Source: Microcoleus vaginatus HSN003 (GTDB lineage Bacteria > Cyanobacteriota > Cyanobacteriia > Cyanobacteriales > Microcoleaceae). Taken from it: a stretch of DNA of 64,000 nucleotides. Numbering within the stretch: the first letter of the stretch is position 1; each line of letters begins with the position of its first letter. The DNA is taken from positions 62,001 to 126,000 of the forward strand of contig NZ_CP031705.1 of the NCBI RefSeq assembly GCF_022701255.1. The letters are read 5' to 3'. Positions 1 to 64,000 of the stretch are shown here, in pieces. The translations under genes and the position numbers were made by a program. The notes under the pieces were generated by a model. That model was not told where the DNA came from. It saw only the letters and a program-made list of their open reading frames with translations, and ran no database searches.

Positions 1-192
1 CACCAGTTCCGCTTTGCGGATTACATCTGCTAAAGCCTGATTTTGCTCGGCTTGCATCGCCATTTCAGCATTCAGCGTCACGACGTGACTTCCTAACCCT
101 TGATGCAGGCGCTGCATCAGCCAACCTGCATAATCATCTAATATGTGAACTGGTAGTCCCAGCACTGAAAATTGCGGCTGCGATCGATCCAT
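1..192 (-). CDS. WecG/TagA/CpsF family glycosyltransferase, N-terminal part
   Basis: The reverse strand from an ATG at 192 encodes 64 residues before the window edge, so the C-terminal three quarters is missing. The peptide has the family's opening signature: a VLGLPVH-like strand, then a LDDY..WL..RL segment, then HVVTLNAEMAMQA. This family transfers N-acetylmannosaminuronic acid or N-acetylmannosamine to lipid-linked sugars for exopolysaccharide or wall polymers; the acceptor here cannot be known. The assignment rests on motif recognition only. Codon use and the HIP1-like CGATCG next to the start fit the rest of the window. Confidence 0.75.
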   Translation of the reverse strand, partial: MDRSQPQFSVLGLPVHILDDYAGWLMQRLHQGLGSHVVTLNAEMAMQAEQNQALADVIRKAELV

Positions 193-275
193 ATTTTTTT
201 CTTTGAGATTCCTACACACCTAGTTATTTAAATTAGCTTAGATTGGCGATCGATGCTAGACCACTTTTGGACGCA

Positions 276-342
276 AAAAACCCGGTTGGTGCCACAAAGA
301 TTCTGTTAAGTCATCATTCCGTGACCCAGAAACCGGGTTTTT
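276..342. repeat. Inverted repeat AAAAACCCGGTT / AACCGGGTTTTT
   Basis: Two perfect 12-base arms (276-287 and 331-342) flank a 43-base centre. The ACCCGGTT motif recurs as inverted or paired copies at about 12950-13018, 16686-16717, 55815-55857 and 55965-56035, so this is a dispersed repeat family that can also act as a terminator. Here it lies upstream of the glycosyltransferase and downstream of the small gene on the same strand. Confidence 0.6.
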
Positions 343-393
343 GTACGCGACGCGCCAGTCCATTAGAGTTAAGCTGCAAAGTGCGATCGAGCA

Positions 394-531
394 TTAGTGT
401 TCGATTTTTTTGACAGAACCGTCTGCGTACCATTCCATCGGTACCAGGTCAATTTTACCATTAATTTTGACTGTAGAGTAGACAATTTTTACGAAAGGAA
501 CGCTGTTGTTATTGTTGTTACGGGTAGACAT
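394..531 (-). CDS. Small conserved-looking hypothetical protein (45 aa)
   Basis: A 45-residue ORF starts with ATG at 531, with an AAAGG ribosome-binding site about ten bases upstream. A longer in-frame version reaching 669 would overlap the start of the next gene and is less likely. The protein begins MSTRNNNNN and continues with a compact stretch rich in V, K, I and W (VPMEWYADGSVKKIEH). No signal peptide or membrane segment is visible. I do not recognise the family. It is transcribed divergently from the GH15-like gene, and about 110 bases separate the two starts, so they probably share a promoter region. The good SD and compact form support a real gene. Confidence 0.55.
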   Translation of the reverse strand: MSTRNNNNNSVPFVKIVYSTVKINGKIDLVPMEWYADGSVKKIEH

Positions 532-642
532 GGCAATTACCTTTTTGTGTTTGGATAACTTGAGAAATAATCTAAACTCTGATATATTTAAAAGTCTATT
601 CACCGCAATTCGGCTCCCATCAGGAAAAACAAGGAAAACGAA

Positions 643-3600
643 ATGGCGATCGCAACAACTCAGCGGCAAACCCGGTTAGATTATTACTACCAGCAAATCA
701 AAACCGTCATCCTCAAGCGCCAGAACCCAATTACCGGTTTGCTGCCGGCGAGTACCGCCGTTAACGCCCACGGCGACTACACTGATGCCTGGGTGCGCGA
801 CAACGTGTACAGCATTCTCGCAGTTTGGGGTTTGGGTTTAGCTTACCGCAAAATTGATGGCGATCAGGGCAGGACATTTGAACTCGAACACAGCACAGTC
901 AAACTGATGCGCGGATTGCTGTTTGCGATGATGCAGCAATCGAGCAAAGTAGAACATTTTAAAAATACTCAGTCGCCCCTAGATGCCCTGCACGCTAAAT
1001 ACAATACTCAAACTGGAAGTATTGTTGTCGGTGATGACGAGTGGGGCCATTTACAGTTAGACGCTACATCTATATTCTTATTAATTCTTGCTCAAATGAC
1101 GGCTTCCGGGCTGCACGTAATTTTTACAATTGATGAAGTCAATTTCGTGCAAAATTTAGTTTACTACATCGGTAGAGCCTACCGCACGCCGGATTACGGA
1201 ATTTGGGAAAGAGGTCATAAAATCAATCGCGGCAATGCAGAATTGAACGCCAGTTCAGTTGGCATGGCAAAAGCAGCGCTGGAAGCAATAAATGGGTTGG
1301 ATTTGTTCGGGATTAAAGGCTCTCAAGCATCGGTGATTCACGTTTTGCCAGACGAAATTGCCAGAAGTCGCGTAACTTTGGAATCGCTTTTGCCTCGCGA
1401 ATCTAGTTCAAAAGAAGTAGATGCCGCTTTATTGAGCGTGATTAGTTTTCCGGCTTTTGCTGTTGAAGACCGAGAATTAATAGAACGGACTCGGAATAAG
1501 ATTATTGACAAATTGCAAGGAAATTACGGCTGCAAGCGGTTTCTGCGGGACGGACACCAAACAGTTTTGGAAGATGCCGATCGCCTGCACTACGAACCCA
1601 CAGAATTAAGGCAGTTCGAGCACATTGAATGCGAGTGGCCGCTATTTTTCACTTATTTATTCTTGGACGGCATATTTCAGGGAAATCAAGCCCAAGTGCA
1701 AGAGTACCAACAGCGTTTGGAATTTCTAGCAGTCGATCGATCGGGTTTGCCGCTGCTACCCGAATTGTATTACGTACCCGCCGAAAATATAGAAGCAGAA
1801 AAGCTAAATCCCAGCAGCCAGCAGCGCTTACCGAATGAAAATATTCCCCTAGTTTGGGCGCAAAGTTTGTATTTTCTCGGTCAATTGCTAAATGAAGGAT
1901 TAATCGCAGTTGGCGACATCGACCCGCTGGGAAGGCACCTGTCAGTCGGCCAGCACAGAGAACCCTTAGTGCAAATTGCACTGTTAGCTGAAGACGAAGA
2001 TTTGCAAGCAGAATTAGCCGCTAACGGCATTGCCGCGCAAACCCCAAAACAGGTCGAACCTATTCAAGTCCGCAAGACTAAAGAATTATCAGCTATTTAC
2101 ACCCAAATTGGACGCAACGACCCATTAGGTTTAACCGGCCGCCCCGTGCGCCGTCTGCGGAGTTTAACAACTTCTCGGGTGTTTAAAATTCGCGAAGAGG
2201 CGATCGTATTTCTCCCCTCCTTTTTGAACAGACAAGAGTTTTACTTAACTTTAGATTACCATTTTTTAGTAGCTCAAATCAAGAGCGAAATAGCTCACAT
2301 TCACCGCCACTGGTATCAGTTGGGACGCCCTACGGTAACGCTGATGCTGACTCACACGATGCTGGAAACCGGTCGGGAAGCATTGTTAGAATTAATGAAG
2401 GAATTCCGAGATGGACACTGTAACAACACGCCCGTTAAGCTCGGAAATCTTAAGCAGTTAATGCTGACTGCTGGGACGGAGAGAATTGATTTGATGCACG
2501 ATTTTGAATTTACCGAATCTCCGGTGACAGGTGCAGTAGAAACGCGCAGCTATCTGGCTTACAATCCTGAAAAAACTTGGTCTTTGGGTCACACGCAAGA
2601 ATTTAAATTAGAGCTGGAAACTAATAGTCATTTATTGCTGACCAGCCTGCGCGATTCCGAAAATTTGTACGAACAAATTGAGTTGCTACACACGCTAGTT
2701 CGCCTCAAAGGACTAAATTTTGATACAGGATTTGGGGGTGCAGAAGCCACTGTACAAGTTGTGGATTTGCTCAACGAAGTTTATACAAAAGCTGGAGAAA
2801 GTTCGCAATCAAAAATCCAATGGGCAGTCATCCGCCATGCCGCCGGTTTGCTGGACAAGGTTGATATTAGCTTGTCAGATGCGGTGACAGACATTTTGGT
2901 GCGACAAAAGCAGATTGCTGTGGGGAAAGCCTACAGCGAAGATTCGGTGATTTCGCGCCCCGGTTCCTACACCGAAGTGATGGACAAAATTCGCCAATTC
3001 TGCGGAGAAGACGTTCGCGATCGAGTTCTCACCCAAGAAATTCTCATTTATCTCAGCGTCCTAATTAAAGCAGAACCGCAGTTATTTAAAGGCTTACTGA
3101 CACTGAGAGTAAGCTATTTTATTCTGCTGCTGACTAGCGAATTAGCCCATGAATTGGGAGTGACGCAGAATGAAGCTTACGAACAGTTAATGCAGCTAAG
3201 TCCCTTTGAAATCAAAAATCGCCTGCGCCAAGTTTTGACAGAATACGAGGAAATGAATCAAATCCTCAAACAGCAAGAATCCTTGCGCGTCAAACAGGCG
3301 GAAAAAGATATTGAATGGGTAGTAGCGCCAGTTTCCGAAGAACCAACAATGCCTGCGGGAGGATGGCGCCGGAAGCGGCAGATGGAAGGGGGAGTTAATC
3401 GCGTACCGAAGGATTTTTATCCGAATGTTTGGGGACTGCTGCGGCACTGCAAAGGCTTGATAATTGGCGACAAATTAGAGCGCAGAAATCGGTTAGATAG
3501 CCATATCATTTTATCGGAAATGACGCCCGGGGAAAAGAATTTCGCGCTACAAATTGAGCATTTACTGAATAAAATTGTGGCGCCCGAATACCGACAAGTC

Positions 3601-3852
3601 AATATTGAGGCGCTGATGGAGTTGGCTGCGATCGCCCAGCGCAACCCAGAATTGCAAGTAGAAGAATACATCGTTTTAGATGTATTAGTCGGTCACGCAG
3701 TGCGGCTGAATTGGCAAGGAAAATACCCGAAAAGATCCGATAAATACGACGAAGATAAAGCGGCGGCTTGGCAAGCATTTTACAATACTTCCCCTTACGT
3801 TTGCGCGAGTCACGTACTCGATGCTTTCCGATTCTTGACGAAGTTTGGATAG
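643..3852 (+). CDS. GH15 / phosphorylase kinase alpha-beta-like protein
   Basis: A 1069-residue protein starting at ATG 643, with AAGGA seven to eight bases upstream. The first ~400 residues look like the (alpha/alpha)6 glucoamylase-type fold: a TGLLPAS segment near residue 30, AWVRDNVYS near 50, WGHLQLDATS near 130, and YGIWERG near 185. This matches the family covering GH15 and the regulatory alpha/beta subunits of eukaryotic phosphorylase kinase. The remaining ~650 residues are mostly helical, as in the PHKA/B family. The length (~1070) is what I would expect of the cyanobacterial members. Substrate and activity are unknown; a role in glycogen or alpha-glucan handling is an inference. No signal peptide is seen, so it is probably cytoplasmic. 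It appears monocistronic. Confidence 0.8.
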   Translation: MAIATTQRQTRLDYYYQQIKTVILKRQNPITGLLPASTAVNAHGDYTDAWVRDNVYSILAVWGLGLAYRKIDGDQGRTFELEHSTVKLMRGLLFAMMQQSSKVEHFKNTQSPLDALHAKYNTQTGSIVVGDDEWGHLQLDATSIFLLILAQMTASGLHVIFTIDEVNFVQNLVYYIGRAYRTPDYGIWERGHKINRGNAELNASSVGMAKAALEAINGLDLFGIKGSQASVIHVLPDEIARSRVTLESLLPRESSSKEVDAALLSVISFPAFAVEDRELIERTRNKIIDKLQGNYGCKRFLRDGHQTVLEDADRLHYEPTELRQFEHIECEWPLFFTYLFLDGIFQGNQAQVQEYQQRLEFLAVDRSGLPLLPELYYVPAENIEAEKLNPSSQQRLPNENIPLVWAQSLYFLGQLLNEGLIAVGDIDPLGRHLSVGQHREPLVQIALLAEDEDLQAELAANGIAAQTPKQVEPIQVRKTKELSAIYTQIGRNDPLGLTGRPVRRLRSLTTSRVFKIREEAIVFLPSFLNRQEFYLTLDYHFLVAQIKSEIAHIHRHWYQLGRPTVTLMLTHTMLETGREALLELMKEFRDGHCNNTPVKLGNLKQLMLTAGTERIDLMHDFEFTESPVTGAVETRSYLAYNPEKTWSLGHTQEFKLELETNSHLLLTSLRDSENLYEQIELLHTLVRLKGLNFDTGFGGAEATVQVVDLLNEVYTKAGESSQSKIQWAVIRHAAGLLDKVDISLSDAVTDILVRQKQIAVGKAYSEDSVISRPGSYTEVMDKIRQFCGEDVRDRVLTQEILIYLSVLIKAEPQLFKGLLTLRVSYFILLLTSELAHELGVTQNEAYEQLMQLSPFEIKNRLRQVLTEYEEMNQILKQQESLRVKQAEKDIEWVVAPVSEEPTMPAGGWRRKRQMEGGVNRVPKDFYPNVWGLLRHCKGLIIGDKLERRNRLDSHIILSEMTPGEKNFALQIEHLLNKIVAPEYRQVNIEALMELAAIAQRNPELQVEEYIVLDVLVGHAVRLNWQGKYPKRSDKYDEDKAAAWQAFYNTSPYVCASHVLDAFRFLTKFG

Positions 3853-3891
3853 ATTGCGGGTGGCTGTTTAGTAAAAGTCTTGATTAACTTG

Positions 3892-3958
3892 TTTGTAGTA
3901 AGGACTCCAGTCCTTTCTTTGCCAAGTCATCACTAAGGACTAAAGTCCTTACTACAAA
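3892..3958. repeat. Palindromic spacer repeat (TAAGGACT..AGTCCTTA family)
   Basis: Outer arms TTTGTAGTAAGGACT and its complement AGTCCTTACTACAAA enclose a short centre. Related palindromes occur at 16365-16419, 36827-36892 and 38650-38707, and a half copy at about 44303-44330. All lie between genes. It could also serve as a terminator for the gene ending at 3852. Confidence 0.7.
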
Positions 3959-4009
3959 CCTATTCCACTTTTGTCACAAGTCTAGTCAACAAAATTTTTG
4001 CCGTAAATA

Positions 4010-4849
4010 ATGTCAGCCATTAGCTCAACTACCCGCGTCATAATCAAAGCATACTTAGAAGTTTTCATCGAAAATCTTGTCAATGAATACAGAGGACGGC
4101 TAATACCCAAACTTGATATTCCAGCAACACATTTATCTTCCCCATCCTCTACAGAACAATCGGAACTATTACAAACTGCGATCGTCCCGTCAGAGTTGAT
4201 CCGAATTAACGAGTTTGAAAGAGGTTTCAGCAACCGCTTGGGTACAACCTATGAAGAATGTGCGAAGCTTATTGCCTTGGAACATCACCAAGAAGCACGC
4301 AGAAGCTATGAAATTGCTGGCGAAGTTAGCGTGGAGGCTATCAATGAAATTGAGCGTCAGATAGCGCTATTTGAGCAGTCAGCAGACAAGAATGCAAATA
4401 AACCTGATTTTGAAGAAATGATCCAAGCTGTTCTTGAGGCTCAAAAAACCAACCATTTAGTTAGGCGATCGGTCAAAGCAGATTTGTACGTGCTATCCCA
4501 TGACGGGAGGAAATTTTTCTTTGAAATTAAAGGAGCGAAACCCAACAAAGGGCAATGTTTGGAGGTAATTCAACGCCTGCTAAGATATCATTTACTGTGC
4601 GGCCAGTCTCGCCCTGCGGCTCAATCTTATTATGCTATGGCTTACAATCCTTACGGGCCAAATCGTTCAGACTATAAATGGTCAGTGGCAAGGAAGTATA
4701 CGCCTTTTGAACAAGCTGTAATTATGGGACATGAGTTTTGGAATATTATAGGGGGAGAGACTGCCTACGAAGAACTTTTGGATATATATCAAGAAATTGG
4801 GCGGGAGAAGCGTAATTATATGCTGGATGCTCTTGCATTTGGATTTTAG
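4010..4849 (+). CDS. TdeIII-like type II restriction endonuclease
   Basis: A 279-residue protein. A PD-(D/E)XK-type site is visible: KAD with Asp158, then FEIKG with Glu172 and Lys174, followed by a PNKGQCLEVIQRLLRYHLL helix. This arrangement is what I recall of the TdeIII/MjaII family, which cuts GGNCC. The gene is the first of three on the plus strand; its end lies 50 bases before the most likely methyltransferase start. Family is fairly certain, recognition site is not. The next gene supplies the C5-cytosine methyltransferase expected for this specificity class. The body of the gene is somewhat richer in A/T than the housekeeping genes, but no direct sign of transfer such as a repeat or integrase flanks it. 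Confidence 0.75.
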   Translation: MSAISSTTRVIIKAYLEVFIENLVNEYRGRLIPKLDIPATHLSSPSSTEQSELLQTAIVPSELIRINEFERGFSNRLGTTYEECAKLIALEHHQEARRSYEIAGEVSVEAINEIERQIALFEQSADKNANKPDFEEMIQAVLEAQKTNHLVRRSVKADLYVLSHDGRKFFFEIKGAKPNKGQCLEVIQRLLRYHLLCGQSRPAAQSYYAMAYNPYGPNRSDYKWSVARKYTPFEQAVIMGHEFWNIIGGETAYEELLDIYQEIGREKRNYMLDALAFGF

Positions 4850-4898
4850 TAAAGTACAATTTTCATTCCAGCAATATCTAGTCTTGAGGCAAAAACCT

Positions 4899-6074
4899 GT
4901 GATTAACAACAAACCGATAACTATTAGCCTCTTTGCTGGAGCATACGGTTTAGATTTGGGTCTAGAAAAAGCAGGAATTCAGACAGTAAGTTTAGTAGAA
5001 ATAGAACCTGATGCTACCAAAACTATCTGTCTAAATCGTCCTCATTTATCTCCATGTGCTGTACCGAGAGATATTTGCGAAGTCAGCGCCAAAACTCTAT
5101 TAGAAGAAGGCGGACAAATCTTAGGTTTAGATAGACCTTTGCGTGCTGATCAAGTAGATTTAGTGACTGGTGGCCCGCCGTGCCAATCCTTCAGCACAGC
5201 CGGAAAACGCGGGTCTGTAGGCGATCCGCGCGGCAGCTTATTTATGGATTTCATACGCATTGTTGACGAAATCAAACCGCGCTTTTTTATCATGGAAAAT
5301 GTTAAGGGGTTGCTGTCAGCTCCGATTCGACACCGACCTCACGCTCGCAGAGGTTTAGGTTTCCCACAATTAGAACCTGATGAAATGCCAGGTGCAGCTT
5401 TACAAGTGATTTTGGCAGAGATGAAACGCATTGGTTATGAAGTTGTTTATGATTTGCTCAATACTGCGGATTACGGCGTTCCTCAAGTTAGAGAAAGAGT
5501 AATTTTTATTGGTTATAAAGGTGATGATTCAGTTACTTTGCCGCTGCCAAATCATAACCAGAAAGGTACTGGAAAACAACCAAAATGGCTGACCCTTAGA
5601 GAGGGATTAAAGGATTTAGTAGATTCTCAGCCAGAATTTGTCCCTTATTCAGAAAATCGCCTCAAGTATCTGCGTTTGTTAACAGCAGGTCAAAACTGGA
5701 GGCATTTACCCAGCGAATTACAGCAAGAAGCAATGGGAGGAGCTTATAAATCTGAAGGCGGTAAAGTTGGTTTTTATCGGCGCTTGGCATGGGATAAACC
5801 GTCGCCTACTGTCACAACGAGTCCCCATCAAAAGGCTACAGATATGTGTCATCCCGATGAATTGCGGCCTTTGAGTGTAAGGGAGTGCGCGCGAATTCAG
5901 ACGTTTCCAGACGACTGGGTTTTTTATGGATCAACTGCTTCTAAATATCGGCAAATTGGGAATGCCGTTCCCGTATTATTAGGAGAGGCGATAGGTAAGT
6001 ACCTTTGCCAAAAAATTAAAGGCAATCGAGTCCAAGGGCTAGAAATGATTCAACAGCTTTCTCTTTTTAGTTAA
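4899..6074 (+). CDS. C5-cytosine DNA methyltransferase (Dcm-like)
   Basis: From GTG 4899 the product is 391 residues. I chose this start because GAGG lies nine bases upstream (4886-4889) and the protein then begins just ahead of motif I (ISLFAGAYGLDLGLEKAG), as usual. In-frame ATG 4827 and TTG 4797 would overlap the nuclease gene. Visible motifs: GGPPCQS (motif IV, catalytic Cys95), ENVKGL (VI), QVRERVIFIG (VIII), and RQIGNAVPV (X). The target-recognition region lies between VIII and IX. It should transfer methyl from S-adenosylmethionine to cytosine C5 and protect host DNA from the flanking nucleases. Confidence 0.92.
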   Translation: MINNKPITISLFAGAYGLDLGLEKAGIQTVSLVEIEPDATKTICLNRPHLSPCAVPRDICEVSAKTLLEEGGQILGLDRPLRADQVDLVTGGPPCQSFSTAGKRGSVGDPRGSLFMDFIRIVDEIKPRFFIMENVKGLLSAPIRHRPHARRGLGFPQLEPDEMPGAALQVILAEMKRIGYEVVYDLLNTADYGVPQVRERVIFIGYKGDDSVTLPLPNHNQKGTGKQPKWLTLREGLKDLVDSQPEFVPYSENRLKYLRLLTAGQNWRHLPSELQQEAMGGAYKSEGGKVGFYRRLAWDKPSPTVTTSPHQKATDMCHPDELRPLSVRECARIQTFPDDWVFYGSTASKYRQIGNAVPVLLGEAIGKYLCQKIKGNRVQGLEMIQQLSLFS

Positions 6075-6108
6075 CTAATATTTTCAACCTAGTTTAGGAG
6101 AAATAAAA

Positions 6109-7059
6109 GTGTCAGAGCAACTTCATGAATTATTAGCCTTTGTTTTAGAAAAAGAAGTAGGACTCCCTGCGAGCAAGTCTCGATCTTTCGCCAGTCACTT
6201 TGCGGAGTTAGAAGAATTTTTTAACTTACAAGCCGCAACACTCAGAAACGGCATCAGCAGCATATCGGGCAAAAGAGCGCTCAGATTTACTCCCGATGAG
6301 ATTGAACGGATTTTAGGATTTATATCTTCAGGCAAGCTGTCGCTGCAACTTACTATCGCTGAAAATTTTTTAGCCAGTATTTGTCGAGATTTTACTGGGC
6401 GACAGCTAGTTATGGTTGAAAATCTGACTTTAGGGAAAATTCATCCCAACCCATTTTTAATTAGGGCGTTAAATCTGGACACTCCTGAAGAAGTTGTCAG
6501 GCTTAATGTTTATATGAGTGCTACTAGGTCTATTGTCACTTCCATGGGATTTTTTATCCAAAAACTATTGATATCTTGCTCTGAAAGTGCAGAAAGCCCA
6601 CCGGGCAAGTCAGGATGGGACGCAATTAAAACTACCAGTGATGGCGAGAAATGCTGGATACAGGTAAAAAGCGGCCCGAATGATATGGATAAAGACCAGA
6701 TAGTATATTGGGCTGCCAAAATTGAGGAAAAAATTCAGGAGGGCGATCGCGCTTATATTGGTATAGCTTACGGCAAAAGAACTAATAAAACTGTAACACT
6801 TGGTTTGCTGAAGCAAATTTTGCTGAATTCGGAAATGATCACTTTAATCGGTCGAGAACTGTGGGATTTTGTCAGTGAAGATACTCGCTATACTGTGAAT
6901 CTGTTTGAAGTTTTGCGTCAGTCGGCTCGTCAAGTTTTAGCACAAAGTTCTATTGATGAAGCTATAGAAAGGTGTAGCGATCGACTAATCGCTGAATTTA
7001 TCGGAAAGTACGGCGAGGGAAGTCAAGGTGTTTTTAACTATATAGCAGATATATTTTGA
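6109..7059 (+). CDS. Second restriction-endonuclease-like protein in the R-M locus
   Basis: A 316-residue protein from a GTG start preceded by AGGAG eight bases upstream. Residues ~50-75 (LRNGISSISGKRALRFT) resemble a helix-hairpin-helix DNA-binding unit. A PD-(D/E)XK-like core follows: WDAIK with Asp171, then WIQVKSGPN with Gln185 and Lys187, where Gln replaces the usual Glu. The IQVKSGPN.M.KDQI pattern is what I recall from PmeII-type type II nucleases; that naming is from memory and uncertain. It follows the methyltransferase by 34 bases, so it is probably cotranscribed. It could instead be a nicking or accessory nuclease. Confidence 0.6.
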   Translation: MSEQLHELLAFVLEKEVGLPASKSRSFASHFAELEEFFNLQAATLRNGISSISGKRALRFTPDEIERILGFISSGKLSLQLTIAENFLASICRDFTGRQLVMVENLTLGKIHPNPFLIRALNLDTPEEVVRLNVYMSATRSIVTSMGFFIQKLLISCSESAESPPGKSGWDAIKTTSDGEKCWIQVKSGPNDMDKDQIVYWAAKIEEKIQEGDRAYIGIAYGKRTNKTVTLGLLKQILLNSEMITLIGRELWDFVSEDTRYTVNLFEVLRQSARQVLAQSSIDEAIERCSDRLIAEFIGKYGEGSQGVFNYIADIF

Positions 7060-7070
7060 TTTACAGGTTC

Positions 7071-7094
7071 GTAGTAGCGCCCAAACGCTACTAC
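7071..7094. terminator. Hairpin between convergent genes
   Basis: Perfect arms GTAGTAGCG (7071-7079) and CGCTACTAC (7086-7094) with a six-base loop sit between the convergent R-M locus and hisB. There is no long T run, so it is only a likely terminator, possibly for both strands. Confidence 0.5.
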
Positions 7095-7104
7095 AAACCC
7101 CCTA

Positions 7105-7764
7105 CTACAAAACTCCTTTAGAACTCGGAATCCGACTGGCGCGCCGGGGGTCGATTTCTACGGCCATCCGCAGAGCTCGCGCAAATGCCTTAAACGCCGC
7201 TTCCACAATGTGATGAGAATTTCCGCCCTGCAACTGTCGAATGTGCAGTGTCATTTGAGTGTGGTTGACCACAGCCGAAAAAAACTCTCTCACTAATTCA
7301 GTATCGTAAGTGCCGATCCGCTGGTTGGGAATTTCCAAGCTGTAACTTAAGTGAGGCCGTCCCGAAAAATCTAGCACTACTTCAATTAAAGCTTCATCCA
7401 AAGGTGCGATGAAATGTCCGAAGCGAGAAATGCCCGATCGATCCCCGACAGCTTTTGCTAGGGCTTGGCCCAAGGTAATTCCCACATCTTCGTTCGTGTG
7501 GTGGTCGTCAATCTCCAAATCACCGATCGCCTGCACGTCCAAATCGATCAATCCGTGAGAAGCAATCTGGTGCAACATATGGTCTAAAAACGGAATTCCC
7601 GTAGACGCCTTGCAAGTTCCCACACCGTCGAGATTGAGGCTGGCCGTGACATCCGTTTCCAGTGTCGTGCGTTTCACCAAGGCCGCCCTAGCTGGTTGAA
7701 CTGAACTTGCAGGAGGAACAGAAGGGCGATCGATTATCTCCATAATTCGCAATTGGTCATTCAT
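7105..7764 (-). CDS. hisB: Imidazoleglycerol-phosphate dehydratase
   Basis: A 219-residue monofunctional HisB, catalysing dehydration of imidazole glycerol phosphate to imidazole acetol phosphate in histidine synthesis. The metal-binding signatures are present in order: [24 protein letters not shown], and the C-terminal [16 protein letters not shown]. The ATG at 7764 gives ~28 extra N-terminal residues before the conserved RTTLETDV; an internal ATG at residue 8 is an alternative. Cytoplasmic. It stands alone, without other his genes, as is normal in cyanobacteria. Confidence 0.95.
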
Positions 7765-7927
7765 TAGTTATTGATAATTAGTAATTGAAGATTACAGCTT
7801 GATCGGCGCTGATTCTCAAGTATTTAGTTAAGAGAATTATGCAAAACTCAAAACTCTCCAAAGGGGCGGCTTTTACATAAAACTTACTTGTTAAAGTTAA
7901 AGTTTATTGTCTCAACCCGCCCCTACA

Positions 7928-8031
7928 TAAGCTGTTGCGCCATTTAAATTGTATGTCAAAAAACAATCAAACTTTTGTGGGGTGGGCGTCCCGCCCGCCT
8001 CTAACATATAATTTAAATGCGCGACAGCTTA
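7928..8031. mobile_element. Miniature inverted-repeat element, family A, copy 1
   Basis: A 104-bp element begins TAAGCTGTTGCGCCATTTAA and ends with the near-complement ATTTAAATGCGCGACAGCTTA. Its centre is the GC-rich core GTGGGGTGGGCGTCCCGCCC. Other copies are at 12022-12124, 53423-53523 and, degenerate, 16418-16519. It encodes nothing. It lies between hisB and fabI, just downstream of fabI's stop. Confidence 0.7.
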
Positions 8032-8052
8032 ACTCAAAATTTTCGACAACTG

Positions 8053-8829
8053 TTACATTCCCATGATTTCGTAACCGGCATCGACATACAAAACTTGACC
8101 CGTAATCCCGCTAGCGAGATTGCTGCACAGAAAAGCCGCAGCATTTCCCACTTCCTGCTGAGTCACCGTCCGCCGCAGTGGCGCCACTTCCTCAACGTGG
8201 TGGATCATGTCCAGAATACCGCCAACTGCTGACGAAGCCAGAGTCCGAATCGGGCCAGAAGAAATCGCATTTACCCGAATATTTAACGGGCCCAGTTCAG
8301 CAGCCAGATAGCGAACATTCATTTCCAAAGCCGCCTTAGCAATTCCCATCACATTATAGTTAGGAACTACCCGGACGCCGCCCAAATAAGTCAGGGTCAC
8401 AATACTGCCGCCCTCGGCCATCAGCGGTTTAGCAGCAGCACAAAGCCGCACCAGCGAGTAAGCGCTAATATCCAAAGCATTGGAGAAACCTTGGCGCGAA
8501 GTGTTGGTGAAATCTCCCGACAACTCGTCCTTGCCGGCAAAAGCCAGACAGTGGATCAGGACATCTAACTTGCCCCACTTGTCGGCGATCGTTTGAAAAG
8601 TAGACTCAATTTCGCTCTCGTCTTGGACATTGCAGGGCAAATACAGACTGGGATTGAGCGGTTCCACCAGTTCAGCGACTTTGCGCTCGTGCTTGCCTTT
8701 CTCGTCCTTCAAATAAGTTATGCCGAGGTTGGCCCCAGCTTTGTGGAGCTGCTGAGCGATGCCCCAGGCGATCGAGCGATTGTTGGCAATGCCCGTAACA
8801 AGAGCATTTTTTCCGGTCAAATCTATCAT
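8053..8829 (-). CDS. fabI: Enoyl-[acyl-carrier-protein] reductase (NADH)
   Basis: A 258-residue short-chain dehydrogenase-type reductase that reduces trans-2-enoyl-ACP in the last step of each fatty acid elongation round. The start at 8829 gives MIDLTGKNALVTG, the normal FabI opening; an upstream ATG at 8850 would add seven non-conserved residues. The nucleotide site (ALVTGIANNRSIAWGIA) and the YNVMGIAK catalytic Tyr/Lys pair are present, with the C-terminal GITGQVLYVDAGYEIMGM. It is monocistronic and divergent from ntcA across about 320 bases. Confidence 0.95.
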   Translation of the reverse strand: MIDLTGKNALVTGIANNRSIAWGIAQQLHKAGANLGITYLKDEKGKHERKVAELVEPLNPSLYLPCNVQDESEIESTFQTIADKWGKLDVLIHCLAFAGKDELSGDFTNTSRQGFSNALDISAYSLVRLCAAAKPLMAEGGSIVTLTYLGGVRVVPNYNVMGIAKAALEMNVRYLAAELGPLNIRVNAISSGPIRTLASSAVGGILDMIHHVEEVAPLRRTVTQQEVGNAAAFLCSNLASGITGQVLYVDAGYEIMGM

Positions 8830-9121
8830 CTGTATTTTTTTTAGAAGCAACTAGCACCGTTCTCATTGGCTCTCTGCGACAACCCCGGCAGTTTAGACAC
8901 AACTGATTCAGCTTTAACTGATTGAGACACAATTGAGACACAATTGATATTAATTTTGCTGTGGAGCTACATGGGGGCGGAATTGAAAAAGTTAAGAGAA
9001 GGGCTAGATTTAATCATACAGTGCGTGTTTACCTTAACATTAGATGGAAGTAACCGAATCCTTGGATATTGGAGGTTGGGCACTATATTTTACTCAATAA
9101 GGTTAATCGGCAAGTTATAAA

Positions 9122-9135
9122 GTATTGATTAGTAC
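9122..9135 (+). promoter_or_regulatory. Perfect NtcA-binding palindrome ahead of ntcA
   Basis: GTATTGATTAGTAC matches the NtcA consensus GTA-N8-TAC exactly. It ends two bases before the AAGGA ribosome-binding site (9137-9141) and 14 bases before the GTG start. NtcA-activated promoters usually place the site about 40 bases before the transcription start, so this position suggests autorepression or an upstream-facing role. Sequence match is direct; function is inferred. Confidence 0.6.
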
Positions 9136-9148
9136 AAAGGATCTAGTC

Positions 9149-9814
9149 GTGACGCATGATAGACCGCTAGCAGCCGTGTTCCGCCAAATCAGCGGCGGGG
9201 CGTTTCCACCCATTGTGGAAACCTTTGAACGGGGCAAGACAATTTTTTTCCCTGGAGACCCGGCTGAGCGCGTCTACGTTCTCATTAGAGGTGCTGTGAA
9301 GCTCTCCAGGGTGTACGAAGCAGGAGAAGAAATTACAGTCGCCCTCCTGCGCGAAAATAGCGTATTTGGGGTGCTGTCTCTGATTACGGGACACCGATCG
9401 GACAGGTTTTACCACGCGGTGGCCTTTACGCCGGTAGAGTTGATCTCGCTGCCGATCGAACAAGTCGAGAAAGCCCTCAAGGAAGACCCGGAACTATCTA
9501 TGGTGATGCTGCGGGGACTGTCGTCTCGGATTTTGCAAACCGAGATGATGATCGAAACGTTGGCCCACCGAGATATGGGTTCGAGACTCGTCAGCTTTTT
9601 GCTGATTCTGTGCCGGGATTTTGGCGTGCCCGGTACAGAGGGGATTACGATAGATTTGAAGCTGTCCCACCAGGCGATCGCCGAAGCGATCGGCTCGACA
9701 CGGGTAACTGTGACTCGTTTACTCGGGGATCTCAGACAAGAAACCATGATCTCGATCCACAAGAAAAAGATCACAGTCCACAACCCGGTGGCTTTAAGCC
9801 AGCAATTCACTTGA
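9149..9814 (+). CDS. ntcA: Global nitrogen regulator NtcA (CRP/FNR family)
   Basis: From GTG 9149 the product is 221 residues, matching the usual ~223. I chose this start because AAGGA (9137-9141) lies seven bases ahead; an in-frame TTG at 9125 would run through the NtcA site. The cyclic-nucleotide-binding-like fold holds [15 protein letters not shown] and [15 protein letters not shown]; the C-terminal helix-turn-helix is [21 protein letters not shown], nearly identical to known NtcA. It binds 2-oxoglutarate and activates nitrogen-assimilation genes when ammonium is scarce. The GTA-N8-TAC palindrome upstream implies autoregulation. Confidence 0.96.
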
Positions 9815-9829
9815 TGCCGAGAAAGTATA

Positions 9830-9889
9830 GGATTTTGGATTTTGGATTTTGGATTGAATCTAAAATCCAAAATCCAAAATCCAAAATCT
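9830..9889. repeat. Heptamer array forming a near-perfect 26-bp hairpin
   Basis: Four units of the GGATTTT type (9830-9855) face their reverse complement (9864-9889) across eight bases; 25 of 26 positions pair. It is followed by another TCTAAAATC unit and then, ten bases on, the ATG of the DUF3084 gene. The array belongs to the short heptamer repeats (TCTAAAA/TTTTAGA) seen at many sites in this window. Confidence 0.85.
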
Positions 9890-9898
9890 AAAATCGGA

Positions 9899-11593
9899 AT
9901 GACTGCTGGATACATCCTGGTATTTGTAATTTTAGTGTTGGGGGGTGTGATCGCCACTGTCAGCGATCGCCTTGGGACGAAAGTCGGCAAGGCAAGGTTG
10001 AGCTTATTCAAACTTCGCCCCCGCGATACTGCTGTTGTTGTGACAGTGATGGCTGGCAGCATCTTGTCAGCACTGACTCTGGGCATTTTGTTTGCGACTA
10101 GCAAGCCACTGCGAACGGGGGTTTTTAGAATAGACGAGATTCAAAAAAGGCTCAACAACGCCCGTCGAGAAATCAACCAGGCCACTCAAGAAAAAAATCG
10201 AGTTGAAACTGAATTAAGTCAAGCCAGAGCCGCTCAAGCGCAAGCTAGAGCCAATTTAGAGCAAATTAATCAATCCCTCCAAGCCGCTAATGCCGAGCAA
10301 GCTCGGACGCAAACAAAATTAAACTCGCTGCGGGCCCAGCTCAACAGCGTGCAAGCAGCCAAGTCTAAAACTGAACAGCAGTTAACTCAGGTAGAAGCGG
10401 CTAAATCTAAGACAGAAGCACAGCTCAGCAGTGTGGAAGCGGCTAAATCCCGCACCGAAGAACAATTGAAACTGGTTCAAACCGCTCGCTCGAATACACA
10501 AGCTCAGCTCGATCGCACCGAGAACCAATTGAAAACAGTTTCTGCTCAAAAAACGACTTTAGGAGCGGAAATCGCCCAACTGCAAGAGGAACGCCAAGAG
10601 TTAATCGAGCAGGTAAAAACTCAAATTGCCAAGCGAGACGCAGAAATTGCCAAGCGAGACGCAGAAATTGCCCAGCGGGACAAGGAAATTGTCGATCGCA
10701 ACGAGCTAATTGCCCAGCGAGACAAAGAAATTGCCCAGCGGATGCAAAATCTCGCCGAGCGCGATCAAACTATTGTCGAGCGCGACAAAGTAATTGCCGA
10801 GAGGGAAGCACTCTTAGAAACCTTGGCACAGCAACAATCTCAACTCGAACAGCAACAAACTTTATTGCAGCAGCAAGTGCAAGTTTTGGAACGCGATTTT
10901 CAGGCAATCCGCGAGGGTACAGTTGCCATCAGGCGCGGTCAAATTTTAGCTGCTGGCGTGGTTCGCATTGTCGAACCCGGTATGGCAAGTCGCGCGATCG
11001 ATCGACTCTTGCAAGAAGCAAATAAAACCACCGTCGGACTGATGCAGCCGGAAAATAGGAAGGTTAGAGACCAGGTTATTCAAATTACTAAAGCCGAAAT
11101 CGATCAACTAATTAGTCAGGTTAAAGACGGTCAAGATTACGTGGTGCGGATTGTCGCCGGCGCTAATTACCTGCGGGAAGAAAAGGTAATTAAGGTATTT
11201 GCAGAAGCAGAAATCAATCGAGTGGTTTTCCGCGCTGGAGATGTGATTGCAGGGGTTGCTGTCGATCCGGTGACTTTGACCGACGAACAGGTGCGACAGC
11301 AGTTGCTGCAATTGATAGAAGCTTGTCAATTTCGCGCTCGCCTGATCGGTGTTGTCGGCGGTAGAGTCCAAGTGGCCGACAATCGGGTTGAAACTTTAGC
11401 TGGTTTTATCGAGCGGTTGCAGCAGTACGAGAAACCCCTGGACGTTCAGGCGATCGCAGCAGATGTCACTTACATCGCCGGCCCGCTTAAAATAGATTTA
11501 GTGGCGCTTGAAAACGGAGCCGTTGTTTTCCGCACCGGACAACAAAAACAAGGCCCAGGAAATTTGAAAATCAAAAATAAATTTGGTAATTAA
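9899..11593 (+). CDS. DUF3084 membrane-anchored coiled-coil protein
   Basis: A 564-residue protein from ATG 9899; an in-frame ATG at 9842 lies inside the repeat array and would add only repeat-encoded residues. Residues 1-22 and ~42-65 are two hydrophobic segments, so both termini may be on the same side of the membrane. Residues ~80-350 form a long coiled coil with internal repeats (AAKSKTE.QL, then IAKRDAEIAKRDAEIAQRDKEI). The C-terminal ~200 residues form the globular DUF3084 part. Function is unknown. It follows ntcA on the same strand but is separated by the large hairpin, which may terminate or attenuate read-through. No good SD is visible. Confidence 0.85.
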   Translation: MTAGYILVFVILVLGGVIATVSDRLGTKVGKARLSLFKLRPRDTAVVVTVMAGSILSALTLGILFATSKPLRTGVFRIDEIQKRLNNARREINQATQEKNRVETELSQARAAQAQARANLEQINQSLQAANAEQARTQTKLNSLRAQLNSVQAAKSKTEQQLTQVEAAKSKTEAQLSSVEAAKSRTEEQLKLVQTARSNTQAQLDRTENQLKTVSAQKTTLGAEIAQLQEERQELIEQVKTQIAKRDAEIAKRDAEIAQRDKEIVDRNELIAQRDKEIAQRMQNLAERDQTIVERDKVIAEREALLETLAQQQSQLEQQQTLLQQQVQVLERDFQAIREGTVAIRRGQILAAGVVRIVEPGMASRAIDRLLQEANKTTVGLMQPENRKVRDQVIQITKAEIDQLISQVKDGQDYVVRIVAGANYLREEKVIKVFAEAEINRVVFRAGDVIAGVAVDPVTLTDEQVRQQLLQLIEACQFRARLIGVVGGRVQVADNRVETLAGFIERLQQYEKPLDVQAIAADVTYIAGPLKIDLVALENGAVVFRTGQQKQGPGNLKIKNKFGN

Positions 11594-11609
11594 TAATGGG
11601 TAACTGGCT

Positions 11610-12005
11610 ATGATTTTAGGTTTCGATCCAGGTAAAGACAAATGTGGCATAGCTGTAATGGGTACAGATAAGAAAGTCTGCTACCATCAAGTTGTGCTGT
11701 CGGAAGCAGCGATATCTACTATTCAATCTTTGTGCGAACAGTTTCCCATTGAGTTATTGGTGCTCGGAGATCAAACGACTTCTAAGAGTTGGAAACAAAA
11801 ACTGACGCAGAGTTTGTCGCCTGCGCTCAAAATTGTTCAGGTGGACGAGAGGTACAGCAGTTTAGAAGCGAAGGAACGCTACTGGCAAATGTACCCTCCG
11901 ACGGGACTCGACCGCTTGATTCCGAAGGGAATGCGGACGCCGCCGAGACCAGTGGACGATATTGTGGCGATCGTCCTCATTCAGAGGTATTTAAACAAAA
12001 GTTAG
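11610..12005 (+). CDS. YqgF/RuvX-like RNase H-fold protein
   Basis: A 131-residue protein. It starts with the ILGFDPGKDKCGIAV strand typical of the RuvC/YqgF RNase-H fold, where the first Asp is catalytic; later acidic positions are VDERYSS and PVDDIVAIVLIQRYL. Members of this superfamily act as a Holliday junction resolvase-like or pre-16S rRNA processing nuclease. It begins 16 bases after the DUF3084 stop, so the two are likely cotranscribed. It is shorter than, and diverges from, canonical YqgF, so this could be a cyanobacterial paralogue. Confidence 0.75.
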   Translation: MILGFDPGKDKCGIAVMGTDKKVCYHQVVLSEAAISTIQSLCEQFPIELLVLGDQTTSKSWKQKLTQSLSPALKIVQVDERYSSLEAKERYWQMYPPTGLDRLIPKGMRTPPRPVDDIVAIVLIQRYLNKS

Positions 12006-12021
12006 TCTATTTTATAAGCGT

Positions 12022-12124
12022 TAAGCTGTTGTGCATTTAAATTGTATTTTGAGGGCGGGCAGGATGCCCACCCCACAAGAGTGAAAATTTATTTGACCAT
12101 GCAATTTAAAGGCGGATTAGCTTA
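12022..12124. mobile_element. Miniature inverted-repeat element, family A, copy 2
   Basis: A 103-bp element from TAAGCTGTTGTGCATTTAA to AATTTAAAGGCGGATTAGCTTA, with the core GGGCGGGCAGGATGCCCACC in the opposite orientation to copy 1. It begins 17 bases after the YqgF-like stop and could supply a terminator hairpin. Confidence 0.65.
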
Positions 12125-12239
12125 CCACTGATTCTCTTTGATTATTAAGGAATCAATATGTTTTGGCGACTCTTGAATTTTTAACTTAAATAAAATACAC
12201 CCTAAATTTAGTGAATTTATCATTAAATAACAGTTAGTG

Positions 12240-12710
12240 TTACTTGATGACAGCTTCGGTCAAGATTACCTTACCATTTTGCCGGACTTGTAGGCGTTCC
12301 GGGTTAATCGAATAGATAATATTGCCGTTAGTCGCTTCATAAGTTCCGTCGTCACCTGTCGTTACTTGCATGACATTGATTTGGCTGCCATTTATTTTGC
12401 TGAGGCCGCGGTAAAAAATATCGCCTTCCTGGGTTTTGCAAATGTATATAGAAAAGTTGGGCGTTGCGAAAAATTGCACCATTTCGGCCTTGGGACATCC
12501 CTCAACTTGAGCAATTTGCAGCGGTTGATTATTGCCCAAAGTGTTGGGTGCGATCGCCCGAACTTTACCAATCGGTTGATTTAGTGGAGTTGCTTTTGCT
12601 GAGGCTGTCAAAAAGCCGTGAAGCGAAGCTATCCCGAAGGGAATCGCACTAATGCCTGCTATAACTAGACCTACTCCTTTAATGCCCTTAGCTCTATCTT
12701 TATAAAACAT
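12240..12710 (-). CDS. Hypothetical exported protein (156 aa)
   Basis: The N-terminus has basic residues (YKDRAKGIKG), a hydrophobic run (VGLVIAGISAIPFGIASLHGFL) and an ASAKA motif around residue 40, which looks like a signal peptide. The mature part has two cysteines (EGCPKAE, YICKTQ) spaced ~20 residues, suiting a disulphide, and beta-strand-like sequence at the C-terminus. I do not recognise a family. It is flanked by repeats on both sides and appears monocistronic. ATG 12710 is the only good start. Confidence 0.7.
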   Translation of the reverse strand: MFYKDRAKGIKGVGLVIAGISAIPFGIASLHGFLTASAKATPLNQPIGKVRAIAPNTLGNNQPLQIAQVEGCPKAEMVQFFATPNFSIYICKTQEGDIFYRGLSKINGSQINVMQVTTGDDGTYEATNGNIIYSINPERLQVRQNGKVILTEAVIK

Positions 12711-13169
12711 CTTGTCACTCCTGGTTTTAACTATATAATTACATCTTAAGCGATCTTTGCTGGATATTAATAATATTTAATAGCAGAGGTGAAAGGTGCA
12801 GGAACAGGGTACACCGTCACTTTAAGTAAGGTGCGAACTGTGCAGCCTACACCAGTGAAAATACATAAGTATGTCAACGCGATCGAAGGAAAGCAATCTC
12901 TTGCATTTAGGACATTTTTAAGGTTTTATGACTTGTTCACGCTGATCTGAGAAACCGAGTTTCTTCATATATTTCTCGTTACTAAACCTTTGATTTTCCT
13001 AGAAACCGGGTTTCTCGCCTCAAATGCGATCGCCCACTGGCTCAGTTACACGGTAATGTTTATTTGCGCTTAGCTATTTATTTAATAATAAAAAGGGAAA
13101 CAGAAGATACATTTTTTCTCCCATTTCCCATTTTTAAAATAACCGTCCTCCTGACTGCGAACCTGGTAA
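12711..13169. other. Spacer with paired ACCGGGTTTCT repeats
   Basis: The 459-base spacer holds no coding signal. At about 12948-13018 a copy of GAGAAACCGAGTTTCT is followed ~50 bases later by AGAAACCGGGTTTCT; both are near-palindromic and belong to the family seen at 276-342. The rest is AT-rich and probably carries the promoter of the gene ending at 12240. Confidence 0.5.
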
Positions 13170-14759
13170 TTAATTAACTGCTGCCAACTGTTTGTCTTTG
13201 ATTTCCACAGGCGCGGTTAATGCCTCTTCCAAATCCGCACAGCCGAGTTTTTCCTCCAAAATAGCCATCACTTCGCGGCCGAAATCATTGGAATTCCGCT
13301 GCCAAGCTTCTAAACAAATCTGTCCGAAAAACGAACCCAAAGGTTCGGGATTCCACAGCAATTTGCGCGCTGTCCAAGGCATCAAACTCATGGGATCGTA
13401 ACCAGGTTGCAGAATCTCCTGTTTAAAGGCGTATTCTTCCAAAATTGTGTGCGGCTGCAACCCGATAAAGAAAATAGCGGGTTCTACTTTATCCGCTCCG
13501 AAAATTCGCTCTAATTCTCGGTGATAAGCAATAGTTTGCCGGATAGTTTCAAAGGTTTCGTCAATGACGTTAAACGAGTAATTAACGGAAACCACATCGT
13601 TGTAACCGGCGGCTTTTAAATCGCGGCAATTCTCTAAAACTACTCGCAAGTTGTAGCCCATCCGCATTTTGCGAACCAGTTCCTGGGAACCGCTGGTGAT
13701 GCCGATTTCAAAGTAATTCATCCCCGTTTTTACCATCAAATCGCACAATTCTGGTGTGAGATTGTCCGCACGGATGTAAGCGGCCCAGTGTATGTCGTCC
13801 ATGCCGGCGGCGATGATTTTTTGCAATAATTCAACTGCATCGTCGATGAATTTGCGTGCTGGGATAAATTGAGCGTCGGTAAACCAGAAATTGCGGATAC
13901 CTCGATCGTACAATTGCCGCATTTCCGCCACCACCTCTTCCGCCGGATTGATCCGCACTTGTTTCCCTTCAATCACCGTATAAATGCAGTAACAGCAATT
14001 ATGAGGACAGCCGCGCTTGGTTTGGACTCCGACGTAGAAGTCCATATCCTGTAGATAATAGGAAAATTCCGGCCAAATGGTTTCGATGTAGTTATAATCG
14101 CAGGCAGTTTTCTCGATGTTGGCTGGTTTTTCGTGAATTAGCTTCGCGCGCGGCACAGTTTCGCCTACCACATAACACCTTTCCTCGGCTAAATCTTCGC
14201 CCTTAATCAACTTCTCCAGCAAAGCTTCGCCTTCCCCCACCGAAACCACAGTTCCCGTCGGCAAACTGCGACCCAACTGCTCGTAAAACACGCTCACAGC
14301 ACCGCCTCCGACCACTGCACGAGCTTCGGGGCGGTATTTCCGGGCCCGCTTCAATCCGCGCTTAATCAGTCCCAAATTGCGCCAGAGTTCGGTGTAGTAA
14401 GACGCGGCTAAACGCAGTCCTCCGAGGGCTCCCCGGAACTTGATCAGGAGATTTTTGGCGTAGTAAAACTCGAAGGCATTTTGCAACGGATTGCCGCCCC
14501 GGCCGCCCACGGGCGCGTAAATTTGAATGTCCCGCCAAGAGAAAACCAGCAGAGTCGGCTTAAACTCGTCTATGCTGGCATCTAAAGCTTTAGCGAAATC
14601 CAGGGGTGGTACGGCACCTAAATCGAAAATGCGCTGTTCGACATCTGGAAACAGCTTGTGTACGTGATCCGAAAGATACACAACTCCGATCGGGAAAATC
14701 GGATTGCAAGGGAGGCGAACGTACAGGACTCGGTTTTCTCGGTTTTCCATGATTGTCAT
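13170..14759 (-). CDS. B12-binding-type radical SAM protein
   Basis: A 529-residue protein. The N-terminal ~200 residues resemble a cobalamin-binding Rossmann part (VLYVRLPCNPIFPIGVVYLSDHV, later AVVGGGAVSVFYE). The radical SAM centre is KRGCPHNCCYC: Cys251, Cys255 and Cys258 form the CxxxCxxC cluster motif. The TIM-barrel part follows, with FWFTDAQFIP and YFEIGITSGSQ. I recall very similar cyanobacterial proteins annotated as a photosystem II high-light acclimation radical SAM protein; that label is from memory. Its substrate is unknown. It could start at the third-codon ATG (14750). Monocistronic. Confidence 0.8.
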   Translation of the reverse strand: MTIMENRENRVLYVRLPCNPIFPIGVVYLSDHVHKLFPDVEQRIFDLGAVPPLDFAKALDASIDEFKPTLLVFSWRDIQIYAPVGGRGGNPLQNAFEFYYAKNLLIKFRGALGGLRLAASYYTELWRNLGLIKRGLKRARKYRPEARAVVGGGAVSVFYEQLGRSLPTGTVVSVGEGEALLEKLIKGEDLAEERCYVVGETVPRAKLIHEKPANIEKTACDYNYIETIWPEFSYYLQDMDFYVGVQTKRGCPHNCCYCIYTVIEGKQVRINPAEEVVAEMRQLYDRGIRNFWFTDAQFIPARKFIDDAVELLQKIIAAGMDDIHWAAYIRADNLTPELCDLMVKTGMNYFEIGITSGSQELVRKMRMGYNLRVVLENCRDLKAAGYNDVVSVNYSFNVIDETFETIRQTIAYHRELERIFGADKVEPAIFFIGLQPHTILEEYAFKQEILQPGYDPMSLMPWTARKLLWNPEPLGSFFGQICLEAWQRNSNDFGREVMAILEEKLGCADLEEALTAPVEIKDKQLAAVN

Positions 14760-15125
14760 ATCCTAAAGTGGAACTTTTTCAGCTATGTTAATATTCTTTT
14801 AATATAACTTTACAATCTATCTAATTTTCGCAATTTGACATTAAATATTCTTAAATTTTTCTATTGGGATTAAGGCCGAGCTTGTTGGTGTGGATCGGCG
14901 ACAGCAGTAGAAAAAAGCTAATTTTTAAGTCAATACAGCGTATTTTGACAGAAAATCCCAGCGGGGAGTTAAAAACCAGATATTTATCCGGCTAAATTTA
15001 AATTTAGGTACGATCGGTCTCTCATCTATTAGGGAGTTGGTAGTCGGCTTTACAGTAGGCTGGGATCGCCTAGTGTTAGCCTGAGAAGATAACTAAAACT
15101 TTTAGGCAAGGCTCCCTCAGCATCT
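14760..15125. other. Spacer between divergent genes
   Basis: The 366 bases separate the radical SAM gene and the DUF1830 gene, which point away from each other. It is AT-rich near 14780-14870. I see no repeat, RNA gene or clear operator; both promoters must lie here. Confidence 0.4.
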
Positions 15126-15515
15126 ATGGCTCAAATTCTTGACCCCGTACCCTCAGACGCCGACAGCAAAATTCTGTGCTGCTACGTCAACGCCACCAGT
15201 CAGATTCAGATTGCTCGCATTGCCAACATTCCTAACTGGTACTTTGAACGAGTGGTGTTTCCCGGACAGCGCTTAGTGTTTGAAGCGATGCCGGCGGCAG
15301 CATTGGAAATTCACACCGGGATGATGGCGAGTGCAATTTTGTCGGATAAAATTCCTTGCGATCGCTTGCAGATTAACGAAGGCCCCTATTCAAACGTCAA
15401 TCCTAGCAGATCGCCAGAGGAAGTTCCGGGCGATCGAGCAGTAATGGCCGGCCGCCCCAAATCCCGAGAAATCTCAGAACCTTTGACTGTACCGGCCCTC
15501 ACAGCCGTTGATTAA
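15126..15515 (+). CDS. DUF1830 domain protein
   Basis: A 129-residue protein whose first ~85 residues carry the DUF1830 pattern: ILCCYVNATSQIQIARIANIPNWYFERVVFPGQRLVFEA, followed by LEIHTGMMASAILSDKIPCDRLQI. The C-terminal ~40 residues (SRSPEEVPGDRAVMAGRPKSR) look disordered. The domain is mainly cyanobacterial with no known function. It starts at ATG 15126 with no strong SD. No membrane segment. It is probably transcribed alone. Confidence 0.85.
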   Translation: MAQILDPVPSDADSKILCCYVNATSQIQIARIANIPNWYFERVVFPGQRLVFEAMPAAALEIHTGMMASAILSDKIPCDRLQINEGPYSNVNPSRSPEEVPGDRAVMAGRPKSREISEPLTVPALTAVD

Positions 15516-15741
15516 TCGGAGTTGTGAGTTTTGAGTTATAAATTGTCAACTCGGCGCTCAAAATTCCAACTTCAGCAAAGTGGTAAAAACTCAACACTTA
15601 AGAATCAAAGTTTGTGAAATGAATTTTAGATCAAAACTCCCGATAGCAAAGATTGTCCGGTTTTTCCTATTTCCCTGAGTTTTGTTGGCGGGTTCGACAA
15701 CTGTGCAAAAATATCCTTAAACAGCTTCTCGAATTTCAGCC

Positions 15742-16332
15742 ATGTCCGCACAACCGATCGCCCTTTCCCCATCTTCTGCCCCAGTATTTGAGCCGGCGAT
15801 ATTCCGGCTTTCTCCCCTGATTAGAATCACGCTGTTGAGCTTGTACACAGCCCTGACAATTCCATTGCCGTTTTTGTCGGAAGTAACGACAGCACCGGTT
15901 CCCCCGGCGGCACTCTGGGCGGCAATTGTTGTCGGCGCTGTGGGCCTCTACGGCGTGCTCAGTGAAAGGGTAATTTTGAGCGAGGAAGGGATTGAAGTCA
16001 CATATCCCAAATGGTTTCCGCGTTTTTTTCGCAGGGGTTGGTCACTACCTTGGACTGAGGTAAAAGCTCTCAAACCTCGATCGACCGGTCAAGGAGGTTT
16101 AGTTTACTATTTTTTGAGTCATTCGGGTGAAGGCTATTTGTTGCCAATGCGAGTGGCTGGGTTTGGTAAATTAGTCGGTTTGGTGGAAGCAAAAACAGGT
16201 ATTGATACTAGAGATGTCCGCCCTTTGTCGCAGCCTTGGATGTATCTTATTTTGCTGGGATGTACGCTGCTGCTGCTGTTGGTAGATGCGTGGACGATTG
16301 TCACGGCGATCGGGCTTAAAGGTAATCTGTAA
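15742..16332 (+). CDS. Conserved-type membrane protein (196 aa)
   Basis: Three hydrophobic segments are visible: residues ~28-46 (ITLLSLYTALTIPLPFL), ~55-75 (AALWAAIVVGAVGLYGVL), and ~165-190 (MYLILLGCTLLLLLVDAWTIV). Between the second and third is a soluble ~85-residue part (VILSEEGIEVTYPKWFPRFFRRGWSLPWTEVKAL), which resembles a small PH-like module with a membrane-proximal Trp-rich turn. No named family is recognised. ATG at 15742 is supported by the position of the first membrane segment. Confidence 0.75.
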   Translation: MSAQPIALSPSSAPVFEPAIFRLSPLIRITLLSLYTALTIPLPFLSEVTTAPVPPAALWAAIVVGAVGLYGVLSERVILSEEGIEVTYPKWFPRFFRRGWSLPWTEVKALKPRSTGQGGLVYYFLSHSGEGYLLPMRVAGFGKLVGLVEAKTGIDTRDVRPLSQPWMYLILLGCTLLLLLVDAWTIVTAIGLKGNL

Positions 16333-16364
16333 TATTATGTCCGGTACAATAACCGTTATAAAGT

Positions 16365-16419
16365 TGGTAGTGAGGACTTCAGTCCTCATAAAACTTGCTC
16401 GGACTGAAGTCCTAACTAA
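16365..16419. repeat. Palindromic spacer repeat, second copy of the GGACT..AGTCC family
   Basis: TAGTGAGGACTTCAGTCCTC faces GGACTGAAGTCCTAACTA across about 15 bases. It directly abuts the degenerate family A element that follows. Confidence 0.6.
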
Positions 16420-16519
16420 GCTTTACTACATTTAGTTTTTATCTTTGGGGCGGGCTAGAAGCAACGGCCCACAACAGTTGCCATCAAAATAAGTATATAG
16501 TTAAACGTGTGACAACTTA
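16418..16519. mobile_element. Degenerate family A miniature element
   Basis: The left end TAAGCTTTACTACATTTAG and right end TTAAACGTGTGACAACTTA resemble the family A ends; the span is 102 bases, close to the intact copies. The core (GGGGCGGGCTAGAAGCAACG) differs from copies 1 and 2 and matches the spacer at about 46410-46440. Confidence 0.45.
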
Positions 16520-16574
16520 CAAACCTCTTTGATTGTGTTCTTTTCAGCGGATACACTCAGCTAAAAAACATTTA

Positions 16575-16663
16575 GTTAGTTTGCATTTTTAAAACTCTTA
16601 AATTTCTTGTGGGGTGGGCATCTTGCCCGCCCCCAGTATGCAGATTAAATGTGGAACATCTTA
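16575..16663. repeat. GC-rich core repeat with one recognisable end
   Basis: The core TTGTGGGGTGGGCATCTTGC is followed by GATTAAATGTGGAACATCTTA, a diverged family A right end. The left end is poorly preserved. It lies between the membrane protein gene and desB. Confidence 0.45.
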
Positions 16664-16685
16664 TTATCAAACACGCGCCAAAAAG

Positions 16686-16717
16686 AAAAACCCGGTTTCT
16701 TTAAGAATCCGGGTTTT
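16686..16717 (-). terminator. Likely rho-independent terminator of desB
   Basis: AAAAACCCGGTTTCTT pairs with AAGAATCCGGGTTTTT (one mismatch). On the minus strand the stem is followed by a T-rich run and lies 25 bases after the desB stop. It is built from the ACCCGGTT repeat family. Confidence 0.75.
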
Positions 16718-16741
16718 TACGTATTCTCTTGTTTATTTAAG

Positions 16742-17827
16742 CTACTTAACTTCAGCCGATCGCCGACTGTTAGGTGATTCGTAGTAAACTCCAGAACCTG
16801 TATCCGAGACAAAATGACAATCCCAGTAAGAGCGAATAAAGCTCTTCCAAATTGGATCGGTTGACTTGCGGTAATAATCGCCCAACACTGGCTTGATGGC
16901 TTCCGTTGCTTCCTTCAAGTGATAGTGCGGCATTGTCGAGAAAATGTGGTGGGCTACGTGGGTGCCGATATCGTGATGGATGGAATTGATGATTCCGTAG
17001 TCGCGATCGATCGTAGACAATGCACCTTTCAAGAAAGACCAATCTTTACCGCGATACCAAGGAATGTCGGCTTCTGTGTGGTGCAGGAATGTTACCAAAT
17101 CCAGCCACATCACGAACACTACATAGGGAACCAAGTAGAACTTGAGTAAAAACAGCCAACCAAACTGATAGGTTAGCGCGCCTAAAAAGCCTACCATCAG
17201 TACCAAGGATGCGGAACTCGTCAACACATCCCATTTTTCGGAGGGACGGAAAATCGGGCTACCGGGCATGAAGTGAGAACCTGCCCGATCGGGCGATCGC
17301 CGAAATAGATAAATTGGGTAGGCAAATAACATCAAATAAAAGCGTCCTAGCTTTTCGTACCAAGGCATTTGATTGTATTTGCTCTCCGATACCGGATACC
17401 AGCTTTCATCGTTATCTAAGCTGCCTGTATTGGCGTGGTGGGTTCGGTGGCTGATCCGCCAACCGTGGAAGGGCACCAGAATTGGAGCGTGGGAGAGGTG
17501 TCCTATCAGGTTGTTGAGCCATTTGCTCTTAGAAAATGAACCGTGTCCGCAGTCATGGCCCACTACAAACAATGCCCAGAACATTGTTCCCTGCATAAAC
17601 CAAAAGATTGGGTAAAACAGCCAGGAATCGACGGTGTAGGCGATCGCATACAAACCGGCGATGATGCCAATATCTAAAAAGAAATAAGCCAGAGATTTCC
17701 ATGCCGAGGGCTCAAAACAGTGGGCTGGAATGGCTGCCTTGATATCTTGAAGAGTAAAAGGTAACTCTGTTGTACGAGAGGACGAGTCTTGATTGCTCGG
17801 GGGATTGAGAACAGTATTTGATTGCAC
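16742..17827 (-). CDS. desB: Omega-3 (delta-15) acyl-lipid desaturase
   Basis: A 361-residue integral membrane desaturase. Three histidine boxes are clear: HDCGH (91-95), HRTHH (127-131), and HVAHH near 293. The HGWRISHRTHHANTG and HHDIGTHVAHHIFSTMPHYHL contexts match the DesB/FAD3-FAD7 omega-3 class rather than DesA or DesC. It introduces a double bond at the omega-3 position of lipid-bound linoleic or gamma-linolenic acid, using ferredoxin. Cyanobacterial desB is typically cold-induced; no regulatory site is identifiable here. Transcribed alone, ending in a strong hairpin. Confidence 0.92.
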   Translation of the reverse strand: MQSNTVLNPPSNQDSSSRTTELPFTLQDIKAAIPAHCFEPSAWKSLAYFFLDIGIIAGLYAIAYTVDSWLFYPIFWFMQGTMFWALFVVGHDCGHGSFSKSKWLNNLIGHLSHAPILVPFHGWRISHRTHHANTGSLDNDESWYPVSESKYNQMPWYEKLGRFYLMLFAYPIYLFRRSPDRAGSHFMPGSPIFRPSEKWDVLTSSASLVLMVGFLGALTYQFGWLFLLKFYLVPYVVFVMWLDLVTFLHHTEADIPWYRGKDWSFLKGALSTIDRDYGIINSIHHDIGTHVAHHIFSTMPHYHLKEATEAIKPVLGDYYRKSTDPIWKSFIRSYWDCHFVSDTGSGVYYESPNSRRSAEVK

Positions 17828-17887
17828 GAAGTTTCCGATTTAAGCTGACTTGAGAAACCGCATTCCGCCTTGTAACAGTCAATCGAT

Positions 17888-18006
17888 TTTAGATTTTAGA
17901 TTTTAGATTTTAGATTGACTCCACAGATGAATCTGGGGGCTTAACTAAGATCTAAATTTTTTGGCTCTCCCCGACATGAGTCAGGGGCTTGTATCCCTAT
18001 GCAGGT
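17888..18006. repeat. Heptamer array plus a ~90-bp spacer repeat
   Basis: Four or five TTTTAGA units (17888-17916) adjoin a ~90-base segment (GACTCCACAGATGAATCTGG to GGGATCATCC-like end near 18004). The reverse complement of that segment recurs at 43236-43330, again directly joined to a heptamer array, and partly at 43433-43490. The array and the segment therefore seem to travel together. Confidence 0.7.
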
Positions 18007-18057
18007 GAGCTCACTTTCAACCCGCAAGGAGCCATATTTTGTAGTCTGCAAGGGTTC

Positions 18058-18303
18058 CTAAAGTTCTTTAGTTCGCATGAACAGCCCGTCCGCGATTCTC
18101 AAGCAAGTTGGCTTGTGGAATACTTGTGTGGGAAAAATTAGTGCGATCGACCCTGTTATCTGAAAAAATCTCATGTGCCCGTTGTTGGTGCGAAATGCGA
18201 CTTCAATCTGAGAGTGGAAATCTGGAGGAACTACCTCCAGCCCCTTGGTAGCATACAGCGCTTCGAGCAAAAATTGTGAACGAGTGTTTAGGGAAAAGCC
18301 CAT
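18058..18303 (-). CDS. Small hypothetical protein (81 aa), doubtful
   Basis: An ORF with start ATG 18303 encodes MGFSLNTRSQFLLEALYATKG and continues to ..RIADGLFMRTKEL. An in-frame upstream ATG at 18345 lies within heptamer repeat sequence and is unlikely. The composition is protein-like (SQIEVAFRTNNGHMRFFQITGSIALIFP) but I recognise no family, see no SD, and it is surrounded by repeats. It may be a remnant or a chance ORF. Confidence 0.35.
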   Translation of the reverse strand: MGFSLNTRSQFLLEALYATKGLEVVPPDFHSQIEVAFRTNNGHMRFFQITGSIALIFPTQVFHKPTCLRIADGLFMRTKEL

Positions 18304-18558
18304 CGATTTTAGATTGGCGATTTTAGATTCAAGCACAAATCTCAAATCTGCAATCTCCCATATAAAATCCGAGTGTTGGGTTTCACCAAAGTTCTACCCA
18401 ACCCACTGTTCACTACTGTTCACAAATTCTGCAATTATTGCTACAGCTAAGCTAATGTAACATTTCTACACACATTCTGGCAATGACTTACCAGAAAAAA
18501 TAGAAAACCCATAAATTGCGGAAAATGACGGGCGCTCGCTTTCTCGCTTTGTGATTTT

Positions 18559-20025
18559 CTAGGTTGCAGCCTTTTCTAATATGAGCTTAGACCGTTTTAC
18601 CACTTCTGGAACGTCGATCGGATAATCGCCGGTGAAACACGCCGAACAAAAACTCATCGGGTCTTCGTTAGTCGCCCTCAGCATTCCATCCCAACTCAAG
18701 AAAGCCAAAGAATCTACCCCAATTTGGGCGCCGATTTCTGCGACTGACTTAGTAGCAGCAATCAACTGATCTTGATTGTCGGTGTCGATCCCGTAGAAAC
18801 AAGGATGAGTCACTGGCGGTGAGGAAATTCTCATGTGAACTGCGGTTGCGCCCGCATCGCGCAAGGCTTTGACGATTTTGCGGCTGGTTGTGCCACGCAC
18901 GATCGAATCGTCGATAATAATTACCCGCTTTCCTTCCAACACATCTTTGAGAGGGTTGAGTTTCATGCGGATTCCTGACTCGCGCATTGTCTGAGTGGGT
19001 TGAATAAAAGTGCGCCCGACGTAGCGATTTTTAATCAATCCTTCGGCGTAAGGAATGCCGGAAGCTTGAGAAAAGCCGATCGCCGCCGGGATTCCAGAAT
19101 CGGGAACGCCGATGACTATATCCGCATCAGCCGGAGATTCTGCTGCTAACAAACGCCCGATCCGCAGTCGGTAGCTGTACAAACTTTCACCTTCCATTTG
19201 GCTGTCGGGTCGAGCAAAATAGATCATTTCAAAGATGCAAAGTTTGCGCTTTTGTTGCTGACTCCAGTGGAAGGAAGCCATACCTTCCTCTGTAATCCAC
19301 ACTAATTCTCCCGGTTCTACGTCCCGCAAAAATTCAGCACCGATTATATCCAAGCCGCAAGTTTCCGATGCTAAAACGTATCGTACCGGAGTTGTGGGGA
19401 GAGTGCCAATTACCAACGGGCGGACGCCGTGCGGGTCCCGAACTCCCATCACGCCTTTGGGGGTGGCGATCGTCAAACTAAAGGCTCCTTGGCACATACC
19501 AAAGGCACTGATCGCTCCTTCCAGCCAGTCTTTGCCCTTGTCTACTTCGGAACCGATCGCCACGGCGATCGCCTCTGAATCCGTCGTGCTCACAAAGTCG
19601 CAGTTGCGAGACATCAACTCTTCCCGCAATTCTTTTGTATTGACAAGATTCCCGTTATGTGCTAACGCGAGACTTCCCAAACGGGTTTGGACGACAACAG
19701 GTTGAGCGTTGACAACCCGCGACGAGCCGGTAGTAGAGTAGCGAGTGTGGCCTACGGCTAAGTTACCGGGCAAGTGACCTAAACTCGATTCGTTAAAGAC
19801 TTGGGAAACCAGTCCCATATCTTTGTGAAGGTGGACTTTTTCACCTTCAAAGGTGGCAATTCCTGCTGATTCCTGACCGCGGTGCTGCAAAGCATACAAA
19901 CCGAAGTAGGTCAACTTGGCGACATCTTCACCCGGTGCGTAGATACCGAAAACGCCACAAGCTTCCTCTGGCTTGTCGGGTTTGCTAGAATGCTCGTCAG
20001 CCGCGAAGGAATGGTTGGGAATCAT
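18559..20025 (-). CDS. purF: Amidophosphoribosyltransferase
   Basis: A 488-residue enzyme that makes 5-phosphoribosylamine from PRPP and glutamine, the first committed step of purine synthesis. The N-terminal nucleophile glutaminase begins CGVFGIYAP after a 22-residue propeptide (Cys23). The HTRYSTTGSS and AHNGNLVNT blocks follow. The PRPP site is VIIIDDSIVRGTTS. C-terminal cysteines (FCSACFTGDYP) suggest an Fe-S cluster, as in the Bacillus type. purL lies 4.2 kb away on the same strand with unrelated accessory genes in between. Confidence 0.96.
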   Translation of the reverse strand: MIPNHSFAADEHSSKPDKPEEACGVFGIYAPGEDVAKLTYFGLYALQHRGQESAGIATFEGEKVHLHKDMGLVSQVFNESSLGHLPGNLAVGHTRYSTTGSSRVVNAQPVVVQTRLGSLALAHNGNLVNTKELREELMSRNCDFVSTTDSEAIAVAIGSEVDKGKDWLEGAISAFGMCQGAFSLTIATPKGVMGVRDPHGVRPLVIGTLPTTPVRYVLASETCGLDIIGAEFLRDVEPGELVWITEEGMASFHWSQQQKRKLCIFEMIYFARPDSQMEGESLYSYRLRIGRLLAAESPADADIVIGVPDSGIPAAIGFSQASGIPYAEGLIKNRYVGRTFIQPTQTMRESGIRMKLNPLKDVLEGKRVIIIDDSIVRGTTSRKIVKALRDAGATAVHMRISSPPVTHPCFYGIDTDNQDQLIAATKSVAEIGAQIGVDSLAFLSWDGMLRATNEDPMSFCSACFTGDYPIDVPEVVKRSKLILEKAAT

Positions 20026-20537
20026 AGATGGGTGAGTTCCTAATGGGGAAGGTGGGTTAGGGGGACAGTTTCAGCGGGAAATCTTGTTTGCGAAAGCGTC
20101 GCATAACTTAACATTCCCTTAATCTTGGCACGGATCTGTCATTATTTCCAAGTCGTGTAGCATTTCCGACAGAAGCGATGCGGCGTTTAATGGCATTGTA
20201 GTATCGATCGCCCCCCAATCCTATACTAACCTTGATTAAGCGCGGGGGAGGGATTTGTCGAGGGATTCGGCGAAGTCGGCGCAACGCGAGACTGAAGAGC
20301 TCGGCGATCCTGCAATGGAAAATAAATTAGAAGCTTGTTTGATGGGCTTTTTCAAATATTAGAATTTAAGGGCGATCGATCTTGACTTTTTCAGGGGATT
20401 GACATACTATATTATCATGGAAATCTGTGCGGCCATGTAAAGTCATTTTGGGCGCGATCGAGTATTAAGTAATATTGACAGGAGTGAAAAGTGGGAGGGA
20501 GATTGTGCAGCCTGAAAACTTTTCCTACTCTAAAAAG
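20026..20537. other. Gene-free spacer upstream of purF
   Basis: About 510 bases, GC-rich near 20210-20310 (GCGCGGGGGAGGG; GAAGTCGGCGCAACGCGAG). No ORF longer than about 15 codons with a credible start, no repeat family copy, and no tRNA-like fold that I can find. The purF promoter should be in the first half. Confidence 0.35.
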
Positions 20538-20864
20538 TCAATCAGCTTCATCACCTGACAAAACTTCCTCTAAATCTCTCGCTGCGTGCAGAATTCTCAC
20601 TACCTCAATATAGTTATCAAAAGACAGATAGAAAATCAGATAATTCTCAAAACCCCTAACTGATAATCTTCGCAAACCCTCCAACCGTGGATTTTGAACC
20701 GGATACAGGCGACCCATTCCCGACATTTGAGCCAATCTCGCAAATGTCTGACGTGCTGCATCAAAAAAACGCAATGCAGCATCAAGATTATTTTGAGCAA
20801 TATAAGCAAAATTTTCGTCTAAATCTTGACTTGCTTTTGGTGTAATGACAATCCGTTTAGTCAT
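20538..20864 (-). CDS. ParE-like type II toxin (RelE/ParE family)
   Basis: A 108-residue protein with the family pattern: ITPKASQDLDENFAYIAQNN, then RFFDAARQTFARLAQMSGMGR, then LRRLSVRGFENYLIFYLSFDNYIEVVRILHAARDLEEVL. ParE toxins inhibit DNA gyrase, RelE toxins cut mRNA at ribosomes; the Y/F..Y...D...V.RVLH-type C-terminus suits ParE. Its start overlaps the antitoxin stop by four bases (ATGA), showing translational coupling. Confidence 0.85.
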   Translation of the reverse strand: MTKRIVITPKASQDLDENFAYIAQNNLDAALRFFDAARQTFARLAQMSGMGRLYPVQNPRLEGLRRLSVRGFENYLIFYLSFDNYIEVVRILHAARDLEEVLSGDEAD

Positions 20865-21109
20865 TGCTGCTGTCGGTCAAGTTTCTGCACCAACTGAGCG
20901 CGTTTTTGCTCCCACCAATCATCGGTAATCTCTATAGAATTGCCACTATCCAAACCAGCCAACAATAACGACTCAACCCGCGCGGCTCTTGCTTGTTCTT
21001 GGCGAATTAGGTGCAAGATGTATTCCGCTGCATTACTGTAGCCTCCGATTGCCACTTGTTCGTTAATAAAATTTTGAATTGAATCGGGAAGAGGAAGATT
21101 GAGGGTCAT
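20861..21109 (-). CDS. ParD-like antitoxin
   Basis: An 82-residue protein. The N-terminal part (LNLPLPDSIQNFINEQVAIGGYSNAAEYILHLIRQEQ) is the ribbon-helix-helix typical of ParD; the C-terminal half is the acidic/tryptophan-containing toxin-binding tail. It precedes the toxin and overlaps it by four bases. By analogy it should neutralise the toxin and repress the pair's promoter, which lies in the 100 bases upstream of 21109. Confidence 0.82.
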   Translation of the reverse strand: MTLNLPLPDSIQNFINEQVAIGGYSNAAEYILHLIRQEQARAARVESLLLAGLDSGNSIEITDDWWEQKRAQLVQKLDRQQQ

Positions 21110-21218
21110 ATTTTTTATCCTTCCTGATGTGTGACCTTGGCATATTTTAACTATTATAAACCAGATTTGACCGATTTCAATTAAGATATGGACGGCGGCC
21201 CAGAACGATAGACACGAA

Positions 21219-21527
21219 TCACTTTTCCGTCAGTATCTCAGCAGTAGATATCGCATCATTAATATTCGCACTCAGTCTAGGCATATTGTCATCTCGCGTG
21301 CAGGCAATAATACCGCAATGGTCAGGTTTCAGCTTGTGCAGTTGAAAGAAATCGCGCCGATTGACGGTCAAAACAGCCCGATTTTCACTGGTCGCAAATA
21401 CTAATACATCCTCATCAGGTAGTCCCGCATTTCCTGCTTCTTGAACAGTCTGGACATCATGCCCCAAAGACCGCAGATTTTGCACAACTTGTCGGGGAAA
21501 TTGTTCGTCTGCATAGAGACGTGCCAT
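21219..21527 (-). CDS. DUF5615 family PIN-like protein
   Basis: A 102-residue protein opening ARLYADEQFPRQVVQNLRSLGHDVQTVQEAGNAGLPDEDVLVFA and then ENRAVLTVNRRDFFQLH. The conserved acidic residues (Asp7/Glu8, Asp39/Glu/Asp, Asp59) suit the PIN-like metal site. These proteins are normally paired with a DUF433 protein and are considered toxin-like nucleases, but evidence for activity is weak. The gene lies four bases after the DUF433 gene. Confidence 0.82.
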   Translation of the reverse strand: MARLYADEQFPRQVVQNLRSLGHDVQTVQEAGNAGLPDEDVLVFATSENRAVLTVNRRDFFQLHKLKPDHCGIIACTRDDNMPRLSANINDAISTAEILTEK

Positions 21528-21531
21528 AGGT

Positions 21532-21891
21532 TTATTGGATATTTTCCGGTGTATCTAAGATTTCGTCAGCATCATCTTGCTGTCGAATTGCTGACTCAAT
21601 TTCGTCAGGATAAGCTTCAGTATAAGCCCAAACATTTACCAAATCAGCAGCACTGAGATGGGGGTAGCAGTCTAGGATAAAAGCATCGGTAGCGCCGTCA
21701 TTGCGATAGCTGGCGAGCAACCAAACGGGAATGCGAGTTTTGTCAATACAAGCATCACCGCCCATCACGCCGGGAGTTTTGGTTATCGGGCGGCCGCTGT
21801 TTTTCAGGCTTTGAGTTAAGATGCCGATCGCCTCCGCTTTTTCGATCGCCGTTAAGGCCAGGAGTTGTACTTCTAATTCTTCGATTGTCAT
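21532..21891 (-). CDS. DUF433 domain protein, likely partner of the DUF5615 protein
   Basis: A 119-residue protein. Residues ~38-95 carry the DUF433 pattern (ITKTPGVMGGDACIDKTRIPVWLLASYRNDGATDAFILDCYPHLSAADLVNVWAYTEAYPDEIESAI), a winged-helix-like DNA-binding unit. The N-terminal 35 residues (LLALTAIEKAEAIGIL) form an extra helical segment also common in cyanobacterial members. It probably acts as an antitoxin/autoregulator for the downstream gene. Confidence 0.82.
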   Translation of the reverse strand: MTIEELEVQLLALTAIEKAEAIGILTQSLKNSGRPITKTPGVMGGDACIDKTRIPVWLLASYRNDGATDAFILDCYPHLSAADLVNVWAYTEAYPDEIESAIRQQDDADEILDTPENIQ

Positions 21892-22219
21892 ATAAATTTA
21901 GGGATTTATGAATTGTGTAGCTATTTGATATTCTAAGGCGATATCTCTATCAGTTATCAAGCTCGGTAGGCTTAATTCTGCGCTAGGGGCGGGTTTTACC
22001 AACCATCTATGCCGGAACCCACAACATAATAAACCCGCCCCGGCCTAATCTCCGAATCCTCTTCACAAGCCCCCGGATTCATCTTTGGGGTCGCTCTTGG
22101 AATTCTAAAATCTAAAATCTAAAATCAATTGACTGACTCTCGCGGTGTGTCGCTGCGAGATTGTCGATTTGATTTGTAGATTGTTCAATGCGACGTACCC
22201 TACCACTACTACGCGGAAA
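21892..22219. other. Spacer with inverted repeat and heptamer array
   Basis: GGGGCGGGTTT (about 21986-21996) and AAACCCGCCCC (about 22030-22040) form an inverted repeat. Three TCTAAAA units lie at about 22107-22131. No gene is visible in the remainder. Confidence 0.5.
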
Positions 22220-23974
22220 CTAGGACGAGGAAGAAACCGAAGCTACCGCCACGCGAAAACCGAGGTGCCTGCTGCGATGGACCGCCCCCGCCCAATGCCT
22301 GCCACGATAGGCACTACGGCAATAGACCGTATTGCAGTTCCAGCCACCACCACGCAGCACTCGGTTATTATCTGTTCCAGTTTCCCAAGAACTTCCCTCA
22401 GTCGGTGCGCCGTTATAATTACCATGCCATTTATCGCTGCACCATTCCCAAACATTCCCGTGCATATCATACAAACCAAACGGATTCGGCGCAAAACTCC
22501 CCACATCCGTTGTTTGTTTGCGGTAAAGTCCCTTCGGCGCAGAACCGTAGGGATGATTGCCATCATAATTAACTAAATCCGGGGTAATTGTCTCGCCAAA
22601 ATAGAAAGGCGTTGTAGTTCCGGCGCGACAAGCATATTCCCATTCGGCTTCCGAAGGTAAGCGATAAATCTTGCCGGTTTTTTGAGAAATTTTCTGGCAG
22701 AATTCCAGAGCATTATTCCAGCTTACTTGTTCTACAGGACGTTTCAAACCTTTGATATGAGAAGGGTTATTCCCCATCACTACTTCCCACTGTTCTTGAG
22801 TAATGGGATATTTACCCATAAAAAAAGGAGAGATATTAACAGTACGCTGCGGCCCTTCATTGTTACTTCGCCTTGCTTCCGTATTGGGAGAACCCATCAC
22901 GAAACGGCCACCAGGAATTGCTACCATGTCTAAGGTTGCACCGCTACCTAAATTTTCACTAATAAATTGTGCTTGACGGCGTTGACGGCTAGTTATATTA
23001 CCCCGCACATCAACTGTCACCACTTCAAAGTCAAACCTTTGTAAAGTCGGCGCGGGAGTTGGTGTCGGTGCGGGAGTTTGTCTTGACTGACGTTGAAAAT
23101 CTATTAAAACTTCCTCTGCTGATTGATAGCGCTGCTGAATATCTTTTGCCAACAACTTAGATAAAATCACTTCCAATCCCTTTTCTATGGGGCTTTTCAA
23201 ATGTTGCGGCCAATTGGCCGTCCAACTATAACCTTGATCCACCCACAAATCAAAAGGATATAGCCCTGTCAGTAGATGAAAAGCAGTCGCCCCCAAGCTA
23301 AACAAATCGCTGGCTGGATAAGCTTCACCCCCTTTCATTTGTTCAAGCGGTGTATAACCAGGCGTACCAATTTGTGTTCCCAGTCTCGACATCACTGTTC
23401 CCGACAACTGTTTGGAAACTCCGAAATCAATCAGCATTAATACACCGTCGCTACGACGGCGCATAATATTGTCAGGCTTGATATCTCGGTGAATGATTTT
23501 TTGTTCGTGAATAAACTTGAGAACAGGTAGAAGTTCGAGTAATAGTTGCTTAACTTGGTTTTCTTGCCAACTTCCCTGATTTTGGAAAAGGTTTAACAAA
23601 TTGTCCCCATCGACAAACTGCTGTACGAGATACAAATATTTGTCTTGTTCAAAATAGGCATCTAGTGATGGGATTTGGGGATGTTGTCCTAGCTGTTGCA
23701 GTTGTCGGGCTTCTTGCTGAAATAATTCTACCGCTTTGTTAATCGCCCAAGTTCCCTGGACATCTGGTGCTAATTGTTTAACGACACAGGGTTGATTTAG
23801 TTTATCAATATCTTCTGCTAAATAAGTTCTGCCGAAGCCACCTTTACCGAGGAATTTGATCATGCGGAAACGATTTCGCAGGATGGGTACGAGTTTGACG
23901 CCACAACTGATGCAATATGTTTGCCCGTCGGGGTTTTCGGGATTGGGACAGTCGGGATTGATACAGCAAATCAT
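22220..23974 (-). CDS. Ser/Thr protein kinase fused to an FGE-sulfatase domain
   Basis: A 584-residue fusion. Residues 1-25 hold a zinc-ribbon-like cysteine set (CC..PDCPNPENP, CISC). The kinase domain covers ~37-300: glycine loop GKGGFG (43-48), Lys66, HRDIKPDN near 162-169, DFG (IDFGVSK), and a GTPGYTPLEQ activation segment. A proline-rich linker (TPAPTPTPAPT) leads to an FGE/SUMF1-like domain (~345-575) with MVAIPGGRFVMGSP, EAEWEYACRAGT, GNVWEWCSD, VLRGGGW and LGFRVA. The architecture is common in filamentous cyanobacteria; the FGE part is probably a binding module rather than an active formylglycine enzyme. No transmembrane segment is seen. Confidence 0.9.
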   Translation of the reverse strand: MICCINPDCPNPENPDGQTYCISCGVKLVPILRNRFRMIKFLGKGGFGRTYLAEDIDKLNQPCVVKQLAPDVQGTWAINKAVELFQQEARQLQQLGQHPQIPSLDAYFEQDKYLYLVQQFVDGDNLLNLFQNQGSWQENQVKQLLLELLPVLKFIHEQKIIHRDIKPDNIMRRRSDGVLMLIDFGVSKQLSGTVMSRLGTQIGTPGYTPLEQMKGGEAYPASDLFSLGATAFHLLTGLYPFDLWVDQGYSWTANWPQHLKSPIEKGLEVILSKLLAKDIQQRYQSAEEVLIDFQRQSRQTPAPTPTPAPTLQRFDFEVVTVDVRGNITSRQRRQAQFISENLGSGATLDMVAIPGGRFVMGSPNTEARRSNNEGPQRTVNISPFFMGKYPITQEQWEVVMGNNPSHIKGLKRPVEQVSWNNALEFCQKISQKTGKIYRLPSEAEWEYACRAGTTTPFYFGETITPDLVNYDGNHPYGSAPKGLYRKQTTDVGSFAPNPFGLYDMHGNVWEWCSDKWHGNYNGAPTEGSSWETGTDNNRVLRGGGWNCNTVYCRSAYRGRHWAGAVHRSRHLGFRVAVASVSSSS

Positions 23975-24104
23975 TTGTTTTAGGAATGATATTGTTTATA
24001 TTGTATAGTGTCTAAGAAGCCCGATTTATGTAATATGTTTTTGCAAGAATCGTGAATTTTGTAAGAAGTCGGGGCTCTAGGGTGTTTTTTAAACCCGGAT
24101 ATCC

Positions 24105-24178
24105 CCCCTAGCCCCCCTTAAGAAGGGGGGGACAAGAGTATTCAAAGTTCCCCTTTTTAAGGGGGATTTAGGGGGATC
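24105..24178. repeat. Palindromic CCCCCTTA/TAAGGGGG repeat
   Basis: Between purL and the kinase gene, AGCCCCCCTTAAGAAGGGGG is followed by TTCCCCTTTTTAAGGGGGAT. It forms two nested hairpins and may serve as the purL terminator. The same style of repeat, in diverged form, is inserted inside purL (25180-25324). Confidence 0.7.
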
Positions 24179-24192
24179 GAAACTTCACGTTT

Positions 24193-26754
24193 TCAGACCG
24201 ATGCAATCCGACGCTCGATCGCATTATAGAACCGATCGCCCATATCACCCATCGCCACCTCAATTAACGCTTGATTGTCACCACTCACAACTCGCAAAGG
24301 TGATTCAGCACAGCAAACTAAACCAATCTTTTGCCACATTTTGGTCAAATGTTCTTGCAGGTAAGCTTCCCAAATTTCTTGATTTTTCGGTGCGACTGAA
24401 ACTACAATGCAGTTGCCCATTTCACCAAACAAAATTTCATCCCACCGGCCGACCTTTTCCGAATTGAAACTGAGGTGAATTTCCGCACCCATTTTAGCAG
24501 AGATACAGCATTCCGCGAGGGCGATCGCAATTCCACCTTCCGCACAATCATGGGCAGAACCTACCCAACCTTGCCGAATTCCATCACGACAAACCGATTG
24601 CACTTTTCTTTCTAACTCAAAATCTATCCTTGGCGGTTTCCCAGCGACAATCCCGTGAATTGCCGCTAAATATTCCGAACCTCCCAAAGTAGGAGAAGTT
24701 TCGATTTTTGAGCTTTCAGATGAAAGTTCTGAGTTTTGGGATGATTCCCCCATTCCCAGCACATAAATTAAATCACCTTTCTTTAGCCAAGCTTGGCCGC
24801 AAATCTTCTTCAAATCGGGAATTAACCCCACCATTCCAATTACCGGAGTCGGATAAATTGGTTGAGGCTTTCCCTCAGCATCAACCGTTTCATTGTAAAG
24901 AGAAACATTGCCGCCAGTCACAGGCGTTCCCAACTCCCGACAAGCCTCAGCAATTCCGCGACAAGCTGAGGCTAACTGCCAATATCCGATAGGCTTTTCA
25001 GGACTGCCAAAATTCAAATTATCAGTAACTGCCAGAGGTTCAGCACCCACACAACTTAAATTTCTCGCTGCTTCCGCTACGACTGCTTTTGCACCTTCAT
25101 AAGGATCGAGATAAACATAACGAGAATTGCAATCAACTGTTGCAGCAACTCCGGGAATAATTCCCAGGGGCGCTTCCTTCTTGCTAAGGGGGGGAGAAAG
25201 TTTTGGAGTTTCCCTACCTTGTGCCTTTGTAAATAGAGGAATTACCTCTTCTTCCTGTTTACTTTCGGAAGCTAGAGAAATAGCATTTTCTCTCTGTAGA
25301 TCTCCCTTAGCAAGAGGGTGTACTTCTAGCCCGTTACCAAGGGAAGATTGCCAGGGCTCTAGCGGACGCAATCTGACAACCGCAGCATCAGCGCCTCCCG
25401 GTAAAACAACAGTATTGTTTTGCACTTGATGATCGTATTGGCGATAAACCCAGCGTTTAGAAGCGATGGTGGGAGTATCTAAAAGCGTCAGCAAAATCTG
25501 ATTCCAGGTTTGGAAATTGCCGTTAATTTCGATACCTGTAACTGTGGATTGTGGCAGGGAATCCGCCGTCCATTCCCATGCTTTTTTAGCATATTCTGGC
25601 GGTTCTGTCAATAGTTCTCGGTGATAAATTGGCGTGTTATCTGCCAAAGCAGTGGCGGTAATTTCGGCAGCGATTTCGCCTTTAAATAGAATTCGGACGA
25701 TCGGCTCTTCGATAACTGTGCCCGCTACTACCGCGTGCAATTCCCAGCGGTGGAAAATATCGATTAATTCCTGTTCGCGTCCTTTTTGGGCAACAAATAA
25801 CATCCGTTCTTGGGATTCCGAAAGCAGGTATTCGTAGGGAATCATGCCGCTTTCTCGAACGGGAACTTTGTCTAAATCGAATTCAATGCCGACGCCGCCT
25901 TTGGCTGCCATTTCTGATGTCGAACAGGTGATTCCGGCTGCACCCATATCTTGGGCTGCGACGACTGCACCGGTTTTGAATGCTTCTAAACAAGCTTCAA
26001 TTAAGGATTTTTCTAAAAATGGATCTCCTACTTGGACTGCGGGGCGATCGTCCATTGATTTGTCTGTCAACTCTGCACTGGCAAAACTTGCTCCTCCCAT
26101 GCCATCTCGCCCGGTAGTTGAACCGACGTAAAGCACGGGATTTCCGATGCCGGATGCGCCGGATTTGACGATTTCTTGAGTTTCCATTAAACCCAAGGCC
26201 ATGACGTTAACTAGCGGGTTGCCAGAATAAGCAGGATCGAAGTAAACTTCGCCGCCAACTGTGGGTACTCCGATGCAATTTCCATAATGAGAAATTCCTG
26301 ATACTACGCCTTTGAACAATCTCTGAGTTTTAGCATCGTCTAAGTTGCCGAAACGCAGGGAATTCAAAAGTGCGATCGGGCGTGCACCCATTGTGAAGAT
26401 ATCGCGGAGAATCCCGCCGACACCGGTTGCTGCACCTTGGAAAGGTTCGACTGCAGACGGGTGGTTGTGGGATTCAATTTTGAAGGCGAGTTGCAAGCCG
26501 TCTCCCAAGTCTACGACGCCGGCATTTTCTCCGGGCCCGACGAGAATTCGATCGCCCTCTGTGGGAAACTGTTTTAATAGTGGCCGCGAATTTTTGTAAC
26601 AGCAGTGTTCGCTCCACATGACGCCGAACATTCCCAATTCAGCTTTATTAGGATGGCGACCTAGACGCTGAACGATTTCTTCATATTCTTCAGGTGTGAG
26701 TCTTTCACGGGCAATTTGTGCGGGGGAAAATGGAGATTCGGAGATGGGAGACAT
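24193..26754 (-). CDS. purL: Phosphoribosylformylglycinamidine synthase, large (PurL) subunit
   Basis: An 853-residue enzyme that converts FGAR to FGAM with ATP and ammonia. Typical features: [16 protein letters not shown] near 50, [24 protein letters not shown] near 92, [15 protein letters not shown] near 445, [38 protein letters not shown] near 540, and the acidic C-terminal module. The family is about 780 residues in cyanobacteria, as far as I recall; the excess is accounted for by a Lys/Glu/Pro-rich insert at about residues 465-533 that coincides with an inverted-repeat sequence. PurQ and PurS should be encoded elsewhere. Confidence 0.95.
25180..25324. repeat. Inverted-repeat element inserted in frame within purL
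   Basis: CTTGCTAAGGG (25180-25190) and CCCTTAGCAAG (25314-25324) are exact complements bounding 145 bases that encode residues ~477-525 of PurL. The encoded peptide ([11 protein letters not shown]..., ...[13 protein letters not shown]) has the low-complexity look of translated spacer repeats and interrupts the family's conserved order between the [12 protein letters not shown] and AATVDCN blocks. Confidence 0.7.
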
Positions 26755-26810
26755 GGAAAGTCGTTATAAACCACAGGCTTTATTCTAAATGCCCTGTGGT
26801 TGGTTAATCT

Positions 26811-26887
26811 AAAATCTATAATCTAAAATCTACAATCCTAGGTCTTTGGGTTGTGAATCTAAAATCTAAAATCTAAAATCTAAAATC
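26811..26887. repeat. Heptamer (TCTAAAA) array abutting a start codon
   Basis: Two runs of AATCTAAAATC-type units (26811-26837 and 26867-26887) lie between the divergent purL and pentapeptide genes. The last unit ends two bases before the ATG at 26890, so no Shine-Dalgarno sequence remains there. Confidence 0.8.
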
Positions 26888-26889
26888 GA

Positions 26890-27495
26890 ATGACTCAACC
26901 TCGAAATCTCAATTTTGCTAACCAAAACTTGCGGAACCGTTCTTTTAAAGGGCTTGACTTGTCAGGGGCGAATTTCAGCGGTTGCGACATTCGAGGCTGC
27001 AATTTCACCGGGGCGATTTTGAGGGGGGCAAATTTTCAGGGTGTCAGAACCGGACAAAGCCGCAGGCGGGTGAGAAATTTGATTGCTAGGGCTGGGGTGA
27101 CAGCGGTGACAGTGACGGCGGCTGGGGCTTTGACTGGACTGATTGGCGGGGCGGATGCGGGGGCTGTGGCGGTGGCTGGAACGGCTGCTACGGCGATTGC
27201 TGCGACTCGGGGCGAGGCGGGAATTGTCGCGGGGGCTGTGGCTGGGGCTGCTGCGGCGATCGGGGCTAGCGGTATTGTGACATTTTTGGGCGGAGATACT
27301 CTCAGGGGAATTGTCTTATTTTTGGTTTCTGGGGTAATTCTTGGGTTAACTGCGATCGGCTTTTTTATCGCTGTTGAACAAATAGAAAAATTATCGATAA
27401 CGTCGTTTAGAAAAGCTGATTTAACTGATGCTGTATTCGATCCGGGGGCGGTTCTAGATGCAGATTTTTCCGATGCGCGAGGAGTGCGGTGGTAG
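26890..27495 (+). CDS. Pentapeptide-repeat membrane protein
   Basis: A 201-residue protein. Residues ~8-52 hold A(N/D)L.. pentapeptide repeats (LNFANQNLRNRSFKGLDLSG and GANFSGCDIRG). The middle ~75-165 is glycine/alanine-rich and strongly hydrophobic (AVTVTAAGALTGLIGGADAG, then IVLFLVSGVILGLTAIGFFIAV), suggesting two to four membrane segments. Repeats resume at the end (SFRKADLTDAVFDPGAVLDADFSDARG), so a single repeat domain appears split by a membrane insert. Function unknown. The start follows a heptamer array with no SD, so translation may be weak or leaderless. Confidence 0.75.
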   Translation: MTQPRNLNFANQNLRNRSFKGLDLSGANFSGCDIRGCNFTGAILRGANFQGVRTGQSRRRVRNLIARAGVTAVTVTAAGALTGLIGGADAGAVAVAGTAATAIAATRGEAGIVAGAVAGAAAAIGASGIVTFLGGDTLRGIVLFLVSGVILGLTAIGFFIAVEQIEKLSITSFRKADLTDAVFDPGAVLDADFSDARGVRW

Positions 27496-27504
27496 ACTGC
27501 ACAA

Positions 27505-27948
27505 TTACTGATTTTTTACCCATTCCCGGAATTCTCGCACTGCTGCGGTTGCGCCTGTAGTTTGACAGGAATAGATAAATTCGTCAACTTTTGCAGTCGG
27601 TAGCATCTGACATCTTGCACCATTCTCCAGAACAGGCAAGATGCCTGTTCCACAACAAGTGCATTTTCTTGTGGGGTGGGCATCCTGCCCGCCCATAGAA
27701 GGCTTATCGAGAATGGTGCAAGATGTGAGTAGCATCGGGAAAGCCAGGGAAATTTTTCACTCGGCATATTCGCCATTTTGTAATTGATAAAACTTGATGC
27801 TTCGTCCGTCGTACCGCCAAGTTTCTGCTACGCCTAAATCTACATATAAATTTAATTGATTTAAGGAACTGCTGATAATATCAATTAACTGCCAACTGAT
27901 ATTTGGCAGTGAAACTCGCTGTTCGGCGGGCGTTGATATTGTTAGCAT
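27505..27948 (-). pseudogene. Uma2-family (DUF820) pseudogene with deletion, stop and element insertion
   Basis: The minus strand from ATG 27948 encodes EQRVSLPNISWQ, the start of a Uma2 protein, which jumps directly to IDIISSSLNQLNLYVDLGVAETWRYDG, a motif normally ~110-120 residues later; so the centre is deleted. A TGA (27757-27759) follows the GEYAE motif. A 121-bp miniature element then sits at 27608-27728. Removing it plus one 8-base duplicate restores ISLAFPMLPTAKVDEFIYS and then AVREFREWVKNQ, the family's C-terminus, in the same frame. A small inverted repeat CTGCCAA/TTGGCAG (27889-27909) marks the deletion joint. Confidence 0.85.
27608..27728. mobile_element. 121-bp miniature inverted-repeat element (family B) with 8-bp target duplication
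   Basis: Perfect 18-base terminal repeats ACATCTTGCACCATTCTC (27610-27627) and its complement (27709-27726) flank a core with GGGCATCCTGCCCGCCC. GTAGCATC directly repeats at 27600-27607 and 27729-27736. A second copy of identical length lies at 38508-38628. It encodes no protein. Confidence 0.88.
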
Positions 27949-28084
27949 TTTACTTGGGTTTTAAAGCTTGAGTATATTTTAGTTTATCTTTTTGTTTTGC
28001 GAACTGAACAAAAAGTATCTGCCGACAGCTACGGTCATGCGCTACTCTAGTTAATAATAGACTGTGGTCATTAGTCCTTGTTGT

Positions 28085-29818
28085 ATGAAGCTGCGATCGT
28101 TCTTTTCTTTCCTCATTGCTGGCGTCTTGGCACTCTTAGGCTTGAGTGCCGGTGGTTTTTACTGGCTGACAACTCAAACTCCCCTGAATTTACTCGCCGG
28201 CGGGCCGACAACTACTCCGGCTGCGGCTGTGTTTGTCTCGAAAGAAGCACCTTTGTTAGCATCAATGCTGGTAAATCCCGATCGCCTCGAAGCATTGCGA
28301 CAAGTTTTTGCCACTCCCGAAGAAAGAAGTCGATCGCACGCAGAATTTGAGCAAATCAAAAAAAGTTTCCTCGCCAATACAGGCCTCGATTACAGTCGAG
28401 ATATCCAACCTTGGATAGGTGACGAAATTACTCTCGCAGTCACAACGGCCGATTTGGATGGCGACAGCAGCAACGGCAAAGAAACTGGGTTTTTGCTGGC
28501 GGTTTCCTCCCAAAAGGTCGATCGCAGCCAACAATTTCTCGACTCATACTGGCGCAAACAATCTCGTGCCGATAAAACAGTTCATTCGGAACTATATAAA
28601 AACGTTAAAATTAATTATAAACAACCAGCAATAGCCCAGAAAAAATCTGCTTCTCTTTGGCTTTTCAACCCGTTTTCTCTGCCGAATTCAACTTTGCCAC
28701 CCAGCTTCGCAACAGCAGCAATCGGCGGTCGTTCAAATTCTGGAAATAACCCCAGTTTTGTTTTATTTGCCAATAGCCCCAAGGTGATTCGAGAGGCAAT
28801 TAATAACGTTGAATCAGCCAACCTCAATCTTAATAATACCCCGGAATATCAAAAAGCTTTGCAGCAGCTAACTCAAGGCAGAATTGCTTTAGCATTTGTC
28901 AATCTCCCGCAGTCAGCAACCGAGCCAAATCCCCAAGTTTCTCTTAATTCTCTCGCAGTTGCTGTCGGAGTCAACCGACGGGGATTGCTGGCTCAAACTG
29001 CTTTAGTGACATCGCGAGAAAACACAGCTTCTCCAACGCTCTCAGAACCTGTGCAAGCCTTGCAGTATATTCCGTCAGCCAGTCCTTTTGCGCTCGCCAG
29101 CACCGATTTAAGGAATTTTGGGGTTGATTTGTCATCGGCGGTTTCCACTAATGCAGAAGTCTCAAATTTAGTCGATCGCACTCTCGCAGATATTCAGCAA
29201 GTTTGGGGCGTCAACTTGCAGCAGGATATATTTGACTGGGTACAAGGAGAATACGCTTTAGCAGTGCTTCCGAATTCGTCAAATAGTGCTGACTGGATTT
29301 TTGTCGCCGAAAACTCTGCTGATTCCCAAAAGGCGATCGACAAACTCGATGAAATGGCCCGCAGCAAAGAATACAGCATCGGCAGCTTCACTCTCAGAAA
29401 CCAGAAGATTACCGCTTGGACGCAGTTGACAACGAACCCAAATTATGCAATAGAAAATAATAGAAAAAGTGCGATCGAAACCGAGGCAAAAGGAGTTCGA
29501 GCCACCGTCGGCAAATACGAAATTTTCACCACTTCAGTAGAAGCAATGGACGCAGCACTAGAAGCCGCTGAAACAGGCTCTTTATTTGCCAATGAAGATT
29601 TTCAAACCAGCATTGAACCTCTGCCACTATCTAACAACGGCTATTTTTATTTAGACTGGCCCTCCAGCAGGGGAATTTGGGAAAAACAAATCCCGCTGTT
29701 GAGGTTAATTGAACTTTCGGCAAGACCATTGTTCGACCACTTGCGATCGCTCACTGTCACAAGTACGGGAGAAATAACAGGAATTCGCAAAGCTACAATA
29801 TTTATGCGGCTGAATTAG
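28085..29818 (+). CDS. DUF3352 domain protein
   Basis: A 577-residue protein from ATG 28085 (an in-frame GTG at 28064 is possible). Residues ~6-27 (FFSFLIAGVLALLGLSAGGFYWL) form an N-terminal membrane anchor or uncleaved signal. The rest is a DUF3352-type soluble region with AAVFVSKEAPLLASMLVNPDRL near 45, IGDEITLAVTTADL near 115, and LPLSNNGYFYLDWP near 535. Family function is unknown; cyanobacterial members are probably thylakoid- or periplasm-facing. Transcribed alone, ending in a tandem-repeat spacer shared with mrdA. Confidence 0.85.
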   Translation: MKLRSFFSFLIAGVLALLGLSAGGFYWLTTQTPLNLLAGGPTTTPAAAVFVSKEAPLLASMLVNPDRLEALRQVFATPEERSRSHAEFEQIKKSFLANTGLDYSRDIQPWIGDEITLAVTTADLDGDSSNGKETGFLLAVSSQKVDRSQQFLDSYWRKQSRADKTVHSELYKNVKINYKQPAIAQKKSASLWLFNPFSLPNSTLPPSFATAAIGGRSNSGNNPSFVLFANSPKVIREAINNVESANLNLNNTPEYQKALQQLTQGRIALAFVNLPQSATEPNPQVSLNSLAVAVGVNRRGLLAQTALVTSRENTASPTLSEPVQALQYIPSASPFALASTDLRNFGVDLSSAVSTNAEVSNLVDRTLADIQQVWGVNLQQDIFDWVQGEYALAVLPNSSNSADWIFVAENSADSQKAIDKLDEMARSKEYSIGSFTLRNQKITAWTQLTTNPNYAIENNRKSAIETEAKGVRATVGKYEIFTTSVEAMDAALEAAETGSLFANEDFQTSIEPLPLSNNGYFYLDWPSSRGIWEKQIPLLRLIELSARPLFDHLRSLTVTSTGEITGIRKATIFMRLN

Positions 29819-29981
29819 TCAGTAGTCATTAGTCATTAGTCATTAGTCAGTAGTCATTAGTCAGTAGTTCAGAAGGAAAAAGGAAGAAGGAAAAACAAGA
29901 AACTATGCCGAATTCCCAATAACTCAGGACTAAGGACTAAGGACTAAGGACTACTGACTAAGGACTAATCACTACTGACTC
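29817..29981. repeat. Tandem CATTAGT / GGACTAA heptamer arrays
   Basis: Runs of AGTCATT/AGTCAGT units (29817-29866) face runs of AAGGACT units (29926-29962) between two convergent genes, and the second run enters the last codons of mrdA. Similar arrays occur at 34431-34560 and 35701-35753. The paired arrays could fold as a loose hairpin. Confidence 0.75.
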
Positions 29982-31802
29982 ATTCACCTTTTTAGGTTTC
30001 CCAAAATAAGCTTGAAACACCTCTTTGGCGATCGGGGCCGCGGCAACAGAACCATAACCGCCATTTTCCACAACCACGGCGATCGCAATTTCCGGCTTCT
30101 CAGCGGGCCCGAAGGCCACATACAAAGAGTGATCCTCCTGTCCGATGACCTCCGAAGTCCCTGTTTTGCCCGCCGTCAGCGGAATCGTACCGTCATTCAG
30201 CCCCTGTCCCGTACCCTTGGCCACCACCGCGATCAGTCCTTCCTTAACCACCTGAATTGTTGAAGGTTTCATCCCCGTATGTACCCGTTGAGTCTCCGCT
30301 GTGCCGGTCATAGAAGTCAAAAGATGAGGCTTCACCCGATAGCCGCCGTTAGCGATCGAACTCACCATCACCGCCGCCTCCAAAGGAGTCACCAACACCA
30401 ACCCCTGGCCGATCGACATCGTTACCGTATCACCCGCATACCAAGGTTCTTTATAAATTTTCTCCTTCTCCTCCGGCGTCGGCATTTGACCGTGAGTGCC
30501 GCCGCCTAGCCCCAAAAGATTCAAATCCGTATCCTTGCCAATTCCCAAGCGTTTTCCCCACTTAGAAATTTGCTCCGGCCCCGTACTAATCCCCACTTGA
30601 TAAAAAAACGTATTGCTGCTGAAAGCCAAAGCATCCCGAAAGCCGATGTCGCCGAAACCGCCGCTGTGTTCGTTAAAATCAATTCCCCCCACAGTAATGT
30701 AAGACGAAGTACCGAGAATTGAGTCCGGCGAAAATTTGCCCGACTCCAAACCCGCGACGGCAGTCACAATTTTAAACGTGCTACCGGGGGGATAGCCTTG
30801 CATCGCACGATTCAAAAATGAATTTTCCGGGTCTTGAAGAGTTGCCCAGTCATCCTTAGTCATTTTTCGAGTAAACAGATTGGGGTCAAAAGTCGGGTGG
30901 CTGGCCAGAACTAATACCCCGCCAGTTTTGACATCCAGGGCCACTACTGCCCCCCGGCGGTTCCCCAGGGCTTTTTCGGCTGCTTTTTGCATTTCCAAGT
31001 CTATGGTTAGCTGCACCGCCTCGCCCGGTTTGGGCGGTGTCTCTCCCATCAGCCGCAATTCTTGATTGTTGGCATTTACCTCGATCAGCCGATCGCCCCA
31101 AACTCCCGCAATCTTCTTGTTAGAACTCGCTTCTATGCCCATCTGACCGACAATCATCCCCATCGGATATTCCGGGTGAGCTGCCAAGTCTGCTGCGGTA
31201 GCTTCGCCAATATATCCGAGAACATGAGCCGCCAAACTGCCTTCGGGATAATAGCGCTTCGCTTCTGGCCGCACTTCCACTCCGCGTATTTGTCCCACCT
31301 CTTCTGCTAGGGGCACAAATACCTCTGGCGGCATCGCTTGCTTGAGCGGCACCGATCTGTAGGATAGAGGATCGACCTCTTTTAATTTTTGTAAAATTTC
31401 TTCGACCGGGATTTTAACCAGCGGACTCAACTTCTCTGCTGTCGCTTTCCACTCTTCCGCTGTTTGTTCTTTCGGCCACAAATATACCGATCGAGCTAAA
31501 TTGTTGGCCGCTAGCAGCTTGCCTTTGCGATCGAAAATGTGTCCGCGATTCGCTGCCATTGGGACTAGGCGAACGCGATTGTTTTCGGCTCGTTCCCGGT
31601 TTTGCTTCCCTTGTATCAGTTGCAATTCCACCAACCGACTAGCGTGCAGGCCTAGCAAACCTGTTGCCACCAGCATTAACACGATCGCCCGGTGTATCGG
31701 ACGCTCCTGTTTCTTAGGAGTTTCCGCCAGGGTTTTGTCACGAGAGTGAAATGCTGAGATCGAATAAACTTGTCGTTGCATCATTCTATAGGTAGATGTC
31801 AA
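29958..31802 (-). CDS. mrdA: Penicillin-binding protein 2 (peptidoglycan transpeptidase)
   Basis: A 614-residue class B PBP that cross-links peptidoglycan during cell elongation. Residues ~36-56 (HRAIVLMLVATGLLGLHASRL) form the membrane anchor. The dimerisation region includes NRGHIFDRKGKLLAANNLARSVYL. Transpeptidase motifs are GSTFK (Ser near 341), SSN near 395, and KTGTSE near 545. It partners RodA in the elongasome. The final residues (ESVVISP) overlap a tandem repeat. A 53-residue membrane protein starts 301 bases upstream on the same strand. Confidence 0.93.
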   Translation of the reverse strand: MTSTYRMMQRQVYSISAFHSRDKTLAETPKKQERPIHRAIVLMLVATGLLGLHASRLVELQLIQGKQNRERAENNRVRLVPMAANRGHIFDRKGKLLAANNLARSVYLWPKEQTAEEWKATAEKLSPLVKIPVEEILQKLKEVDPLSYRSVPLKQAMPPEVFVPLAEEVGQIRGVEVRPEAKRYYPEGSLAAHVLGYIGEATAADLAAHPEYPMGMIVGQMGIEASSNKKIAGVWGDRLIEVNANNQELRLMGETPPKPGEAVQLTIDLEMQKAAEKALGNRRGAVVALDVKTGGVLVLASHPTFDPNLFTRKMTKDDWATLQDPENSFLNRAMQGYPPGSTFKIVTAVAGLESGKFSPDSILGTSSYITVGGIDFNEHSGGFGDIGFRDALAFSSNTFFYQVGISTGPEQISKWGKRLGIGKDTDLNLLGLGGGTHGQMPTPEEKEKIYKEPWYAGDTVTMSIGQGLVLVTPLEAAVMVSSIANGGYRVKPHLLTSMTGTAETQRVHTGMKPSTIQVVKEGLIAVVAKGTGQGLNDGTIPLTAGKTGTSEVIGQEDHSLYVAFGPAEKPEIAIAVVVENGGYGSVAAAPIAKEVFQAYFGKPKKVNESVVISP

Positions 31803-31941
31803 ATCCTAGATTTTAGATTGCTGATTGTCAATTGTGAAGTATACATCATCAAACCGGGGACAATCGGGCCTTGACTCTTGGGGGAAGCGGAATGATTGAT
31901 CATTAACTTTTGACTAATCATTAATAACTCATGACTGCTAA

Positions 31942-32103
31942 CTAATCCCCCAAGCACCAAGAAATAGCCAGAAAAATCAAGGCCAGGCTCAGCCAATTAG
32001 GGAGGTGGAGCCAGCCAGATAGGCCTATAGGTAACAATACCAAGGCCTGTGTCAATAGGGAACCGATCGCCAACAGCAAGGCTAGGAGTATCAAATTTAT
32101 CAT
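31942..32103 (-). CDS. Small membrane protein (53 aa)
   Basis: From ATG 32103 the product is almost entirely hydrophobic: MINLILLALLLAIGSLLTQA, then VLLPIGLSGWLHLPNWLSLALIFLAISWCLGD, suggesting two membrane segments. A longer version from 32229 would add unlike, poorly conserved-looking sequence. It lies just upstream of mrdA on the same strand, so it may be cotranscribed. No family recognised. Confidence 0.5.
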   Translation of the reverse strand: MINLILLALLLAIGSLLTQALVLLPIGLSGWLHLPNWLSLALIFLAISWCLGD

Positions 32104-32332
32104 CTTGACACCGTACAATTTCGGATATGAGTCGATCGCCTGTGGCAGAAATCCGAGTGGCACAAGCGAGCGCGATCGTACAGGGATTGTCCTGATAGAC
32201 ATAAGGAAGAGAAGCCACGAGGTTTTCAACTAATTTAAAAAAAATTATTCTTCCTCCACAGTTTGTATTCTAGGGGCTGCGATGGGTAAATTCTGAGTTG
32301 TGATTGTTAAGTTGTGACCGAGGAGTATTGCC

Positions 32333-32815
32333 ATGTTGTTTAATCAGCGAGCCAATTTCAAAAACGGTGCGCTCTTGGCTGCGATCGCCGGGATCGTCGC
32401 CCTACCAGTTTTAGCAGAAACAGCCAATTTCGGCACTTTAACTTTATCGCGAGGTTTTGCAGCCCCAACAGCAGTTTTGAGAGGTTCCACAGGCGGATCG
32501 TACTCTCTATCGGTCATAGCCAACGCCGATCGCCACAAAAACAAATGTTTGGGTTTTGCCACCCCAACTCCCGACCACATCATAGTCTTACAGGAAAAAT
32601 TTTCAAAACTCACGCTCCAAGTCAACAGCGGAGGCAAGGACACGACCTTACTCGTACAAGGCCCCGGCAATGCGGTGCGCTGCGGAGACGATATAGGTCA
32701 GAATAAAGATGCTGCCATACTTGATTCAGACTGGCAAGCAGGCTCTTACAGGCTTTGGGTAGGTACTGTCGAACCCGGAGTCAAGTCTAACTATACAATC
32801 TCAGTAGAGGAATAG
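32333..32815 (+). CDS. Hypothetical exported protein (160 aa)
   Basis: ATG 32333 follows a GAGGAG-like site (GAGGAGTATTGCC). The N-terminus RANFKNGALLAAIAGIVALPVLAETANFG is a clear signal peptide with cleavage near residue 29. The mature part contains two cysteines (NKCLGFATPTPDH and VRCGDD) and ends QAGSYRLWVGTVEPGVKSNYTISVEE, a beta-sandwich-like end resembling bacterial pre-peptidase C-terminal (PPC) modules. The PPC resemblance is an inference. It should be periplasmic or outside. Confidence 0.7.
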   Translation: MLFNQRANFKNGALLAAIAGIVALPVLAETANFGTLTLSRGFAAPTAVLRGSTGGSYSLSVIANADRHKNKCLGFATPTPDHIIVLQEKFSKLTLQVNSGGKDTTLLVQGPGNAVRCGDDIGQNKDAAILDSDWQAGSYRLWVGTVEPGVKSNYTISVEE

Positions 32816-32962
32816 AACGCAGCGGCGCTGTTGCATAGCGGCAATAAAATGTCGTCAAATTCTACCCCACTCTCCCGCCGCCCGATCGACCGCTCACTTC
32901 CCCCATCCAGTAAAATGTAAAATCGAAAGTGGCGTGTTTAACCAAAATAGGTAACTCCGAAA

Positions 32963-33760
32963 GTGCTAAAGACTCTTAGAGCTGACTTCAGTATAATTTT
33001 CGATCGCGACCCTGCCGCTCGCAACTGGCTGGAAGTTTTGTTTTGCTACCCCGGTCTTCAGGCCCTAGTGTTGCACCGCCTCGCACACTGGCTTTATGTG
33101 TTGGGACTTCCCTTCATCCCCCGCTTGATTTCCCACATTGCTCGCTTTTTGACCGGAATTGAAATCCACCCAGGGGCAACCATCGGCAAAAGCGTATTCA
33201 TCGACCACGGTATGGGGGTTGTGATCGGCGAAACAGCGATTATCGGCGATTTTGCCCTAATTTACCAAGGTGTCACCCTTGGCGGTACTGGCAAACAAAG
33301 CGGCAAGCGTCACCCTACCGTCGGCGAAAACGTAGTTGTAGGTGCCGGCGCCAAGGTACTCGGCAATCTGCAAATTGGCAATAACGTCCGCATCGGCGCC
33401 GGTTCCGTCGTGCTCCGCGACGTACCATCTGACTGTACAGTGGTAGGGATTCCCGGCCGCATCGTCTATCGATCGGGAGTGCGCGTCAATCCCCTAGAAC
33501 ACGGCAGTTTGCCGGATTCGGAAGCTGTGGTAATTCGCTCTTTGCTCGATCGTATCGAATCCCTCGAACAGCAAGTAAAAAGTTTGCTTCCTCAAGCATC
33601 TGTCTCCTTAAATTCTGTTCCCAATTCGCCTTCAGGGTTCCCAACTTTAAATCAAACCAGCAATGTAGCTGTAGCTGAAAAAACCCAATTAGCTGTTGCC
33701 ACCACTTGTCAGTTAAAAGATAAAGCAATTCAAGAGTTTTTTGACGGCACCGGCATCTGA
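32963..33760 (+). CDS. cysE: Serine O-acetyltransferase
   Basis: A 265-residue enzyme transferring acetyl from acetyl-CoA to L-serine, the committed step to cysteine. The start is GTG 32963. The left-handed beta-helix is clear: [44 protein letters not shown] and then [29 protein letters not shown]. The catalytic His lies in [10 protein letters not shown]. The C-terminal ~60 residues beyond [13 protein letters not shown] are Ser/Pro/Thr-rich and are an extension relative to minimal CysE. Feedback inhibition by cysteine is expected from the family. Confidence 0.93.
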
Positions 33761-33822
33761 GGAGTGAAAAATTAAAAGTTAAAAATCCCAATCTCTGTTT
33801 TTAATTTTTAATTTTTAATTTT

Positions 33823-34404
33823 TCACGGATTAACCGATCGCACCGACCAATTTCCCTCCCCGTCGCGCTGATAAAGCGACCGATTTTGCGGTTCCCCCCG
33901 CAACTCCAAAAAATCCACCGTTTCCGGTTCCAACAACAGCAAGCAAAAATTAGGCAGCGGCTCGATCGCATTTGGGGAAGCAGAATCAAAAGCACTAGCC
34001 TCGGCTTTGTCCTCCCCCGGCTGCGGCCAAGCAAACTGTGATCTAGCCGCCTCAGAAAGCTCCTGCCAAGTTGTGCACCGCGATGAGTACAACTCTGCCT
34101 CTGGATAATCTGCCCCTACCAAAACTAGCTTTCCAGCAATCCGAAATTGTTCGCGAGTGTTAGGGAAATACCAGCAAATTTCCCCCCAAGGATAGAGGTT
34201 AATTTCCTCGGCTTTTTGGCTGCGAATATCTATAATAAACTTCAACTGATTAGTATCTGCTAAAAAGCCTCGAAACACCACAGTGCGGTTGGCCGGACGC
34301 CCGGTGGCCCGAACAGTTGCTAGTTGCAAGTAACGGGCAAAAGCAAGACTGCGGTTGCGGTGGAGCGCGCGAGCTAAGGGCGATCGCCAAAGTGCTAAAG
34401 ACAT
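33823..34404 (-). CDS. Alr4036/Npun_F5749-type PPOX flavoprotein
   Basis: A 193-residue protein beginning LALWRSPLARALHRNRSLAFARYLQLATVRATGRPANRTVVFRGF, which matches the pyridoxamine 5'-phosphate oxidase-like FMN fold of the Alr4036 family, with ICWYFPNTREQFRIAGKL following. A variable acidic insert lies at ~135-150, and it ends RSLYQRDGEGNWSVRSVNP, where canonical members have the substrate/FMN-binding C-terminus. The real reaction is unknown; naming as a PNP oxidase would be overstated. Convergent with cysE, 62 bases away. Confidence 0.8.
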   Translation of the reverse strand: MSLALWRSPLARALHRNRSLAFARYLQLATVRATGRPANRTVVFRGFLADTNQLKFIIDIRSQKAEEINLYPWGEICWYFPNTREQFRIAGKLVLVGADYPEAELYSSRCTTWQELSEAARSQFAWPQPGEDKAEASAFDSASPNAIEPLPNFCLLLLEPETVDFLELRGEPQNRSLYQRDGEGNWSVRSVNP

Positions 34405-34430
34405 AATTAATAACCTATCATATTAGTCAT

Positions 34431-35700
<1,270 letters not shown>

Positions 35701-35753
35701 GTCAGTAGTCATTAGTCATTAGTCATTAGTCATTAGTCAGTAGTCAGTAGTCA
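35701..35753. repeat. Tandem AGTCATT / AGTCAGT array
   Basis: About seven units run directly from the stop codon of the tocopherol cyclase gene to 35753, identical in type to the array at 29817-29866. It ends exactly where the upstream in-frame extension of the next gene begins (see the cupredoxin-like entry). Confidence 0.8.
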
Positions 35754-35830
35754 TAACAGCCCTGATCAATTTACTCGGTTGGCAATTAGGCAAATTCTAC
35801 CGCAGCCAGCGGTTACAACAAACTTTCAAG

Positions 35831-36262
35831 GTGATTTTGGGACTAATTTTATGTTTGGGGACAATCTTGATGCCGGCGGCAATTGCTAGTGCTGCCGATT
35901 ATTTGTCTCGGCAACCTGTCACCGAAATTACTGTTAGTTTGGGTGACGAAGCTGGGGAACTCAAATTTTTTCCCAATCTGCTAGAATTTGAATCGGGCAA
36001 GCGCTATAAATTAGTGCTAAAAAACCCCAGTTCGCAGAAACATTATTTTACTGCTAAAAACTTTGCTGATGCGAGTTGGACTCAAACAGTTGAAGCTGGT
36101 AATGTGGAAATTAAAGGAGCGATTTACGAATTGGAACTTAAACCGGGCGCTAGGGCAGAATGGATGTTTGTACCGATGAAATCGGGAACCTACAACCTTC
36201 GAGGTACGGTAGCTGGACATACGGAAGCGGGAATGATGGGCAAAATTACGATCGCCTCTTAA
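35831..36262 (+). CDS. Cupredoxin-like exported protein
   Basis: A 143-residue product from GTG 35831. Residues 1-21 (ILGLILCLGTILMPAAIASA) form the hydrophobic core of a signal peptide; mature sequence begins ADYLSRQPV. The fold signature is the cupredoxin one: ELKFFPNLLEFESGKRYKLVLKNPSSQKHYFTAKNF and PGARAEWMFVPMKSGTYNLRGTVAGHTEAGMMGKI, with His residues that could bind copper but no obvious Cys ligand. The open frame continues upstream (LINLLGWQLGKFYRSQRLQQTFK) to an ATA at the edge of the repeat array, so the true N-terminus may be longer and its start codon lost. Confidence 0.75.
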   Translation: MILGLILCLGTILMPAAIASAADYLSRQPVTEITVSLGDEAGELKFFPNLLEFESGKRYKLVLKNPSSQKHYFTAKNFADASWTQTVEAGNVEIKGAIYELELKPGARAEWMFVPMKSGTYNLRGTVAGHTEAGMMGKITIAS

Positions 36263-36354
36263 CCCCAATCTTCGTCGCCTTACCGGACATCCTATCAATT
36301 TCCGATTAATTAGCGACAAACAATCGATCGAACTTTCGCCCCTCTAGACACTTT

Positions 36355-36648
36355 TCAAGTAGACTCTAGCGGAGCCATTGTCAGTCCTGCGCGGCTCAAT
36401 TGCATATGATAAAGTTCTGCTTGCTCTTGCGGGCCAACCCAGACGGTGGCCTGGCCTTCGTGGTGGATTTGGTTGGCGAGTTTCCAAGCTTGATCGCTCG
36501 TCATCCCTGGAATGTATTTGGTCAAACATTCCACAACGTGCTGGAATGTGTTGAAATCGTCGTTGAGGACTATTACCCGATAGTTGGGATAAGGTTTGCG
36601 GGTAACTTGACTCGATCGAACGGGTGCTATGGTTGGTGAAGAGGTCAT
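36355..36648 (-). CDS. clpS: ATP-dependent Clp protease adaptor ClpS
   Basis: A 97-residue protein from ATG 36648 (an ATG at 36711 would add 21 residues). The core is NYRVIVLNDDFNTFQHVVECLTKYIPGMTSDQAWKLANQIHHEGQATVWVGPQEQAELYHMQLSRAGLTMAPLE. The DD/NT and H residues line the N-degron pocket of ClpS, which hands N-end-rule substrates to ClpC/ClpP. Cyanobacteria often have two paralogues (ClpS1, ClpS2); which this is cannot be decided here. Confidence 0.92.
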   Translation of the reverse strand: MTSSPTIAPVRSSQVTRKPYPNYRVIVLNDDFNTFQHVVECLTKYIPGMTSDQAWKLANQIHHEGQATVWVGPQEQAELYHMQLSRAGLTMAPLEST

Positions 36649-36826
36649 CGCGCGAACAGCCACTGAAACTACAAAATTCGTAAAAGAGTTACCGATTACA
36701 GTATAACCCAATTTATGAAATTTTTAACCGCTATTTGGCAGTTCGATCGGCTTCGAGGTTTATTTTCACCGCTGCACCCTGCGTTGCACCGCGCCCGTCA
36801 AACTCAAGTTAATTAATACTCATCTC

Positions 36827-36892
36827 AACAAAGACTAAAGTCCTCACTACGAACCTATGAAGTTGTGTAGTAAGGACTTTAGTCCTCAAACT
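36827..36892. repeat. Palindromic spacer repeat, GGACT..AGTCC family
   Basis: AAGACTAAAGTCCTCACTAC and GTAGTAAGGACTTTAGTCCT are inverted relative to each other around a short centre, just downstream of sodB. It may help terminate sodB transcription. Confidence 0.6.
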
Positions 36893-36901
36893 CAGATGCT
36901 A

Positions 36902-37504
36902 CTAAGCCGCAGCCAAATTTGCTGCTGCGAAATCCCAGTTAGCCAAATTATCCAAGAAATTAGTAATGTAGTCGGGACGGCGGTTTTGGAAATCCAAATA
37001 ATAAGCGTGTTCCCACACATCCAAAGTCAGCAACGGAGTTTGGCCGTGTACTACCGGGGTGTCAGCGTTGGCAGTTTTGGTAACTTTCAAAGTACCGTTG
37101 TCCACAACCAGCCAAGCCCAGCCGCTACCGAACTGAGTTGTCGCAGCAGTCTTGAATTCTTCTTTGAATTTGTCAAAGCTGCCGAAGTCGGCGTTGATTT
37201 TGTCAGCTAAAGCTCCTGTAGGAGTGCCGCCGCCACCCGGTTTGAGGGAATTCCAGAAAAAATTGTGGTTCCAAACTTGACCTGCATTGTTAAAAATGCC
37301 TGCTTTGGATGGGTCTTTAGCAGATTCCTTGACAATTTCTTCAAGGGATTTGCTCGCCATTTCAGTCCCTTCAATCAGTTTATTCAGATTGGTGACGTAA
37401 GCAGCGTGGTGCTTGTCGTGGTGGAACGAAAACGTGTTGGCCGACATATGAGCTGGTTCTAAGGCGTCAGCGGCGAAGGGTAATGGTGCGAGTTCAAATG
37501 CCAT
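36902..37504 (-). CDS. sodB: Iron superoxide dismutase
   Basis: A 200-residue enzyme from ATG 37504, the usual SodB start (MAFELAPLPF); an ATG at 37582 would add a non-conserved 26 residues. Metal-binding blocks: HHDKHHAAYV near 28, NNAGQVWNHNFFW near 75, and DVWEHAYYLDFQNRRPDY near 160. The PTGALADKINADFGSFDKFK and GSGWAWLV stretches fit the cyanobacterial Fe-SOD, not the Mn-SOD. It dismutates superoxide in the cytosol. No leader peptide. The start has no strong SD and the upstream region is AT-rich. Confidence 0.94.
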   Translation of the reverse strand: MAFELAPLPFAADALEPAHMSANTFSFHHDKHHAAYVTNLNKLIEGTEMASKSLEEIVKESAKDPSKAGIFNNAGQVWNHNFFWNSLKPGGGGTPTGALADKINADFGSFDKFKEEFKTAATTQFGSGWAWLVVDNGTLKVTKTANADTPVVHGQTPLLTLDVWEHAYYLDFQNRRPDYITNFLDNLANWDFAAANLAAA

Positions 37505-37879
37505 GGTGTTCAATCCTCTCTGGATTACTTTGGGTTTTTCGGTTGACTTGGTGGCTTTTGTATGATTAAAGCCGAGAGTCACTAACTTGAGTTTATCAAG
37601 CTGTGGTAAATAATTCTTTACAATTTTCCTATTTTATAGCAGTTGCAGCATTTCAGCATTCAGACTTCTATTTTTTAGATATCCAAGCTACTTATTGCAG
37701 GCCTCAGATAGCATAAACTCTCGCTAAATGTCAAGCCACCATGGATGCAAATAAAAGTGTGTGTGAAATTGTCAACCCCTCGAAATTTTATGAGATTGAT
37801 AAATAGATTAAACCTGTAAATTTTCAAAGATTAGCCTAAGTTCAATTAAGCTGTAAGAAAGTCAAACCAGTTGCAGGAT

Positions 37880-38425
37880 ATGTCACTCGAAAAGCGTTTA
37901 AACAACTCGTCCAGTCACGCCCCTCAATGGTTGAATTTGCAATTAATTGTCACCGCTCTGGAAACAGTCCAAGACTTAATTGTAATTTCTCTATGTATTG
38001 GTTTGTTTTGTTTCATGGTACTCGAACTGCGAGAAATGTTTTTCTCGCTGCTGCCTCCTTTGAATTTTCAGGAAGTGACGGCAGACATTCTATTTTTATT
38101 GGTTTTAGTGGAATTATTTCGGCTGCTAATTATTTATTTACAAGAGCAGCGGGTTTCGATAGGTGTGGCTGTGGAAGTTTGTATAGTATCTGTTTTGCGA
38201 GAAGTTATCGTGCGGGGAGTGCTGGAAACTCCCTGGGTTCAAATATTATCAACAGGCGCTTTTTTGCTAGTTTTGGGAGTGTTGTTGGTAGTCCGAGTTT
38301 GGTTGCCACCAACCTTCGAGGGAATTGACCCGGAACGCCGCCTTGCTAGCAGAAATAGAAAATTTTCCGAGCCTGAATATTCTTCCGATTCTGTTGCCAT
38401 CAATAGGCAGTTTAATTCTCATTGA
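37880..38425 (+). CDS. PsiE-like membrane protein
   Basis: A 181-residue protein from ATG 37880 (TTG 37871 is also in frame). Four membrane segments are likely: ~22-50 (IVTALETVQDLIVISLCIGLFCFMVLEL), ~67-85, ~90-115 and ~125-148. The LELREMFFSLLPPLNFQEVTADILFLLVLVELFRLLIIYL block matches the phosphate-starvation-inducible PsiE family, whose role is unknown. The C-terminal ~35 residues are polar. AGGA is only one base before the ATG, so the RBS is unusual. Confidence 0.75.
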   Translation: MSLEKRLNNSSSHAPQWLNLQLIVTALETVQDLIVISLCIGLFCFMVLELREMFFSLLPPLNFQEVTADILFLLVLVELFRLLIIYLQEQRVSIGVAVEVCIVSVLREVIVRGVLETPWVQILSTGAFLLVLGVLLVVRVWLPPTFEGIDPERRLASRNRKFSEPEYSSDSVAINRQFNSH

Positions 38426-38507
38426 GTATGGCGGGACAGGCGATTTTAGATTTTAGATTTACTCTGATATTGCTTGTCACGTTACCAGCCATCATTTCCT
38501 GTAAAAC

Positions 38508-38628
38508 TGAGATGTTGCACCATTGTCAAGAACGGGCAAGATGCCCGTTCCACAAAGAGTAGATTTTCTTGTGGGGTGGGCATCCTGCCCTCCCAAAAAA
38601 GGATTATTGAGAATGGTGCAAGATGTGA
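38508..38628. mobile_element. Second 121-bp family B miniature element
   Basis: The left end TGAGATGTTGCACCATTGTC and right end GAGAATGGTGCAAGATGTGA match the ends of the element at 27608-27728, the core GTGGGGTGGGCATCCTGCCC is the same, and the length is identical. The left terminal repeat has diverged at two positions, so this copy is probably older. No clear target duplication is visible. Confidence 0.8.
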
Positions 38629-38649
38629 GGTCAAATCAACCTGATAACG

Positions 38650-38707
38650 TTTGTAGTGAGGACTAAAATCCTCTGAAAATACCGAGGACTTTAGTCCTCA
38701 CTACAAA
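38650..38707. repeat. Near-perfect 58-bp palindrome, GGACT..AGTCC family
   Basis: TTTGTAGTGAGGACTAAAAT and its complement ending ACTTTAGTCCTCACTACAAA form about 24 bp of stem around a short loop. It lies between convergent genes and directly follows the family B element by 21 bases. It may be a bidirectional terminator. Confidence 0.8.
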
Positions 38708-38758
38708 TACAATTCATCAGTAATTCCCACTTATTAAAATCTAAAATCTAAAATGGTA

Positions 38759-39310
38759 TTACCCGTTTGCCTGCAATTCCTCCAAGCGAGCCAACACTTC
38801 TTTTGAGTGAATCGCCGGATTGATCTTCACAAAAGTTTCCCGCAAAATACCTTCAGGGTCAATAATAAAACTGTGGCGCGCCGAGATAAAACTCATCCAA
38901 GAACCGTAAGCTTTACTCACTTTACCGTCGGTATCAGCTAACAGCGGAAATTTCAAACCTTCGGAATCGCAAAATTCCGCATGAGAATCGACATCATCAG
39001 CACTAATGCCGATAATTTGAGTATTCTTTGCTAAGTATTTCGGCAAGTCTTGCTGAAATCGACGCGCTTCGATGGTACAACCGGATGTAAAGTCTTTCGG
39101 ATAGAAATAGACTACCAGCCACTTACCGCGATAATCGGAGAGGGAGACTTGTCCGTCGCCGCTGTTTGTTGGCAAAGAAAACTCCGGCGCTGGTTGATTT
39201 ACCGGAGGAAGCTTGCCGCCGAGGGCAAATGCAGGTGTGGCAAAATTGAAACTTAGAAAAACTAGACAAATTGCCAATAAAGTGGTAAAAAAGTTGCGAC
39301 GAGACATCAT
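38759..39310 (-). CDS. PrxQ/BCP-type peroxiredoxin with export signal
   Basis: A 183-residue protein. The N-terminus (MSRRNFFTTLLAICLVFLSFNFATPAFA) is a signal peptide with a twin-arginine-like RR. The peroxiredoxin domain carries the peroxidatic cysteine in DFTSGCTIEARRF (Cys78). A second cysteine (AEFCDSEG near 121) is not at the usual five-residue spacing of PrxQ, so the resolving partner is uncertain. It reduces hydroperoxides, here probably in the thylakoid lumen or periplasm. Divergent from the cyclophilin-RTX gene across 119 bases. Confidence 0.88.
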   Translation of the reverse strand: MMSRRNFFTTLLAICLVFLSFNFATPAFALGGKLPPVNQPAPEFSLPTNSGDGQVSLSDYRGKWLVVYFYPKDFTSGCTIEARRFQQDLPKYLAKNTQIIGISADDVDSHAEFCDSEGLKFPLLADTDGKVSKAYGSWMSFISARHSFIIDPEGILRETFVKINPAIHSKEVLARLEELQANG

Positions 39311-39429
39311 AAATTTAGAAGTAGAACTGTACTTAACACAAGTTTACAGTTTTCTGATTAAATGGGTAGGGGCAATTCGCGGATTGCTTCTAAAACCCCA
39401 ATATCACTCACTCAAATAGCAATTTACCC

Positions 39430-40767
39430 ATGAGCGCTGCACTCCCGTTAACAGGCAAAGTTATAGTAGTCCAGGTAATTAACGGTCAACCCGTTGTGAT
39501 CGAAGTAGACGGCACTAATGCCCCGATTACTGGAGGAAATTTTGTTGACTTAGTTGAACGCGGCATTTACGACGGGGTGATGTTTCACCGAGTTGTGCGC
39601 CAGCCAGAGCCTTTTGTGGTGCAAGGAGGCGATCCGCGCAGCAGAGATACTACAATTCCAGCCAGTCAATTGGGAACGGGTAGTTTTATTGACCCGGATA
39701 CCAATCAGCCGCGTTTTATTCCTTTGGAAATTAAGTCGCAAGGGGCCGGGCAACCTGTTTACAACCAAGTTGTAACCCAGACGCCGCAGTTGCAGCACAC
39801 TCGCGGGGCCGTGGCAATGGCTCGTTCTAATCCTTTGGATTCGGCTTCTTCGCAGTTTTATTTTGCTTTGGATGATTTGCCATTTTTGGATGGTAATTAT
39901 GCTGTTTTTGGCAACGTTATTGGAGGTTTTGAAACGGTGAATGCGGTGCAGCAGGGCGATCGCATTTCAACCGCAAAAGTCATTCAAGGAATCGTCCCCA
40001 GTCGGGTTTCTAGCATCATTACCGATGTTGATTTCCTCAACGATTCCATTAACTTTACCAATTTTGTAAATCTGCCTTTGCGAGCCCTCAGATTGGCCAA
40101 CACCTCGAACAACTATCAAGTCACTTCCCAAGACTATGAGCAAAATCCCGGCGGTGTAGTGGGAGGTAGCGCAAACGATCGCATCGTCGGTTCACCCACT
40201 GATGATGCAATTAATGGCAGCCAAGGCAACGATACCCTCACCGGCGAAGCAGGCGACGAGTTTTTGCGAGGCGGCAAAGGTAACGACTCCATTAGCGGTG
40301 GTGTTGACAACGATATTATCAACGGAAATCTCGGCGACGATAATCTCAATGGGGATGCTGGTAACGACTTTTTGCGAGGTGGCAGAGGAAACGATGTTTT
40401 AATCGGCGGCGATGGTAACGATATTTTAATCGGCGATATTGGCAGCGATACTCTCACCGGCGGTGGCGGTACTGATACGTTTGTTCTGGTTACGGGTGAA
40501 AATCTGGAGTTGGATGCGGCGAGCGATATAATTCTTGATTTTAGGCCCGAAGATGGCGATCGTATTGGCTTAACCAGCGGTTTATCCAACACCTCATTCA
40601 CCCAATCTGGCAGCAACACACTCATTCAATTTGGAGGAGCTACTTTGGCTGTCGTTCAAAATGCCGCCCCCGCAGCAGTTCAAAATGCTGCTTTTGGAAT
40701 TAACTTTTCTACTGCTTTCCTTGCCGATAACTTGCCTTCCAGAGACGCCGCCTTGAGTATTGGCTAA
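39430..40767 (+). CDS. Cyclophilin-type PPIase fused to RTX calcium-binding repeats
   Basis: A 445-residue fusion. Residues ~10-200 are a cyclophilin PPIase with VMFHRVVRQPEPFVVQGGDP near 53, RGAVAMARSNPLDSASSQFYFAL near 125, and FLDGNYAVFGNVIGGFETV. Residues ~238-360 hold about ten glycine-rich RTX nonapeptides (GGSANDRIVGS, GNDTLTGEAGDEFLRGGKGN), a calcium-binding beta roll. The last ~85 residues (TDTFVLVTGENL..., ILDFRPEDGDRIGL) form the C-terminal cap of serralysin-type repeats. RTX proteins are generally exported by type I secretion without an N-terminal signal, and none is seen, so an extracellular foldase is inferred. Confidence 0.85.
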   Translation: MSAALPLTGKVIVVQVINGQPVVIEVDGTNAPITGGNFVDLVERGIYDGVMFHRVVRQPEPFVVQGGDPRSRDTTIPASQLGTGSFIDPDTNQPRFIPLEIKSQGAGQPVYNQVVTQTPQLQHTRGAVAMARSNPLDSASSQFYFALDDLPFLDGNYAVFGNVIGGFETVNAVQQGDRISTAKVIQGIVPSRVSSIITDVDFLNDSINFTNFVNLPLRALRLANTSNNYQVTSQDYEQNPGGVVGGSANDRIVGSPTDDAINGSQGNDTLTGEAGDEFLRGGKGNDSISGGVDNDIINGNLGDDNLNGDAGNDFLRGGRGNDVLIGGDGNDILIGDIGSDTLTGGGGTDTFVLVTGENLELDAASDIILDFRPEDGDRIGLTSGLSNTSFTQSGSNTLIQFGGATLAVVQNAAPAAVQNAAFGINFSTAFLADNLPSRDAALSIG

Positions 40768-40869
40768 CTTTAACAAGACTGACGCAATAATTATAGGTGT
40801 AGGGTGCTCTTCGGTGCACCTTACCTGATTATCAATTGGCAATCGCCAATTGCCAATTGCCAAATTGAA

Positions 40870-41649
40870 CTAATACCATAGTTTGGGAATTTTAGAAACT
40901 GCCTCTTGATAAGAATCAATTCTCCCCTGCTGCTTAAAAAGCCCTGCCGCTTTCTGAAAATCCTCAAATGCTCCCTGAACCTCTCTCAATTTATATCTAG
41001 TCACTCCTCGGTTGAAGTAAGCTTTAGCAAAATCGCGATCGAGGCGAATTGCTGACTCAAAATCAGCTAGTGCTGCCAGGGAATTTTGCATTTGCAGGCG
41101 GATAGCACCTCGGTTAAAGTAAGCTTGGGTTAAATTGGGGTTGAGCAGGAGTGCCGAGGTGTAATCTGCGATCGCCGCAGTATAATCTTTTAAACGAGTC
41201 AGCATAAACCCCCGATTGCTGTAATACTTGGCTCGGTAAGGATTGAGTTCGATGGCTGTAGTTAAATCTGCGATCGCAGATTGTTTGTAGCCTAATTTGT
41301 AGCGGGCCACACCGCGATCATTGTAAGCGGGCGCGAATTGCGGATTAATGTTAATTGTGGCAGTAAAATTTTTAATAGCGCCGTGCAAGTCTTGTTGTTC
41401 GAGATTTTTTAAACCCTGAGTGTAAAACTTTTTGGTACTAACTTTTATATTTGCCTCTTGTCGGGATTCAGCTTGCTCCCCCGAAAATACGCCTGCAATA
41501 TTAGTAAATCCCAAAGATTCGATCGAATTGACAATAGTTGTAACAACTAATTGGGTGGGGAGAAGGGGAATAGTAGGCATGGGAGAAGTGTTTTTCAACT
41601 GTATGCTGTTATTTTCCTCCATACTTGAGCTATGGGCAGTGATATCCAT
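40870..41649 (-). CDS. Tetratricopeptide-repeat (TPR) protein
   Basis: A 259-residue protein. From ~residue 78 there are five TPR-like repeats (LKNLEQQDLHGAIKNFTATI, YNDRGVARYKLGYKQSAIAD, YYSNRGFMLTRLKDYTAAIA, YFNRGAIRLQMQNSLAALAD, YFNRGVTRYKLREVQGAFED). The first ~65 residues are not TPR (SMPTIPLLPTQLVVTTIVNSIES) and may be variable. No clean signal peptide, so the cell location is uncertain. A scaffold role is inferred. ATG 41649 chosen as the longest start with a local ORF. Confidence 0.85.
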   Translation of the reverse strand: MDITAHSSSMEENNSIQLKNTSPMPTIPLLPTQLVVTTIVNSIESLGFTNIAGVFSGEQAESRQEANIKVSTKKFYTQGLKNLEQQDLHGAIKNFTATININPQFAPAYNDRGVARYKLGYKQSAIADLTTAIELNPYRAKYYSNRGFMLTRLKDYTAAIADYTSALLLNPNLTQAYFNRGAIRLQMQNSLAALADFESAIRLDRDFAKAYFNRGVTRYKLREVQGAFEDFQKAAGLFKQQGRIDSYQEAVSKIPKLWY

Positions 41650-42173
41650 ACTCTCAGGAACGTGATAAGTTTGATGCGATTGGGTGATGCTGAGGCTGGA
41701 ATTGTGTGATGAAAGTTGGGCTTAGTTAGTGATGCCGATCGCAATTAACAACAATTGCGTCTAGAACCCTTTAAATATAAGGCTTGTAGGCTAGAGTATC
41801 GGTTTCTTGATTCCCATGTTGAGCAGTTTATACCAGGATTGTTTGCAGGTATGCCCCTGGGGAAGCGATCGCAACTGCCTGCTGCAAGTATTACTTTGTA
41901 GCGATATTGCACTGGTAAATCTTGATCGAACTTGCGGTTATCTTATACCAGGTTTATAGGAAAAATATTAGTTTGGCAGCGAGGCATCTGTGAAGCAACC
42001 GGGTTTCTAGCTCAAAGCGCGTCTAAGACGGGCTGAGTTAAGTTTGTACCTGCGACCACCCTGATTAACCTTTCACTACACTAATATTTTTGAGTAATCT
42101 TGCTGAGGGAAGTTGCCGATTATTTGCTATGCTTTGATTAGACATCAATAATTTATGGCGCAAATTAGTGGCA
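41650..42173. other. Spacer without a recognisable gene
   Basis: About 520 bases between a minus-strand TPR gene and a plus-strand pentapeptide gene. One AACCGGGTTTCT motif is at about 41998-42010. The rest, including 41730-41990, shows no gene, hairpin or repeat that I can support. Promoters for both neighbours must lie here. Confidence 0.4.
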
Positions 42174-42890
42174 ATGAAAAAAGTTATGAGGTTGAAAACT
42201 TTCTTCGCTGCGGTGTGGGCGATCGTCCTGTTCACTCTCTACTTAACTCCTCCTGTGATGGCCGCGAATGCGGAGGATTTGAGTCAGCTATTAAAGGAGA
42301 ATTGGTGCGTCAGTTTTTTGTGGAAACAGTGCGATTTGAGCGCAGTCGATTTGCGGGGAGCCAATCTCCAAGAAGCCCATTTGAGCGGCGCTAATTTGTC
42401 CGGCGCTAATTTGTCCGGTGCTAACTTAAAAAATGCTGACCTTTCTGACGCAAACCTCAGCGGCGCTAATTTAGCAAATGCTGATATTTTAGGCACGGAT
42501 CTCAGTCGAGCCAATTTGAGAGAAGCTAATTTCAACTACACCAAATTGTGGGATGCTAATCTGACTTTGGCAAATCTGAGCGGCGCCAATTTAGAGGATG
42601 CTAATGTCATAGATTCTAGACTTTGGGGAAGCAATCTTACCCAAGCTAATTTAACGGATGCGACGCTGCACGGTGCTGACTTGCAATATGCTAATTTGGC
42701 AGACACTAATTTAACAGGTGCTGACTTGCACAGCTTCTTTTTCCGAGGTTCCAAACAAGTCACAAATTTGAGCAATGCTAATTTAGAAGGCGCTATTTTA
42801 ACGGGAGCAAATCTCAGAGGTGCGGTGCTGGCAGGGGCAATAATGCCAGACGGCTCTATTAATGAAGAAAGTGGCTTTAATTTAAAGTAG
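42174..42890 (+). CDS. Exported pentapeptide-repeat protein
   Basis: A 238-residue protein from ATG 42174 (GTG 42168 also in frame). A signal peptide is clear (MKKVMRLKTFFAAVWAIVLFTLYLTPPVMA). After a short linker with two cysteines (NWCVSFLWKQCDL), about 25 to 30 tandem A(N/D)L.G pentapeptides run from residue ~56 to 225, including DLRGANLQEAHLSGANLSGANLSG. These fold as a right-handed quadrilateral beta helix. Functions in cyanobacteria are mostly unknown. Four units (around 42385-42420) repeat almost identically, hinting at slippage. Confidence 0.87.
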   Translation: MKKVMRLKTFFAAVWAIVLFTLYLTPPVMAANAEDLSQLLKENWCVSFLWKQCDLSAVDLRGANLQEAHLSGANLSGANLSGANLKNADLSDANLSGANLANADILGTDLSRANLREANFNYTKLWDANLTLANLSGANLEDANVIDSRLWGSNLTQANLTDATLHGADLQYANLADTNLTGADLHSFFFRGSKQVTNLSNANLEGAILTGANLRGAVLAGAIMPDGSINEESGFNLK

Positions 42891-42974
42891 AGTTAAATTC
42901 AAGTCTGCTTGGAGAATTTCAACAACAGGCTTTCGGGCCGATTTCGCAGTCAATGAATTATCTGGTGCAATAGA

Positions 42975-43142
42975 CTGCGCCCGTTGCCAACAGCTTGTTG
43001 AGGATGCTGTCAAGATATTAATTTAAATCAGGGTGCGATCGACCTTTTGACTCCCAAGCTGCGCCCGTTGCCAACAGCTTGTTGAGAATGCTTTCAACAT
43101 ATTAATTTAAACCAGGGTGCGATCGACCTTTTAACTGCCAAC
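42975..43142. repeat. 84-bp direct tandem duplication
   Basis: A unit starting CTGCGCCCGTTGCCAACAGC and ending near GATCGACCTTTTGACTCCC (42975-43058) is repeated at 43059-43142 with about ten differences. It lies downstream of the pentapeptide gene and encodes nothing obvious. Confidence 0.8.
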
Positions 43143-43235
43143 CAGTAAATATCGCTAAAATCTTAAATTTCAAACCGAACCTGCGCGCATCTGTTACAAT
43201 TTTCAACAAACCCAGAACAGCCCCGCACCTGAAGT

Positions 43236-43558
43236 CGCCTGCCTAGGGATACAAGCCCCCGACAGGAGTCGTGAAGAGCAAAAAAATTAGATATTTAGTT
43301 TAAACTCCCAGATTCATCTGTAGAGTTAATCTAAAATCTAAAATCTAAAATCGCTCGACTGTCGAGTCAATCTAAAATCTAAAATCTAAAATCTAAAATC
43401 TAAAATCTAAAATCGCTCGACTGTGGAAAGCAAAAAAATTAGATATTTAGTTTAAACTCCCAGATTCATCTGTAGAGTCAATCTAAAATCTAAAATCTAA
43501 AATCTAAAATCGATCGACTGTGGAGTCAATCTAAAATCTAAAATCTAAAATCTAAAAT
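43236..43558. repeat. Composite of spacer repeat and TCTAAAA heptamer arrays
   Basis: The ~90-bp repeat also seen (inverted) at 17914-18004 occurs at 43236-43330 and in shortened form at 43433-43490. Each copy is joined to a run of 4-6 TCTAAAA units, interspersed with a CGCTCGACTGT or CGATCGACTGT linker. The last array ends at 43558, immediately before the ccdA start at 43565. Confidence 0.85.
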
Positions 43559-43564
43559 CGACTG

Positions 43565-44296
43565 ATGGAAACCCTGCAAACCCAACTTTACGAAATCGCA
43601 CAATTTGCTAATAATTTAGTAAATACTCAACTGACAAACCTCAGTTTAGTCAGCGTCGGAGTCATCTTTCTGGCAGGGTTGCTAACGAGCTTAACGCCCT
43701 GTATGCTTTCAATGTTGCCGATCACGATCGGCTACATCGGCGGATACGAAGCAAAAAGTCGCCTGCAAGCTGCAGCCCAGTCTGCGTGGTTTTCCCTGGG
43801 ATTGGCCACTACCCTTGCGGGTTTAGGCATTGTAGCATCATTCGCGGGACAAGTTTACGGCAAAATTGGCCTGGGTTTGCCGATTCTTGTCAGCATTATT
43901 GCTATTCTAATGGGGCTAAATTTACTCGAAGCTTTACCCTTGCAAATGCCGTCTTTCGATGCTGTGGGGTGGGTGCCGAAAGATTTGCCGGCGGGGGTGC
44001 GATCGTACTTATTGGGCTTAACTTTTGGTTTGGTAGCGTCTCCCTGCAGCACTCCTGTTTTAGCTACACTCTTAGCTTGGGTTTCCAAAACGGGAGATAC
44101 AGTTTTAGGTGGTGTGTTGCTGCTGTTTTATGCTGCTGGCTACGTCGCTCCGCTGATTATAGCAGGTACTTTCACTGCTAGCATTAAAAAGTTGTTAGAA
44201 TTACGTCGGTGGTCGAGTTGGATTACTCCTGTTAGCGGTGTTTTGCTAGTAGGATTTGGCGTTTTCTCTCTGCTTTCCCGCCTCCTTCCCGCTTAA
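43565..44296 (+). CDS. ccdA: Cytochrome c biogenesis protein CcdA
   Basis: A 243-residue membrane protein with about six membrane segments. The two conserved cysteines lie in LTPCMLSMLPITIGYIGGYE (segment 1) and SPCSTPVLATLLAWVSKTGD (segment 4), as in CcdA/DsbD. It moves electrons from cytoplasmic thioredoxin across the thylakoid or plasma membrane to keep apocytochrome thiols reduced for haem attachment (system II). ATG 43565 follows the heptamer array with no SD. ccs1 is encoded next, 318 bases later. Confidence 0.92.
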   Translation: METLQTQLYEIAQFANNLVNTQLTNLSLVSVGVIFLAGLLTSLTPCMLSMLPITIGYIGGYEAKSRLQAAAQSAWFSLGLATTLAGLGIVASFAGQVYGKIGLGLPILVSIIAILMGLNLLEALPLQMPSFDAVGWVPKDLPAGVRSYLLGLTFGLVASPCSTPVLATLLAWVSKTGDTVLGGVLLLFYAAGYVAPLIIAGTFTASIKKLLELRRWSSWITPVSGVLLVGFGVFSLLSRLLPA

Positions 44297-44613
44297 GTTT
44301 AGTAGTAAGGACTTGAGTCTTTATTTAAAGATATAACAATCTCTACTGAATGGGTGAATTAAGTTTTTTTTTACGAACCGCGAAGACGCGAAGAACACGA
44401 AGGAAGAAAGAAAGAAAAGAGAAAGAATTCATAATTGATTGAAACTTGCTCGATAAAAACAATAATATTTTATTCATTTTTTGTTTTTCCCTCCTCTTTC
44501 TTCCTTCTCCCTTCTTCCATCCGTTACATCCGTTACACAATCCGTTGCCGAACTTCCTTCCATCCGTTACATCCGTTACACAATCCGTTGCCGAACTTTC
44601 TTCATAATTACCA
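44297..44613. repeat. Spacer with a half palindrome and a 43-bp tandem duplication
   Basis: A half copy of the GGACT..AGTCC family is at about 44303-44330. A unit beginning CCGTTACATCCGTTACACAA is repeated 43 bases apart (44521 and 44564). A CGCGAAGACGCGAAGAACAC stretch near 44380 is another common spacer motif. No gene is seen. Confidence 0.65.
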
Positions 44614-46026
44614 ATGACATCAAAAGAAGTATTTCTATCCAAGCTCTCAAACTGGGCGACTGCCCCTCAAAGGTTTTTCAAGCGAGAAATCTTGCCGGTG
44701 CTAGCAGATTTGCGACTGGCAATTATCTTGCTGCTGGCGATCGCATTTTTTAGCATTTCCGGCACTGTCATTGAACAAGGCCAATCAGTACCCTTTTACC
44801 AATCTAACTATCCAGAACACCCGGCTTTGTTCGGCTTCCTAACTTGGAAAGTTGTGCTAATTGCAGGACTAGACCACGTATACCGCACTTGGTGGTTTTT
44901 GTCAATCCTAATTTTGTTCGGCAGCAGCTTAACAGCTTGTACTTTTACACGACAATTTCCCGCATTAAAAGCCGCACGCCGCTGGAAATTTTATGAAGAA
45001 CCAAAGCAGTTTGAAAAGTTAGCTCTCAGTGCGGAATTAGAAACAGTTGGTTTAAGTTCGTTAGAACAACTTTTGCAGCAAAAAAACTACCGCATATTTC
45101 GAGAAGGCGAAAAAGTTTATGCTCGCAAGGGAATAATTGGTAAAATCGGCCCGATTATTGTTCACGCCAGTATGCTAATTATTTTAGCTGGGTCGATGTG
45201 GGGCGCGATGACGGGATTTCTCGGTCAAGAAATGGTTCCCAGCGGCGAAACTTTTCAGGTGCAGAATATCCTGGATGCGGGGCCTTGGGCGGGGCCGCAA
45301 ATACCGAAGGATTGGTCGATGCGAGTTAATCGGTTCTGGATAGATTATACTCCCGAGGGCGGCATCGACCAATTTTACTCAGACCTGTCAGTTTTGGACA
45401 AAACAGGCCAAGAAGTCGATCGCAAAACCATTCACGTTAACGAGCCCCTCAGATACCGGGGAGTCACATTTTATCAAGCAGATTGGGCAATAGCCGCCCT
45501 GCGAGTTCGCCTCAACAAAAGCCCTGTTTTACAATTGCCAATGGCTCAGTTAGACACCCAAGGTAAAGGCAGAATTTGGGGTGCTTGGATTCCGACAAAA
45601 CCAGATTTGAGTGCGGGAGTTTCTCTGCTAGCAAAAGACTTGCAAGGAACGATGTTAGTGTACGGTACGGATGGCAAATTGTTAACTACTGTTCGCGCCG
45701 GCACAGCGGTGGAAGTTAACGGAGTGATGCTGACAATTGACGAAGTTGTAGGCAGTACGGGATTGCAAATTAAAGCTGATCCGGGAATTCCAATAGTTTA
45801 TACTGGCTTCGGGTTGCTAATGCTCAGCGTGCTGATGAGCTATCTGTCTCACTCCCAGATTTGGGCTTTGGAAAAGGACGGCAAACTATACGTCGGCGGG
45901 CGCACTAATCGCGCTCAGGTGACTTTTGAAAGAGAAGTTGTGGAGATTTTGGACAAGTTAGCCGAATCGAAAACAGCAGAGGAAAAAAGTGCGCTCGCGC
46001 CGACTTCTGTTGCAAGTCAAAGCTAA
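44614..46026 (+). CDS. ccs1: Cytochrome c biogenesis protein Ccs1 (ResB-like)
   Basis: A 470-residue ResB-type protein, partner of CcsA in system II haem delivery. Membrane segments are at ~28-50 ([22 protein letters not shown]), ~85-108 ([19 protein letters not shown]), ~178-200 ([19 protein letters not shown]) and ~390-412 ([21 protein letters not shown]), with a large lumenal loop between the third and fourth. Conserved signatures include [11 protein letters not shown] and [19 protein letters not shown]. It follows ccdA on the same strand, which fits a shared role. Confidence 0.92.
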
Positions 46027-46475
46027 CCGTAGGGTGCGCCTAGCGCACCTTACACCAACGATAAATATCAAAAAGATTAGTTGAGTTTGTAGGGTGCGCC
46101 TTGCCAGATTTGTCCAGGTGGTTAATGTCAACTGCAGAAAAAGCAGACCACCTCTATTTCACCTTCCGGTTTTTCAAATTTCAAATAATGAAAATTACTC
46201 TAGGGAGTTTGGGTTTCAAAATCAAAACCCTGAAACGCCGGTCAACCGATACTCTCCGGTGGGTGACAAACTCTACTGATGGGGAGTGTACACCCTAAAA
46301 ACTAGGAGATTTTAAGCTTTTGAGGGGCTTTTTGACCATCTTGAGAGGGCGGCCCTGACGCACCCTACAATTACTTACTAATTTTAACAATTCTATTTCT
46401 TAAAACTCTTGTGGGCCGTTGCTCCGACGCCGCCCCACAATTAAATCTCAATGCCACAACAGCTTAATACCCGCC
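46027..46475. other. Spacer bounded by inverted GTAGGGTGCG repeats
   Basis: GTAGGGTGCGCC (46089-46100) and GACGCACCCTAC (46367-46378) face each other around ~265 bases containing a short degenerate-looking frame (AEKADHLYFTFRFFKFQIMK) without a good start. Another GTAGGGTGCGCC lies at 46030. A family A right end (AATGCCACAACAGCTTA) is at 46450-46466, just downstream of queF. Confidence 0.5.
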
Positions 46476-46895
46476 CTACTTCTGGTGCGACACCTCAATC
46501 ACAGTGTGTACGTTCCCGCGCGGCGAAAAATCGCCCTTAATCGTCGCTTCCAGCGGCGCGCAAGCTGCCACAAAATCGTCTAAAATTTGATTGATCGATT
46601 CTTCGTGAGAAATGTAGCGATCGCGATAACTGTTAATATACAGTTTCAGCGCCTTTAACTCTACCACCCGCTCGTCTGGCACATAAGTAACGTGAATAGT
46701 CGCAAAATCTGGATAGCCAGAAAATGGGCACTTGCAAGTAAACTCCGGCAAAGTAATGTTAATCGAGTAGCGCCGCCCGACTCGCGGATTCGGGAAAGTA
46801 ATTAACTCGCCTTCCAAAATCTGGCGTTCGCCGTATTTCATTTCCTCGGTGCTTGACTTTTGCGACATACTTTGTTCGGCTGCGTAGTTGTTCAT
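46476..46895 (-). CDS. queF: NADPH-dependent 7-cyano-7-deazaguanine reductase
   Basis: A 139-residue T-fold enzyme that reduces preQ0 to preQ1 for queuosine tRNA modification. The catalytic region is EFTCKCPFSGYPDFATIHVTYVP: Cys56 should form the thioimide and Asp63 assist. The substrate-binding ELKALKLYINSYRDRYISHEESIN follows. It is the short (type I) QueF. ATG 46895 gives ~18 residues before the conserved part; an internal ATG at residue 10 is possible. Confidence 0.93.
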   Translation of the reverse strand: MNNYAAEQSMSQKSSTEEMKYGERQILEGELITFPNPRVGRRYSINITLPEFTCKCPFSGYPDFATIHVTYVPDERVVELKALKLYINSYRDRYISHEESINQILDDFVAACAPLEATIKGDFSPRGNVHTVIEVSHQK

Positions 46896-47040
46896 AGCGA
46901 TTGACTAAAAACTTGTAAGATTAAATTAAATTTACCTTCAATATCTGTAACAAATATCTTGACGAATTGTGTTGCGATCGATCTAATTGCAAATACTCTC
47001 AGGCTAAACTAAAACAAGTTCACCCTCGCCATCTACAATT

Positions 47041-47637
47041 ATGCAAAATACTACCTTATCTGACAATACTTCCCCTGAAAACTCCAATAGTTACTCTCCA
47101 TCGGTACCGATTTCCCTCTATCGAGAAGTCACGGCAGAGCTGCAAGCAGCCCAAGCGATGCTCGACTCCCTCAAAACCCACAATCAGCAATTAGTCCAAC
47201 AAAATCAACAACTGCGGCGAGAAGTAGAAACAGTAGTTCAAGTATCCCAACAGTTACAGCAAGTAGTCAACTCGGCTCAGAGTGTCACCCAGACAGGGAT
47301 GCCTCAAATGCCGTCAGTCAAATTCAATTTCAGCATTGAACCTCCGCCCCCAGCACCTACAACCTCGCGGACTAACTCTACGGTACCTCAACCACCTCAA
47401 ACAGTGGCTTTTCCCTTCCCTCTGCCGGAAGCGGAGCCAACAGGTTCCCCGATGCCGGAAAAACTTCCAGACAAATTATTTACAGAGGTGCCGGAAACTC
47501 CTTACCGTGTGATCTCTAAACCCAAAAAAACCTCAGACTTAAGCGGATTGTGGTTGGCGATCGCGATTTTTCTGATTGTGATTGCAGCTTTCGGCGCAGG
47601 TTATTTAGTTGTCCGCCCTTTATTAATGAAAAAGTAA
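47041..47637 (+). CDS. Hypothetical protein with coiled coil and C-terminal anchor
   Basis: A 198-residue protein. Residues ~24-75 form a coiled coil (YREVTAELQAAQAMLDSLKTHNQQLVQQNQQLRREVETVV). A proline-rich middle follows (EPPPPAPTTSRTNSTVPQPP). The C-terminus ends in a single membrane segment (LWLAIAIFLIVIAAFGAGYLVV) and a short basic tail (RPLLMKK), so it is a tail-anchored protein. No family recognised. It is followed by a terminator-like hairpin. Confidence 0.7.
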   Translation: MQNTTLSDNTSPENSNSYSPSVPISLYREVTAELQAAQAMLDSLKTHNQQLVQQNQQLRREVETVVQVSQQLQQVVNSAQSVTQTGMPQMPSVKFNFSIEPPPPAPTTSRTNSTVPQPPQTVAFPFPLPEAEPTGSPMPEKLPDKLFTEVPETPYRVISKPKKTSDLSGLWLAIAIFLIVIAAFGAGYLVVRPLLMKK

Positions 47638-47648
47638 ATTCCAACAAG

Positions 47649-47678
47649 AATCCCACGACTCCAGCCGTGGGATTTTAA
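47649..47678. terminator. Bidirectional hairpin terminator
   Basis: AATCCCACG (47649-47657) pairs with CGTGGGATT (47666-47674) across an eight-base loop, and TTAAA follows on the plus strand. It separates the convergent tail-anchored protein gene and speD. Confidence 0.75.
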
Positions 47679-47721
47679 ACAAAACCTAGCATAAAATGTT
47701 CAAAGTTACGCTAATTGGCCA

Positions 47722-48144
47722 TCATCCTCTGGCGGCACTCGTTTCAACTGAACGAGGGGCATACTGCTCTTCACAAGCAGAACCTACGATACCCACCCCT
47801 GGCTCGAAACCGCGCGTGAACTCAGTGAGTTTTACCTGTTTAGCTTCCAAAGCTGTCTGTAGCACCTTCATGGCTCGGTGAGGGTCGCCGGCCCCGCAGA
47901 AAAATAAGTCTGCAGCAAAATAACCGTGTTCAGGCCAAGTATGGATTGCTATATGAGACTCTGCCAAAGTAGCAGTAGCTGTCACTCCGTGAGGACTAAA
48001 CTGGTGTACGCACAAATCGATGAGAGTAGCTCCTCCGGCTTCGATCGCATCGAGTATAGCGCGGCGGATACGTTCAGGATCGTTGAGCAGGTCTCCAGGA
48101 GACTGCCAAGCATCAGCGACCAGATGGGTTCCCAATTGTTTCAT
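47722..48144 (-). CDS. speD: S-adenosylmethionine decarboxylase proenzyme
   Basis: A 140-residue prokaryotic (SpeH-type) enzyme that decarboxylates S-adenosylmethionine to supply aminopropyl groups for spermidine. Self-cleavage at Glu62-Ser63 (AESHIAIHTWPE) makes the pyruvoyl group. Other signatures: GTHLVADAW at the start, HQFSPHGVTATA before cleavage, and DLFFCGAGDPHRAM after it. The C-terminal ~25 residues (CEEQYAPRSVETSAARG) extend slightly past the core. The plus-strand terminator ends 44 bases past the gene's stop. Confidence 0.93.
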   Translation of the reverse strand: MKQLGTHLVADAWQSPGDLLNDPERIRRAILDAIEAGGATLIDLCVHQFSPHGVTATATLAESHIAIHTWPEHGYFAADLFFCGAGDPHRAMKVLQTALEAKQVKLTEFTRGFEPGVGIVGSACEEQYAPRSVETSAARG

Positions 48145-48529
48145 TCTGCGGGGTTTTACCTCTATTGATTTTAAGTCTCCAACCTTTTAACGTTAGCACG
48201 GTGTCCATAAATTTTCAACTAAATTCCCCAAATATTTCCCAAATAGCGAGGAGCACGAGGATACCGGATTTTTTGGGGCGCTTTGGCCCTGACCGAGTGC
48301 AGGTTGAGTTCGATCGGGGCGATCGATGTTTCCTGCATTTCCTGCCAAAATCGGCTTTCCGTAAAATGGGGTTAAAGCCCAACCGCCTTAATCAGCTAAT
48401 CAGCTCCGGGGCATGGAGAGGCTAGAAACCAGGAAGGGCGGGCACTCTTGGCACCGCCCTTCATAAACCGGCTTTCTCGGTGTTCGGTTTTGTTGAGATT
48501 GACCTACTTAATTATGGTTAATCAACTCA
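48145..48529. other. Spacer with one GC-rich hairpin
   Basis: About 385 bases. GGGCGG and CCGCCC form a short hairpin at 48435-48460 that could end the minus-strand pentapeptide gene. A plus-strand frame at 48165-48425 is open but lacks codon bias or a recognisable family; I do not support it as a gene. Confidence 0.4.
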
Positions 48530-49591
48530 TCAATCCCGGCTGTGAGTAGCTCCATTCGGCAAAATGGCCCCGCTCAAAGCAGCTTCATTCAAATTCGCAA
48601 CATTCAAGCTCGCCCCAATCAAATTAGCCTCCGACAAATTAGTTCCTGTCAAATTCGCCCCTGTCAGAGAACTCAGCAGTAAACCCGCTCCCGACAAATT
48701 GGCGTGACTCAAGTTCGCTCCCCGCAAATCCGCTTCCAGCAAGCTAGCACCTGACAAATTCGCCCCGCTCAAATTAGCTCCTCGCAAAGAAGCTTTGTTC
48801 AAATTCGCAGCCCTCAAATCAGCATTGTGGAGAATCAAACCATTTAAATTAGCTTTACTCAAATTAGCTCCCTGCAAGTCGGCACCGCTCAAATTAGAGC
48901 CATTTAGATTGGCCGATTGCAAGTCAGCACCGCTCAAGTCAGCACCGCTCAAATTAGCAGCGCAAATAGAAGCCTCCCGCAGACTTGCTTCGCTCAAAGA
49001 AGCCCCAACCAAATTGACACCGCTGAGATTTCCGCGATTGAGATAAGCCCGAGTTAGATTTGCTCCGCTCAGGTTCGCCCCGTTCAGATCTACCTCGCTG
49101 AGAATTGCTCTAGTCAGATTTGCTCTGCTTAAATCAACCCCGCTCATAATTGCTCGGCTCAGCGTCGCCCCGCTCAAATTAGCCTCAGTTAGTTTCGAGC
49201 CGCTTAGCAAACAAGCTCCTACTAAACTCGCTCCAGTCATAACTGCTTTGCTCAAGTCAGCCTGAGACAGTATTGCTCCGCTGAGATTGGCCCCGCTAAA
49301 ATCTGCTGCGATCGCCACAGTTCCAGTTAAACTAGAACTTCCGAGGTTAGCTTCAATTAATTTCGCCTTAGACAAATTAGCCCCGCTCAAGTCGGCACCG
49401 TTTAAATTAGCTCCAATCAGTTTGGTTTTAATTAAGTTGGCGCCTTTCAAATTAGCGCTGCTCAAATTTGTTCGACTGAGATTAGCTTCACTCAAATGAG
49501 CTTCAATGAGGTTAGCCCCTCGAAAATCTCGTTCTCCGTTTCTATGTCTAGTTAAAAGTTCATCGGCACTTAAAAGCTCTGTGAAATTCAT
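48530..49591 (-). CDS. Long pentapeptide-repeat protein
   Basis: A 353-residue protein beginning MNFTELLSADELLTRHRNGERDFRGANL and then consisting almost entirely of A(N/D)L-x-G/x pentapeptides, about 60 units, including SGANLSGANLSGASLLEADLRGANLSHANLSG. No signal peptide or membrane segment, so it is cytoplasmic. The predicted shape is a long beta helix. Function unknown: some shorter pentapeptide proteins mimic DNA and protect gyrase, but nothing here shows that. The ~20-residue cap is a common cyanobacterial opening. Confidence 0.9.
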   Translation of the reverse strand: MNFTELLSADELLTRHRNGERDFRGANLIEAHLSEANLSRTNLSSANLKGANLIKTKLIGANLNGADLSGANLSKAKLIEANLGSSSLTGTVAIAADFSGANLSGAILSQADLSKAVMTGASLVGACLLSGSKLTEANLSGATLSRAIMSGVDLSRANLTRAILSEVDLNGANLSGANLTRAYLNRGNLSGVNLVGASLSEASLREASICAANLSGADLSGADLQSANLNGSNLSGADLQGANLSKANLNGLILHNADLRAANLNKASLRGANLSGANLSGASLLEADLRGANLSHANLSGAGLLLSSLTGANLTGTNLSEANLIGASLNVANLNEAALSGAILPNGATHSRD

Positions 49592-51071
49592 AAAAAGATT
49601 GAGTGAGTTTCCTTAATTTCTCGATGTTCTATGCTGTCTGAAAATTTGTACTATCGTGTTGGGCCGTAAGTTGGTTCAACCAATTATGCCACATTAACCA
49701 TCGTCAAAACTGGTTGATTCCTAGCCTCACCCTGCTCACCTAGTTATAACTTACGAAAAACCCGCTTTCTAGTAAAAAAATTGGGTCTTTTCATCACGGG
49801 AGTCATGAATAAACCGATTTGCTCGCCGTGTGTAAATCCTGTAACTCTTATTTTCCTAGTAGTTAGTTGGCGGTTAATGTTAGTGGTTAATTGTTAGTTG
49901 TATTTATACTAACTATTAACTGCTAAGTATTAACTGCTAACCATTTACCAAAATACGGAGAAGTTATCGATCGATATTGTCAAGGTCGATCGAATATTTG
50001 GGGTATTGCTGACGGCATCCGCGCCGCATTCTGACCAGAAAAATTGCTAGTAAAGGCGATCGAATTTATTAGTGCAATCAATAAACAAGATATCGGAGCT
50101 TCAACCCCTAATGCCTTCTAAATAAGTGCCTTCTACCTTCGATAGCCCTTGAAAGCAGAGTCCGGTCAGCTCAGCTAGTGTCACCTCCCCCCACTGTGCT
50201 CGATGCCAGTGAAAACCAACAGGAAGGCTGTTTCCGTCGGAGTGCTGAAGTCGCAGGCGAAGTAGGCAATACGCTGCTATTAGCCTGAGATTTCGCGAAA
50301 AAACGTGCCGCGAGCGATTGTGCTCCCGCGCTGCTGTGCTTGTTGTCAATCTTTACTAGATCCATGAGCGCTTGCGGTTCTAATTAACAGAACGCCCGAC
50401 ACCAGACGCGCTCCCGGACATAAAAGCTTTTCCTGGGCTTCTCAAATGCTTCCCTGAGGCATTCCCAGAAAAACTGTATTCCTTTAGCAGGTCTTGCCAA
50501 CAGCAATTGGGTTGCTACACCCAAGCAATGACCAGCCTAAGTCATGCCCGAAGGCTCCGACAATATTATTCTAATAGTTGCCGACCACCCCAGGCCGTAC
50601 TCGGCGCGCGGGACTGCCTATTTCACCTGTATAAGTTGCTGAAATTAGCAGCCCCATAATTAAAGATAGTCGCTCTTTGACTACCGGGCAATATCTGCTG
50701 TAATTTATGTCATCAAATTTGATAATACTGCCGGGTTTGCAATCGAGCAGTAGTGAGTGTTACAGACTTAAAAACCCCTGCGGATTTAGGATGTAAAAAT
50801 TAAGGGAGCCGATCGATCCTCCGGCGCAAAGGCCAGCTCGCGGACTGGGCCCCCAATCAAAATTAAACTTTTGAGAGGTGAATTTTTTAAGTTTCCACAA
50901 CAAAACACAAGCCGGCTTTCAGAGAAAAAGCCGACTTGTGAGATTATTTTACCGACGAAGTGTAAAACTCCTAGCTCGCCGATATTGGTTGGATCACTTT
51001 CCACAATCCGAGTGCGCGAGTGCGACTACTCTGGAGGAAGTAGAAACAATACCCAAACAAACTCTGAAATA
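49592..51071. other. 1.5-kb stretch without a convincing gene
   Basis: AT-rich tandem/inverted motifs of TTAGTGGTTAATTG/TTAACTGCTAACC type occur at 49860-49945. ACCCGCTTTCTAG-like motifs lie near 49760. From 50080 to 50620 the sequence is more GC-rich, with short overlapping minus-strand frames (50101-50349) that resemble no protein I know. An ncRNA here is possible but unsupported. 50640-50900 is mixed. The stretch ends in a hairpin at 50907-50941. Confidence 0.45.
50907..50941 (-). terminator. Terminator-like hairpin downstream of the stress-type protein gene
   Basis: ACAAGCCGGCTTT and AAAAGCCGACTTGT pair with one mismatch around CAGAGA. On the minus strand the stem is followed by GTTTTGTTG. 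It lies ~130 bases after the gene ending at 51072. Confidence 0.65.
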
Positions 51072-52283
51072 TTAAATCAGAGGGCGGCCGGTATTGCCAC
51101 GAGTGGGATCGTAAACACCAGCGGTAGTATCAACCCCTGGAGTGCCAGGTGCGCCGTAATCAGCCCGAGCGCTATCGACGCTGGGATTATAGTCGTAGGT
51201 GTTCCAATGCTGAATGCCTCCGCGGCTGAGAATGGTTTCAGCTTTAGCGACTTCTGCTTCGCTGCCGTCAACGAGTACCAAGTAATCTCCCCGGGCCACG
51301 CGATCGTTGTATGCTCTAGCTTCCTCTTCGGGAATTCCCATACCAACTAAAGCTCCGATCAAGCTGCCTGCAGCCGCACCCAAAGCCGTACCGGCGAGTG
51401 TAGTGGCGATCGCCGTAGCTGAGGCTCCTGCCAGCATAATCGGCCCGATGCCCGGAATTGCGACTAGACCCAGACCTACCAACAAGCCTGTCAAACCGCC
51501 CAAAGTGCCACCTGTGAGGGCGCCCTTTGTGGCTCCTTCATCGGCCTTGTTGTCCGTGCTGTCGTGCACGTCAATGCCTGCGATGTCCCCTTTAGAGTCA
51601 GCATCCTTAGCGATGACCGAAACCCGATTCATGTCGAAACCGGCAGTTCTCAGTTCTCCCAGTGCGTGTTCCGTCTCGCGGCGGGTTGAAAATACTCCCA
51701 CGGCGCGCTTGTGCCGGCCCGAAGCTCTGCGGCCGGTGTCTGCCGGCACATCGTAAATGCCCCAATCTTGAATGCCCCGGACGCTCATAATTCCTTCGGC
51801 GGTGGCAAGTTCGGCATCGGTTCCTTCTACGAATACCAAATATTCACCACGCGAGACGCGATCGCTATAAACTTTAGCTTTATCTTCGGGAACTCCCAAA
51901 CCGACCAAACCGCCTACCAAACCGCCGGCTGCCGCCCCAATCGCGCCTCCAATCACAGTATCTGCTAGCAGAGTGGCGATCGCGCCCCCCGCCATCACCG
52001 GGCCAACTCCCGGAATCGCTAGTGCCCCAATACTTCCGAGCAACCCAATCAAACCGCCCGTCACGACTCCCGCTGTCGCCCCTGCTTTTGCGCCACCGCC
52101 AACTTTGTCGTCGGTACTCTTACCAGCGTTAGCGCCAGCAATTTCGTTGCTATCGAGCTTTTCCCCAACTACCGAAACTTTATTCATCGGAAACCCGGTA
52201 CTTTGCAGCTCCATCAGGGCTAGTTCCGTATCTCGGTAATTAGAAAAGGCTCCTACAGCTCGCTTGTGTTGACCTAAAGCCAT
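51072..52283 (-). CDS. Tandemly duplicated general-stress-type (GSP17M-like) glycine-zipper protein
   Basis: A 403-residue protein from ATG 52283, with AGGAG eight bases upstream (the in-frame extension to 52319 is poor). It is an internal duplication of about 195 residues. Each half starts HKRAVGAFS or HKRAVGVFS, then R.TE.AL.EL...GF.MN(K/R)VSV, followed by a Gly/Ala-rich hydrophobic hairpin (GGLIGLLGSIGALAIPGVGPVMAGG and its twin), then a (P/E)E..A..Y.DRV.RG(E/D)YLV segment. The first part of each half resembles the GSP17M/YflT fold and the glycine-zipper suggests membrane association. Function is unknown; stress induction is an inference from family name. Confidence 0.8.
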   Translation of the reverse strand: MALGQHKRAVGAFSNYRDTELALMELQSTGFPMNKVSVVGEKLDSNEIAGANAGKSTDDKVGGGAKAGATAGVVTGGLIGLLGSIGALAIPGVGPVMAGGAIATLLADTVIGGAIGAAAGGLVGGLVGLGVPEDKAKVYSDRVSRGEYLVFVEGTDAELATAEGIMSVRGIQDWGIYDVPADTGRRASGRHKRAVGVFSTRRETEHALGELRTAGFDMNRVSVIAKDADSKGDIAGIDVHDSTDNKADEGATKGALTGGTLGGLTGLLVGLGLVAIPGIGPIMLAGASATAIATTLAGTALGAAAGSLIGALVGMGIPEEEARAYNDRVARGDYLVLVDGSEAEVAKAETILSRGGIQHWNTYDYNPSVDSARADYGAPGTPGVDTTAGVYDPTRGNTGRPLI

Positions 52284-52674
52284 TTTTTTTCTCCTGAAAA
52301 ATATACTACTTTTACACAACCACAGAATTTATGCTCTGCCATCAATCACATTTAGTCGTTTTTTCCCAACTATTTTCATCGGTCGGTGGGAATAACTTCC
52401 AGCTCTATCTTCAGGTTGCTTTCCCACTAATTATCCGGGCTGAAAAATCAGAAATAGGGAAGGGGAAGTTGCAGGTATTGCGCGAGTTTTGAGTCCGTGA
52501 ATTTTAAATTCAATTTACACCCTATTAACTTAAAACCCCGCTCTCCCTAGAGAGCCACCTAAGCGTTGCGATCAGCTCCCAAAGCAATCTTACAATGCCC
52601 CACTTTCCCTCTTCCCTCAGACTTCTCTCCTAGATCACTACATCCTTCTTTTCCTCGGATTTCTTGCTTCTAAT
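52284..52674. other. Spacer upstream of the stress-type protein gene
   Basis: About 390 bases. I see no repeat, hairpin or ORF that I can support. Runs such as 52320-52440 are pyrimidine-rich. The promoter of the stress-type gene should be here. Confidence 0.35.
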
Positions 52675-53157
52675 TTATTGATTGCTGCTAGGCGATGCGG
52701 GTGCAGCGGGGGCGACAACAGCGGTAACATTCACCTGTTTGACACCCTTAATCTCTTTAGCTAGTGGCTCAATTTTAGCTAAATCAGTTTGATTGGGAAC
52801 TGTGCCACCTACGATGACAAGCCCATCTTTGGCCTCAACAGTTAGCTGACCTTTAGTGATGTTTACTTCTAACTTGGACCGCACTTCACTTTGCAGGTCG
52901 CCATCAGCTCTGATTGCATCGCCTCCCGTCACATTGTTGCGCTGTTCTCTGGCCCTGATATCAGAATTTGCTTGGTTTTGGCGAATCTGGCTAGTGGCGT
53001 CACCCTGAGTGTCTTGAACTGTACCGGCTGGGGGCGGGCTATTGGTATTTTCTGTGGTAGAACTAGGAGCATCAGCGCTAGTTTTAGCCACGTCGCTGCA
53101 AGCAGCACCTCCAAATAATAGGATGCCACTGAGGAGAATTGGTGTTAGTTTGTTCAT
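52675..53157 (-). CDS. BON-domain lipoprotein
   Basis: A 160-residue protein from ATG 53157. The signal peptide ends in LLFGGAACSD, a lipobox with Cys20. A Ser/Thr/Pro-rich linker follows. Residues ~85-145 are a BON domain (DLQSEVRSKLEVNITKGQLTVEAKDGLVIVGGTVPNQTDLAKI and EIKGVKQVNVTAVV). BON domains are thought to bind phospholipids or help membrane stability. It is probably anchored at the periplasmic membrane. It shares orientation with the stress-type gene 391 bases downstream, but the two need not be cotranscribed. Confidence 0.85.
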   Translation of the reverse strand: MNKLTPILLSGILLFGGAACSDVAKTSADAPSSTTENTNSPPPAGTVQDTQGDATSQIRQNQANSDIRAREQRNNVTGGDAIRADGDLQSEVRSKLEVNITKGQLTVEAKDGLVIVGGTVPNQTDLAKIEPLAKEIKGVKQVNVTAVVAPAAPASPSSNQ

Positions 53158-53737
53158 AATAGGTTTATACCCTCCGGGTAAGCTTTCGATGATGCTGACT
53201 TGGTTGAGCCAGATGGGAGCCAGATGGAGCAAGACAGCATCTTTGTTTGTGCTTTCTGATTTCTGCTTTTTGCGCTTTAAAAATCCTTATATCAAATATA
53301 TAAACTTGAGCAAGTATTTACATCGCTCCACGGGTGTAAAATTAATCTATGTCGTTGGATAGAGTACAAAACATACAATAAGCTCTTAATTCAAATTTAG
53401 CTTAATGTAGTTTTGACCACATTAAGCTGCTACGCATCTAAATTGAATACAGAGACGGGCAGGATGCCCGTTCCACAATAATTGTAGAAAAATTGACTGT
53501 CTAATTAGATGCACAGCAGCTTATGAGTCAAAAACTCGGTTGATGGCGACCTTTTTTGTTACCAAAGCCAATATTTTCCTAGACACCAACGGGAAAAGCG
53601 TAACTTTGTATTAATAAATTCGATCGCCATTCCCAACTAATTTTTCTCTCTTCCCTGCAACCTGTGACTTATTCCCTCAACATCTATCCGTTAAATCTGT
53701 TAAATCTCCTACACTACTCATTGTAAAACTTCCTGCT
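53158..53737. other. Spacer holding family A element copy 3
   Basis: Most of the 580-base spacer is AT-rich and gene-free. The element at 53423-53523 occupies the centre. The segment 53640-53737 has runs like TTAAATCTGTTAAATCTCC that suggest simple repeats. Confidence 0.4.
53423..53523. mobile_element. Miniature inverted-repeat element, family A, copy 3
   Basis: A 101-bp element from TAAGCTGCTACGCATCTAAA to ATTAGATGCACAGCAGCTTA. The core is GACGGGCAGGATGCCCGTTC, closer to the left core half of family B than to copies 1 and 2. The adjoining TAGTTTTGACCACATTAAGC on the left is unrelated. Confidence 0.7.
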
Positions 53738-54292
53738 TCAAAACAAACGAAAAGAGTCCAGAAATTTTTGAGCATTTTCTGGTTCTGGGGTAGTGGCAAC
53801 CAGCCCGTAAACGCGCGTTTCTACCAAAAAAACTTGACCTACACCTATAGGTTCAGTGGGGGAAAGTGGCTGAAACTCAAATTCTTTTCCCGGATAGCCT
53901 CCGAGGGAAATATCCCGCACTTGCAAGACTTTAGCATTCGCGGCCACGACAAAGAAATCAACGGCATTATTTAAAGTAATTCTGATATTATTGATATTAT
54001 TGTCCCTCAAGCGAAAATCTAGGTCAAAGTATTGAAGCAAATAAGTTTCTTTGTTTTTTAAGTTCGATCGGTATGTATGAGCAATAAGTTGATTTGAAAA
54101 AATTTCTGAATTAATTTTAGGAGTTCCCGGCATATCGATCGCAAACTGACCCATCGCCGAGCAAAATGGCTGCCACTCTGGGGCCTGAATTTCTGCGCGC
54201 AGCGGGGCTGGTTGAGATGCAGCGGGACGGGCAAACTTGACAGAGTATAAAAGTAATGTAGGAGTAACTAGAAGTAAATACAGAAATTTCAT
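53738..54292 (-). CDS. Hypothetical exported protein (184 aa)
   Basis: From ATG 54292 the N-terminus (MKFLYLLLVTPTLLLYSVKFARPAASQPAP) is a signal peptide with cleavage near residue 26. The mature sequence includes WQPFCSAMGQFAIDMPGTP, a motif I recall from many cyanobacterial exported proteins without assigned function, and later GGYPGKEFEFQPL. An upstream in-frame ATG at 54409 would overlap the next gene's start and lacks a signal. Divergent from the SLH lipoprotein gene with 69 bases between starts. Confidence 0.75.
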   Translation of the reverse strand: MKFLYLLLVTPTLLLYSVKFARPAASQPAPLRAEIQAPEWQPFCSAMGQFAIDMPGTPKINSEIFSNQLIAHTYRSNLKNKETYLLQYFDLDFRLRDNNINNIRITLNNAVDFFVVAANAKVLQVRDISLGGYPGKEFEFQPLSPTEPIGVGQVFLVETRVYGLVATTPEPENAQKFLDSFRLF

Positions 54293-54361
54293 TTGGGTAA
54301 AAATTATATATGCCCGATCGATCTGCGCTAGCCTAGAAATATATCCGCAAAGGGGGGATTT

Positions 54362-55762
54362 ATGCTGAATATTATATTTACTCAACGGCGAGGCAACTCT
54401 CCCGGACAATCTAAAACCAATAAAACCAATAAAACCAATATACTCGCTGCTGTAAATACTTGGCTGGCTGTGTGTCTGCTGGCTGCTGTCACAGCTTGTG
54501 CAAACAGCCCCAACAGCAAGGCACTCGAAGAATCTTTAGCCGCGGACCCCAAATTAAAACAAAATCCACTGGTTTTCTCTTCTCCGCCACCAGCGACAGC
54601 AATTGAGACAAACTCTATCGCCAAACTTCCTCCCGATTTCCCGACAGAGATTCCACTCTATCCTAATGCTGAGTTAATCGAAGTTGGTGGGCAAACCGAT
54701 CCGTCGCAAAAAAATGTGCGGCTGCGCTGGGAAAGCACTGATCCGGTTAATTCGGTTCAGAACTTTTACTCCACAGAGTTTGGGCGTCGCAACTGGGAAA
54801 TAGTCAGCCGCCCCACCGCCGAGGGACAAGGTTCTTTGGTAGCAACGCGAGATAATTTGCGGGTAACAGTGTCGCTTTCTCCTACTCAGAAAGTAGGGGG
54901 TTTTACAGAATTTGCGATCGACTACAGTAAAGAAAGCCCCGAAATTGCCGCCAGTCCCCAACCTAATAATTCCGAGTCTAGCCCATCTCCAACCGCTTCA
55001 CCAACTCCATCTAATTCAGAGGGAACTACTCCAACGCCATCTGCCTCGCCAAAATCCGCACAAGTTAGCCAACTAGACACCCAAATTCCTCAACAGTTAC
55101 GGCAGTATGTGGCTGATTTAAGTCAGTTGGAAGTGCTGAAAGTGCGAGCGACAGAAAGTGCTAATTTAGAAACTGCAAGCATTTTGCCCAAACCCAACAA
55201 CATTGTCACTCGTCGCGAATACGCCCGCTGGTTAGTAGCAGCTAACAATCAGATTTATGCTAGCCGTCAAGCCAAACAAATTAGATTAGCAGTAGACTCT
55301 AGCGAACCGACTTTTTCTGACGTATCCAAAACAGACCCAGATTTTTCAGCAATTCAAGGTTTAGCAGAAGCCGGTGTAATTCCCAGTTCGCTTTCGGGAG
55401 AAACTAAAGATGTGAAATTTCGCCCAGACGCACCTTTAACTCGTGAAACAATGATTCTCTGGAAAGTGCCTTTAGATAGTCGTCAAGTTTTACCGACAGC
55501 TAACATTGAGGGAGTGAAAGAAAAGTGGGGTTTTCAAGATGCTTCTAAGATTGATTCCCAGGCGTCGCGGGCAGTTTTAGCGGATTTTAACAATGGAGAT
55601 TTGGCGAATATTCGCCGCGTTTTTGGTTTTACTACTCTGTTTCAGCCGAAGAAATCCGTGACTCGCGCCGAAGCTGCTGCTAGTTTGTGGTATTTTGGCG
55701 TTCAAGATCAGGGATTGTCTGCTAAAGATGCCCTGGAAGCAAAGTCTCAACCTGTTGAGTAG
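54362..55762 (+). CDS. SLH-domain lipoprotein
   Basis: A 466-residue protein. The signal peptide ends in the lipobox LLAAVTACANS (Cys near 46), after an unusually long N-region. Residues ~85-190 are a small adhesion-like or lipocalin-like part (PLYPNAELIEVGG, ENFYSTEFGRRNWEIVSR). A Ser/Pro/Thr linker (~200-230) leads to SLH-type repeats at ~285-450 (FSDVSKTDPDFSAIQGLAEAGVIPSS, FRPDAPLTRETMI, PKKSVTRAEAAASLWYFG). SLH domains bind secondary cell-wall polymer or outer-membrane structures in cyanobacteria, so it may tether cell layers. Confidence 0.85.
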   Translation: MLNIIFTQRRGNSPGQSKTNKTNKTNILAAVNTWLAVCLLAAVTACANSPNSKALEESLAADPKLKQNPLVFSSPPPATAIETNSIAKLPPDFPTEIPLYPNAELIEVGGQTDPSQKNVRLRWESTDPVNSVQNFYSTEFGRRNWEIVSRPTAEGQGSLVATRDNLRVTVSLSPTQKVGGFTEFAIDYSKESPEIAASPQPNNSESSPSPTASPTPSNSEGTTPTPSASPKSAQVSQLDTQIPQQLRQYVADLSQLEVLKVRATESANLETASILPKPNNIVTRREYARWLVAANNQIYASRQAKQIRLAVDSSEPTFSDVSKTDPDFSAIQGLAEAGVIPSSLSGETKDVKFRPDAPLTRETMILWKVPLDSRQVLPTANIEGVKEKWGFQDASKIDSQASRAVLADFNNGDLANIRRVFGFTTLFQPKKSVTRAEAAASLWYFGVQDQGLSAKDALEAKSQPVE

Positions 55763-56301
55763 AGTTTTTTGGGGTGGTTAAAAGTTTGGAACACACCATC
55801 TACTTAGCCAAAACAAAGAAATCGGGTTTTTTTCTATCACCAAACCCGGTTTCTGCGTTCAGGACTGACGAAATTGTACCAATTTTTGATTAATCGGCGT
55901 GCGATCGTCCGCCACAAAAATTGCAGCTTAAGTTTCTAGGATTTCGGGGAATATGGCTTACCCAGAAACCGACTTTTATCTACGAAAATGCCCTGTAAAA
56001 CGCGAGACCTATCCGGTAAAAAACCCGGTTTCTTTAATTCTTCTGGGGGAGTTATAGTAAAAAATCCTTTCAATAATTACACATTGGCTTTTCTGTCCTT
56101 CTGACCTACCCTAGGGAATAGATTTTTTTTACTTTAATCTGAATTTCTGTATCCTGCCATACAACCGCTGCATTTGGCGGGCAAATTTTATACATATTTT
56201 AACTAACAGTTTGTGCAAAACTCTCAGTAGGATTCCGGATAGCTTAGCGGCCTTAACGATAAATGAAAAAGAGTGTTTGAGCTCTGGGAGAGCATTTTTT
56301 A
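55763..56301. other. Spacer with several ACCCGGTTTCT repeats
   Basis: AATCGGGTTTTTTTCTATCA followed by AACCCGGTTTCTGCG (55815-55857) makes a hairpin suited to ending the SLH gene. CCAGAAACCGACTTTTATC and AAAAAACCCGGTTTCTTTAA occur at 55965-56035. The segment 56040-56290 is the promoter-side spacer of the next gene, with no repeat visible. Confidence 0.6.
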
Positions 56302-57213
56302 ATGTACGATATTACCCTATTTACCCCGCAAGACATGGCTAAATGCAGCTTAGTCCTGCGCCACTTAGGTAGAAATACTGGTAGTATGGAAGCCAGCAGC
56401 CAGAAGATTGTTAACTATATTTACCGACATTTTTGCGATTCGCAAACAGGAGAAAATACCTGTGCCTTAGTGCGTTTGTTCAAAACTCATCCCTACGGGG
56501 AATTAGAAGACTCATTGCAACAATCCGCCCGCCGCTTGATGAAGGGCAATTCCCCCGCCGCAGACATGAAATGTTGGACTCTGCTAGCAGCCGCCGGCGC
56601 AGAACCGCAGTGGAATTCTCGGCACACAGCAGCAGAAAATACAGCTATTCCATTAGTTAGCACAAAATTAGTGGCTCAAATGCCGGCGATTTCGGAAATA
56701 ATCCGGCAGTTTGGTTTAGATATTCCTACATTCCTCGGAATTGAGCGAGAAAGGTTCCTGCAATTAGAGCCCGCAGTATTAAATATTTTTCATGTATCAG
56801 AAGCAAAAGGCAGCCCCTTTATTCCTGAGCAAAATTCCTTAATTATCCCCTACCAAGTCAAGTCTGTCTTGGGATTTGGGGGACTTCTGCCCTCAGGAAG
56901 TGTCTTTGCGGTAGTGATGTTCCTGAAAGTTAAAATTCCCCAAAGCAGGGCTGAAATGTTTAAAGATTTGGCACTTAGTGTAAAAACAGCATTGTCCATC
57001 CCCGACAAACAAAGTGTTTTTGAGTCTTCAGAAAATCCTAATTTTTTTTTTACTAATAACGATTTTGCGGAAACCCAATTACTGGAATATCAAGTTGCCA
57101 ATTTAATTCAAATGCTGGATGTATCAGAACAAGAAATGCTCAGACAAGCCGCTCGCTTTCAACAGACTATTGACAATTTACAGCGCGAACTGGCAGAGTA
57201 CAAAAATAAATAA
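56302..57213 (+). CDS. Stand-alone cyanobacterial sensory-type module with coiled-coil tail
   Basis: A 303-residue protein. Residues ~1-235 match a module I recall as the N-terminal part of many cyanobacterial histidine kinases and GGDEF proteins: SLVLRHLGRNTGSMEASSQKIVNYIY, CALVRLFKTHPYGELEDSLQ, MKCWTLLAAAGAEPQWNSR, and NSLIIPYQVKSVLGFGGLLPSG. Residues ~265-300 are a helix (EQEMLRQAARFQQTIDNLQREL), which would connect to an output domain, but the gene stops there. No kinase follows. It may act with a separate partner or be a truncated signalling gene. Confidence 0.7.
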   Translation: MYDITLFTPQDMAKCSLVLRHLGRNTGSMEASSQKIVNYIYRHFCDSQTGENTCALVRLFKTHPYGELEDSLQQSARRLMKGNSPAADMKCWTLLAAAGAEPQWNSRHTAAENTAIPLVSTKLVAQMPAISEIIRQFGLDIPTFLGIERERFLQLEPAVLNIFHVSEAKGSPFIPEQNSLIIPYQVKSVLGFGGLLPSGSVFAVVMFLKVKIPQSRAEMFKDLALSVKTALSIPDKQSVFESSENPNFFFTNNDFAETQLLEYQVANLIQMLDVSEQEMLRQAARFQQTIDNLQRELAEYKNK

Positions 57214-57329
57214 CAAGCTTTGAAAGTAAGCCAAAATTCGTTCACAGGCATCCTCCCTATTTCCAAAGATGCTATTGCTAGCCTAGAGGAAAATCAAGGA
57301 ATTCAGCGTTTTAATCAAGGGGAAGAACA

Positions 57330-57629
57330 GATTTAAACAGTGAAATTCCGATTAGACCTGATGAAGCTGTATTGGGTTCTCAAATAAAAGTACCAACGCC
57401 TGACGGCCGTGTCACAATGAGCATTCCTGCTGGTGCTCGTTCTGGCCAATCTTTGCGACTACGCGGCAAAGGATGGCCCAAACCTAAGGATGGGCGCAGC
57501 GATCAAATTGTCAAGTTACAGATTGTATCTCCTCATGATGTAAGCCAGATTGAGCGTGACTGCTATGAAAAAATTCCTGCTAATAGCAGTTGTAATCCGC
57601 GTGCCAATTTAGAGAAGGTAAGGCTATGA
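57330..57629 (+). pseudogene. 3' remnant of a DnaJ/CbpA-type co-chaperone gene
   Basis: An open frame preserves the C-terminal ~95 residues of a DnaJ/CbpA protein: EIPIRPDEAVLGSQIKVPTPDGRV, IPAGARSGQSLRLRGKGWPKPKDGR, NPRANLEKVRL. The J-domain and central region are missing: upstream frames contain stops and unrelated sequence. An in-frame TTG at 57372 could in principle start an 85-residue fragment. The stop overlaps the next start by four bases, as in intact dnaJ-cbpM pairs. Confidence 0.8.
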
Positions 57630-57920
57630 ACGAGGTTAGTCTTTCATGGGTAGTTGTTTCCCAATAGGGCGATCGCCTTTATTCATTTGAGTATGCAGCT
57701 AGAGTGACAGAAACCTCTGTCACTCTAGTGGAAGGCTTTGTTGAAATGGGATTAATTGAAGCCAGGGGTTCGATGCTGCGATCGCGCGACATCGGTCGCA
57801 TCAGCCAAATTCAGTGCTTACGTCGGGATTTGGGGCTGAATTTAGTGGGAGCGACAATGGTTTTAGACATGGCTTGCGGAAATTGCACAGTTGAAGGCAC
57901 ACCAGTCACAGCATTTATAG
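57626..57920 (+). pseudogene. CbpM-like chaperone modulator pseudogene
   Basis: The frame begins ATG 57626 (overlapping the dnaJ remnant stop as ATGA), then MNEVSLSWVVVSQ is followed by TAG (57665-57667). The frame then continues GDRLYSFEYAARVTETSVTLV, MGLIEARGSMLRSRDIGRISQIQCLRRDLGLNLVGATMVLDMA as in CbpM. At about 57874 a one-base gain shifts the frame; the original tail AEIAQLKAHQSQHL then ends at TAG 57918-57920. So it has a nonsense mutation and a frameshift. Confidence 0.82.
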
Positions 57921-58105
57921 GAAAGCTCCAGAGGGAGGAGAAATCAGTATGCAGAGTTCATCGAGTGCTCAAGCTAGCGTGTAACTAGAATACTTTCGCC
58001 AAGTAGAGAAAGGGCTCTCATGCTTACGGCTGGAAATTATTTTATCGGCGCTCCTTGGCACTTATTCTAGGATGCAAAAATAGTCTTACAATGACTAATT
58101 TTTTT

Positions 58106-58215
58106 GCGCCCACATAGAACGAATTTTGCGGAGTGTGTTTGTCTCGGACATTGCTAGTTGCAGCATACCCGATCGCGGTTTACGGTATTGTCCAGACCAC
58201 TTGGTTTATGTCTGG
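58106..58215 (-). pseudogene. Duplicated fragment of the neighbouring HAD gene
   Basis: About 110 bases from GCGCCCACATAGAACGAATT through GTCCAGACCACTTGGTTTA are ~88% identical to 58588-58698, which lies in the HAD hydrolase gene. The fragment corresponds to the C-terminal half of HAD (YRKPRSGMLQLAM.....YVGDRPEDE), is interrupted, and ends abruptly. It abuts the stop of the next gene. Confidence 0.75.
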
Positions 58216-58457
58216 TCATACCCCCTGCTGTGCTTCAATTTCGTTGAGCAACATCTCGTCAGAGTACGACGTTTCCCATTCGCCCTCAAGCTTGAGCCGC
58301 ACCGACTTTGCGCCACCACTGTACAGACTACCCAGTAGGTATCCTCCTCCCCTTTAACCTGAGCCGCATCTTGGTTTTCTGCATTGTGGGAAATCCCAGA
58401 ATAGGCTTGAATACATACCCAGGTAATGCCGTCGCTATCTGTAATCTCTCGTTCCAT
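58216..58457 (-). pseudogene. Small cyanobacterial hypothetical gene with frameshift
   Basis: From ATG 58457 the protein reads MEREITDSDGITWVCIQAYS, ENQDAAQVKGEEDTYWVVCT, like a short conserved cyanobacterial protein of ~80 residues. Near 58325 the frame shifts (about four bases missing after TGTACA), and the expected end (GGAKSVRLKLEGEWETSYSDEMLLNEIEAQQ) is found in another frame, closing with TGA at 58216-58218. As read straight through it would yield a different C-terminus. It lies 15 bases after the HAD gene. Confidence 0.7.
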
Positions 58458-58471
58458 GACTATCCTGTGAA

Positions 58472-59008
58472 TTACTGTACTTCTGTAAGGTTGGGGACGA
58501 TCGCCTCTTGATGTTGCTCGATCCAGTCCCATGCCCATTGAAAGGGTATACCTGCTCGTTGCGCCGCTTGTTCATCTTCGGGGCGATCGCCCACATACAG
58601 CGAATTTTGCGGGGTGTGTTTGTGTCTGACCATTGCTAGTTGCAACATACCCGATCGCGGTTTGCGGTACTGTCCAGACCACTTAGTTTGGCTGTGGTTA
58701 TGAACATTGTGGCCAGTGACGCGGAAACACTTTTTACCCTCAAAGTCGGGGCAGAAGTAGATCTCTCTCAACTCTGGGAATAACTCAAGCGTGTATTGCT
58801 GTTCCTGGATGCACTCTTGCATAGACTTATGACCGGCGGCAACTCCACCTTGGTTGGTGATGCCGACAATTATCCAATCCTCTTTGTAGGCGCCAATGGC
58901 AATCTGGGCACCTTCAATAATGCGTTGATCTTTGGGATGTTGGAAGTATTGTTGTCCGCTGAGTGGTTCACGGAGCGTACCATCCATATCTATTAGTAAT
59001 AAGCTCAT
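58472..59008 (-). CDS. HAD-IIIA family hydrolase
   Basis: A 178-residue HAD phosphatase/kinase-phosphatase-like protein. Motif I is LLLIDMDGTLREPLSG with nucleophile Asp7 and acid Asp9; motif II is IIVGITNQGGVAAG; motif III/IV region is KPRSGMLQLAM then SLYVGDRPEDEQAA. It resembles the DNA 3'-phosphatase/HisB-N class (IIIA). Substrate unknown. The C-terminal half has been duplicated as a fragment just downstream. Followed by a short gene on the same strand, so probably an operon. Confidence 0.85.
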   Translation of the reverse strand: MSLLLIDMDGTLREPLSGQQYFQHPKDQRIIEGAQIAIGAYKEDWIIVGITNQGGVAAGHKSMQECIQEQQYTLELFPELREIYFCPDFEGKKCFRVTGHNVHNHSQTKWSGQYRKPRSGMLQLAMVRHKHTPQNSLYVGDRPEDEQAAQRAGIPFQWAWDWIEQHQEAIVPNLTEVQ

Positions 59009-59842
59009 CGTTCCCTAGAAAATTCCCTGTTTTATTAAACATCCTAAGCTGCGATCCATTTCCTTTCCTCTAGCTAATGGAATGTACTGCTAGGGCGATC
59101 GACCTATCTTGAAACGAAAGGGGTTGCCTCACCGCCAGACATACAAATCTCGCCCACCAAGGAATTTAGCCCCACCTTAGTGCCAGCAGAGACAACCTCT
59201 TCCTTTTGCCGCTCCCTCATGAAACAAACTGGAGGGTTACCTGAAGTCCGATGCCCCTCGAAGCCCCAACAATGGCAACCACCTGCTAATCTATTGGCTT
59301 CAGTTGCATCGAGCCTACTCCTTAAAATCCTCATTAAAAATTCTTCCGCTTGAAGATGAAGTCACTCTAGGAAAGTTCAGTCGAGTTGAAATCTACGAGC
59401 TCAACTTCTAACTCCAAGTACCTTAGAGCTAGCAGATCTGCACGATCCTCAGAGTTAACAAAGAAATCAATCTTGAGAAATAGTCTCTAAGGATTAACTG
59501 TAAAATAATTTAAGCAAATCTTGCAACAGAAAGCTTAAGGTGTGTTTACAAAAGGCAATAATTATCTCTAAAGATTTTTGTCAAATTATTAAAGTTATTC
59601 TATACTAGAATACAGAGTATTTTTATATAAATTCTGTATAAAAAAACCTGGCTGTTTGGGGACAGGTTGTGGTTATATTTCTGAAATACTTTAGGGCGTT
59701 TACTAATTAACGCTCAGCAGGTAAGAAGTGACCATTACAGGATTTAAATCAAGCATTTTTTAGGACCTTTGTCTTGAGAAGTGTACTCAAAGCAAAGCAG
59801 TAATGTAGTTCCGATTAACTGTTTAAATATTCCCTCGATAAT
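59009..59842. other. 834-base spacer with one weak ORF
   Basis: A minus-strand frame at 59104-59334 (76 codons: RLDATEANRLAGGCHCWGFEG, SAGTKVGLNSLVGEICMSGG) is open but unlike a known family; I give it little weight. The segment 59500-59700 is strongly AT-rich. CCTGGCTGTTTGGGGACAGG at 59648-59668 is a short hairpin. Promoter sequence for the first MFS gene should lie near 59700-59840. Confidence 0.4.
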
Positions 59843-61375
59843 ATGTTGCATCCACAAGAAGATAACATTTTAGTAGAAACGAGTCCTCTGGCCCCTATGG
59901 TCATTGAGGAAACCCCAGACCATAAGGCATTATCAGAGCCGCTATTTACTGCAAACCCGCATCTTAAAATTCCCAAGCGAGATATTCGGCAAAGCCTCAA
60001 GGCATTAACTACCGAAGGTGCCTTTGCTACGGTCTTTTACAGTATTATTGGCGGCGCCTTGCTTAGTAATTTCTTGCTGGATCTCGGTGCCAGTACAGTG
60101 GAAATTGGTCTGCTCGCCTCAATCCCTCAGCTAACCAATTTGCTGCAACCGCTGGGAGCCTATCTGGGAGACCGCATCAAGAGCCGGCACTGGTATTCGC
60201 TGGTGATTTTCGGCTCGTCCCGCCTGCCGTGGTTGCTGATTGTGCCAGGGATCTGGTTGGTCAGCTCATCTCGTATGCAGCCACGCCAGTTGCTGCTGTT
60301 GACATTGGCAATTATCTGCCTGAGTAATTTCATGGAAGCTTTGGGTCGTGCTTCCTTTCTTAGCTGGATGGCTGTGTTAGTACCAGACCGATTGCGGGGG
60401 CGGTATTTTGGCTTCCGCAATAGTGTGGTGACCTTCACCAATCTCGTCGGCGTGCCGGTGCTGGGTCTAGCGGTATCGAAGTGGCCGGGTGGTTCGCTCT
60501 CGGGCTTCGGTGTGGTTCTGGTTGTGGGAGTTGTGTTCGCAACACTCAGTCTGATCTTTCAGTTCTGGATAACCGATGTCAACCCGCAGCTAGTACACGC
60601 CGCCGATTCGGATACAGACCACAAGTCGCCCTGGGGGAAAGTTTTTAGCTTCCTCAAGGATGGCAATTTTTTGAGGTTTTTGTTTTACTCATCCTTGTGG
60701 AGCTTTGCGGTTAACATCAGCGCTCCCTTCTTTAACCTCTACTTGCTGGGGGACCTCAACCTAGATGTCAGCGTCGTAACGCTCTATAACAGCTTGGGAG
60801 CTGGTGCTAACTTGGTGATGCTGATGTTCTGGGGCAGACTGGCTGACCGGATTGGCAATCGCCCACTGATGATAACTGTGGGAATCTTGGTGGCTCTGAC
60901 GCCTCTACTGTGGCTAGAATCTGGAACTTCTCCCATTTTCCTTTGGGCTTGGTTCCCCTTGTTGCACATACTCGGCGGTGCGACTTGGGCAGCGATTGAC
61001 CTGTGCAGTGGCAATCTGATGATGTCGGTGACGCCGCTACGCAATCAGTCGATTTATTTTGCTGTTGCTGCGGCGGTTCCTGGAATCACTGGGGCGATCG
61101 GAATCACTGTTGGTGGTTATGTCGCGAGTGTGACGGATTTTGGTGGCTTGCCAACGGTGTTTGCTCTCTCAGCCGTCCTGCGCGTCGTTGCCCTCCTGCC
61201 CTTGGTGTTTGTTCACGAGCAGCGAGCTGTGCCTGTGAGTGAGCTAATGCGAGTCCTGATCCCAACACTCAAACGTCAAGCAGGGGCTATTCAAGCAGGA
61301 CGCACCAGTTTGAAACCATTACCATTAATAGAAGAACTTGAGGATGAAGGTCCACCTGCAAGCTCATCCACTTAG
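59843..61375 (+). CDS. MFS transporter, first of a tandem pair
   Basis: A 510-residue protein with 12 likely membrane segments. Family features: LGDRIKSRHWYSLVIFGSSR (loop 2-3 motif A region), DRLRGRYFGFRNSVV, and FWGRLADRIGNRPLM (second-half motif A). The N-terminal ~45 residues are cytoplasmic and acidic, the C-terminal ~35 are also soluble (EELEDEGPPASSST). The paralogue follows 254 bases later. The substrate is unknown. Not a clear drug efflux or sugar type on sequence alone. Confidence 0.88.
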   Translation: MLHPQEDNILVETSPLAPMVIEETPDHKALSEPLFTANPHLKIPKRDIRQSLKALTTEGAFATVFYSIIGGALLSNFLLDLGASTVEIGLLASIPQLTNLLQPLGAYLGDRIKSRHWYSLVIFGSSRLPWLLIVPGIWLVSSSRMQPRQLLLLTLAIICLSNFMEALGRASFLSWMAVLVPDRLRGRYFGFRNSVVTFTNLVGVPVLGLAVSKWPGGSLSGFGVVLVVGVVFATLSLIFQFWITDVNPQLVHAADSDTDHKSPWGKVFSFLKDGNFLRFLFYSSLWSFAVNISAPFFNLYLLGDLNLDVSVVTLYNSLGAGANLVMLMFWGRLADRIGNRPLMITVGILVALTPLLWLESGTSPIFLWAWFPLLHILGGATWAAIDLCSGNLMMSVTPLRNQSIYFAVAAAVPGITGAIGITVGGYVASVTDFGGLPTVFALSAVLRVVALLPLVFVHEQRAVPVSELMRVLIPTLKRQAGAIQAGRTSLKPLPLIEELEDEGPPASSST

Positions 61376-61398
61376 TCTTGAGATGGCGAATTGACGAA

Positions 61399-61426
61399 CC
61401 CTCCCCCTGAACGGGGAGGGATTTTT
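61399..61426 (+). terminator. Rho-independent terminator between the MFS genes
   Basis: CCCTCCCC (61399-61406) and GGGGAGGG (61413-61420) form an 8-bp GC-rich stem, followed by ATTTTTATT. It lies 24 bases after the first MFS stop. The second MFS gene should therefore have its own promoter. Confidence 0.9.
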
Positions 61427-61629
61427 ATTCATAGTTCATTGCAATGAGCTACTGCAGGGACAAGAGCCGCCTTGTGCCATTTCCGAAAATTCAAGTATAA
61501 TTAAGTATAATTGCTTATTACAAAAGCTGTTCGACAGATCTATCCTAGTGGGGATGTGGCAAAAAACGAAATGAGCATTGGTTTTCTGCTTATCATATGT
61601 TAATGTAGCGGATATTACAAAGAACGCTC

Positions 61630-63114
61630 ATGAATCCTCTACTGACAGGATTACTAAACTTGCAAGGAGTAATAGTTGAAGATTTTCAACACACCGAGAA
61701 AGATTTAGTATTAAAAGTCGAATCAGAGAATAGGGCATTATCAGAGACGGTATTTCCTCCAACAAAGCCGCCTCAAAAAATTTCCAAGCGAGAAATTCGG
61801 ACAAGCCTCAAGGCATTAACTACCGAAGCAGGCTTCGCTACAGTCTTTTCCAGTATCATTGGCGGCGCCTTGCTTAGTAATTTCTTGCTGGATCTCGGTG
61901 CCAGTACAGTAGAAATTGGTTTGCTCGCCTCAATTCCTCAACTGACAAATTTGCTGCAACCGCTGGGAGCCTATCTGGGAGACCGCATGAACAGCCGCAA
62001 TTGGTATTCCCTGGTGATTTTTGGGTCGTCGCGGCTGCTGTGGTTGCTGGTTGTGCCAGGGATTTGGTTGGTCAGCTCATCTCGTATGGCTGGAGATCAG
62101 TTGGTGCTGTTGACACTGGCAATTATCTGGGTGACTAATATCATGGAAGCTTTGGGCCGTGCTTCCTTTTTTAGCTGGATGGCTGTGTTAGTACCAGACC
62201 GATTGCGGGGGCGGTATTTTGGCTTTCGCAATAGTGTTGTGACCTTAACCAATCTCATCGCTGTGCCGCTTCTGGGTCTAGCAGTATCGAAGTGGCCCGG
62301 TGGCTCGCTCTGTGGCTTCGGTGCGGTGTTGGTTCTGGGAATCGTGCTGGGGATAATCAGTCTGGGCTTTCACTTCTGGATGACTGATGTGAATCCAAAG
62401 CTTTTACAGGTCACCGATTCGGATACAGACCACCTGTCACCTTGGGAGACAGTTTTTGGCTTCTTCAAGGATGCCAATTTTTTGAGGTTTCTTCTTTACG
62501 CAGGCTTCTGGAGCTTTGCGGTTAACATCAGCGCTCCCTTCTTTAACCTCTACTTGCTGGGGGATCTCCACCTAGATGTCAGTGTGGTAACGCTCTATAA
62601 CAGCTTGGGAGCTGGTGCCAACTTACTGATGCTGATGTTCTGGGGCAGACTGGCTGACCGGATTGGCAATCGCCCCGTGATGATAACTGTGGGAGTCTTG
62701 GTGGCTCTGACGCCTCTAATGTGGCTAGAAGCTGGAACTACTCCCTTTTTCCTTTGGGTCTGGTTCCCCTTGTTGCATATAGTGGCCGGGGGGACTTGGG
62801 CAGCGATTGACCTGTGCAGTGGCAATCTGATGATGTCGGTGACACCGCTACGCAATCAGTCGATTTATTTTGCTATTGCGGCGGCGGTTCCTGGAATCAC
62901 TGGGGCGATGGGAATCACGGTTGGTGGCTTTGTCGCGAGTCTGACTGGTTTTGGTGGTTTGCCAATGGCGTTTGCTCTCTCAGCCATCTTGCGGCTGTTT
63001 GCTCTCCTGCCCTTGGTGTTTGTTCACGAGCAGCGCTCTGTGGGTGTGAGTCAGCTAATACGCGCCCTCTTCCCAGTCAGGCAGCCAACAAAGCTGATTG
63101 AAGCAAAGGAATAG
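61630..63114 (+). CDS. MFS transporter, second of a tandem pair
   Basis: A 494-residue paralogue of the preceding gene. Residue-level similarity is high across the whole core (GGALLSNFLLDLGASTVEIGLLASIPQLTNLLQPLGAYLGDR is the same in both), and long nucleotide blocks are identical, such as around 60760-60860 versus 62550-62650. The N- and C-termini differ. The duplication is recent or homogenised by gene conversion. Start ATG 61630 has no SD visible. Twelve membrane segments are likely. Confidence 0.88.
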   Translation: MNPLLTGLLNLQGVIVEDFQHTEKDLVLKVESENRALSETVFPPTKPPQKISKREIRTSLKALTTEAGFATVFSSIIGGALLSNFLLDLGASTVEIGLLASIPQLTNLLQPLGAYLGDRMNSRNWYSLVIFGSSRLLWLLVVPGIWLVSSSRMAGDQLVLLTLAIIWVTNIMEALGRASFFSWMAVLVPDRLRGRYFGFRNSVVTLTNLIAVPLLGLAVSKWPGGSLCGFGAVLVLGIVLGIISLGFHFWMTDVNPKLLQVTDSDTDHLSPWETVFGFFKDANFLRFLLYAGFWSFAVNISAPFFNLYLLGDLHLDVSVVTLYNSLGAGANLLMLMFWGRLADRIGNRPVMITVGVLVALTPLMWLEAGTTPFFLWVWFPLLHIVAGGTWAAIDLCSGNLMMSVTPLRNQSIYFAIAAAVPGITGAMGITVGGFVASLTGFGGLPMAFALSAILRLFALLPLVFVHEQRSVGVSQLIRALFPVRQPTKLIEAKE

Positions 63115-63260
63115 CAATAAATTTATGGCCTCGCCCTGGTTGCTTCCCTGAACGATGAGTTTCTAACGTTCGTCGCCCGTCAGTTGCGTTATACCCTCCA
63201 CCTCATTTTGATTACCGGATCGAGGCTCTAGCACTGCTATTCGACCGCCTAAATCCTTGC

Positions 63261-64000
63261 CTAATCCGAGCCTTGTCCCTGCTGGTGCATCTCATATTCT
63301 TGGATAAATTGGGCGATCGCATTTTTCCGATCTTCTGTTAACTCGCTCTTTTCACCGAGACTCCTCATTCGCTCAACGATAGCGGATGGTTCGAGATAGG
63401 GTTCGAGCCAGTTAAGGTCAAGTTTGTAGCCTGTTTTTTGAGTTTCGTTCGACCCATCCTCACTAAAATCTTTTGGCAGCAACTTCTCCAAGAAATTAAC
63501 TAGCCCTTCGTCATCGTCAATAATCTTTTCAAGCCATTGCTTGACTTCCTCTTCTCCTGCCCAACTTTGCCAATAGTGTAAATTTTCAGATAGCTTTGGG
63601 GATTGCAGTAGGGAGTTTTGTTGGGCAGCATCTCGCAGTCGCTTCAAGGCTATTCCTTCAAGTTCTTTAAGGTGTTCTACACTCTGGAGCCATTCCTCTG
63701 CGGGCATAAATTCCTCTGCTCCATACTTACCTTGTTCCTGACCCAAGGCTGCTACTTCGCGCACAATTATGGATAAGGCATTACCGTTTGATATTGCCTC
63801 TTTCAAGGTTTCAAACCGTGCTTGTTCGTCAATCCGATGCAACAGTTGTGAGATCAGGCGTTCAATTCTAATTTCATTACCAAAATCAAACATTCCATGC
63901 GGTTCGTCTTCCGGAGGCAAAAGCTGGTCGCCGACATCAAACAAAGCTTTCACAATTGAAGGAATGCAATCGGTAGGAATTTCTTTTTCAGGGTAATCCT
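63261..64000 (-). CDS. Partial KAP-like or related large NTPase, C-terminal part
   Basis: The frame is open to the window edge on the minus strand and reads DYPEKEIPTDCIPSIVKALF ahead of LFDVGDQLLPPEDEPHGMFDFGNEIRIERLISQLLHRI. This, with the acidic helical tail (YLEPSAIVERMRSLGEKSE, EYEMHQQGQGSD), is what I recall from the C-terminal region of bacterial KAP-type P-loop NTPases, but the Walker motifs lie outside the window. The N-terminal part is missing, so the family is tentative. A GTG at 63953 could be misread as a start. Confidence 0.5.
   Translation of the reverse strand, partial: DYPEKEIPTDCIPSIVKALFDVGDQLLPPEDEPHGMFDFGNEIRIERLISQLLHRIDEQARFETLKEAISNGNALSIIVREVAALGQEQGKYGAEEFMPAEEWLQSVEHLKELEGIALKRLRDAAQQNSLLQSPKLSENLHYWQSWAGEEEVKQWLEKIIDDDEGLVNFLEKLLPKDFSEDGSNETQKTGYKLDLNWLEPYLEPSAIVERMRSLGEKSELTEDRKNAIAQFIQEYEMHQQGQGSD

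Follow-up and report, generated by a model that had tools for sequence, protein, structure and literature searches.

A miniature transposon of Microcoleus vaginatus HSN003 with DDE insertion-sequence ends and a core of REP hairpins that were probably exchanged in place

A 123-bp element lying within a Uma2 gene remnant of Microcoleus vaginatus HSN003 is best read as a two-layer miniature transposon, in which the ends of a DDE insertion sequence (IS) enclose a REP doublet whose REPs are exchanged in place; we put the probability of this reading at about 75%. The outer layer consists of the ends (CTGAGATSTTGCACCATTCTC) and the 6-bp target site duplication (TSD) of the insertion sequence, with TYRG-TTWWAA-CYRA as the target, in a unit shortened to about 123 bp; full-length copies, found in a few congeners and not in this genome, presumably supplied the transposase that moved it in trans. 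The inner layer, as sequence and adjacency show, is an inverted REP pair tagged TTGTGG (iREP and REP, about 13 nt apart), and REPs of its type stand beside a resident RAYT gene. At insertions shared with a congener, the scaffold is kept and the REP loops and tags differ in blocks, with the same few versions recurring. Such block changes may reflect exchange between REP copies, by template switching or by non-reciprocal conversion of short tracts, and RAYT cleavage possibly assists the exchange.

The genome is a single contig of 6.76 Mb, and the window analyzed here is the stretch of 64,000 nucleotides that forms its bases 62,001-126,000. The features considered, in window positions, are as follows.

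27505-27948, minus strand: Uma2 gene remnant that holds the insertion, with an in-frame internal deletion, an in-frame stop and then the insertion; intact relative PF05685
27601-27606, no strand: left target site duplication, TAGCAT
27607-27729, no strand: MITE copy 1, 123 bp, CTGACATC...GATGTGAG
27607-27627, plus strand: left terminal inverted repeat of copy 1, 21 bp, matching the right end at 20 of 21 bases
27631-27655, minus strand: predicted REP hairpin 1 of copy 1, TTGTGG tag and AACAGGC-ATCTT-GCCTGTT (minus-strand reading)
27669-27693, plus strand: predicted REP hairpin 2 of copy 1, TTGTGG tag and GGTGGGC-ATCCT-GCCCGCC
27709-27729, minus strand: right terminal inverted repeat of copy 1, 21 bp
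27730-27735, no strand: right target site duplication, TAGCAT
38507-38629, no strand: MITE copy 2, 123 bp, the same site being filled in G024 and G012
38531-38555, minus strand: predicted REP hairpin 1 of copy 2, from the hairpin search
38569-38593, plus strand: predicted REP hairpin 2 of copy 2, from the hairpin search

The feature is real and, taken alone, is an ordinary MITE. Bacterial MITEs are short and non-coding, with the inverted ends of an IS, a target duplication and many copies (PMC3733652, in the portion drawn on here). The element has terminal inverted repeats (20/21 bases in copy 1, 17/21 in copy 2), a TSD (53 of 112 elements have a perfect 6-bp repeat) that is accompanied by empty sites, and no transposase of its own, and a related autonomous IS of 1,388 bp has the same ends. 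A preliminary description of the window had reported a 121-bp element with perfect 18-base terminal repeats. These are present at 27610-27627 and 27709-27726, and the exact repeat GTAGCATC flanks the 121 bases at 27600-27607 and 27729-27736; the full element is 123 bp once its terminal C and G are counted. The second copy of equal length at 38508-38628 was likewise confirmed, though its ends are weaker and its flanks agree at only five of six bases (GTAAAA/GTCAAA). Copy 2 is the older of the two: G024 and G012 carry a MITE at the same place.

Searching the genome for the 18-base ends, as had been proposed, revealed many copies. With up to three mismatches there were 279 sites (131 + 148), against 3 (1 + 2) for a reversed control, and we therefore do not regard the element and its flanking repeat as chance; nor was chance upheld as the source of the flanking 8-mer match, exact 8-mer repeats at a 129-base spacing occurring at 4 of 63,863 window positions. 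BLAST with the element, with 40 of its 338 candidates scored, gave at least 74 matches in this genome, among them single copies matched on both strands. Within 858 kb of sampled sequence (the window and 40 stretches at roughly even spacing) we counted 23 paired elements, plus 38 ends without a partner. The element belongs to a large non-autonomous family of DDE transposons. At one locus (L135, 8888-9272) three copies stand in tandem with the target 8-mer GTTTAACC between them, which may represent repeated insertion into one site or a duplication there.

The register of the TSD was determined on 112 distinct elements from this genome and its congeners. With the C and G counted to the element, a perfect 6-bp direct repeat was found in 53 of the 112, compared with 121 of 12,432 mismatched pairs; with C...G inside the element, the 7-bp register held for 4 and the 8-bp register for none. 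Among the 53 elements with a perfect 6-mer, the inner base was C/G and the outer genomic base not in 27 cases, while the reverse was seen in 3. An earlier set of 56 copies contained 11 that were perfect in the 8-mer register and 21 that were perfect in its inner six bases, with C at position -1 in 94 of the 112 end positions. Because the 6-bp register prevails and the inner C/G outnumbers the reverse, the TSD of copy 1 is the 6-bp TAGCAT, and the C...G is the element's own. The 8-base flanking repeat described previously is exact, but as a duplication it was rejected in favor of the 6-bp register: it is made up of TAGCAT, the element's terminal C or G, and one matching target base on each side. 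The target consensus, TYRG-TTWWAA-CYRA, is palindromic. We also considered this palindrome as an independent genome-wide repeat and rejected it; it occurs at 14 places, each on both strands, and the control is uninformative because a palindrome matches on both strands.

Together, the TSD and the empty site show that the whole unit inserted into Uma2. A search returned 30 loci, one of them in the genome itself, and all 10 of the relative loci compared were uninterrupted at the insertion site, the empty target reading GGTAGCAT in 8 of the 10. In seven relatives (G019, G002, G013, G024, G005, G012 and G016) the alignment extends for several hundred bases to the left and right of the site, and the Uma2 gene of G019 is intact (208 aa; PF05685, 84.7 bits), its reading frame running straight across the site. 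Two further sites are empty in the HSN003 genome and filled in G012, with flank overlaps of 6 and 5 bp. These loci bear out the proposal that a miniature element transposed into Uma2, as well as the empty alleles expected in relatives. The gene copy in the window is a pseudogene as described, but it has also undergone an in-frame internal deletion of about 312 bp and carries, upstream of the insertion, a stop codon in frame, and the insertion itself keeps the frame open, adding 43 codons without a stop. For these reasons the insertion should not be called the cause of the pseudogene, which it alone does not explain. The account in which a MITE with an 8-bp TSD inactivated Uma2 has the exact repetition of GTAGCATC and the perfect 8-mers of the earlier set on its side; set against the 6-bp register as the family rule, the other lesions of the gene and the open frame of the insert, it is hardly credible.

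The mobilizing transposase had been reported as absent from the window, and we found no match to it anywhere else in the genome, where at least two decayed IS pieces are present (2478523-2478620 and 3764545-3764814; 13 of 170 candidates scored). A full-length element with the same ends and a transposase, which had been suggested as a check, exists in a congener. Locus L188 of G015 is an intact IS of 1,388 bp with perfect 21-bp ends, without a clear TSD of its own, and with a 373-aa transposase ORF that matches DDE_Tnp_1 at 48.9 bits (cut-off 23); public record JAAUPF010000225.1 has the identical protein, and its ends and flanks are the same. Contig ends in G045 and G042, relatives from other families, pointed first to a transposase and from there to a Pseudanabaena plasmid, on which a protein annotated as 'transposase' is accompanied by the same ends; this protein has matches in 4 of the 29 genomes of the genus searched. 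Of 19 homologous transposase loci examined, 9 have such ends, counting the G015 copy and including Chlorogloea, Pseudanabaena, Nostoc and Leptolyngbya; the Chlorogloea copy is flanked by TTTAAA left and right. When 90 bases of the IS end were searched against the whole order, 17 of 388 genomes matched, mostly over short lengths. The likely mobilizing IS was found in congeners only, and we infer that the miniature copies were mobilized in trans.

Like the IS701 and IS4 families, whose NCBIfam models are its best matches, the parent IS has a DDE_Tnp_1 transposase; unlike them, it scores below both curated cut-offs (IS701, 64.2 bits against 170; IS4, 48.5 bits against 115), and we therefore file it under neither. 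Members of the IS701 family make a 4-bp target duplication, as opposed to 6 bp in this genus; three Pseudanabaena copies of the parent IS group (L186, L201 and L205) have apparent 4-bp duplications (ACAT, ATAC and TTAA). A PDB search with the transposase profile gave four matches with E values of 0.38-0.92, which we took as chance. Two other candidates for the parent were rejected. Kilobase-long copies at four unpaired ends (L121-L124) proved to be ordinary host genes, and the only paired copy with a length near 1.1 kb (L132, 17352-18493; G000:C1 about 4537351-4538492), considered as an IS630-type parent, is a MITE copy interrupted by another IS with ends CAGCACTTCCGG and two transposase-like ORFs. 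We take this interrupting IS to be of IS630 type.

In an alignment of copies, the interior of the element resolves into two hairpins whose tags are conserved (...GCCTGTT-CCACAA and TTGTGG-AACAGGC..., about 13 nt apart) and whose stems and loops vary, and judged by its sequence the interior is shown to be an inverted, REPIN-like pair of GTGG-tagged REP hairpins. Two inverted REPs were found in window copies 1 and 2 as well as in the copy alignment, and in the hairpins of the window copies the foot is followed or preceded at 0-2 nt by a GT[AG]G tag. Elements picked in congeners by their ends alone contained a GTRG-tagged hairpin in 13 of 19 cases in G012 (0.1 in shuffled sequence) and in 12 of 14 in G006 (0.0 in shuffled sequence), the cores of the remaining 6 and 2 having none by the same test. 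A hairpin directly precedes CACAA in 90 of 1,110 words, compared with 0-6 for six permuted words, in stretches that were chosen for end sites. The tag word, CCACAA or TTGTGG, is present in 22 of the 23 paired elements of the 858-kb sample. The same sample has 110 TTGTG[GA]-tagged hairpins, some of them chance hairpins outside elements, and 63 of these lie near MITE ends, in regions that make up 5.7% of the bases. Rfam gave only a sub-threshold match to mir-2007 (20.8 bits; gathering threshold 100).

Tagged hairpins of the same type are also found elsewhere in the genome: alone, in tandem arrays, and in three small inverted-repeat elements with different ends, where the tag was seen in 3/3, 4/4 and 2/3 of those found. 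In other genomes the MITE ends enclose other palindromes, GTAG-tagged ones among them.

Several REP-bearing loci were recorded along the way. REP pairs form tandem arrays with units of roughly 80-90 bp at L238 (2212-2566) and L263 (15730-15999). Elements of 126-127 bp with TA-flanked ends TAGACCTCTTGCAAAA, presumably IS630-like, contain the same kind of REP doublet (L126, 8100-8225; L229, 14831-14956; L241, 15019-15144; L130, 15819-15945). In the window, REP hairpins lie in or near another small element at 12030-12116, and also at about 7974, 16606 and 53452; its ends are like TGTGCATTTAAATTGTAT, and it is unrelated to the MITE studied here. A long palindrome of the GTAG-tagged type, TTTGTAGTGAGGACTAAA...TTTAGTCCTCACTACAAA, lies near MITE copy 2 (38650-38707).

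The genome has four Y1_Tnp matches, and the one at locus L265 is a REP-associated tyrosine transposase, or RAYT (NF047646, 113 bits, cut-off 80). Adjoining the 3' end of this gene (837-1414 of the locus) are 18 hairpins with the same tag, 11 on one strand with TTGTG[GA]-CACAGGC-ATCTT-GCCTGTG and 7 on the opposite strand with TTGTG[GA]-GGTGGGC-ATCTT-GCCCGCC. The array combines REPs of (A/C)ACAGGC type and GGTGGGC type in opposite orientation, which is the same pairing as in MITE copy 1. A RAYT gene is found here with the same REP type beside it, although the exact hairpins differ from those borne by MITEs: no hairpin in the sample was identical letter for letter between the array and the MITE-end REPs. 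What the two have in common is the tag, the stem core and, in many cases, the ATCTT loop, and from these features and the adjacency to the gene the MITE hairpins would be related to the RAYT. The protein has the motifs DHVH, WQ and YIRQNP. By these it fits the pattern listed for RAYT subclass 2.7, where GT[AG]G REPs flank the gene (PMC6006769). Further RAYT-like genes lie at L267 (1387-2010, minus strand; below the cut-off) and L268 (1393-1932, minus strand; above it), with no TTGTGG hairpins listed within 1.5 kb of either.

These distributions bear on the simplest alternative, that the element is a plain IS-derived MITE and its palindromes are its own, unrelated to REPs or RAYTs. One kind of tag in 22 of 23 sampled copies is indeed what a plain MITE family would be expected to have. 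Yet tagged hairpins also occur alone, in arrays, in three elements with other ends and beside a RAYT gene, and in relatives the same ends hold other hairpin families; we consider the alternative quite improbable.

To compare REPs at shared insertions, we used the end sites of G012 (89 + 97 in all, the first part of them with positions) and 91 G012 loci, some overlapping, and looked for matches to both flanks of their elements in sampled stretches of the HSN003 genome; the 80 G012 elements in this matching include duplicates from overlapping loci. Among the 19 sites that matched, 16 were filled in both genomes, 2 were empty in HSN003 and 1 was not an element. We excluded L379 (coding sequence) and the two sites empty here, and added copy 2 against L290 by hand, which gave 17 shared insertions. 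Judged by eye against this one congener, 16 of the 17 have block differences in their REP hairpins, with the ends, spacer and flanks still in alignment; in the remaining pair, L383/L424, the REPs are unchanged save for point differences. The tag changes between CCACAA and GAAGCG (or the complement) in 11 of the 17, and loops change in the manner of AAGAT/TTTCCGG in 6. The entire core is of another REP type in L346/L427, and the main difference is a short tag block in L410/L125 and L384/L264. For the 12 pairs of simple length, identity is 87% in the outer 28 + 28 columns and 72% inside. At copy 2, the ortholog in G024 agrees with the window. Outside the set of 17 are a shared-site pair from G020 (L022/L120) and a one-flank pair from G012 (L227/L318) with unchanged REPs.

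A control for parallel insertion comes from the ends themselves, compared over 16 pairs (L380, whose HSN003 copy is truncated, was left out). End identity is 0.908 within pairs and 0.753 between them, in segments that reach about 10 bases into the adjacent hairpin in some pairs, and the ends place the true partner above all others in 12 of the 16 testable pairs. Of these 12, 11 show REP replacement. Since the ends identify the true partner in this way, the REPs have probably been rewritten in place while the ends stayed. Separate MITE subtypes might instead have hit the same preferred target independently in each lineage; parallel insertions are possible given that the target is a specific palindrome and tandem copies occur at one site, as at L135, and four pairs (L301, L346, in which the whole core differs, L370 and L407) do not rank the partner first. 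We judge this improbable in view of the pair-specific end variants of the 12 pairs and of L410/L125 and L384/L264, which differ mainly by the short tag block.

A variant REP tag, TCGCTTCA, stands in place of TTGTGG in G012 (L300-L319 and L343-L412), 27 times inside MITEs and never outside, in stretches chosen for MITEs that have only 9 TTGTGG hairpins outside them. It occurs once among 224 MITE-borne tags of the HSN003 genome.

If the REPs are rewritten in place, the new blocks could arise without any exchange between copies, the hairpins mutating rapidly as quasi-palindromes corrected within a single element. The loops of the left and right hairpin are often complementary to each other, as self-templating would yield. 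However, the same replacements, CCACAA to GAAGCG and AAGAT to TTTCCGG, recur at many sites, and self-correction alone is insufficient because it would not make the same new block repeatedly. We regard it as unlikely, and favor exchange between REP copies within a conserved scaffold. Guidance of this exchange by a RAYT is possible in this genome, since TnpAREP cuts and rejoins single-stranded REPs in vitro (PMC8266576, in the part available to us). We also entertain, as a tentative and rather doubtful extension, that RAYTs, or another hairpin-specific process, act as 'REP rewriters' that swap loops and tags between copies on single-stranded DNA at fixed sites, so that REP families would evolve in concert, with the DDE MITE family as the main scaffold and carrier of the REPs of the genome.

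The element resembles several known kinds of system and differs from each. Like the bacterial MITEs Nezha (of cyanobacteria), NEMIS and RUP, it is short and non-coding, with IS ends, a target duplication and many copies (PMC3733652, same portion); unlike them, it has the REP doublet of a second mobile system, seemingly exchanged in place, and a 6-bp TSD, and it is set apart from Nezha by description rather than by sequence. With REPINs and BIMEs and their RAYT (TnpAREP) it shares the inverted hairpin pair, the GT[AG]G tag at the foot and a RAYT gene beside REPs, but here DDE-transposon ends enclose the doublet, which moves with them, and 63 of the 110 sampled hairpins of this tag lie near such ends. 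In ISs that target REPs, such as IS1397 and ISPpu10, the IS and the REPs are physically linked as well, but the topology is opposite: there the REPs are the target, whereas here they lie inside the element. In the portions of the open-access literature consulted, a scope that leaves most subscription papers outside, we found nothing on REP doublets in DDE MITEs or on in-place REP replacement. What distinguishes the element is that DDE ends and a REP doublet core come together with evidence, gathered one site at a time, that the REPs are replaced.

The question of whether gene conversion shapes REP evolution was raised as early as 1988, in a review by Higgins et al. (Gene 72:3, by its title in the references of PMC8266576 and PMC3116915). 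It has been hard to test because REPs move. The REP pairs described here are fixed in place by an enclosing transposon that has ends and a duplication of its own, and shared insertions can therefore be compared site by site; this comparison points to block replacement of REP loops and tags. A single element family would also unite two unrelated mobile systems, DDE and HUH/tyrosine, and the 29 genomes of the genus that were searched offer a ready test bed for REP replacement.
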